Source: a virus. Taken from it: a DNA stretch of 25,264 bases. Position 1 is the stretch's first letter; each line of letters opens with the position of its first letter. The position numbers and the translations under genes were made by a program. The notes under the pieces are model-generated. The model made no database searches, was not told the DNA's origin, and was given only the letters and a program-made list of their open reading frames with translations. Location of the stretch: positions 1-25,264 of the IMG/VR virus record IMGVR_UViG_3300044641_000215; one strand, written 5' to 3'. Below are positions 1-25,264 of this stretch, one piece after another.

Positions 1-2
1 GC

Positions 3-533
3 ACTTCAATCACTTTTGAAAAGGTGCAGTACCCTTTACCCTCAGATTACGAATCAACCGTTCCTCGTACTCATTGGGATCTCAGCAAGCATTGGGAGAT
101 GCTAGGCCCAGAGAGTCCACAGCAATGGGAATGGTTGCTTTCAGGCTTTATCGCTACCGGCCCACGGATTCGCTGGCGCTTGTTAGGTAAATACTTTCAG
201 ATTTGGCCTGGCGTTTCAACTAACGAGCTTTTAGGCTATGAGTATCGCTCGAAAGGTTGGGCATTATCGTCAACGAATGTTGTAAAAGATTCGTTTACTG
301 CCGATACAGACACTTGCATTTACCCAGATCGACTGATGGTATTGGCTACAAAGCTCAAGTATTTTGAGGCTAAAGGCTTTGATACCACAGCGATGTATCG
401 CAACTATATTGAGGAATTTGAGATTGTTCGGGCGCAGGATACGTCGGCGGCTAATTTGTCGTTTGCACCACGACCAGGCACAGTCTTGATTGGCTACGAC
501 AACATTCCTGATACTGGCTACGGGACAAACTAA
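3..533 (+). CDS. Putative head-tail adaptor (P22 gp4-like position), 5' partial
   Basis: The reading frame is open from the left edge, so the true start lies outside the window; a GTG at 24 is internal or only a fallback start. The visible part is about 176 aa. It is rich in W and Y and ends in a helix-like stretch with a DRLMVLATKLKYFEAKG segment (about residues 110-126), a pattern I associate with small head-completion proteins of podoviruses. The stop overlaps the next start (TAATG). In P22 a protein of about 166 aa sits at the same place, between coat and gp10, and extends the portal. The assignment rests on size, position and general resemblance. A generic structural protein of unknown role is the alternative. 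Confidence 0.6.
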   Translation, partial: TSITFEKVQYPLPSDYESTVPRTHWDLSKHWEMLGPESPQQWEWLLSGFIATGPRIRWRLLGKYFQIWPGVSTNELLGYEYRSKGWALSSTNVVKDSFTADTDTCIYPDRLMVLATKLKYFEAKGFDTTAMYRNYIEEFEIVRAQDTSAANLSFAPRPGTVLIGYDNIPDTGYGTN

Positions 534-2062
534 TGGCAAGCCGACTTGTACAAGGCACGGCGGCTCGTGTTCAATCGTTGCCAGCGCCTATCGGTGGTTG
601 GAACGTGCGGGACTCCATTGCAAACATGGATACGCTCGATGCCGTTCAATTAACCAATTTGTTCCCCACAGTCAATAATGTGGTGTTGCGTGGTGGATAC
701 ACTCAATATTCTACCGGCATACCAGGTCAAGTGCAGACGCTCATGGGTTACTCAAGCGGCGCAACTGACAAATTGTTTGCTATTGCAGGAACATCGATTT
801 ACGACTGTACTGCTGGCGGTGCGGTTGGTGCAGCGGTCAAAACGGGTTTAACTAACGCAAAGTGGGAATACACCAACGTCACAACGCCTGCCGGTGGTTA
901 TCTGTATGCGGTTAATGGCGTAGATGCGCCATTACTGTACAACGGATCAACTTGGACTAACCCAACTATTACAGGCGTGACTGCAAGCAGTTTAAGCAAC
1001 GTCACTATTTTCAAAAACCAAGTTTGGTTTACGCAAAACAATTCGCTCAAAGCATGGTATTTGCCAACTTTAAGCATTGCAGGCGCAGCTAACGCAATTG
1101 ACATGAGTTCGGTTGCCCAGCTCGGCGGTTTCTTGGTTGCCGTGGGAACATGGACAATTGACGCAGGCTATGGCGTAGACGATAACCTAGTGTTTATTAC
1201 GTCTAATGGCGAAGTTATTGTTTGGGCGGGTACTGATCCCTCAAATGCAGATAAATGGGCGCTAGTGGGCGTTTGGCGGGTTGGAAAACCTGTTGGCAAG
1301 CGATGCCTGCTAAAGTACGGCGGCGATATGCTAATGCTGACTTACAACGGTTTATATCCCCTTGCTGCAAGTTTGCAATCATCTAGACTCGATCCCCGTG
1401 TTGCGCTGTCGGACAAGATTCAAGGCGCATTTACCGCTGCAACGCAAACGTATGGCGGCAATTTTGGGTGGGATATTATGTTTGACCCACAGCACAACGC
1501 TTTAACTGTAAATGTGCCTGTTGCTGAAGGTCAACAACAGCAATATGTGATGAATAACATCACGAAAGCGTGGTGCAATTTTACAGGACAAGCCGCTAAT
1601 TGTTGGGCGATCTTTGACAATGAACCTTATTGGGGTGGCAATGGCTTTGTTGCCCATGCGTGGGATGATAATTACGCTGATGACACAAGCGACATAAACG
1701 GCTATGCGTTGCAAGCGTTTAATTACTTTGATGCCCGTGGATACAAAAAATACTTTACTAGAGCTAGACCGTCGATCTTCACTAACGGTACACCGTCAAT
1801 ATTCATTGGTTTAAACATGGATTTTGACTTAGCAGACACAACTGCGGCGCTAAGTTTTAGCCCACAGGTATCGTCGAAATGGGACGTTGCGCTGTGGGAC
1901 GTAGGCTATTGGGCAACGGACACGGTAATTACAAACAATTGGCAAGGCGTGACAGGGATTGGGTATTGCGCTGGTACACAGTTTAAATCTGCATCTCAAG
2001 GAACGACAATTCTATGGGCATCGACGGACATTGTTTACCAACAAGGTTGGGCTGGCATATAG
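533..2062 (+). CDS. Tail hub / DNA stabilization protein, P22 gp10-like
   Basis: A 509-aa protein starting at the ATG of a TAATG overlap. The N-terminus (about residues 14-60) has a PAPIGGWNVRDSIANM segment followed by LFPT and RGGY. This entry motif is typical of podoviral proteins that form the beta-propeller hub plugging the portal and carrying the tail fibres. The rest is repeating beta-rich sequence with many G, W, Y and N residues and no signal peptide or membrane segment. Length matches the gp10 class (P22 gp10 is about 470 aa). It lies directly after the adaptor candidate, as in P22. The name is by family resemblance and synteny; a generic tail protein is the cautious alternative. Confidence 0.65.
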   Translation: MASRLVQGTAARVQSLPAPIGGWNVRDSIANMDTLDAVQLTNLFPTVNNVVLRGGYTQYSTGIPGQVQTLMGYSSGATDKLFAIAGTSIYDCTAGGAVGAAVKTGLTNAKWEYTNVTTPAGGYLYAVNGVDAPLLYNGSTWTNPTITGVTASSLSNVTIFKNQVWFTQNNSLKAWYLPTLSIAGAANAIDMSSVAQLGGFLVAVGTWTIDAGYGVDDNLVFITSNGEVIVWAGTDPSNADKWALVGVWRVGKPVGKRCLLKYGGDMLMLTYNGLYPLAASLQSSRLDPRVALSDKIQGAFTAATQTYGGNFGWDIMFDPQHNALTVNVPVAEGQQQQYVMNNITKAWCNFTGQAANCWAIFDNEPYWGGNGFVAHAWDDNYADDTSDINGYALQAFNYFDARGYKKYFTRARPSIFTNGTPSIFIGLNMDFDLADTTAALSFSPQVSSKWDVALWDVGYWATDTVITNNWQGVTGIGYCAGTQFKSASQGTTILWASTDIVYQQGWAGI

Positions 2063-2460
2063 TCCAAGGCGCTGATATAGGTCATTGGGTAGCGAAAAGG
2101 ATAGCAGGCGAGTTTTTTGCGGAAGGATCAAGTGCAATTGGTTTGCAAAAAGATGGGGTAACGATTGCAGGCGTAATTTACGAAAATTGGAATCGGCAAA
2201 GCATTTTCTGTCATATAGCAATTGAAGGACGTATGACAAAAGCGTATTTAAAAGCAATATTTGATTACCCTTTTAATGTTTGTAATTGCAAAAAGATTAT
2301 TGTGCCTGTGGTTAGTAATCACGCAAAAAGCATAAAATTAGTCACTAAGATGGGTTTTACTGAAGAAGCAAGATTGAAAGATGCTTCACTCGATGGCGAT
2401 ATTATATTTTTGACATTGGCAAGAGAAAATTGCCGATTTCTAGGGGTAGAAAATGGGTAA
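2014..2460 (+). CDS. GNAT-family acetyltransferase
   Basis: A 148-aa protein. The C-terminal half carries a GNAT signature: strand KKIIVPVV (about 93-100), then NHAKSIKLVTKMGF (102-115) and EEAR, as in acetyl-CoA-dependent N-acyltransferases. The ATG at 2014 has an AAGGA at 1998-2002 but overlaps the hub gene by 49 nt. A TTG at 2047 (giving MGWHIVQG...) is a credible alternative, because phage relatives tend to begin near the HIVQG motif. The substrate cannot be read from sequence. Phages of this type often carry such a gene among tail genes, where the P22 map has its tail needle. It may modify a virion or host protein, but that is a guess. Confidence 0.75.
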   Translation: MGIDGHCLPTRLGWHIVQGADIGHWVAKRIAGEFFAEGSSAIGLQKDGVTIAGVIYENWNRQSIFCHIAIEGRMTKAYLKAIFDYPFNVCNCKKIIVPVVSNHAKSIKLVTKMGFTEEARLKDASLDGDIIFLTLARENCRFLGVENG

Positions 2461-3727
2461 GTCAGCATCAGCACCACCAACACCGGATTATGTTGGCGCA
2501 GCCAAGCAACAGGGTCAAGATAACCTTGCAGCGGCTAAACAGTCGAACATTATGTCAAACCCAAATATGTATACGCCATTTGGGAATCAAACTGTTACTT
2601 ATTCAAATCCAACGTTTGACCAAGGTTCATACGATGCGGCGTTGGCAAAATACAACGCTGGCAACTTAGACCGCAATTCATTTATGCGGCAAGGTAGTCC
2701 AGAAGGCGATACAACAACAGGTGCAACATACTTTGACCAAGCTGGTTACGATGCTGCACAAGCAAAACGAGGCGCTGCGCCAACCCGTGAAGGGTTTATG
2801 ACTGGCGGCGGTCAACCAACTGTTACTCAAACGTTAACACCACAAGCGCAGCAAACTTTAGATTCGCAGCAGCGTGTCCAAACTGCGTTAGCAAACCTTG
2901 GTGAACGTGGCATTTCAAATGCTTACGCTACGCTTTCGCAACCGTTTGTGCCAACATCAACTGAAATTAAAAAAGACTTTGGTGGTTATGGCGCTGTGCC
3001 TTTGTCTGAAAACTTTACATCTAAGTCTGAAGTTCCTTTGCAGTATTCGCTTGACACAAGCAACCTAGCAAGGATGCCAATCAATGCGGGAACGACTGCA
3101 CAAGATTTAATCTTGCAACGCCTAAACCCAACAATTGAGGCCGGAGATACGTCTTTTAAACAATCGTTGGCAAACCAAGGTCTAGCGCCTGGCACTCAAG
3201 CCTACGATGCGGCGTTCCGTAATCGTTCGCAACAAATTAACGATTTGTACAACCAAGCGGCACTCCAAGGTATTAACTTGGACATGGCGGCTCGGCAGCA
3301 AGGATTAAACGAGCAGCAAACATTAGGTTCGTTTGCCAATCAAGCGCAATTAGCAGGCGCAGGGCTTTACAACACGGCAATGGCTGACAACTATGGTCGA
3401 GGCATGACCACCCAAGGCACTCAGTACAGCCAAGGACTTAACAAGGCTCAGTTTCAGAACACCGCACAGCAACAGCAGCTGGCGCAAGATTTGGCGCTAC
3501 GGGCGCAACCAATCAACGAAGTTATTGGGCTTATGGGTGGTTCGCAGATTCAATTACCTCAATTTCAAGGCTATCAAGGTACGTCAGTTGCACCAGCGCC
3601 AACCTTTGCGGGTACGCAAGCACAAGGTCAAGCAAATACGCAACAGTACGGTATTCAGCAAGCAGGCAACAATGCCACAACGCAGGGTGTAGCATCAATT
3701 GCGGCAATGGCTGCAATGGCGTTTTAA
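2453..3727 (+). CDS. Putative virion internal / DNA-ejection protein, Q/A-rich
   Basis: A 424-aa protein whose start overlaps the GNAT gene by 8 nt. The N-terminus (GKSASAPPTPDYVGAAKQQG) is the hallmark opening of a podoviral virion protein family placed just after the tail hub. The middle (about 215-275) is helical, with LNPTIEAGDTSFKQSLANQG and a GLAPGTQAYDAAF motif. The C-terminal third is very rich in Q, A and G. There is no signal peptide. P22-like phages encode ejected proteins at this place (gp7, gp20, gp16), so an ejection role is inferred from position and composition. A structural tail protein is the alternative. Confidence 0.55.
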   Translation: MGKSASAPPTPDYVGAAKQQGQDNLAAAKQSNIMSNPNMYTPFGNQTVTYSNPTFDQGSYDAALAKYNAGNLDRNSFMRQGSPEGDTTTGATYFDQAGYDAAQAKRGAAPTREGFMTGGGQPTVTQTLTPQAQQTLDSQQRVQTALANLGERGISNAYATLSQPFVPTSTEIKKDFGGYGAVPLSENFTSKSEVPLQYSLDTSNLARMPINAGTTAQDLILQRLNPTIEAGDTSFKQSLANQGLAPGTQAYDAAFRNRSQQINDLYNQAALQGINLDMAARQQGLNEQQTLGSFANQAQLAGAGLYNTAMADNYGRGMTTQGTQYSQGLNKAQFQNTAQQQQLAQDLALRAQPINEVIGLMGGSQIQLPQFQGYQGTSVAPAPTFAGTQAQGQANTQQYGIQQAGNNATTQGVASIAAMAAMAF

Positions 3728-4419
3728 TGCTTGGATTGGCTTTCTCAGGTGGGAAGGATTCTTTAGCGTGTTGGTATTTATACCGTGAAAAGAATCCCGT
3801 AGTGTTTTGGGTAAATACAGGCAAAACGTACCCTGAAACCATTGAGATCGTTAACCAAGTGAAGTCTGAGGCAATTGAGTTTATTGAAGTAAAGTCAGAT
3901 CAAGAGCAGCAGATTAAGTTTTACGGCTACCCAAGCGACATTGTGCCGATTGACCATAGCCTTGAAGGTATGCAGTTTGCAGGCGATAAGCCAGTACGAG
4001 TACAGAGTTATTTGAATTGCTGTTGGTCAAACGTGGGGCAACCTCTGACAGAGGCGATTGCAAAACGTGGCATTACGCACTTGATTCGTGGGCAAAGGCT
4101 TGATGAAAGCCATAAATCCACGGCTCGGCATGGGTCGGTAGTTAATGGTGTAACGTACATTCAACCGATAGAAACATGGACTAAAGAACAAGTTTTGGCG
4201 TTTTTACGGACTCAATGTCAATTACCAGAACATTATGCAATCGACCACTCAAGCCTTGATTGTTACGATTGCACAGCGTATTTGGCACACTCAGAAGATA
4301 GAGTGGCATGGATGAAAGAAAAACACCCAAATTTGCATGAAAAATATAAAATAAACATGGCGGCACTAAAGTCTGCCTTGTTGCCTACTTTAGAGTTACT
4401 AAGGAATTGCGATGCTTAA
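3727..4419 (+). CDS. PP-loop sulfonucleotide-reductase-like protein (PAPS/APS reductase family)
   Basis: A 230-aa protein starting at the ATG of a TAATG overlap. Residues 7-12 are SGGKDS, the PP-loop that binds adenylylated substrates. GQRLDES (122-128) matches the GxRxDES-type loop of sulfonucleotide reductases. Cys98-Cys99 and Cys179-x-x-Cys182 are 79 residues apart, the arrangement that binds a [4Fe-4S] cluster in assimilatory APS reductases. The family's C-terminal ECGLH-type catalytic cysteine motif is absent; a lone Cys228 sits three residues from the end. It may therefore thiolate or modify a nucleic acid (DndC- or TtcA-like chemistry) rather than reduce sulfate. It lies in the virion operon as a cargo gene. 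The family is fairly sure, the reaction is not. Confidence 0.75.
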   Translation: MLGLAFSGGKDSLACWYLYREKNPVVFWVNTGKTYPETIEIVNQVKSEAIEFIEVKSDQEQQIKFYGYPSDIVPIDHSLEGMQFAGDKPVRVQSYLNCCWSNVGQPLTEAIAKRGITHLIRGQRLDESHKSTARHGSVVNGVTYIQPIETWTKEQVLAFLRTQCQLPEHYAIDHSSLDCYDCTAYLAHSEDRVAWMKEKHPNLHEKYKINMAALKSALLPTLELLRNCDA

Positions 4420-4714
4420 TCAATATGTCAACATGACTCCGCAACAGAAAATGGCGCAGATGTTGCAACAACAAGGTCAACAGACTCCATTGCAAGGTCA
4501 GGATATGGGGCAATCTCAGATGCCGCAAATGCAAAATCCTATGGCTGGCGCTCAAGATGCAATGAGTATGTACGGCAAAATGAGCCAACAAAATCAAATG
4601 CAAGATTATCAAGATTACATGGCTAGATTAAAACTTGGTCAAGCGCAGACTGGCGGTATGTTTGACCGCAGTAACGCTCAAGGTGGAAACTATACAGCTA
4701 ACGAAGGTACTTAA
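4412..4714 (+). CDS. Small Q/M-rich protein of unknown function
   Basis: A 100-aa protein overlapping the previous gene by 8 nt. The sequence is unusually rich in Q and M (many QQ and QM pairs in residues 8-70), has no predicted membrane segment and no motif I recognise. It sits between the PP-loop enzyme and two large ejection-type proteins whose composition is similar, so it is probably a minor virion component. It is spaced 2 nt from the next gene. Confidence 0.6.
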   Translation: MLNQYVNMTPQQKMAQMLQQQGQQTPLQGQDMGQSQMPQMQNPMAGAQDAMSMYGKMSQQNQMQDYQDYMARLKLGQAQTGGMFDRSNAQGGNYTANEGT

Positions 4715-4716
4715 TC

Positions 4717-6117
4717 ATGGCTGATAATATTTATGGCACTCAGTCTAATGCATCAATGCAAATACCAAGCCCTTATTCAGCAGAATTAGCGGCAATTCAA
4801 AGGCGTGAGCGTTTAGCGCAAGTTATGCAACAACAGGCTTTTCAGCCTCTTGAAATTAATAGCTATCAAGGTATTCAAGCCCCAATTTCTCCGTTGTCAG
4901 GCATTGCTAAAGCCTTACAGATGTATTTAGGCGCATCAGGTCAAGATCGTGCCGACGAAGCAAGAGCAGGCGTTGCTAAGAAAATGGAAACCGACACTCA
5001 AACTCAATTGGCTCGTTTGCTTGGGTCACAAGGTGCGCCAGCTGTGCCTGCAACACCGGCAACAATGGGTACGCCTGAAATACCAGGTAAACCGGCAACC
5101 TCATTTACGCCAATGGGTTCAGATTTTGAAGATAACCCAAATCTAAAAATGAGTATGGGTGAAGCACCGCAAGCAGGTCAACCGTTTGTTGCGCCTGGCG
5201 ATGTTGCCGTGCCTGCTATACCGACAATTCCAGCTGTTGCGGGAACGCCAGCGCAGCCAGGCAGACCAGCGCAACCCGCAAAACCACCAACGGAAGATGA
5301 ACAGCGCAAGATATATTCTGATTTTGTTGTAAGCGGTAATCCTCGATTGGCAAAATTGGGTGAAATTGGCTTACAAGAGTTGCGCTCGTCAGGCACAACT
5401 GACATTAAAAATTGGAAAGCCTCTAATTCAGGTTTGCCTTTCGACCAATGGTTAGCTAATCAAAATGCTCAAAAAAGCACACGAGTATCTGTCAATGTTC
5501 CTGTTAATACAGAAAAAGGTTATGGCGAGGTGTTTGCCAAAGGTATTGCGGACGATGATGTTAAGTTAAGAGCCATGGCAAACAAAACACCTTCACAAAT
5601 TCAGAACATTGAAAGTCAACGAGAATTGTTAGGTAGCGGAAATATCTTTACAGGCAAAGGCGCAGATTGGCAAAATGAACTTGCATCGTGGGCTACTTCA
5701 ATTGGAATTGGCGGCACTACAACTGCTGAAAAGGTTAAAAATACAACTGCTTTGTATGCAGACAGAGCAACTTCCACTTTAGATTCAATTGCAACTGCCG
5801 GACTTGGAACTGGTCAAGGATTTACAGACAAAGATTTGAAATTTTTGAAAGATGCAAAACTTGGAAACATTACATACACTAAAGAAAATCTAGAGCGTCA
5901 ATTAAACATTGAAGAAAAAATTGCTAGAGAAATTGCTAACAGATGGAATACAAGGCTCGGAGAATTACCAAAATCAGCATCAGGGCCAACAGGCGTAAGT
6001 CCGGTTAATTTGCCACCAACTAGAGCATCAACACCGCAAAGCCCTCCTGCTGGTTCGGGAGTAACGCAGCAGCAATGGAACGCAATGACTCCTGAGCAGA
6101 GGAAATTATGGCAATGA
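4717..6117 (+). CDS. Putative internal virion / ejection protein with Pro-Ala-rich linker
   Basis: A 466-aa protein. The N-terminus (about 1-100) is helical and Q/A-rich. Residues about 108-195 form a low-complexity linker of P, A, G and T with PxxPxxP spacing (APAVPATPAT, PGRPAQPAKPP). The C-terminal half (about 200-410) is mixed helical, with no enzymatic motif. The last residues read QQQWNAMTPEQRKLW, a pattern common at the end of phage internal proteins. No signal peptide or membrane span. Placement in the ejection-protein cluster suggests a protein packaged with DNA. This is inferred from context. Confidence 0.55.
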   Translation: MADNIYGTQSNASMQIPSPYSAELAAIQRRERLAQVMQQQAFQPLEINSYQGIQAPISPLSGIAKALQMYLGASGQDRADEARAGVAKKMETDTQTQLARLLGSQGAPAVPATPATMGTPEIPGKPATSFTPMGSDFEDNPNLKMSMGEAPQAGQPFVAPGDVAVPAIPTIPAVAGTPAQPGRPAQPAKPPTEDEQRKIYSDFVVSGNPRLAKLGEIGLQELRSSGTTDIKNWKASNSGLPFDQWLANQNAQKSTRVSVNVPVNTEKGYGEVFAKGIADDDVKLRAMANKTPSQIQNIESQRELLGSGNIFTGKGADWQNELASWATSIGIGGTTTAEKVKNTTALYADRATSTLDSIATAGLGTGQGFTDKDLKFLKDAKLGNITYTKENLERQLNIEEKIAREIANRWNTRLGELPKSASGPTGVSPVNLPPTRASTPQSPPAGSGVTQQQWNAMTPEQRKLWQ

Positions 6118-8111
6118 CAGAAGCGCAACAAGCGGCATTAGCACAGGCTGATGCTAGAGCCGCTGTTCTTGCGGAAATTGATGCAAAATTACAAGCGGCA
6201 AATCAAAATGAAAGCGTCATGCCTGGCATGACAAGTGATCGTCAATTGTTACCTATGGTTGGTCAAAGTTTATTAAAAGGTGCAGCAGGACTTGGCGATG
6301 TAGTGGTTGGTTTGCCAGAAGATATAAAACGACTATATAAATATTTCACTACACAAGGCGCACCAGTCCCACAAAAATACCAGCCAGTAACCGACATTGC
6401 CAAAGAACGTGGTTATATAGTTCCTGAGAATGAGCCTGGTTCAGACCCTATTTTAAAAGGAATTGATTTCACGGCTCAAGTAGCCGGCGGTGGCGGCATC
6501 AACCCATATACAATTAGTCGATCAGCATTAACTTCTGGGTTGCCCGCTGCGGCTCGCAATCTTGGCGGTCAAGGGCTACGAACTGGCGCTCAAGGCGCTG
6601 TTGGCAGCACAGCATTACAAGGTATGCAAGCTCTTGGTATAGACAATCCTTTAGTTTTAGGATTGGGAACAATGTTGCCAATGGGAGTAACAGGTGCAGC
6701 AATGTCGTTGCGACCATCTACCGCAACCATTGCAAATGAGGCATTGAAAGGCGCAACACCTGAACAACTTAGATTAGCTCAAGCATTACAAAATCAATCT
6801 TTTGGTGCTGGTGCGCCTGTAACAGCTGCTGAAGCAATTTCACAAACTACTGGCGGCAGTCCTTTGTCAAATATTCAACGTATTGTTGAATCTTCTCCCA
6901 AAGGCGCTTCAGTAATGTCACCATTTATGGCTGACAGACCTGCGGGTAATGCTCAATATTTACAAAAAGTATTGATGGATGTATCGCCAGTTGCGCCACA
7001 AAGCGCCATTCCTCGTGCTTTGCAATCAACCGCTGAAAATGTTATTGGTGGCGCAGAATCTGCTTTAACTCAAAAAGTTAGTCCGTATTATCGTGCAGCA
7101 GGCGCTCAATCCATTCCTGATACAGATTTAGCTACGCTTAAAGCAAATCCAAAAATTGCTGAAGCAATTGATTATGTTATTTCTACGCCTAAATATGGCG
7201 TGAAAGGCGCTGACCCTAAATCGGTTGAAACGTTAGTTGCTGCAAAACAATTTTTAAACGATCAATATTCTGAATTTTCTAACCCTACATCTGCTCAAAA
7301 AAATGCGGCTAGAATTACTACTCTTGCAGACAAAGAGTTGGCTGATTTTCTTAAAGTGTTTTCTCCTGAATACAAGAAAGGCAGCGATATTTACGCAGGC
7401 GCACAACGTAATCAGATTGAACCGCTAAAGCAAGGCGGTGTTGGCATATTGGCTGAACAAACGGGAACGCCAGCAGAACTACTTGTAAAGCAGCGTGAAC
7501 AATTGATGCCTGCTAATCCTGTAGCTTTATTTCCTGCCGATATAAAAAGAACCGTTGAATTGTTACGCAGGAAAGATCCTGCCTTAGTGCCTGCGTGGAC
7601 TTCGCAAAACCTTGAAGGCATTTTTAATGAAACTGCTCAAAACTTGCAAGGCGGCGCTAATCAAGCCGGTGGTGCTAAGTTCATTACAGCCATCACAGGA
7701 AACCCGCAGCAGAGGCAAAATTTAAAAACTTTAATTACAGAATCGGTTAGTCCAGAGGCGTGGAAAGGATTTGATAATTTTGCTCAAGTTATGGAAGCGC
7801 AAGGCAAGCGTCAAGGTCAAGGTTCTTTAACAGCATCAAATATTGAAGCGCAAAAAGAGTTAAAAGGCGGAGGTTTTGGTGCTATACCTAAATCAATCTT
7901 TAAACCATCAACAGTAACCGGATGGTATGAAGATTGGCGGCTTGGCAAAAATACTCAGGAATTGGCAAGGCTTTTGACAAACCCTGAAGGTGTTAAGTTG
8001 TTTGTTGAATTATCAAAAACTAAGCCACAATCTGCAAAAGCGCAAGCACTTGCAAACACACTTGCTGGCGGCAACGTTGCTACTAGTCCGCTAGAAAAAG
8101 AGGAACAATAA
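6108..8111 (+). CDS. Large putative ejection / internal virion protein
   Basis: A 667-aa protein, the largest here. I chose the ATG at 6108 because an AGAGGA stands 5 nt upstream; the ATG at 6114 would give an ATGA overlap and cannot be excluded. The N-terminus is a charged alanine-rich helix (about 1-35). Residues about 135-205 hold a G/A-rich moderately hydrophobic stretch (including LPAAARNLGGQG and VLGLGTMLPMGVTGAAM) that could interact with membrane during DNA entry. The rest is helical and A/Q-rich. No lytic transglycosylase or peptidase motif is visible. It sits where P22-like phages keep gp16/gp20. The role is inferred. Confidence 0.55.
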   Translation: MAMTEAQQAALAQADARAAVLAEIDAKLQAANQNESVMPGMTSDRQLLPMVGQSLLKGAAGLGDVVVGLPEDIKRLYKYFTTQGAPVPQKYQPVTDIAKERGYIVPENEPGSDPILKGIDFTAQVAGGGGINPYTISRSALTSGLPAAARNLGGQGLRTGAQGAVGSTALQGMQALGIDNPLVLGLGTMLPMGVTGAAMSLRPSTATIANEALKGATPEQLRLAQALQNQSFGAGAPVTAAEAISQTTGGSPLSNIQRIVESSPKGASVMSPFMADRPAGNAQYLQKVLMDVSPVAPQSAIPRALQSTAENVIGGAESALTQKVSPYYRAAGAQSIPDTDLATLKANPKIAEAIDYVISTPKYGVKGADPKSVETLVAAKQFLNDQYSEFSNPTSAQKNAARITTLADKELADFLKVFSPEYKKGSDIYAGAQRNQIEPLKQGGVGILAEQTGTPAELLVKQREQLMPANPVALFPADIKRTVELLRRKDPALVPAWTSQNLEGIFNETAQNLQGGANQAGGAKFITAITGNPQQRQNLKTLITESVSPEAWKGFDNFAQVMEAQGKRQGQGSLTASNIEAQKELKGGGFGAIPKSIFKPSTVTGWYEDWRLGKNTQELARLLTNPEGVKLFVELSKTKPQSAKAQALANTLAGGNVATSPLEKEEQ

Positions 8112-8113
8112 TC

Positions 8114-8680
8114 ATGAGTTATAACGGCAGCGGTACATTTGTAATCAACTCAACTGGTCAGCCAGTTGTTACAAACACGGTCATTTCATCAACGGCGTTT
8201 AATGCGCTGACTGCTGATCTTGCAACTGGTTTAACAACTGCAATGACCAAAGACGGTCAAACGACTGCAACAGCTAACATTCCTATGGGAACGTTTAAGT
8301 TCACAGGATTAGGCGCTGGGTCTGATGCAACTGATTCGGTTAACGTTTCTCAATTGCAAAGCTCTACGGGTACGTTTCTAACTGTATCGGGAACTGATAC
8401 GTTAACGGCAACGGTTAGCCCAGCATTGACTGCTTACGCTGTTGGTCAAACGTTTAATTTCTTAGCTGCGGCAACTAATACTGGTGCGGTCACTATTAAC
8501 ATTAGTGGGTTAGGCGCAAAGTCAATCAGGAAAACAGGCACGACTGCATTGACTGCCGGTGATTTGATTTCAGGCAGTTTGTATCAAATTGTTTACGATG
8601 GCACAAACTTTCAACTTGCAGGCATAGGTGGGGTTTCCGCTGGCAAATCAATTGCTTTCTCAATCATTTTTGGACTATAA
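8114..8680 (+). CDS. Short tail fibre / virion attachment-type protein
   Basis: A 188-aa protein preceded by GAGGA at a good distance. The first 80 residues (YNGSGTF, STGQPVV, FNALTADLATGLTTAMTKDG, NIPMG, GLGAG) are the N-terminal domain found on many podoviral fibre and collar proteins, which attaches a fibre to the virion. Here this domain is followed only by about 105 residues of beta-rich sequence (NTGAVTINISGLGAKSIRK, LISGSLYQIVYDGTNFQL), so the protein is short compared with full fibres. The receptor-binding part may be supplied by the following genes, especially the glycine-rich protein at 9058. Confidence in the N-terminal domain is good. Confidence 0.7.
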   Translation: MSYNGSGTFVINSTGQPVVTNTVISSTAFNALTADLATGLTTAMTKDGQTTATANIPMGTFKFTGLGAGSDATDSVNVSQLQSSTGTFLTVSGTDTLTATVSPALTAYAVGQTFNFLAAATNTGAVTINISGLGAKSIRKTGTTALTAGDLISGSLYQIVYDGTNFQLAGIGGVSAGKSIAFSIIFGL

Positions 8681-8683
8681 ATC

Positions 8684-9058
8684 ATGGCCGCACCTAATAT
8701 TGTTAACGTAACAGCTATCTACGGCAAAGTCGTGACCGCCGATTTAACAACAACTGCGGCAACGTCCGTTTTAAGCAATGCCGCATCTAGTGGCAAAGTG
8801 TTTAAAATTGATTCGCTTGTAGTTGCCAACACCGATACTGCAAACGCAGTAACCGTCACGGTGGCGCAGTATTCAGCCGCAGCAATTGGGGGAACGGCAA
8901 CGGCAATTGCGTCGACTATTTCCGTTCCTGCTGCATCAAGCCTTATCGTAATTGATAAAACAAACATGATTTATCTTGAAGAAAATATGTCAATTGGCGC
9001 AACAGCTGGCACAGCGAGCAAGCTCAAAGTGGTTTGCTCTTATGAGGACATTTCGTAA
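8684..9058 (+). CDS. Small beta-rich virion protein, function unknown
   Basis: A 124-aa protein with no charged or helical stretches and high A, T, V and S content. It looks like a compact beta-sandwich: KVFKIDSLVVANTDTANAVTVTV (about 37-59, split here only by description), then YLEENMSIGA. Proteins of this size and pattern are common beside fibres in aquatic phages and may decorate the tail or head. The Shine-Dalgarno signal is weak (only GGA nearby), suggesting coupling to the gene before, 3 nt away. The stop overlaps the next start (TAATG). Confidence 0.55.
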   Translation: MAAPNIVNVTAIYGKVVTADLTTTAATSVLSNAASSGKVFKIDSLVVANTDTANAVTVTVAQYSAAAIGGTATAIASTISVPAASSLIVIDKTNMIYLEENMSIGATAGTASKLKVVCSYEDIS

Positions 9059-10008
9059 TGAGCAACGGCAGAATTATGGGGCCATTCCGTTTAACAGGTA
9101 CGAGCGGAATATGGACTATGCGAGATTTACAACAATATAATTCTATTGCCGTTGCTTTATTGTTAGTCGCTGGTGGCGGCGGTGGCGGTGGCGCTGACGG
9201 TGCTTCATCTGCCTCGTCGGGTGCAGGCGGCGGTGCGGGTGGTTTTAGGGCATTGTCGGCAATCCCGTTGATTTCTGGTCAAACCTACGCAGTAACAGTT
9301 GGTGCGGGTGGCGCAGCTGGTGGTACAGAAGCACAAGGCTCGTCTGGAACAAGCACATCATTTACAGGTTACACGGCAGCAGGCGGTGGTGGCGGCGGTT
9401 CGGGTTTTGCTGATGGGCAACCGTCAAGAGGCTCAGGGTTAAATGGCGGTTCAGGCGGTGGTGCAGGCGGTAGCACAAGCACAGCAACATCAGTTAAGGG
9501 TAACGGCAACACGCCAGCGACTACGCCAGTTCAGGGCTTTAACGGCGGCATTAACACGGCGAACGGTAACAATGCTCGTCCTGCAAGCGGCGGTGGCGGT
9601 GCAAGTGCTGTGGGTGGTAATTCAATACAAAACTCAAGCGCCGGTGTTGGTGGTGCAGGCGCAGCAAGCAGCATAACCGGCACTAGTGTTACTTATGGTG
9701 GTGGTGGTGGCGGCGGTGGTTGGGCAAGTGCAGGCGGTGCGGGTGGCGCAGGCGGTGGTGGAAACGGCGGTAGTGATGCACCCACCACAGGAAGTGCTGG
9801 AACAATTAACCTCGGTGGTGGCGGAGGCGGAGGCGGCTCTAATGGCGTTGGCGGGGCAAATCCAGGTGGTGCGGGTGGTTCAGGCGTTGCAATTATGCAA
9901 ATTCAAACATCGCTGTACTCAGGTATTACAACTGGATCGCCTATTGTTACGACTTCAGGTGGATTTACAATTGTGAAGTGGACTTCATCTGGCACATATA
10001 CCGCATAA
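9058..10008 (+). CDS. Glycine-rich fibre / adhesin-like protein
   Basis: A 316-aa protein. After an N-terminal segment ending in YNSIAVALLLVAGGGGGGG (about 24-42) the sequence is dominated by glycine runs of four to eight residues separated by short A, S, N and T islands up to about residue 280. It then ends in a beta-like tail (VTTSGGFTIVKWTSSGTYTA). The LLVAGGGGGGG entry and closing FTIVKWTSSGTY module are typical of phage glycine-rich fibre tips; T-even gp38 adhesins use comparable polyglycine layers to display receptor-binding loops. It probably forms a receptor-contacting tip. The GGC/GGT runs make the DNA itself repetitive and slippage-prone. Confidence 0.65.
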   Translation: MSNGRIMGPFRLTGTSGIWTMRDLQQYNSIAVALLLVAGGGGGGGADGASSASSGAGGGAGGFRALSAIPLISGQTYAVTVGAGGAAGGTEAQGSSGTSTSFTGYTAAGGGGGGSGFADGQPSRGSGLNGGSGGGAGGSTSTATSVKGNGNTPATTPVQGFNGGINTANGNNARPASGGGGASAVGGNSIQNSSAGVGGAGAASSITGTSVTYGGGGGGGGWASAGGAGGAGGGGNGGSDAPTTGSAGTINLGGGGGGGGSNGVGGANPGGAGGSGVAIMQIQTSLYSGITTGSPIVTTSGGFTIVKWTSSGTYTA

Positions 10009-10016
10009 GGGAAATT

Positions 10017-10445
10017 ATGTCTTATTTTGCACAAGTACCAACAATCGTAAACGGCAAAGGAATTGTTGCCGAAGTCATTGCAATTACACAAGATGTTATT
10101 GATACTGGCGCATTTGGCGATCCTACAAAGTGGTGGCAAACCTCGTACAACACGCATGGCGGCGTACATTACGGGCCAGACGGTCAACCTGATGGTGGCG
10201 TAGCATTGCGTGCAAATTATGCAGGCATTGGATATACGTTAGACACAACGGTTGTTGAAAACGGCGTGGTTGGTGTGTTTTATGCGCCACAGCCTTATCC
10301 ATCATGGGTGATTTCAGCACCGACTTGGGAATGGCAAGCACCTGTGCCGTATCCGACCGACGGTGGAGATTACGTTTGGGATGAAGCTACTCAATCATGG
10401 GTGCTTGCGCCAGAACCCGTAATAACACCAGTTGAATCTGTTTAA
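10017..10445 (+). CDS. Virion-associated protein of the cyanophage-type MSYFAQV family
   Basis: A 142-aa protein. I chose the ATG at 10017 over an in-frame GTG at 9978 because AAGGGA stands just upstream and the family begins MSxFA. Visible motifs: WWQTSYNTHGGVHYG (about 42-56), LRANYAGIGYTLD, FYAPQPYPSW and YVWDEATQSW near the end. This pattern occurs in many aquatic myo- and podoviruses beside fibre genes, where it is annotated as a structural or fibre-associated protein. The exact role is unknown. It is probably cotranslated with the fibres. Confidence 0.6.
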   Translation: MSYFAQVPTIVNGKGIVAEVIAITQDVIDTGAFGDPTKWWQTSYNTHGGVHYGPDGQPDGGVALRANYAGIGYTLDTTVVENGVVGVFYAPQPYPSWVISAPTWEWQAPVPYPTDGGDYVWDEATQSWVLAPEPVITPVESV

Positions 10446-10548
10446 AAATAGCGTTTGCATACTAGGGGCAATACTTTTGCTTCCAGTTTTTATGATTGTT
10501 ATGATTGCCTTGATTCCTTGGGCGATTTTGACATTGTGGAGAAAGTAA
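10432..10548 (+). CDS. Tiny hydrophobic membrane protein (possible holin partner)
   Basis: A short frame, not longer than 38 aa, opening at a TTG at 10432 inside the end of the previous gene and stopping at 10546-10548. The protein reads as almost one continuous membrane segment (CILGAILLLPVFMIVMIALI, then PWAILTLWRK), with a positive C-terminal end. Its stop overlaps the next ATG as TAATG, the junction used by the neighbours, which argues for a real translated gene. The start is uncertain: no good Shine-Dalgarno is seen, CTG at 10438 is possible, and ATG at 10492 would give only 18 aa. Its place at the head of the lysis cassette suggests a holin or antiholin helper; that is inference. Confidence 0.5.
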   Translation: MNLFKNSVCILGAILLLPVFMIVMIALIPWAILTLWRK

Positions 10549-10802
10549 TGGATTGGCAGAACTTTATCAATTTAGGCGCTGGTGGTTTGTTAGCCATTGG
10601 TGGATGGTTTTGCCGACAATTATGGGATTCTGTGAAAGAGTTAAAAGCCGATATTGCTGATTTAAAACTTCATGTAAGCGATGCTTACGTCAAAAAATCA
10701 GAAATGGATACGCTCAAATCCGAAATGGACAAACGTTTTGATCGTGTTGAAATGCTGCTAGATCGACTTTTTGACAAACTTGAATCAAAGGTAGACAAAT
10801 AA
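10548..10802 (+). CDS. Membrane-anchored coiled-coil protein of the lysis cassette
   Basis: An 84-aa protein. The ATG at 10548 belongs to a TAATG overlap; an upstream TTG frame extension (10455) lacks support. Residues about 6-24 are a membrane segment (INLGAGGLLAIGGWFCRQ), followed by charged heptad-like helix to the end (LWDSVKELKADIADLKLHV, then KSEMDKRFDRVEMLLDRLF). Similar short anchored coiled coils commonly stand immediately before the holin in phages of Proteobacteria. An i-spanin-like or holin-accessory role is possible, but no o-spanin lipobox gene is seen. It overlaps the holin gene by 1 nt. Confidence 0.65.
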   Translation: MDWQNFINLGAGGLLAIGGWFCRQLWDSVKELKADIADLKLHVSDAYVKKSEMDTLKSEMDKRFDRVEMLLDRLFDKLESKVDK

Positions 10803-11218
10803 TGTTTCCATTAATGGATATTCTTGGCGTAGGCATGAAGGTGCTAGACAAGTTTTTCCCTGATCCGGAACAAAAAGCAAAAGCTCAATTAGAGTTAATG
10901 CAGATGCAGCAAAATGGCGAACTAGCCAAAATGCAAGCTGATATGCAAGAGCAAGGCGAGCTTACCAAGCGTCAAGAGAACGACATGAGGTCTGACTCTT
11001 GGTTAAGCAAAAACATTCGTCCTATGACCCTTATAGCCATTCTGTGTGGCTATTTTGTGTTTGCCATGCTTTCAGCGTTTGATATTGAAACCAACAGCAA
11101 GTACGTTGAGTTGCTTGGTCAATGGGGAATGTTGATTATGAGCTTTTATTTTGGTGGTCGCACTTTGGAAAAGATCATCGACATGAAAAGCAAAACACCT
11201 GATAAGAGCGACAAGTAA
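10802..11218 (+). CDS. Holin of the 3TM/GTA-type family
   Basis: A 138-aa protein starting at a TAATG overlap. An amphipathic, coiled N-terminal half (about 20-65, FFPDPEQKAKAQLELM, then M/Q/E-rich) precedes RSDSWLSKNIRPMTLI (about 63-78). Two membrane segments follow: about 76-93 (LIAILCGYFVFAMLSAF region) and about 105-119 (GQWGMLIMSFYFGGR). The D-S-W-x-x-x-x-RP and YFGGRTLEK signatures are typical of the phage and gene-transfer-agent holin family that permeabilises the inner membrane so that endolysin can reach the wall. The position two genes before the endolysin agrees. Confidence 0.75.
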   Translation: MFPLMDILGVGMKVLDKFFPDPEQKAKAQLELMQMQQNGELAKMQADMQEQGELTKRQENDMRSDSWLSKNIRPMTLIAILCGYFVFAMLSAFDIETNSKYVELLGQWGMLIMSFYFGGRTLEKIIDMKSKTPDKSDK

Positions 11219-11880
11219 TGGTAACGGCTAAAAAGCCTGCGGTTAAACGAGCGCCAGTAAAACGGGTTGCAAAACCTGCGCCTGTTAGGAACCCAGACTT
11301 TACAGACAAGGTTGTTGATCTTATCAAGTGGGTAGACAGTCCGTTCAAGCTGATCTCGGTGGTGCTGATTGCGTTTGTTGCGTTTGCTGGCTACTTTGCT
11401 TGGGACTCACGGCAGGTCATTTTGGGTGCAATCAGTAGCAAAAAGACTGAACTCAAAGAACCGTTGCTTGTCGAGGCTATTGCCAAGTCTTTAATTTACG
11501 ACCTAAGCGCAGATGTGGTGATTGTGAATTCAGTCAATCTTCAATCAAACAGCCGCACAACCATCTTGGCAATGAGTAATCAGGGTCGAGAGAAGTCGCT
11601 TGAAGGTGCGGTCAATGCCTTGTTTACAAGCACACCTGAACACAATCGTGCGGTCATTACGATGTTTCAAGGCGAGGTGCATTGCGATCCATTTGTGCCA
11701 AGCTCAAAGCTCGGTGAGTACGCTGTAAAGCATGGCGTGACGTATATGTGCCGTGGCTCCGTACCACCAGAGCAAGGCAGGTTTGTAGGCTATATAGCGG
11801 TTGGCTTCAAGATACCGCCCAAAGACATTTCACAAGCGAAGACTCGCATTAACTTAGCATCGACGGAGATGAGTAAATGA
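11218..11880 (+). CDS. Single-pass membrane protein between holin and endolysin, unknown function
   Basis: A 220-aa protein. The N-terminal 25 residues are very basic (K, R, A, P repeats such as KRAPVKRVAKPAP). One membrane segment lies at about 44-62 (KLISVVLIAFVAFAGYFAW). Then comes a globular domain of about 150 residues, predicted to face the periplasm by the positive-inside rule. It contains two cysteines (156, 178) that could form a disulfide. No spanin coiled coil or proline-rich region and no SAR endolysin features are visible. The stop overlaps the endolysin start (ATGA), so lysis timing or regulation is a reasonable guess, for example a periplasmic antiholin-like sensor. The family is unrecognised. 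Confidence 0.6.
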   Translation: MVTAKKPAVKRAPVKRVAKPAPVRNPDFTDKVVDLIKWVDSPFKLISVVLIAFVAFAGYFAWDSRQVILGAISSKKTELKEPLLVEAIAKSLIYDLSADVVIVNSVNLQSNSRTTILAMSNQGREKSLEGAVNALFTSTPEHNRAVITMFQGEVHCDPFVPSSKLGEYAVKHGVTYMCRGSVPPEQGRFVGYIAVGFKIPPKDISQAKTRINLASTEMSK

Positions 11881-12392
11881 ATAGTAACTGGCAAAAATCG
11901 TTCGAGCTGATGCTGAAGTCGGAAGGCGGGTTTGTAAACCATCCAAGTGATCCAGGCGGCATGACTAACTTAGGCGTAACCAAAGCAACTTGGGAGAACT
12001 GGGTAGGCCGTGAGTCCGATGAAGCTGAAATGCGTGGGCTAACACCGGAAAAAGTTGAGCCTCTGTACAAAAAGAAGTATTGGGATGCCGTGCGTGGGGA
12101 TGAAATTGAAAATGGTGGTGTTGCATACCTTTTGTTTGATTTCGCCGTAAACGCAGGAGTGGGTCGTTCGATAAAAACCCTGCAAACCGCAGTAGGAGTT
12201 ACGCCTGATGGTGGGTTCGGCCCGATGACAATGGCAGCTATGCAGGCCGTTGACCCTGTTGAGTTGATTGAGCGATTTAGCCAAGCCAAAGAGGATTTCT
12301 ATCGGTCTTTGAACACTTTTGCAACGTTTGGCAAAGGTTGGCTAAATCGAGTCGCTGACGTTAAGGTGAAGGCTTCGTCGATGTTGGCTTAA
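11877..12392 (+). CDS. Endolysin, GH108-type N-acetylmuramidase
   Basis: A 171-aa protein starting at an ATGA overlap. Residues 14-18 (KSEGG) contain the E-G-G motif of glycosyl hydrolase family 108, with Glu16 as the likely catalytic acid. NHPSDPGGMTNLGVTKATW (about 21-39) and YWDAVRGDEI follow in the family's usual order. The C-terminal part (about 90-165), with FDFAVNAGVG, LQTAVGVTPDGGFGPMT and RFSQAKEDFYRSL, matches the attached peptidoglycan-binding domain (PG_binding_3 type). There is no signal peptide, so it should depend on the holin. The 3' end overlaps the convergent minus-strand gene by 32 nt. Length is normal for the family. Confidence 0.9.
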   Translation: MNSNWQKSFELMLKSEGGFVNHPSDPGGMTNLGVTKATWENWVGRESDEAEMRGLTPEKVEPLYKKKYWDAVRGDEIENGGVAYLLFDFAVNAGVGRSIKTLQTAVGVTPDGGFGPMTMAAMQAVDPVELIERFSQAKEDFYRSLNTFATFGKGWLNRVADVKVKASSMLA

Positions 12393-12570
12393 ATTGCCTA
12401 TCGCAGTACACGCATAACCCGTCACGCAGCGTTGTACAGACTTGACCGCAGCCATCACAAACAAACTCTTTGGGATAATTCGTTGGGCGTGACCAACGTA
12501 TCCAAAGGGCTGTGGCAACCAATGCGGCAGCGGCGGCATAAAACACAAACATCCAGTCCCAGATCGTCAT
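12361..12570 (-). CDS. Small membrane protein with a zinc-ribbon tail
   Basis: A 69-aa protein. The ATG at 12570 overlaps the stop of the gene before it (TGATG) and lies 6 nt after GGAGG; the GTG one codon upstream is too close to that signal. Residues about 4-26 are a membrane segment (WDWMFVFYAAAAALVATALW). Cys38-x-x-Cys41 and Cys53-x-x-Cys56, plus Cys45, form a likely zinc knuckle or ribbon on the cytoplasmic side. It is the last gene of a five-gene operon and runs tail-to-tail into the endolysin, sharing 32 nt. Function unknown. Confidence 0.6.
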   Translation of the reverse strand: MTIWDWMFVFYAAAAALVATALWIRWSRPTNYPKEFVCDGCGQVCTTLRDGLCVYCDRQFKPTSTKPSP

Positions 12571-12848
12571 CACCAGCCTCCCACACCCATGAGTACCGTT
12601 TGCTCTCGTTCGGCTCTCTGAGCGGCTATACGCATGGCTGGCGATAGTTTGTAAGCCGGCCTGTCAAACTTGTCAATCTTCTTGTCGATATGAGTCAGGT
12701 ATTTCTCAAGTAAAGCACGTTCGCCAGTCGGGGCTAATAGACCAAGTTCTGACAAGCACATGGATAACGTCATTTCACGGCTATCGGAAACCAAGCCTTT
12801 AGAGCGTAGTTTGTCGGCAGCAGCAACGTACAAATTGGTTAGTTTCAT
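12570..12848 (-). CDS. Small phage protein of unknown function
   Basis: A 92-aa, mostly helical, basic protein with no motif I can name. The start overlaps the stop of the gene at 12845 by 4 nt (ATGA) and its stop overlaps the next start (TGATG), so it is translationally coupled on both sides. Residues 1-30 look like a helix pair (LYVAAADKLRSKGLV); the C-terminus is basic (SPAMRIAAQRAEREQ). Part of the minus-strand operon under the shared promoter box near 13550. Confidence 0.6.
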   Translation of the reverse strand: MKLTNLYVAAADKLRSKGLVSDSREMTLSMCLSELGLLAPTGERALLEKYLTHIDKKIDKFDRPAYKLSPAMRIAAQRAEREQTVLMGVGGW

Positions 12849-13048
12849 TTTAATCCTTTTGATATATCGACCAATTCATGGCGCAACCTGTCAGCTGCCT
12901 CTGCATATTCCAGTATCCCCTCAGATAACACTCTGTTGGATTCTTGCAACTGGCGTATTAGATTTGCTGCCTCAGTTTGCTCTTGATGCGTCATAAAAAA
13001 CCCGTTCTCAAGGTTTCTCAGGATTTGTTTCGGGCTAAGTGGGTTCAT
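12845..13048 (-). CDS. Small helical phage protein of unknown function
   Basis: A 67-aa protein joined by ATGA overlaps to both neighbours. The sequence is a likely two-helix or coiled structure: HQEQTEAANLIRQLQESNRVL (about 21-40) and ILEYAEAADRLRHELVDISK (about 45-64). No catalytic or metal motif. It is probably an accessory or regulatory protein, given the operon context. Confidence 0.6.
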   Translation of the reverse strand: MNPLSPKQILRNLENGFFMTHQEQTEAANLIRQLQESNRVLSEGILEYAEAADRLRHELVDISKGLK

Positions 13049-13254
13049 TTGTGTGCCTCAAGTGCGTAGAGAGCGGTATACAGATGCGGATGCGTTGTGT
13101 CGTTGAGCAGTACACCTTTATCCCCAATGTATCCTGTGGGCTTTAATTTAGCTAGATTGTCAGCAGCCTGGCGATACGCACAAGGGTTGTATTCAGCGTT
13201 GCAGCGACCACCGCAAGCCTCTTTAAACAGATGGATATAGTCGGCCTTGTTCAT
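13045..13254 (-). CDS. Small phage protein with cysteine cluster, unknown function
   Basis: A 69-aa protein with ATGA overlaps at both ends. Cysteines cluster near the N-terminus (ACGGRCNAEYNPCAYRQAAD, about 13-32), which could bind a metal or Fe-S cluster, although three cysteines alone do not define a known fold. The C-terminal half contains GYIGDKGVLLND. I do not recognise a family. Confidence 0.55.
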   Translation of the reverse strand: MNKADYIHLFKEACGGRCNAEYNPCAYRQAADNLAKLKPTGYIGDKGVLLNDTTHPHLYTALYALEAHK

Positions 13255-13523
13255 AAGCGCAGTCCAAACGGGTTATGAGCGTGTTTAACAACTAGGTTTT
13301 CGTAATTATCTGAAGATTCTGTAGCAGTCGGTGCTTGTCGAATAGTGACATAAACACAAGGTGAGCCACGCCTACCATCCCCACGTTTCTCGATCTTGTT
13401 GTTGCGCTGAAGTTTGGCAAGTTGAGTGTAGATGCTGATCTTTTCAAGGCCACAGTAATCAGCAATATCAACTGTTGTTTTAGGCTCGATGCAATACCGC
13501 AATATCTTTTGTTCTGTTGACAT
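13251..13523 (-). CDS. Winged-helix DNA-binding protein
   Basis: A 90-aa protein, first gene of the minus-strand operon. GGAG stands a few nt before the ATG at 13523. Residues about 3-48 have the pattern of a MarR/IclR-like winged helix: EQKILRYC helix, TTVDIADYCGLEKISIYTQL helix-turn-helix, then KLQRNNKIEKRGDGRRG as the wing. It is likely to bind DNA and may tune early genes or its own operon. Its promoter carries the same box as the plus-strand early promoters, so it is probably controlled by the repressor at 14077. Confidence 0.65.
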   Translation of the reverse strand: MSTEQKILRYCIEPKTTVDIADYCGLEKISIYTQLAKLQRNNKIEKRGDGRRGSPCVYVTIRQAPTATESSDNYENLVVKHAHNPFGLRL

Positions 13524-13543
13524 ATGTTCTCCATAAAAGCATC

Positions 13544-13572
13544 ACATTAAGCCATCTAAACACAATGCACAA
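13544..13572 (-). promoter_or_regulatory. Promoter and operator box of the minus-strand operon
   Basis: Read on the minus strand: TTGTGC as -35 (13572-13567), exactly 17 nt of spacer, TAATGT as -10 (13549-13544), then about 20 nt to the ATG at 13523. The spacer and -10 contain TGTTTAGATGGCTTAATGT (13562-13544), differing at two positions from the box at 16396 and three from that at 14337. The alignment with the other two promoters is gap-free. Function is inferred from this conservation. Confidence 0.6.
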
Positions 13573-13783
13573 GAGGTATTTATCTTAGTGATTACCCGTA
13601 CTTTTATTATTTGGACAATAGTATTCCCAAGGGTGGATAGCGTGTAGTTTCCCTACGCAGTCCAACTCGATCCATATTGTTTTATAACAGAACAATACCA
13701 ATCCTACCGGAGTTAATGTTCAATCGAGTTAGAGTCTTGTCCCACCGTGTTCTCTAATCTTGTGCAGTACCCATTTAAGTCTG
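13566..13783. other. Gene-free region with nested inverted repeats (possible origin or structured RNA)
   Basis: No credible gene lies in this part of the 553-nt gap 13524-14076. It contains an outer inverted repeat TGCACAAGA (13566-13574) / TCTTGTGCA (13758-13766); an inner pair AACTCGAT (13664-13671) / ATCGAGTT (13723-13730); and within that TATTGTT (13675-13681) / AACAATA (13691-13697). A smaller arm lies around 13636-13676 (TGGAT ... ATCCA). TTTAAGTCTG at 13774-13783 is the perfect complement of an arm at 13935-13944. Such nesting fits a replication origin, a structured RNA or a recombination site. Sequence alone does not decide. Confidence 0.4.
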
Positions 13784-13872
13784 CGTGGCTTGCTGTCGGG
13801 TGTAGACCAGCCAATCTTTCTTGAGTACGGGCGATTTAACCCTATTAGATAACGCTCTCTGACGGTTATCAA

Positions 13873-13950
13873 AAGAAAATAAAAAGCCGTTTAAATCTGC
13901 ATCTTGGTGAGAACCCCTAATTCGGGGCAAGACACAGACTTAAACGGCTT
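13873..13950 (-). terminator. Strong intrinsic terminator downstream of the repressor
   Basis: On the minus strand a 16-bp stem (13950-13935 with 13899-13884, one G-U pair) is followed by a 2x2 internal loop, a 5-bp stem (13932-13928 with 13906-13902) and a CCCC/GGGG apical stem. The T-rich run TTTTTATTTTCTTTT follows directly. The plus strand lacks a T run on its exit side, so termination is expected for leftward transcription from the repressor. Confidence 0.75.
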
Positions 13951-14030
13951 AGTTGTTTCTCACGACAACAAGTTAATTCTGCCACCGTCTTTCCGATGTG
14001 TCAAGGTCTAAAGCTAACCTGGTGAAACAC
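13873..14030 (-). ncRNA. Candidate structured RNA ending in an intrinsic terminator (minus strand)
   Basis: Transcribed leftward, this segment would fold into three successive hairpins. First, nested stems with ACCT/AGGT (14020-14017 with 14007-14004) inside GTGT/ACAC (14030-14027 with 14001-13998). Second, GTTGT/ACAAC (13969-13965 with 13956-13952), loop CGTGAGAA. Third, a long terminator hairpin. The loop GTGAGAA (13963-13957) is perfectly complementary to TTCTCAC (13913-13907) inside the third hairpin, a possible kissing interaction. It lies just after the repressor stop, so it may be the repressor mRNA's 3' end or a separate RNA; no clear own promoter is seen. Confidence 0.45.
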
Positions 14031-14076
14031 GACCCTTATCATTGTTTGTTTCATGCTTGCTAAAGGCTTAATCAGT

Positions 14077-14292
14077 CTAATGCAACTCAGGCCAAATTTG
14101 TTGCCAGTTGGGGATTTCTTTTCTTGACCATTTACCGTTTGATTTCTTTTCAAGCTCGGCAGCCAACAACACTAACTTATCGTCTGGCAAACCATTGTTG
14201 CGCCATTGCGATACAGCCGGTGGACTGACACGGCAGAGCTTGGCTACTGCAAACGTGCCACCTAATGTTTGGATGATTTCTGTTGTATTCAT
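14077..14292 (-). CDS. YdaS/Cro-like repressor
   Basis: A 71-aa protein. Residues about 13-36 (TFAVAKLCRVSPPAVSQWRN) form a Cro-type helix-turn-helix; IIQTLGG before it and LPDDKLVLLAAELE after it complete the YdaS-like domain (Cro-like toxins/antirepressors of lambdoid prophages). It faces the ERF operon divergently, the standard position of a phage repressor or Cro. No Shine-Dalgarno is visible and the variant box at 14292-14308 touches the start codon, so translation may be leaderless or from a very short leader. No peptidase domain is attached, so it is not a full CI. Repressor versus antirepressor is undecided. Confidence 0.75.
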   Translation of the reverse strand: MNTTEIIQTLGGTFAVAKLCRVSPPAVSQWRNNGLPDDKLVLLAAELEKKSNGKWSRKEIPNWQQIWPELH

Positions 14293-14308
14293 GTTAGATA
14301 GCTTAACA
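14292..14308. promoter_or_regulatory. Operator-like variant box at the repressor start
   Basis: TGTTAGATAGCTTAACA is a variant of the shared promoter box (one base shorter in the left part) and a better palindrome: TGTTA and TAACA arms around a 7-nt centre. It touches the last base of the repressor start codon (14290-14292 on the minus strand). Occupancy here would block the repressor's own expression, as expected of autoregulation. Inference from position and similarity. Confidence 0.5.
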
Positions 14309-14326
14309 GATGAGGTTTTGTATGTG

Positions 14327-14357
14327 TTGACTTATCTGTTTAGATACCTTAATATCT
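14327..14357 (+). promoter_or_regulatory. Early promoter and operator of the recombination operon
   Basis: TTGACT (14327-14332), a 17-nt spacer, and TAATAT (14350-14355) make a near-consensus sigma70 promoter. The box TGTTTAGATACCTTAATAT (14337-14355) covers the spacer and -10. It contains alternating half sites: TATCT (14334-14338 region), AGATA and TATCT. The leader downstream has a small hairpin (CTGAC 14363-14367 / GTCAG 14374-14378) and AGGTGCATAAATG at the start of the ERF gene. Confidence 0.75.
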
Positions 14358-14398
14358 ATTTACTGACATACCCGTCAGGACAACATACAGGTGCATAA

Positions 14399-14965
14399 AT
14401 GAAAGAACTAGCAAAAGCATTAGTCACGGCTCAGGCAGCAATGTCACACGCAGCCAAAGATAGTAAAAATCCACATTTTAAATCTGCATACTCAAGTCTG
14501 GCATCAGTCATTGACGCTGTGCGGCCTGCTCTGTCCGCTAACGGTTTAGCCTTTGTGCAGATGTTGCATACGGCAGACGGTGGCGTAGCAGTTGAAACAG
14601 TCCTTATCCATGAATCAGGTGAACAGTTGTCTTGCGGCACGTTGTTTATTCCTGCAAGCAAACAAGATGCCCAAGGATACGGTTCAGCGATTTCGTATGC
14701 AAAACGCTACAGTTTGCAAAGTGCGCTTGGTATTGCGTCAGAAGATGATGACGGTAATGCAGCAACCAAAGCGCCACCAGTTAAAGTCATTGAAAAACCC
14801 AAAGGTATTGAGTTAGACAACACCGTGGCTCAAATGGCATCAGCGGTTAGCTACGAAAGCCTGAAGGACATATTTAGGGCAGCATGGACTATTTGCTTGA
14901 AAGAGCAACAGATTCCATTGAAGGCTGCATACGATCAATTTAAAGCAAACTGGGAACAACAATAA
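14399..14965 (+). CDS. erf: ERF-family single-strand annealing recombinase
   Basis: A 188-aa protein. The N-terminal 120 residues match the ERF superfamily: LVTAQAAMSHAAKDSKNPHF (about 9-28), SAYSSLASVIDAVRPAL, then the G-S-A-I-S-Y-A-K-R-Y-S-L motif (about 96-108) followed by LGIASEDDDGNAA. ERF proteins anneal complementary strands in phage recombination and genome circularisation, here with the SSB and exonuclease of the same operon. The ATG at 14399 follows AGGTGCATAA. The C-terminal 60 residues are variable, as in the family. Its stop overlaps the SSB start (TAATG). Confidence 0.85.
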   Translation: MKELAKALVTAQAAMSHAAKDSKNPHFKSAYSSLASVIDAVRPALSANGLAFVQMLHTADGGVAVETVLIHESGEQLSCGTLFIPASKQDAQGYGSAISYAKRYSLQSALGIASEDDDGNAATKAPPVKVIEKPKGIELDNTVAQMASAVSYESLKDIFRAAWTICLKEQQIPLKAAYDQFKANWEQQ

Positions 14966-15399
14966 TGGCAAACGATCTTAACCGCTGCGAGTTTATTGGG
15001 CGCTTGGGCAAAGACCCTGAAGTACGTTACACCGCTGACTCTAATGCAATCTGTAATTTCAGCATTGCGGTGGGTTACAAGACCGCAACCAAAGAAACGA
15101 CAGAATGGGTCAGAATCACGGCGTTTGGCAAGTTGGCAGGAATATGTGCCGACTACCTAAAGAAAGGCTCACAGGTCTTTGTAGCGGGTCGTATGACTAC
15201 TCGCAAGTGGCAAAACAAAGATGGCGTGGATCAATACACAACTGAGGTGGTTGCTGACCAGATGCAGATGCTTGGTGGTCGGTCTGCTGAAGATACACCG
15301 CCAGCTGCGCCTGTCAAACCAAAGTCTGACGCTTATCGCCAAATCAAAGAAGGGATTGTTGTGCCTCTTGATGAAATGATCGACGATGTGCCGTTCTGA
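14965..15399 (+). CDS. ssb: Single-stranded DNA-binding protein
   Basis: A 144-aa protein with an OB fold: NRCEFIGRLGKDPEVRYT (about 6-23) at the start, FSIAVGYK, WVRITAFGKLAGICADYLKK (about 48-67) and VAGRMTTRKWQNKDG, as in bacterial SSB. A short disordered P/A linker leads to the acidic tip DEMIDDVPF, the partner-binding tail characteristic of SSB. Start by TAATG overlap with the ERF gene. It coats ssDNA in replication and recombination. Length is typical for phage SSB. Confidence 0.92.
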   Translation: MANDLNRCEFIGRLGKDPEVRYTADSNAICNFSIAVGYKTATKETTEWVRITAFGKLAGICADYLKKGSQVFVAGRMTTRKWQNKDGVDQYTTEVVADQMQMLGGRSAEDTPPAAPVKPKSDAYRQIKEGIVVPLDEMIDDVPF

Positions 15400-15542
15400 T
15401 GAATCAAGCAGAGGAGGCAATCTTAATATCTTGGCGATTGCAACAATGGTACGAAAACATGGTCTTAGACGCTAGGGCCATGCAAGACCTACAAGATGCA
15501 ATCGAAATGCTTAAAACACTAGCTAAACAGGTAAACAAATGA
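15399..15542 (+). CDS. Small helical protein between SSB and exonuclease
   Basis: A 47-aa frame, from ATG overlapping the SSB stop (TGATG) to a TGA that overlaps the exonuclease start (ATGA). It reads as one continuous helix (EEAILISWRLQQWYENMVLD, then LQDAIEMLKTLAKQ). Coupling at both ends and filling of the gap between the genes support a real gene. It may be an adaptor for the recombination proteins. No family recognised. Confidence 0.6.
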   Translation: MNQAEEAILISWRLQQWYENMVLDARAMQDLQDAIEMLKTLAKQVNK

Positions 15543-16273
15543 TAATTAAATCAGCAGACTCAGAATCAGGCCATTGGTACGCAGCTGACGGTTCACCAGC
15601 GTACAAGATCATTGGCAAGAACGGTAAAGAACGCAACACAACGGTTCGTGACGCAAGAGAACTCAAGCTAGTACCGTCTGTTACCACGGTCTTGGGGTTG
15701 GTTGCCAAGCCTGGCTTATCCAACTGGCTGCAACAACAAGTGCTACTGGCTGCGCTGACGTTGCCACGCATTGATGGAGAAACGGAGGAAAACTGGCTAG
15801 AGCGAGTAATGTCCGACAGCAAGAGTACAGGTCGTGACGCTATGGATCGTGGCACACAGATGCACGGCGTGTTGGAACGTTTCTACCGTGGAGAACAAGA
15901 CGAGTACCCTGCTTATGTTTGGAATGTTGATGCGGCAATCAGAATCCATTTTGGGGCTGACCAGACTTGGGAGGCAGAACGTTCGTTTGCATACGAAGGC
16001 TTTGGCGGCAAGGTCGATTTAATTGCTGAGAACATTGTGATCGACTTTAAGAGCAAAGACAAGCTCGACAAAGTTGTGCCGTACCATGAGCAACTGATGC
16101 AACTGGCGGCTTACCGTGTCGGCCTTGGCAAACCCACAGCCAGATGTGCCAATGTGTTCTTTACTGCCGAAGGTGATGTAAAACTGATCGAACATTCAGA
16201 GGAAGATTTAGCCTCTGCATGGGATTGCTTTCAGTATCTATTAGCGTTCTACAAGCGTAAAAACAACTTATAA
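15539..16273 (+). CDS. PD-(D/E)XK nuclease, RecB/Cas4-like exonuclease
   Basis: A 244-aa protein. PSVTTVLGLVAKPGLSNWL (about 46-64) is typical of the N-terminal part of phage RecB-like nucleases. GTQMHGVLERF (105-115) supplies the motif-I histidine. The core motifs are GGKVDLI (Asp160) and IDFKSK (Asp169, Lys171), followed by a QLAAY helix (Gln188, Tyr192). It probably resects DNA ends to produce single strands for the ERF annealase, the exonuclease-annealase pair common in phages. Start by ATGA overlap with AGGT upstream. The last gene of the operon, 37 nt before a terminator. Confidence 0.8.
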   Translation: MIIKSADSESGHWYAADGSPAYKIIGKNGKERNTTVRDARELKLVPSVTTVLGLVAKPGLSNWLQQQVLLAALTLPRIDGETEENWLERVMSDSKSTGRDAMDRGTQMHGVLERFYRGEQDEYPAYVWNVDAAIRIHFGADQTWEAERSFAYEGFGGKVDLIAENIVIDFKSKDKLDKVVPYHEQLMQLAAYRVGLGKPTARCANVFFTAEGDVKLIEHSEEDLASAWDCFQYLLAFYKRKNNL

Positions 16274-16310
16274 TAAATTGTCGGTGTTGTTCACTCCTTG
16301 TTCCATCGAC

Positions 16311-16335
16311 CGCCCCTTAATTGGGGCGTTTTGTT
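16311..16335 (+). terminator. Intrinsic terminator of the recombination operon
   Basis: CGCCCC (16311-16316) and GGGGCG (16323-16328) pair around TTAATT, followed by TTTTGTTGT. It separates the ERF-exonuclease operon from the next promoter at 16386. The stem is GC-only, so termination should be efficient on the plus strand. Confidence 0.8.
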
Positions 16336-16385
16336 GTAAAAACCCAAATAAATTAAAAATAATTGCAAAACTAGGGTTAACACTT

Positions 16386-16416
16386 ATGTTTTTATTGTTT
16401 AGATAGCTTAATATCT
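16386..16416 (+). promoter_or_regulatory. Second early promoter with the shared box
   Basis: The box TGTTTAGATAGCTTAATAT (16396-16414) differs from the ERF-promoter box at one position, and TAATAT (16409-16414) serves as -10. The -35 at 17 nt spacing is poor (ATGTTT, 16386-16391), unlike the other two promoters, so activity may need an activator or be weaker. The leader downstream contains a TGGC/GCCA hairpin and AAAAAAGGTACATAA before the ATG at 16460. A 12-codon frame from ATG 16421 ends in TAA right before that ATG. Confidence 0.6.
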
Positions 16417-16459
16417 GTACATGGCAACAACGCCACAAACCACGAAAAAAGGTACATAA

Positions 16460-16690
16460 ATGAATAACGAAATGTTCGGTTGCAACCCAGACAAATTTAT
16501 CGAAAGCGTTAAAGATTCGATTACATACAAATTTAGCGGTGCATACATGGTTGCAATGGGCCTTATGTCAGATGCTCAAGAATTGATTGCCGCAGATGCA
16601 AAAGAGCAAGCCCGTCAAACTTTAAATTTAGCAAAATACATTATTGGCGAAATTAGTGATGGTAATTTGATTGGTACTGTGCAACGTTAA
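16460..16690 (+). CDS. Small early protein of unknown function
   Basis: A 76-aa protein, first gene of the second early operon. AAGGT lies 7 nt before the ATG. The sequence is helical (KFIESVKDSITYKFSGAYMV, then MSDAQELIAADAKEQARQTL) with a weakly amphipathic character and no clear membrane span. I do not recognise the family. Immediately downstream is a GNRA-capped hairpin. Confidence 0.65.
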   Translation: MNNEMFGCNPDKFIESVKDSITYKFSGAYMVAMGLMSDAQELIAADAKEQARQTLNLAKYIIGEISDGNLIGTVQR

Positions 16691-16696
16691 TTAAAC

Positions 16697-16710
16697 GGGG
16701 CGCAAGCCCC
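16697..16710 (+). other. Intercistronic hairpin with GCAA tetraloop
   Basis: GGGGC (16697-16701), loop GCAA (a GNRA tetraloop), GCCCC (16706-16710). No T run follows, so it is not a standard terminator. It may stabilise the upstream mRNA 3' end or separate the expression of the genes on either side. Confidence 0.5.
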
Positions 16711-16735
16711 ATTACTACGACAAAAGGTACATAAA

Positions 16736-16885
16736 ATGAGCAAACTAATACAAGCATTTATAGCAAACCCCAACGACAAGACACGAGCCAGACTTCAGGC
16801 TTACTTGTACAAACACAAAATGGCGGTTTGCCTGGCTACCCCAGAAGAGCATCAGATTCTTAAACAAAACGGGTTTAAGGGGTAA
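16736..16885 (+). CDS. Conserved small phage protein, unknown function
   Basis: A 49-aa protein preceded by AAAAGGTACATAAA, nearly the same leader as the genes at 14399 and 16460. The pattern (SKLIQAFIANPNDKTRARLQ, YLYKHKMAVCLATPEEHQIL, then KQNGF) matches a small protein common in phages of Proteobacteria. This recognisable C-terminal KMAVCLATPEE...LKxNGF block makes it a likely real gene despite its size. Function unknown. Its stop is 3 nt before the next start. Confidence 0.65.
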   Translation: MSKLIQAFIANPNDKTRARLQAYLYKHKMAVCLATPEEHQILKQNGFKG

Positions 16886-16888
16886 GCG

Positions 16889-17152
16889 ATGAAATACTCA
16901 TACATTCAAATGACAGACGAGGGCAAACGTCAGCTGATGCGTGAACTTAGCCGTGAGCTAACCGACAAAAAGATTGCAGAGCTTATGGATCAATTTGCTG
17001 ATGGCGTAAAAACAGACAGCAACGGCGAACCGTACATCAAGATTGACCGTGACGAGGTGCTGATGTGTGCTGTGCCAATGTACACACATTTCATTGACAT
17101 CAACCACATTGAAAAAGTCACAGCTAACGAGGAGGATGGCAGCGATGAATAA
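16889..17152 (+). CDS. Small acidic early protein of unknown function
   Basis: An 87-aa protein. AAGGGG stands before the ATG at 16889. It has a charged helical N-terminus (LMRELSRELTDKKIAELMDQ, about 16-35) and a C-terminal part with YIKIDRDEVLM, VPMYTHFIDINHIEKV and an acidic tail. It overlaps the next gene by 8 nt. No family recognised. Confidence 0.6.
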   Translation: MKYSYIQMTDEGKRQLMRELSRELTDKKIAELMDQFADGVKTDSNGEPYIKIDRDEVLMCAVPMYTHFIDINHIEKVTANEEDGSDE

Positions 17153-17342
17153 GCACAACTGGCCTTTTCTGACAGACCTTGGTGATTCTAACTGGACAGG
17201 TCGCACCACTCGCACAATGCGTCACCAAACACGTTACACACGGGCTGACGAACGTATACCGCCTATCGCTTGGGTTGTTGGCTTGCTTATGCTTGCAATG
17301 GTGTTTGGTTTCTTTCCACTTTTATCGGTCTTGATGACATGA
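17145..17342 (+). CDS. Small tail-anchored membrane protein
   Basis: A 65-aa protein. The ATG at 17145 lies 9 nt after GGAGG; the ATG at 17136 is adjacent to that signal and less likely. The N-terminal 40 residues are basic (RTTRTMRHQTRYTRADER, about 20-37). The C-terminal 25 form one membrane segment (PPIAWVVGLLMLAMVFGFF). It resembles a tail-anchored membrane protein. Function unknown. The stop overlaps the next start (ATGA). Confidence 0.55.
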   Translation: MNKHNWPFLTDLGDSNWTGRTTRTMRHQTRYTRADERIPPIAWVVGLLMLAMVFGFFPLLSVLMT

Positions 17343-17557
17343 ACAAACAATTAAAAGAGTTGGCTGAACAAGCGGGGTTTGATAAACATCATGCTGAATA
17401 TGACACTAGGATTGAACACTTTGCCGACCTTGTGCGCCAAGACGAGCGTGAGGCTTGTGCGAAGATTGCTCTTAAATATGAGCCAACTGAACGACAACCT
17501 TACGTTACTTATGCCGCAGATGAAATCAGAGCAAGGGGTAATCATGAACAAGATTGA
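17339..17557 (+). CDS. Conserved small phage protein (C-terminal IRARG type)
   Basis: A 72-aa protein starting at an ATGA overlap. Sequence order ELAEQAGFDKHHAEYDTRIE, FADLVRQDEREACAKIA and a final ADEIRARGNHEQ is typical of a small family abundant in Proteobacteria phages, with a helix, a conserved EREACAKI element and an AIRARG-like end. Function unknown, often in early regions. It overlaps the following gene by 14 nt. Confidence 0.65.
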   Translation: MNKQLKELAEQAGFDKHHAEYDTRIEHFADLVRQDEREACAKIALKYEPTERQPYVTYAADEIRARGNHEQD

Positions 17558-17765
17558 TTTAATTATTGATGCGCTTGAATCCGCATATGAAGACAAAGCA
17601 GGGTGGTGCGACAAAGTTAATGAAGCCCTGTACGCTGCTAGAAGGTTACAAGCGTTGCAACCAGTTGGCGTGTTTGAATATGATGAAGAAAACAAAGTTT
17701 GGGAAGAATTAACGCCAAATTGTGAAGGTGTAAAACTCTACGCATTGGATGAGATAACAAAATGA
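17544..17765 (+). CDS. Small acidic early protein of unknown function
   Basis: A 73-aa protein; the ATG at 17544 follows AAGGGG at 8 nt or so. Residues about 1-40 are helical (KIDLIIDALESAYEDKAGWC, NEALYAARRLQALQPVGVFE), then a beta-like C-terminal part (KVWEELTPNCEGVKLYALDE). The order resembles phage accessory proteins in which a short repeat displays VGVFxYDEENxxW. The stop overlaps the next start (ATGA). Confidence 0.6.
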   Translation: MNKIDLIIDALESAYEDKAGWCDKVNEALYAARRLQALQPVGVFEYDEENKVWEELTPNCEGVKLYALDEITK

Positions 17766-18058
17766 GCCAAGTTGCTAGAAACACCGATCCGTCAACCAGT
17801 TGGGCTGCTGCTGACTCTGCAAAGGCTTTAGCGGCTCAACACGCCACGATTATCATTCAAGCCTTATGCAAGTATGGCCCACAAGGGAAAGACGGTATAG
17901 CGCAGATTACGGGGCTTGATGGAAATCAGGTTGCCAGGCGCCTAAGTGAACTAGAACGCAACCACGAGATCCTGCTGACGGGTCGCAACGTGCAAAGCAA
18001 ATCTGGTCGGGCTGAGAGAGAATGGAAAGTCATGCCGAAACAGATGGATTTGATATGA
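17762..18058 (+). CDS. Winged-helix DNA-binding protein
   Basis: A 98-aa protein in an ATGA chain. Residues about 28-75 (ATIIIQALCKYGPQGKDGIA, then ITGLDGNQVARRLSELERNH) have the layout of a winged helix with the recognition helix around QVARRLSEL, followed by a basic wing (TGRNVQSKSGRAEREW). The N-terminus DPSTSWAAADSA is common in phage replication-region proteins of this type. It may be a regulator or help load replication factors; this is inferred. Confidence 0.65.
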   Translation: MSQVARNTDPSTSWAAADSAKALAAQHATIIIQALCKYGPQGKDGIAQITGLDGNQVARRLSELERNHEILLTGRNVQSKSGRAEREWKVMPKQMDLI

Positions 18059-18687
18059 GCTACATAATTGGAAACTTACCGCCGATTAAGTGTTTTGTGC
18101 GGCGTGAGTATTTGTATAACTTTGAGAAAGGCCACGGTGAGCTTGAGCCTTGCATTTGGGTAAGCATCAAGGCCATTCGTGGGCAAGTGTTTCGCATTGA
18201 AAGCCTGTTGCCACGGTACGGCGCTTTGTACGACAAACTGCCTATTCAGGCTTATGTATGGCACATTGATAGTCGTGCTGAGCTACCGTTTGACGTTTTG
18301 CAACTATGGGATTGCATGGGTTACAGGTTTACGGTCCATGAAAAGATTGGTTTGCGTAACCTTGGGGTTAAGTTCTTAGGTAAAGACAAAGAATGGCATT
18401 TTGGTGAATACCTGTTTACGGTAGACTTTTGTGCAGACGGCATGGATGTAGACACAGGATTTACTGAGGTTGCTGAAGAACACAAAAGTTTTAACTTTAT
18501 TCGGTTAGACAATGGGCAATTTGCAGCGCAGCCTAACAACCGTTGCCTTTGGTACGATCAGTCGTTAATACCAGCTAAAACTGACTTCCCAGACTTTCAG
18601 GCATCACGGCATATTTGGACTGTAGACGGGTCACGCAAATGGTCAGCTGGTGACGATTGGTTCTACGACATTGGGGAACGGGAGTGA
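18055..18687 (+). CDS. Conserved phage protein of unknown function
   Basis: A 210-aa protein; the ATG at 18055 is in an ATGA overlap, so an in-frame ATG further upstream (18022) is not used. Motifs I recall from phage hypothetical proteins of this region appear in order: IIGNLPPIKCFVRREYLYNF (about 4-23), CIWVSIKAI, YGALYDKLPI, LQLWDCMGY, GEYLFTVDFC, EEHKSFNFIRLDNGQFAAQP (about 143-162) and RKWSAGDDWFY near the end. It is soluble, beta-rich and conserved, with no catalytic motif evident. Function unknown. Confidence 0.65.
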   Translation: MSYIIGNLPPIKCFVRREYLYNFEKGHGELEPCIWVSIKAIRGQVFRIESLLPRYGALYDKLPIQAYVWHIDSRAELPFDVLQLWDCMGYRFTVHEKIGLRNLGVKFLGKDKEWHFGEYLFTVDFCADGMDVDTGFTEVAEEHKSFNFIRLDNGQFAAQPNNRCLWYDQSLIPAKTDFPDFQASRHIWTVDGSRKWSAGDDWFYDIGERE

Positions 18688-19007
18688 AAGACCAACACGA
18701 TGCAATTGATTACATATACAACACAGCACCGATCTATGGACAAGCTAAAGGTCGAGTTGCTGAACTGGAGGCATACAAGCACAGCCTACGGGCAATTATG
18801 ATGAGCAAATCAAAGGAAACCACAATTGGCGGTCAAGAGAAAGAAGCCCTTGCAAGCCCTGAATATCAAAACCTATGCAAAGCTATAGGTGAGGCTACAG
18901 AAACGGCTGAAACGCTTAAATGGCGGCTTGAAAGTGCCAAAATGCGTTTTGAATCATATAAAGTTGAGCAATATAACAATCGACAAATAGACAAAATGGT
19001 AAAATAG
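18684..19007 (+). CDS. Conserved helical phage protein of unknown function
   Basis: A 107-aa protein. I place the start at the GTG at 18684, forming a GTGA overlap with the gene before and preceded by GGGGA; family members start M-K-D-Q-H-x-A-I-D. The protein is nearly all helix: DAIDYIYNTAPIYGQAKGRV, then EAYKHSLRAIMMSKS and a heptad-like C-terminal half. Proteins with this pattern are widespread in Proteobacteria phages, often before a HNH or nuclease gene as here. Its stop codon lies in a small hairpin (GGTAA/TTACC, 18999-19013). Confidence 0.65.
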   Translation: MKDQHDAIDYIYNTAPIYGQAKGRVAELEAYKHSLRAIMMSKSKETTIGGQEKEALASPEYQNLCKAIGEATETAETLKWRLESAKMRFESYKVEQYNNRQIDKMVK

Positions 19008-19013
19008 ATTACC

Positions 19014-19080
19014 GTAGCAACTACCTTTAGCGGGGGAAAAGACGATTCATCACCGTCCTGTTGCTGCACTTCCGTGATGA
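19014..19080 (+). ncRNA. Candidate pseudoknotted RNA element before the HNH gene
   Basis: The 95-nt gap 19008-19102 has more pairing than expected. GTAGCAAC (19014-19021) pairs with GTTGCTGC (19060-19067), one G-U. Inside, GACG (19041-19044) pairs with CGTC (19054-19057), leaving a loop holding TCATCAC (19047-19053). That loop is perfectly complementary to GTGATGA (19074-19080), outside the first stem. This is an H-type pseudoknot topology. It fits neither a terminator nor a group I intron core. A cis-regulatory leader of the HNH gene, or a self-contained RNA, is possible. Confidence 0.4.
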
Positions 19081-19102
19081 CTTTGCCTAGATGGGGTGAA
19101 TT

Positions 19103-19588
19103 ATGATTACTCAAGAATTGTTAAATCAAAATTTTTATTACAAAAATGGTGGTTTATATTGGATTTCAGATAGAAATTACAGAGCAAAAAAAGATCAAAA
19201 AGCTGGTAGTTTAGGCACAGGGCATCGTTATTGGCATATTCAAATAAAACAAAAAACAATAGCCGAACATAGAGCAATATTTTTAATGCATCACGGATAC
19301 TTGCCCAACTTTGTAGACCATATTGACAATAATGCGTTAAACAATAAAATTGAAAATTTAAGAGAATCAACTTGTTCGCAAAATCAATACAATTCAAGAG
19401 TAAGAAAAGATAGCCGATCAAAAATTAAAAATGTTAAATGGCATAAAGCTACGCAAAAATGGATGGTTTGCGTCAGAGTTAACAAAAAAGAAAAGTATTT
19501 TGGTATTTATGATGATATTGAATTAGCCGAGCTGGTGGCAACAGAAGTAAGAAACAAATACCATAAAGAATTTGCGAGGCATCAATGA
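19103..19588 (+). CDS. HNH homing-type endonuclease with AP2-like DNA-binding end
   Basis: A 161-aa protein. The HNH core lies at about 54-88: AEHRAIFLMHHGYLP, VDHIDNNALNNKIENLR, with the D-H pair at 72-73 and the downstream N residues. The C-terminal part (about 105-155), KIKNVKWHKATQKWMVCVRV then KYFGIYDDIELAEL, resembles the AP2 DNA-binding domain that phage HNH homing enzymes use. Its base composition is much more A/T-rich than its neighbours, a sign of mobility. Its stop overlaps the next start (ATGA). It is a paralogue of the gene at 20776. It may be a free-standing homing gene, since no intron core is visible. Confidence 0.85.
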   Translation: MITQELLNQNFYYKNGGLYWISDRNYRAKKDQKAGSLGTGHRYWHIQIKQKTIAEHRAIFLMHHGYLPNFVDHIDNNALNNKIENLRESTCSQNQYNSRVRKDSRSKIKNVKWHKATQKWMVCVRVNKKEKYFGIYDDIELAELVATEVRNKYHKEFARHQ

Positions 19589-19758
19589 TCGACTATTCTG
19601 AAAGCCTAATTAAGCTGACCGCAATGCAGAACCAATACCGAAAACTTGTATTGCAAGGAAAATATGAAGCAGCAGCTGACGTTGCTGTGGATATGCAGAT
19701 TGTGGTTGTAGACTTGCAACAATGGACTGAGGATCAAGTTGACCAAAGCGCAACGTAA
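19585..19758 (+). CDS. Small helical phage protein, unknown function
   Basis: A 57-aa frame starting in an ATGA overlap with the HNH gene. It is helical (SLIKLTAMQNQYRKLVLQ, then KYEAAADVAVDMQIVVVDLQ) and its last 20 nt overlap the Ref-like nuclease gene. The start codon could have been created or altered when the HNH gene was inserted, since the HNH stop is joined so closely. No family recognised. Confidence 0.55.
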   Translation: MIDYSESLIKLTAMQNQYRKLVLQGKYEAAADVAVDMQIVVVDLQQWTEDQVDQSAT

Positions 19759-20005
19759 ACACTTTGAGAAACTGGCTAACCTTGGATGCTCGTTGTGCCG
19801 ACACTTGGGATACGGGGAAACACCTAGCCATTTGCATCACATAAGACGATTAGGGATGAAACGTGAAAATTCGCCGGTTATACCGTTATGCCCGACTCAT
19901 CATGTGGGCAATGATGGGGTACATGGATTGGGTAAAAAGGCGTTTGTGGTGAAATATGGCGTGACGGAGGAGGACTTATTAGCCCAAACTGAGGCATTGC
20001 TATGA
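19739..20005 (+). CDS. Ref-like HNH nuclease (RecA-dependent nuclease family)
   Basis: An 88-aa protein. The TTG at 19739 gives MTKAQRKHFEKLANLGCSLC, the usual start of this family, with AGGA a few nt before. Conserved features: Cys17 and Cys20, SHLHHIRRLG (about 30-39), PLCPTHHVGNDGVHGLG (about 49-65) and KYGVTEEDLL. Bacteriophage P1 Ref, the type member of the fold, cuts DNA with RecA filaments; these short relatives keep only the nuclease core. It lies beside RusA, so a role in recombination is likely. A non-ATG start is the only doubt. Confidence 0.75.
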   Translation: MTKAQRKHFEKLANLGCSLCRHLGYGETPSHLHHIRRLGMKRENSPVIPLCPTHHVGNDGVHGLGKKAFVVKYGVTEEDLLAQTEALL

Positions 20006-20352
20006 TCGCAACCTTACAACTTCCCTTACCACCATCAGTAAACGCTTACTGGCGCAATTTCCACGGCAGAACAATACTAAGCAAATCCGCAAGGGACTAT
20101 AAGGCAATTGTTCAGGAATACGTCACAATCAACCAAATCCCTAATTTTGGAGATGCCAGACTACAAGCTATTATCACCATATTTCCCAAAGACCGGCGCA
20201 AGCAAGATTTGGATAACAGACTTAAAAGTTTGCTAGACAGTTTAGGCAACGCAGGCGTGTTTGACGATGACAGCCAGTTTGACAAAATAGAAATTGCAAG
20301 GGGGGTGATTAAATTGGGTGGCGGTTGTACAATTGTGATAGCCACCCTATGA
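20002..20352 (+). CDS. rusA: RusA-like Holliday junction resolvase
   Basis: A 116-aa protein starting in an ATGA overlap. The N-terminal LPLPPSVNAYWRNFHGR (about 7-23) with an aromatic-rich turn, RKQDLDNRLKSLLDSL (about 66-81, Asp69 and Asp71) and FDDDSQ (Asp90) reproduce the RusA family layout, in which three aspartates bind the metal. Length matches (E. coli RusA is 120 aa). It resolves branched DNA, complementing ERF, SSB and the exonuclease of the neighbouring operon in packaging-ready DNA. The start has a weak Shine-Dalgarno, so coupling to the Ref-like gene is likely. Confidence 0.88.
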   Translation: MIATLQLPLPPSVNAYWRNFHGRTILSKSARDYKAIVQEYVTINQIPNFGDARLQAIITIFPKDRRKQDLDNRLKSLLDSLGNAGVFDDDSQFDKIEIARGVIKLGGGCTIVIATL

Positions 20353-20359
20353 GGTCACT

Positions 20360-20716
20360 ATGGACTATCCTGCCGTATTCGTTGCAACTTTGTTCCATAG
20401 CGGGACAAACGCACACTTTATGCACTTGCAGACCGACAGTTACGCCAAGCACGTTGCGCTGAACGAATACTATGACACGATCATTGAGCTAGTTGATAAA
20501 TGGGCAGAGGCGTATCAAGGTGCTTACTCTATCATTAAAAGTTATCCCAAAGACTTCCACCTAGCCACCGATCCCGTCAAATACATCACAGGCGTAAAAG
20601 CGTTTGTTAAAGACATTCGAACGGAATTGCCGCAGGATTCGGAATTGCAGAATATTTGTGACGAGATTGCGGATCTGATTGACAGTACGCTGTACAAGCT
20701 CAAATCATTTAAATAA
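20360..20716 (+). CDS. DUF5856-type protein
   Basis: A 118-aa helical protein starting after GAGGT. TLFHSGTNAHFMHLQTDSYA (about 10-29), KHVALNEYYDTIIELVDKWA (about 30-49) and AYQG follow the DUF5856 pattern, a small family found in large aquatic phages and Proteobacteria phages and suspected to have a ferritin-like four-helix fold from its H/E spacing. The conserved His and Glu positions are visible (His13, His19, Glu36, Glu43). No activity is established. The stop is followed by a stem-loop (20716-20747). Confidence 0.7.
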   Translation: MDYPAVFVATLFHSGTNAHFMHLQTDSYAKHVALNEYYDTIIELVDKWAEAYQGAYSIIKSYPKDFHLATDPVKYITGVKAFVKDIRTELPQDSELQNICDEIADLIDSTLYKLKSFK

Positions 20717-20747
20717 ACCCCAAAAGCTCGGCAAAGCTAATGGGGTT
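20716..20747 (+). other. Stem-loop between DUF5856 and the second HNH gene
   Basis: AACCCCA (20716-20722) pairs with TGGGGTT (20741-20747); an inner AGCT/AGCT stem (20725-20728 and 20735-20738) closes a CGGCAA loop. The T tract after it is weak (TTCTACC), so attenuation or mRNA 3'-end protection is as likely as termination. Confidence 0.5.
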
Positions 20748-20775
20748 CTACCAAAACAACAGCTAAGGAGTTGAA

Positions 20776-21270
20776 ATGGATAAGTCTAATTTTATTCTTA
20801 CAAAAGAATTATTGCAAAAGCATTTTGAGTACAAAGATGGCAATTTGTATTGGAAAACCAAAGGTACGGGCATTTTACGAGAACGATCTGGTTGGGTTGA
20901 TGGGCTTGGATATGCTTGTATTGGGTTTAAAAGAAAAACGTACAAAGCGCACAGATTGATTTATTTGATGCACCACGGTTATTTGCCTAAGATTGTTGAC
21001 CACATTGATGGAAACCCTAAAAACAATCAAATTGCCAATTTGCGTGAAGCACAAATGATTGAAAACGTGTGGAATCAAAAGAAACGTAGTACAAACACAA
21101 CTGGCGTTAAAGGTATTAGTTACAGTAAAAAAGCCAAAAAATACACGGCTAGATGCATGAGTAACGGGGTTAGCTTTTTTATAGGTCAATTTGATAAACT
21201 TGAAGATGCAACCCAAAATTTAATGGCGTTTAGAAATAAAGCTCACGGTTCTTTTGCTAGACATGAATAG
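20776..21270 (+). CDS. Second HNH homing-type endonuclease, paralogue of the first
   Basis: A 164-aa protein with AAGGAG 7 nt before the ATG. HNH core at about 58-90: KAHRLIYLMHHGYLPKIVDH, then IDGNPKNNQIANLR. The C-terminal domain (about 108-160) has TTGVKGISYSKKAKKYTARC followed by FIGQFDKLEDATQ, the AP2-like DNA-binding motif. It shares layout and the ARH ending with the protein at 19103 (FARHQ there, FARHE here). It is less A/T-rich than that gene but still more so than its neighbours. It stands alone, with its own leader hairpin, and looks inserted between the DUF5856 and 21280 genes. Confidence 0.85.
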   Translation: MDKSNFILTKELLQKHFEYKDGNLYWKTKGTGILRERSGWVDGLGYACIGFKRKTYKAHRLIYLMHHGYLPKIVDHIDGNPKNNQIANLREAQMIENVWNQKKRSTNTTGVKGISYSKKAKKYTARCMSNGVSFFIGQFDKLEDATQNLMAFRNKAHGSFARHE

Positions 21271-21279
21271 GATACAAAA

Positions 21280-21432
21280 ATGAAAGCGGGACTCTACGCC
21301 AATATTCTTGCTAAACAAGAGCGCATCAAAGCCGGCAGCGGCGAGAAAATGAGAAAGCCAGGCGATCCAGGCGCACCCACGGCTAAAGACTTCAAAGAAT
21401 CAGCCAAGACAGCCAAGGACAACAAGAAATGA
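21280..21432 (+). CDS. Conserved small phage protein, unknown function
   Basis: A 50-aa protein. KAGLYANILAKQERIKAGSG, EKMRKPGDPGAPTAKDFKES and the basic end TAKDNKK are a recognisable small family placed right before DUF6321-like genes and terminase in many phages. It is basic and probably disordered. The stop overlaps the next start (ATGA), which supports a real gene. No function known. Confidence 0.65.
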   Translation: MKAGLYANILAKQERIKAGSGEKMRKPGDPGAPTAKDFKESAKTAKDNKK

Positions 21433-21713
21433 CAGCGGCTTGGCAACGCAAGGAAGGACAAAACCCTGCTGGCGGTCTAAATGCCAAGGGTCGAGCTAGT
21501 GCCAAAGCAGAAGGCATGAACCTTAAGCCACCCGTTAAGTCAGGTGACAACCCACGCAGAGCCAGTTTTCTCGCACGAATGGGCAATATGCCAGGGCCAA
21601 TGGAAAAGGATGGGAAACCGACCAGACTAGCCCTAGCCTTAAAAGCATGGGGCGCATCAAGCAAAGAAGATGCAAGGTCAAAAGCTAAGAATATCAGCAA
21701 ACGCAATAAGTAA
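21429..21713 (+). CDS. DUF6321-type small basic protein
   Basis: A 94-aa basic protein starting at an ATGA overlap. Motifs in order: AWQRKEGQNPAGGLNAKGRA (about 4-23), LKPPVKSGDNPRRASFLARM (about 32-51), GNMPGP, KDGKPTRLALALKAWGASSK (about 60-79) and a basic tail. This layout matches DUF6321 proteins of phages. Function unknown. Such genes sit next to terminase often enough that a DNA-packaging accessory role can be imagined, but nothing in the sequence shows it. Confidence 0.75.
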   Translation: MTAAWQRKEGQNPAGGLNAKGRASAKAEGMNLKPPVKSGDNPRRASFLARMGNMPGPMEKDGKPTRLALALKAWGASSKEDARSKAKNISKRNK

Positions 21714-21757
21714 GCTAAACTTAACCAATCTTAAATCTAAGACCATTGAGAAAAGAT

Positions 21758-22054
21758 ATGGCAGTTAAAAAACAATTAACAAATATTAAAGGTGCAGGCA
21801 GACCCAAGGGAGTGCCTAACAAATCCACTACAAAGGCTCGTGAGGCGATTGCAGCATTTGTTGATGGTAATGCACACTTATTACAAACGTGGCTTGAGCA
21901 GATCGCTGTAGATGATCGATATGGGCCAAAGACAGCATTTGAATGTTTTATGGCTGTTGCTGAGTACCACGTTCCTAAACTTGCACGAACCGAACATACT
22001 GGCGCTAATGATGGCCCGATTGAAATGGTGGTCAAGTGGCAAGACGGGAAGTAA
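21758..22054 (+). CDS. terS: Putative terminase small subunit
   Basis: A 98-aa protein; the ATG at 21758 follows GAGAAAAGAT, and an upstream TTG at 21746 is not needed. The start is basic with GRPKGVPNKSTTKAREAIAA (about 13-32), then a helix with ECFMAVAEYHVPKLARTEHT (about 65-84). This GRPKG...KAREAI...VAEYHxPKLAR pattern is typical of small DNA-recognising proteins just before TerL in podoviruses. Its end overlaps TerL by 19 nt. It would recognise the packaging site and start cutting. Assigned by motif and position. Confidence 0.7.
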   Translation: MAVKKQLTNIKGAGRPKGVPNKSTTKAREAIAAFVDGNAHLLQTWLEQIAVDDRYGPKTAFECFMAVAEYHVPKLARTEHTGANDGPIEMVVKWQDGK

Positions 22055-23373
22055 CGCTGCCCTACTCTCCACGGGGCGCTTTCAAGCCATTCCACAACCG
22101 CACCGAACGTTGGGCTTGCCTTGTTGCACACCGACGAGCCGGCAAAACAGTCGCAGCCATTAACGATATTGTTCGGGCTGCACTCATGTGCAAAAGCACA
22201 AACCCACTATTTGCATACATTGCGCCATTTCGTAGCCAGGCTAAGTCTGTGGCTTGGGATTACCTAAAACACTTTGCAGCACCAGTTCTCGCATCATCCA
22301 ACGAGGCCGAGCTGACCATTGAGCTTATAACTGGCGGCAAGATACGCTTGTTTGGGGCTGACAACGCAGATGCAATGCGGGGGCTAGGCTTTGATGGCGT
22401 GTTTATGGACGAATATGGGGACTTCAGGCCATCAGTCTGGGGTAACGTTATTCGACCAACATTGTCAGACAAGCAAGGTTGGGCTGTGTTCGCTGGTACG
22501 CCAAAGGGTAAGAACCAGTTTTGGCAGATATTTGAAACAGCTAAGAAAACGCCTGACGAGTGGTTTCACCTTGTTCTCAAGGCTAGTGAGTCTGGGCTAC
22601 TGCCTGACACAGAGCTACGAGCAGCTGCCGCACAGATCAGCGATGACCAGTTTTTACAAGAGTATGAGTGTTCGTTTGAGGCGGCAATCCTTGGTGCTTT
22701 CTATGGCGAGGACATTCGTAAGATTACAGATGCCGGTCAGGTCAGGCGTGTTGATTACGATCCGCACCTACCTACATACACGGCTTGGGACTTGGGCTAC
22801 CGAGATGACACGGCGATTTGGTGGTATCAGGTCGTTCGTAACGAAATCCACATCATTGATTATTTTGCAATAAGTGGTGCAAACATTGCAGAAATAGCTA
22901 AAATAGTCGTAGAAAAGCCGTATAAATACGCAAAACATTACCTACCGCACGATGCGAGGGCTAAAACACTAGCGGCAGCGGGTAAGTCGGTAATTGAGCA
23001 ATTGAGTGAGTATCTAGGCATCAACAATATGGCGATTGTGCCTGACTTGTCGGTGCAAGATGGGATTCAGGCGGTGCGTCAGATGTTGCCGCAATGTTGG
23101 TTTGACAGCAAACGAACGCACGATGGGCTAGAGGCACTAAGGCAATATCAGCGGGAATATGACGAGGACAAGAAGGCATTTAGGCAAACGCCCAGGCATG
23201 ATTGGACAAGCCACCCAGCAGATGCGTTCCGAATGTTGGCGATTGCTTGGAGGCTAGAGCCAAAGGTTAAGCAGCCAGATATGGTTAAGCCGTTGATTGT
23301 CGGGCCTGAGAACACAGTAACTTTGAATGATATGTGGGCAACCCACACAACAAACCGGAGTAGAAGATTATGA
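22036..23373 (+). CDS. terL: Terminase large subunit
   Basis: A 445-aa protein; the start at GTG 22036 (protein MARREVTLPYSP) is chosen because the family starts near this point. Walker A: AHRRAGKT (31-38). Walker B: VFMDE (122-126). Coupling motif: AGTPKG (153-158). The nuclease domain begins at TAWDLGYRDDTAIWWY (249-264; Asp252) and ends with SHPADAFRML near 405-415, the last acidic residue of the RNase H-like site. It cleaves concatemers and pumps DNA into the head through the portal, whose gene is three genes downstream. The ATPase and nuclease parts are complete. Confidence 0.92.
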   Translation: MARREVTLPYSPRGAFKPFHNRTERWACLVAHRRAGKTVAAINDIVRAALMCKSTNPLFAYIAPFRSQAKSVAWDYLKHFAAPVLASSNEAELTIELITGGKIRLFGADNADAMRGLGFDGVFMDEYGDFRPSVWGNVIRPTLSDKQGWAVFAGTPKGKNQFWQIFETAKKTPDEWFHLVLKASESGLLPDTELRAAAAQISDDQFLQEYECSFEAAILGAFYGEDIRKITDAGQVRRVDYDPHLPTYTAWDLGYRDDTAIWWYQVVRNEIHIIDYFAISGANIAEIAKIVVEKPYKYAKHYLPHDARAKTLAAAGKSVIEQLSEYLGINNMAIVPDLSVQDGIQAVRQMLPQCWFDSKRTHDGLEALRQYQREYDEDKKAFRQTPRHDWTSHPADAFRMLAIAWRLEPKVKQPDMVKPLIVGPENTVTLNDMWATHTTNRSRRL

Positions 23374-23684
23374 GCGGCGTACCACAACCTTATAAATATC
23401 AATACGAACACGTTGCTGTAAGCCAAACAGCACAAGTCTTAGGCGGCACAGGCGCAACTGGTGACTATATCCATCGTTTGCTATGCACCGTGTCTACAGC
23501 TGCCACAGGCAACGTAATTTTGCTAGATGGCACAGGGTTTTCACACACGATTCAACCAGCTTTGCCAGGCTCAGGCATTGGTCAATACAATATTGAGATT
23601 AACGCTATCTCTCGCAATGGCCCGTGGAAAGTTACAACTGGCGCAGGGGTAGAAGTGTTAGCAATTGGCATCTTTAGCGCATGA
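23370..23684 (+). CDS. Small beta-rich virion protein between terminase and glycosyltransferase
   Basis: A 104-aa protein in an ATGA overlap with TerL. It is beta-rich: QTAQVLGGTGATGDYIHRLL (about 19-38), VSTAATGNVILLDGTGFSHT and WKVTTGAGVEVLAIGIFSA at the end, with an even T/G pattern typical of small phage decoration or surface domains. No signal or catalytic motif. Probably a virion component. Its stop overlaps the glycosyltransferase start (ATGA). Confidence 0.55.
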   Translation: MSGVPQPYKYQYEHVAVSQTAQVLGGTGATGDYIHRLLCTVSTAATGNVILLDGTGFSHTIQPALPGSGIGQYNIEINAISRNGPWKVTTGAGVEVLAIGIFSA

Positions 23685-24271
23685 TCGTAGCAAGCGTATT
23701 ACGGTCAGGTGGTGATTTCAAGCCTGAACACGTTTATGCTTTGCAAAAGATGTGCGCTAAGTATCTGCCACCGCATGAGTTTGTTTGTCTGTCAGACGTT
23801 GAGCTAAAGTGCAAAACTATCCCTTTGTTGCATGATTGGGTTGGTTGGTGGGCAAAGATGGAGTTGTTTAGGCTACCAAGTGCGCTGTACTTTGACCTAG
23901 ATACTGTCTTGACTGGTGACTGTACGGCAATGATTGAGGCGGCAAAGCAGCATGACTTTGTGATTATGCGTGACGTTTATCGGGGTCAGTACAACCCGAA
24001 AGCTATGCAAAGTAGCATGATGTATTGGTCGAAACCTGTTGATTTGTACGATAAATTTGCAGCATTACAGATGTATACGGCGGGTGGTGACCAGGCTTAC
24101 ATTGAACACTTTATGCGGGACAAAGTGACGTATTGGCAGGATATTGCAGATGGGATTGTGAGTTTTAAGGCTGATGTGCTGCCCAAAGGGGTAGACGATG
24201 CCAAGGTGGTGATATTCCACGGCAAACCTAGACCGTGGGAACAAACAAGGATACCGTATGAAATTGGTTGA
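23681..24271 (+). CDS. Glycosyltransferase, DxD-type
   Basis: A 196-aa protein starting in an ATGA overlap. LYFDLDTVLTGD (69-80) has a DxD metal-binding site (Asp72, Asp74) embedded in hydrophobic residues, as in GT8-like and related GT-A folds. Further features: WVGWWAKMELFRL (53-65), GGDQAYIEHFM and a late HGKPRPWE (about 180-187). It would move a sugar from a nucleotide sugar to an acceptor. Acceptor candidates are host surface glycans, a virion protein or modified DNA; none is shown. It overlaps FkbM by 14 nt, suggesting a two-gene modification unit. Confidence 0.7.
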   Translation: MIVASVLRSGGDFKPEHVYALQKMCAKYLPPHEFVCLSDVELKCKTIPLLHDWVGWWAKMELFRLPSALYFDLDTVLTGDCTAMIEAAKQHDFVIMRDVYRGQYNPKAMQSSMMYWSKPVDLYDKFAALQMYTAGGDQAYIEHFMRDKVTYWQDIADGIVSFKADVLPKGVDDAKVVIFHGKPRPWEQTRIPYEIG

Positions 24272-24869
24272 AGGCTGGCAAGTTCCCGATATTGACGAGT
24301 GCTGCATTAACGCACTCTTGGTTGAGCTGCCAGACTTGAATGTAAGCTATACCCATTTAAACCAATTCCGCACAGTCATTCAGGCAGGCGGCAACATTGG
24401 CGTTTATCCCGCTACGATGGCAAGGCAATTTGAGCGTGTCATTACAGTTGAGCCTGATACGCTTAATTATCAATATTTGCTATTGAATGTCTTAGGCATC
24501 GACAACATTGAGCATCACTGGGCAGCATTTGGTGACAAACACGGCACAGCGGCGGTCGATCATCCGTATCCTGAGAACATTGGGGCGCATCAGTTAAAGG
24601 CAGGCAACGATATTAAAGTCATGCCAATTGATGCCCTAGAGGTAGACGATTGCGACTTTATTCAACTAGACATTGAAGGTTACGAGCACCTGGCTATCTT
24701 GGGCGCTGAACAAACAATCAAGAGAACGTATCCAGTTATCACGCTAGAGCTTAAAGGCTTGGGCAGTCGGTATGGGTACAGCGACGAGGACACAATCAAC
24801 TTACTCCAAGATTGGGGTTATGAGATTGTCGGGCGGGTAAACCGTGACGTAATTTTTGCGAGATACTAA
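24258..24869 (+). CDS. FkbM-family SAM-dependent methyltransferase
   Basis: A 203-aa protein. VIQAGGNIGVYPATMARQF (40-58) is the glycine-rich SAM-binding loop, VITVEPD (61-67) supplies the ribose-binding acid, and QLDIEGYEHLAILGA (136-150) is the diagnostic FkbM segment. It probably methylates a sugar or a glycan end. With the glycosyltransferase before it, it forms a glycan-modifying pair that is not part of normal head assembly. It ends 1 nt before the portal start. Family is secure, substrate unknown. Confidence 0.8.
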   Translation: MKLVEGWQVPDIDECCINALLVELPDLNVSYTHLNQFRTVIQAGGNIGVYPATMARQFERVITVEPDTLNYQYLLLNVLGIDNIEHHWAAFGDKHGTAAVDHPYPENIGAHQLKAGNDIKVMPIDALEVDDCDFIQLDIEGYEHLAILGAEQTIKRTYPVITLELKGLGSRYGYSDEDTINLLQDWGYEIVGRVNRDVIFARY

Positions 24870-24870
24870 G

Positions 24871-25264
24871 ATGGAAGCATTGACCGGCGTTCAGAAGTGG
24901 CTAAATGTAATCAGCCAATACGACAATGAGTTCAAGAAGTGGGAAGCTCGCACAAATAAGATTGTGAGGCGCTATCGTGATGACAACCGCAATCAGAACA
25001 CGAACGAAACCGCTAAATTTAACATTCTGTGGTCTAACGTACAGACGCTGATCCCTGCGGTATATGCCAGACTACCAAAGGCTGACGTATCTCGACGTTT
25101 TGGTGATAACGACCCAGTTGCCCGTGTTGCCAGCCAATTGATTGAACGTGCATTGGACTTTGAGATCGAGCATTACACCGATTTCAGATCGACCATGAAA
25201 CACGCAGTTGAGGACAGATTCTTGGGTGGTCGAGGCGTGGCATGGGTGCGCTACGAGCCGCACG
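24871..25264 (+). CDS. Portal protein, 3' partial
   Basis: The first 131 codons, open to the window edge. EFKKWEARTNKIVRRYRDDN (about 22-41), KFNILWSNVQTLIPAVYARLPK (about 50-71, quoted across its hydrophobic core) and RASQLIERALDF-like ASQLIERALDFEIEHY are the opening of the P22-like portal family. Position after terminase agrees. The ring it forms is the DNA entry port and would meet the adaptor gene at the window's left end. The missing part, about 450-600 residues in the family, lies outside. Confidence 0.8.
   Translation, partial: MEALTGVQKWLNVISQYDNEFKKWEARTNKIVRRYRDDNRNQNTNETAKFNILWSNVQTLIPAVYARLPKADVSRRFGDNDPVARVASQLIERALDFEIEHYTDFRSTMKHAVEDRFLGGRGVAWVRYEPH

Follow-up and report, generated by a model that had tools for sequence, protein, structure and literature searches.

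The self-cleaving pistol ribozyme pairs the loop of a 5' hairpin with the junction of the stem that follows, the pairing strand of that junction lying on the 5' side. Among phage regulators, CI of P4 and C4 of P1 and P7 are antisense small RNAs made from the immunity or early region. Lambda OOP and the P22 RNAs sar and sas are likewise phage antisense sRNAs of this region (PMC12197685). Covarying pairs between loops and junctions are a feature of GOLLD and ROOL, ornate RNAs of phages and prophages in which such pairs form intermolecular bridges (PMC12286853). ToxI, the RNA of a type III toxin-antitoxin system, is a 36-nt pseudoknot encoded in tandem repeats before its toxin gene, and phage PhiTE carries a pseudo-ToxI (PMC3475682).

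The locus described here lies in a 25,264-base virus record of IMG/VR (the window), which encodes a terminase, an ERF protein, an SSB and a lysozyme of the glycosyl hydrolase 108 type, and in which no tRNA or tmRNA was found. Two Manatee Spring phage genomes, MW202674 and MW202520, are the closest deposited ones reached through the RNA region and the adjoining repressor; their annotated genes include P22-like portal and coat proteins, and neither has an annotated integrase. The region studied is on the minus strand, between the gene for a 71-aa repressor (14077-14292, minus strand; P22_Cro, E = 2e-7, also YdaS-like) and the start, at 13523, of the next long open reading frame. An initial annotation, made from the letters of the window, had placed an undescribed structured RNA with a kissing loop directly downstream of the repressor, and both the position and the novelty hold: the RNA does follow the repressor gene on the minus strand, and a search of 13500-14110 against Rfam 15 (4227 families) returned no match at the gathering threshold and none at E<1. 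No description of it was found in the open-access literature. Judged by comparison among related sequences, this RNA, which we call T, is a real, previously uncatalogued phage RNA whose long-range helix is strongly supported, and its carriers are a family of freshwater phages.

Elsewhere in the window, an int-alpA RNA (RF02996; 19014-19080, plus strand) scores above its gathering threshold and adjoins, on the upstream side, an HNH endonuclease gene at 19103-19588. A second HNH-endonuclease-like gene (20776-21270, plus strand) resembles the first by eye.

Fold and covariation of the T RNA

The body of T runs on the minus strand from its predicted start at 13969 to the end of the terminator stem at 13884, as delimited by covariation and by a covariance model that scores it at 85.6 bits, the window copy itself being part of the training set. 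At its 5' end stands P1 (13969-13952), a hairpin of 5 bp in which GTTGT (13969-13965) pairs with ACAAC (13956-13952). Next comes the long stem P2, whose 23-nt arms (13950-13928 and 13906-13884) were delimited by covariation; it is capped by a 4-bp apical hairpin, CCCC-GAATTA-GGGG (13927-13914), recognized from allele comparison and folding, where other alleles have one or two such hairpins, and it is followed by a T-rich tail at 13883-13871. Stem and tail together make a predicted intrinsic terminator; a simple terminator scan that limited loops to 3-8 nt, a limit that excludes the T hairpin, reported none. Across the phage family the RNA is about 90-130 letters long.

The helix that sets T apart, K, joins the P1 loop GTGAGAA (13963-13957) to TTCTCAC (13913-13907). 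These two 7-mers are exact complements placed just as the initial annotation had them, and neither occurs elsewhere in the 25-kb window on either strand. Other parts of that description need amending. The terminator with its T-rich tail stands, with a stem of 23 bp and an apical hairpin in place of the 16 bp given; of the three successive hairpins the last two are retained, while the first (about 14020-14005) falls within another element, ahead of the predicted start. The kissing loop survives as a long-range pairing of 7 bp, not as a contact between two loops: TTCTCAC is a 7-nt bulge on the 3' side of P2, just below the apical hairpin. K is thus a loop-bulge pseudoknot, and the pairing may be intra- or intermolecular. 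In the minimum-free-energy fold of 13969-13879, P1 and the long hairpin form with both 7-mers unpaired (-43.5, z = -8.5, with none of 200 shuffles as low); the interval originally annotated gives z = -5.5.

Relatives were gathered by searching IMG/VR with the repressor, which yielded 80 loci, most with the same RNA region downstream, and by a promoter-pattern scan, which yielded 70 stretches, unrelated phages among them. A non-redundant set of 36 alleles was then chosen by promoter and long terminator hairpin only, pairing being no criterion. All but three of these have perfect loop-junction complementarity of at least 6 bp; two of the exceptions belong to type III (below), and the third, L082, only seemed to lack the pair because its reading began at a shifted start. 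Each allele's own loop and junction pair over 7.4 bp on average, as against 4.5 +/- 0.2 bp when the 36 are re-paired at random (maximum 5.4 in 10,000).

Thirty distinct alleles of type I, all from related phages, were aligned for covariation. In helix K 99% of cells are paired, and compensatory change in both 7-mers, which had been named beforehand as the decisive check, is found at six of the seven pairs (55 cells), with no one-sided change at all. The 210 cells comprise 208 Watson-Crick pairs, no G-U and two exceptions, both in outer positions, and they make up 13 different helices, so that the original view of the 7-nt match as something other than chance is borne out. Thirteen distinct K helices without intermediates are, as an alignment pattern, hard to explain otherwise. 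P1 and P2 behave similarly, with 94.7% and 96.4% of cells paired and two-sided changes at 3 of 5 and 12 of 23 pairs, respectively. Over the whole structure 121 cells are doubly changed, against 32 +/- 4 after shuffling, and none of 500 shuffles reaches the observed count, though kinship among the sequences inflates such shuffle controls. Sliding the partner by one column lowers pairing from 97% to 42-44%. With 86 G-U cells and only 11 A-C cells in this alignment, the RNA strand is identified as the minus strand. The fold of T into P1, P2 and the long-range K is thereby shown by comparison of alleles.

Beyond type I, members of type II (L098, L100, L065, L046 and MW202520) and of type III (L037, L041, L068 and L073) differ in sequence and keep the same plan, in which an upstream element pairs with the apical part of a long terminator hairpin; for type III the plan was read by eye from four sequences. 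The window and five further records with a model match each carry a single copy of T, which in the model-matched genomes adjoins a P22-Cro/YdaS-like repressor. On the bacterial side the model found nothing in 20 distant loci with repressor homologs, nor in four whole genomes; a search of 401 bacterial genomes around one of these also found nothing, and this search, which had no positive control, is weak.

Promoter and structured surroundings

Upstream of P1 lies a predicted sigma70-type promoter on the minus strand, with a -35 box TTGACA (14004-13999; 6/6 match), a 17-nt spacer and a -10 box CAGAAT (13981-13976). In all 16 contexts compared, several of them with unrelated upstream sequence, the end of the -10 box and the first P1 base are separated by exactly 6 nt; the -35 box is weak in some. 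It is this fixed distance that places the predicted start at the first P1 base, and T is likely an independent transcript from the predicted promoter. The initial annotation had offered a small regulatory RNA as one of three readings, and it is the one we favor, since a promoter-like element is held at a constant distance below several unrelated upstream sequences. Within the spacer lies an inverted repeat, CATCG-GAAAGA-CGGTG (13998-13983, minus strand), whose arms co-vary around a conserved center, GAAAGA. Other phages (L105, L109, L113, L139 and L154) have the same spacer-repeat design at sites that resemble promoters.

T does not stand alone. Between the repressor stop codon and the T promoter is element A (14067-14005, minus strand), a hairpin with a probable pseudoknot, whose helices pair GCCUUUA with UAAGGGU and, by eye, GAAAC with GUUUC; 19 sequences give two-sided changes at four predicted pairs, two of which lie in the promoter-spacer repeat. 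Element A is replaced by different sequence in L067, L081 and others, and is followed by extra sequence in L033, L061 and L072. Element B (13822-13621, minus strand), a separate structured RNA of about 200 nt, lies past the T terminator and ahead of the next operon; in 11 sequences 19 of its 43 predicted pairs show compensatory changes, and several IMG/VR phages share it, as does MW202674. The Rfam search of 13500-14110 matched neither element at E<1. Three T alleles (GTGAGAA, GTAGAAA and GTGGAAG) are each found with type I and with type II element B, which implies that T is exchanged as a module. In MW202674, the T and B region (4881-5377, minus strand; locus L178) is covered on the opposite strand by four annotated small hypothetical proteins, which are probably spurious genes.

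Near-identical TTTAGATAGCTTAA-like sites occur at 13547-13560, 14293-14306, 14339-14352 and 16398-16411, all at promoter regions: those at 14293 and 14339 fall in the divergent promoter region and that at 13547 precedes the downstream operon. By pattern they are candidate repressor operators. Loose matches to the pattern number 13 across the window where 8.2 are expected, a count not above chance. Neither pattern matching nor direct reading found such a site in the T promoter.

What T may do

Our preferred reading, to which as a whole we give a probability of about 0.6, is that T is a small-RNA gene of the phage, equipped with a promoter and an intrinsic terminator of its own. Transcription would start at the first base of P1, as predicted from the promoter position, leaving the RNA with its 5' end closed off in a duplex and with the terminator as its 3' end. 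K would lock P1 onto the top of the P2 rod to give a compact, nuclease-resistant RNA, which would be recognized by its shape, most likely by a phage or host protein, and not through base pairing with an mRNA; this protein-directed mode of action is a reasoned guess. Because candidate operators lie at the neighboring promoters and none in that of T, the RNA would be made independently of the repressor. It would also terminate transcripts of the repressor gene ahead of the next operon.

In a rival reading T is a cis element only, the 3' end of the repressor mRNA, where an unusually stable pseudoknotted terminator protects the message and insulates the next operon and the promoter is of minor account. 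T does directly follow the repressor gene on the same strand and has a T-rich end, and the flanking elements A and B are structured too; a role in mRNA stability, another of the initial readings, is possible. Yet the -10-like box has been kept 6 nt away while the sequence upstream was replaced several times, P1 begins exactly at the predicted start, which would be odd for a mere terminator, and an ordinary terminator would do without K and with a stem shorter than 23 bp. We therefore consider T unlikely to be a cis element only. The remaining initial reading, a sensor-type terminator or attenuator that toggles between terminated and read-through forms, draws on the fact that a structured element ending in a terminator lies upstream of an operon. 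It has fallen away almost entirely: no competing antiterminator fold is seen, the terminator fold dominates the ensemble, and K is compatible with P2, in no competition with the terminator stem.

By covariation alone, K inside a single molecule looks the same as K joining two copies, and a further alternative turns on this difference. If T formed homo-oligomers, each allele would recognize only itself, building dimers, rings or chains; the 13 self-complementary K alleles, strictly Watson-Crick save for two outer cells, would suit this, as would the intermolecular bridges made by covarying loop-junction pairs in GOLLD and ROOL (PMC12286853). In a coarse model of rigid A-form helices, however, the fraying of a single base pair is enough to accommodate an intramolecular K alongside P2; the idea that K is impossible within one molecule was accordingly dropped, and with the intramolecular form nearly strain-free, oligomers seem a rather poor bet. 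The allele of L126/L064, with P1 about 4 bp longer and P2 unchanged, counts against them too, although it strictly fits neither picture. An extension of the same idea, in which T is a minimal self-recognizing RNA whose loop and bulge pair between copies, so that alleles assemble with their own kind and allele turnover sets compatibility in co-infection, is more speculative still.

Antisense control of immunity in the manner of P4 CI or P1 C4, with the loop pairing to a phage mRNA leader, would fit both the adjoining repressor and a loop that varies as immunity specificities would. Over about 0.92 Mb flanking 109 phage loci, however, neither 7-mer has a co-varying partner (26% and 65% of permutations score as high), in the window the 7-mers occur in T only, and the loop is already paired in K. 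Since no partner follows the allele in these flanks, antisense action by the P1 loop is unlikely, and the antisense-immunity reading as a whole is very improbable. K acts as structure and not as a conserved seed. A special case of our main explanation is a decoy or antitoxin-like RNA that neutralizes a host RNA-binding defense protein, compare the pseudo-ToxI of phage PhiTE. Phage-encoded pseudoknots with such a function exist (PMC3475682), and quick allele change under a conserved shape would suit an arms race; against this, T has no tandem repeats, no Rfam RNA family matches it, and the scanned neighbors include no toxin or convincing defense gene. The proteins downstream of T gave no hits to Pfam or to the PADLOC toxin models in a sequence-level search, and that at 13251-13523 has a weak Csa3 match (E = 0.0015). 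A decoy role specifically is thus doubtful.

T among known RNAs

T makes a new RNA family, and the covariation support for its long-range helix is unusually strong for an RNA so small. Many IMG/VR phage contigs carry it, although Rfam has no entry for it and one deposited genome has small predicted genes annotated over it. With two more uncatalogued structured RNAs at the locus, the region after the repressor appears as an RNA-rich island.

T resembles P4 CI, P1/P7 C4, OOP, sar and sas in lying near a repressor and departs from them in having no co-varying antisense partner in the flanks. With the pistol ribozyme it shares a 5' hairpin loop that pairs with the junction of the following stem, whereas its pairing strand is on the 3' side and it ends in a 23-bp terminator; Rfam gives no match of T to pistol or to any other self-cleaving ribozyme. 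Type III antitoxins and pseudo-ToxI are small phage or plasmid pseudoknot RNAs that act on a protein by shape, as T is proposed to do, but T is a single long-stem unit with no tandem repeats and no toxin recognized nearby. GOLLD and ROOL are several times longer (GOLLD exceeds 800 nt) than T, which at about 90-130 nt ends in a terminator of its own and is without a match in Rfam; what unites them with T is that all are phage-borne noncoding RNAs of low sequence conservation with covarying loop-junction pairings.

Follow-up and report, generated by a model that had tools for sequence, protein, structure and literature searches.

An int-alpA family RNA ahead of a phage HNH endonuclease gene, and its possible role as a portable leader controlling translation

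The int-alpA RNA and its neighbours

The window analysed here is a 25,264-nucleotide stretch of viral DNA (IMG/VR record IMGVR_UViG_3300044641_000215), and the element of interest and its flanking genes all lie on the plus strand. An open reading frame of unknown function (18657–19007) stops 6 nt before an RNA element at 19014–19080, and relatives in which the site is empty mark this point as the insertion junction. Behind the RNA lies a gene for an HNH_3 endonuclease of 161 amino acids (19103–19588; PF13392, E 3e-13; phrog_99, E 2.5e-55), whose stop codon is overlapped by the ATG of a small open reading frame (19585–19758) that abuts the upstream frame in the empty-site relatives.

The element matches the Rfam family RF02996 (int-alpA) over the full length of the model (positions 1–71) with 38.7 bits, the gathering threshold being 35.8; the E value is 7.4e-5 for the whole window searched against 4227 Rfam families and 8.8e-7 for 301 bases. 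A preliminary description made from the letters alone had placed a pseudoknot signature here, at coordinates that coincide with the Rfam match from end to end, base for base. int-alpA is a known RNA family, of which the RNA in the window is a member, and this is the sole Rfam match in the window. No Rfam match to a group I or II intron, a known ribozyme or a riboswitch was found at the element, no tRNA was found, and no terminator was found in 18850–19150, and the preliminary description had likewise excluded a terminator and a recognisable intron core. Its further suggestion of a ribozyme-like or processing element found no support here, no ribozyme family matching at E≤1. Membership of the C4 antisense RNA family (RF01695) was also rejected, as the C4 model does not match at E≤1 and gives 74.9 bits with the phage P4 positive control. 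We found no described function for int-alpA: literature searches by RNA name, motif or accession, which did not cover the family's original description, returned only its presence in two STEC genomes.

The outer helix P1 pairs 19014–19021 with 19060–19067 in 8 pairs, one of them T-G, as seen in the sequence, the fold and the Rfam alignment. It encloses two hairpins, P2 (19024–19035; CCTT at 19024–19027 with GGGG at 19032–19035, loop TAGC), supported by the Rfam alignment and the fold, and P3 (19041–19057; 19041–19044 with 19054–19057), supported in addition by covariation, as is its 9-nt antisense loop ATTCATCAC (19045–19053). Between the hairpins lies the conserved junction GAAAA (19036–19040), identified from the Rfam consensus alignment and from relatives. 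The Rfam alignment places the family's CUA, GAAAAG and CUG junctions and the enclosure of P2 and P3 by P1 in the window, and relatives carry compensating changes. The preliminary description had given P1 and P3, both present exactly as described, and had missed P2 and the parts downstream. It had also noted that the loop bases TCATCAC (19047–19053) are complementary to GTGATGA at 19074–19080, a match that is exact in the sequence and recurs in relatives; we refer to this 7-mer, a pseudoknot partner or decoy that occurs once near the RNA and 3 times in the window, as copy 1.

The Rfam model ends at copy 1, which stands in the 3' tail that the consensus line shows as unpaired, and thus copy 2, the hairpin P4, the link to the Shine-Dalgarno site and the promoter fall outside it. 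P4 is predicted by the centroid fold at 19082–19100 (19082–19088 with 19094–19100, loop AGATG), where it covers the Shine-Dalgarno region GGGGTGA (19093–19099), which we identify from the sequence and from its position, that of copy 2 and the Shine-Dalgarno site in relatives; folding energies here are ordinary. Within the P4 loop is copy 2, a second complement of the P3 loop. It was recognised from the sequence and from tests on the family, and relatives carry TGATGA at this position; in the window it is weak, just the 4 nt GATG (19090–19093), complementary to CATC of the P3 loop. The preliminary description had correctly recorded GGGGTGAATT ahead of the HNH start codon at 19103. Copy 2 and P4 may already be in print.

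A candidate promoter, an extended -10 sequence TGgTAAAAT at 18997–19005, overlaps the end of the upstream frame. The transcript expected from it would begin at about 19012, right at the base of P1, and we infer that this sequence is the window's own promoter, acting without a -35 element; a 12-base promoter scan omits it because the -35 is missing. Support comes from the viral relatives: of 45 nonredundant cases, 35 have a -10-like hexamer at a distance of 7–16 nt upstream of P1 (shuffles 12.2, maximum 25 of 500), as against 3 to 10 for each of four further upstream intervals of equal width. The signal is weaker in the mainly bacterial set (39 of 130; shuffles 18.2, maximum 31), in which the RNA often stands 6–20 nt past the upstream stop codon.

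The minimum-energy fold of 19005–19110 includes P1, P2 and P3, and its energy is ordinary relative to shuffled sequences (z -0.06). Folding of this one sequence would not by itself establish the RNA, whose significance rests on the match to the family and on the covariation seen among relatives.

Covariation of the stems, the loop and its two complements

Viral relatives were gathered by a search based on RusA (70 loci), by RNA-pattern searches and by a search based on the HNH protein (21 loci). Bacterial loci came from a pattern scan, several of whose 57 matches were plainly chance, and from RF02996 searches, which were positive in 40 of 41 chosen genomes, in 70 of 300 from the order of G011 (Duganella), in 10 of 295 from the order of G040 (Pluralibacter) and in 5 of 190 from the class of G041 (Telmatospirillum). 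The candidates were reduced from 203 to 198 and then to 197, and 35 of the 197, many with a longer P2, were dropped for having fewer than 7 of the 8 P1 pairs. This left 162, of which 148 were distinct; seven that lacked a nearby gene or a clear RNA were removed by hand. The final set comprises 120 instances, mostly bacterial with a few phage loci, whose start codon lies 26–46 nt after P1. A subset of 87 instances has less than 90% identity to each other, and the viral set holds 50 nonredundant instances with 20 different loops.

In these relatives P1 encloses P2 and P3, and the P3 loop is complementary both to copy 1 and to copy 2, the latter standing beside the start codon and usually in P4 at the Shine-Dalgarno site. 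Summed over the 120 instances, the longest Watson-Crick runs between loop and copy 1 come to 610, as compared with 475±8.5 (maximum 501 of 300) when loops are swapped among loci, a permutation that does not fully remove shared ancestry; the corresponding values for copy 2 are 639 and 535±8.6 (maximum 561 of 300). Control stretches of 18 nt give 363 upstream of the RNA and 385 after the start codon. Phage P4 has an upstream copy of the loop's complement; in the present set the 18 nt preceding the RNA show no enrichment of the complement (n=120). Runs of at least 4 with both copies are present in 96 of the 120 instances, and of the 115 with a copy-2 run of at least 4, 99 have that run ending 5–10 nt short of the start codon. 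The 87-instance subset gives 462 for copy 1 (355 permuted, maximum 384 of 1000) and 468 for copy 2 (385 permuted, maximum 412 of 1000). For the 50 viral instances we count 318 paired bases between loop and copy 1 (permuted 201±10.7, maximum 244 of 1000) and 232 between loop and copy 2 (permuted 182±6.2, maximum 204 of 1000), with a copy-1 run of at least 5 in all 50. As the loops ATTCGTTAC, ACTTATCAC, GCCCCTAAC and others have their own matching copies, copy 2 is not merely a repeat of the Shine-Dalgarno sequence.

A P4-like hairpin is found in 68 of the 87 relatives (shuffles 41.6, maximum 49), and copy 2 sits in its loop in 50 of the 87. The calculated strengths of the two loop pairings are similar (medians -7.5 kcal/mol for copy 1 and -7.9 kcal/mol for copy 2, n=120), as a two-state switch would need, and since copy 1 is the stronger in 38 of the 120 instances the balance leans towards copy 2.

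The helices themselves also covary. Among the 87 relatives P1 is 98% paired and P3 100% paired, and double changes occur at all 8 positions of P1 and all 4 of P3; as the instances were preselected for P1 and P3, it is the changes that count and not the pairing percentages. Covariance, which the preliminary description had named as a check, thus bears out both of its stems and its loop-tail pairing, and what it described is a real conserved RNA with a pseudoknot partner. Where P1 has exactly one non-Watson-Crick pair, this is G-U in 27 cases, A-C in 4 and another pair in 10, and the excess of G-U over A-C points to an RNA of this strand. The excess is not seen in the loop-copy pairings (4 G-U and 6 A-C for copy 1, 3 and 7 for copy 2). 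The first 4 nt after P1 form a pyrimidine-rich linker whose third base is C in 68 of 96 relatives; such a C-bearing linker is reminiscent of a tRNA-like 3' end, and hence of RNase P processing.

Genes behind the RNA and the insertion site

The name int-alpA refers to a setting between integrase and AlpA genes that is frequent in RF02996 and not required for it, and this setting is absent in the window, where the neighbours are the frame of unknown function and the phage HNH gene. Elsewhere the upstream gene is a tyrosine integrase in 45 of 94 cases and AlpA is the second downstream gene in 11 of 59, which fits the family name, and many int-alpA copies stand away from an integrase. Most of the genes that immediately follow the RNA belong to no known family: only 9 Pfam families appear among 83 representatives, the commonest being HNH_3 with 3 of the 83, and PADLOC gives scattered matches, 3 of them homing endonucleases. 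In the loci L202–L400 these genes encode unrelated proteins, many of 150–300 amino acids and mostly without a Pfam family, between integrase and alpA; in these integrative elements they are possibly cargo or defence genes. Two tandem int-alpA RNAs lie 692 nt apart in L402 (2912–4707), the first preceding a broken copy of the gene behind the second, after which comes an AlpA-like gene; this looks like a duplication.

Near-identical RNAs stand before unrelated genes. Among 113 distinct loci, 72 pairs share the RNA at 90% identity or more and just 7 of the 72 have a similar downstream protein. In such pairs the mean identity is 0.93 for the RNA, 0.69 for the leader, 0.61 for the 100 nt upstream and 0.57 for the 100 nt after the start, the baseline for unrelated stretches being 0.55. 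An integron-like second repeat behind the cargo gene was looked for and rejected, there being no common element (38 of 5460 pairs share DNA there). An exact match to the 25-base RNA core of the window is present in 70 viral contigs, in which the core is followed by HNH_3 at 38 and DUF1376 at 25 (Pfam), and by primosomal or replication proteins at 29 (PHROGs). The RNA is therefore not specific to HNH genes, as the same core also leads replication genes.

At the junction in the window itself the RNA and the HNH gene go together. Among phages linked to the window by RusA, protein mapping shows at least 19 contigs in which the frames corresponding to the end at 19007 and the start at 19585 adjoin directly, the stop codon of one overlapping the start codon of the other; at 13 such empty junctions the bases themselves were inspected. 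RNA and HNH gene are present together in the window and in L002, L023, L038 and L039, and no junction was found with just one of them, so in this clade the two entered together. A comparison of phages with and without the HNH gene, proposed in the preliminary description, gives joint presence or joint absence at this site and the same core before replication genes elsewhere. The idea put forward there that the RNA predates the HNH insertion is contradicted for this clade by the joint presence and absence and by the empty sites. Absence of the gap from homologues with the same flanking genes had been offered there as grounds for refuting the element; such homologues exist, but they remove only the greater age of the RNA and leave the rest of the description standing. 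Between the window and L038 and L039 the RNA is 96% identical and the 22 nt before the start are 100% identical, and the upstream frame (67%) and the HNH gene (63%) less so.

The junction is a hotspot, as other small open reading frames, without the RNA and nearly all with ATGA stop/start overlaps, occupy it in 13 contigs examined (L004, L013, L018, L019, L020, L022, L024, L026, L028, L042, L044, L065 and L066). The RNA was rejected as a fixed part of the HNH family: relatives of about 50% identity in other settings (L474–L482) are without it, as is L484, and the nuclease does not need it. A second HNH gene in the window (20776–21270), which belongs to the same phrog and shares about 38% identity with the first, lacks an int-alpA RNA; the gap before it holds a different hairpin and a plain AAGGAG site. 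In L485 (about 1260–1340) an RNA of the same plan, recognised by eye and below the Rfam cut-off, stands before another HNH gene, its loop and both copies matching a TGACT core. L062 (5065–5797) has repeated, inverted pieces of the terminase gene close to the end of the contig, probably an assembly artefact.

A possible translational switch and its alternatives

We propose that the int-alpA RNA is a portable cis-acting leader that gates translation of the next gene, here the HNH gene, a reading drawn from sequence comparison to which we assign a probability of roughly 0.6. Control of translation of the homing gene was among the options raised in the preliminary description, and of these it is the one best supported by the sequences. 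In this model transcription would start at or just before P1, and in the three-way junction made by P1, P2 and P3 the P3 loop would be exposed as an antisense element. Two mutually exclusive partners would then be open to the loop: copy 1, with which it would make the pseudoknot, and copy 2, within or next to the Shine-Dalgarno site. With copy 2 paired, the ribosome-binding site would be closed (the off state); with copy 1 paired as a decoy, it would be released (the on state). What sets the switch may be the order in which the RNA folds as it is transcribed, the arrival of a ribosome at the stop codon of the upstream gene, 6 nt ahead of P1, or some factor that binds at the conserved junction. 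Promoter, RNA and leader would make up a control unit that can be carried in front of unrelated genes and that in this clade came with the HNH gene, the expression of which may be kept low or timed apart from the surrounding translationally coupled operon.

Two known systems offer analogies. The C4 antisense RNAs (phages P1 and P7, the cI RNA of phage P4) resemble int-alpA in having an outer stem, two hairpins and an antisense loop in a phage element, and a loop complementary to the ribosome-binding site is found in the int-alpA family as well, if weakly (4 nt) in the window. C4 has two loops, a' and b', whereas int-alpA has one loop with two downstream partners. In homing endonuclease genes of the T4 type (I-TevI, segB, mobE) the Shine-Dalgarno site can be closed by RNA structure (PMC2988022), as proposed here for another homing-type nuclease; the T4-type structures are simple hairpins with a late promoter inside, whereas the window has a conserved family with an antisense loop and a decoy that also stands before many other genes. 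By analogy, int-alpA may work like the C4 antisense RNAs and the T4 homing-gene structures, yet it is not a member of C4.

The likeness to C4 also suggests an RNA acting in trans, in which the P1–P3 module is excised or made as a short transcript and its loop represses transcripts carrying the same target, the downstream copies being those targets; this would give an immunity-like specificity. The shared topology (outer stem and two hairpins, the second with a large loop) agrees with it, as do the typing of the family as sRNA by Rfam, loops that are diverse yet common to several elements, and the occurrence of one loop type ahead of HNH genes in some viruses and of replication genes in others; C4 loops cover one target at the ribosome-binding site and one specificity site (PMC5320573, PMC12197685). 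However, the RNA stands at a fixed place before a start codon on the same strand, as a cis element would, no terminator separates it from the gene in the window, and the C4 model is without a match there, and we consider a trans-acting RNA doubtful.

Less probable still is a switch worked by a host factor or metabolite that binds at the conserved junction (CUA, GAAAA, CUG) and chooses the pairing. The junction bases are conserved while the helices vary and there are two exclusive pairings, and the sensed signal would have to be a general one, since the genes behind the RNA share no function; but no known riboswitch matches, nothing points to a ligand, and the junction bases may simply hold the fold. 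That the element works as DNA, as a recombination site or cassette boundary near integrases behind which cargo genes are exchanged, seems very improbable. Such a site would be in keeping with the integrases upstream, the unrelated genes behind near-identical RNAs and the insertion with HNH at one junction, but it is hard to reconcile with the one-strand G-U excess in P1, with the fixed relation to start codon and Shine-Dalgarno site, and with the many copies not beside an integrase. Chance complementarity in a compact phage gap, for which the ordinary folding energy might speak, is excluded for practical purposes by the full-length Rfam match and the covariation.

Returning to the cis-acting leader, a broader and more tentative extension is that int-alpA RNAs form a widespread unit of promoter, two-state antisense switch and ribosome-binding site that spreads among the genes of phages and integrative elements. 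If the loop type sets a specificity group, the RNA of one element could act in trans on all leaders of the same type in the cell, and homing nucleases that share a loop with viral replication leaders would be tied to, or interfere with, the control of phage replication.

int-alpA is an orphan RNA family, and the arrangement of loop, copy 1, copy 2 and start codon makes a translation switch testable. The occurrence of almost identical leaders in front of genes unrelated to one another would imply that regulatory RNAs move as modules through mobile elements, and would explain how homing nucleases can settle in a coupled operon without being over-expressed.
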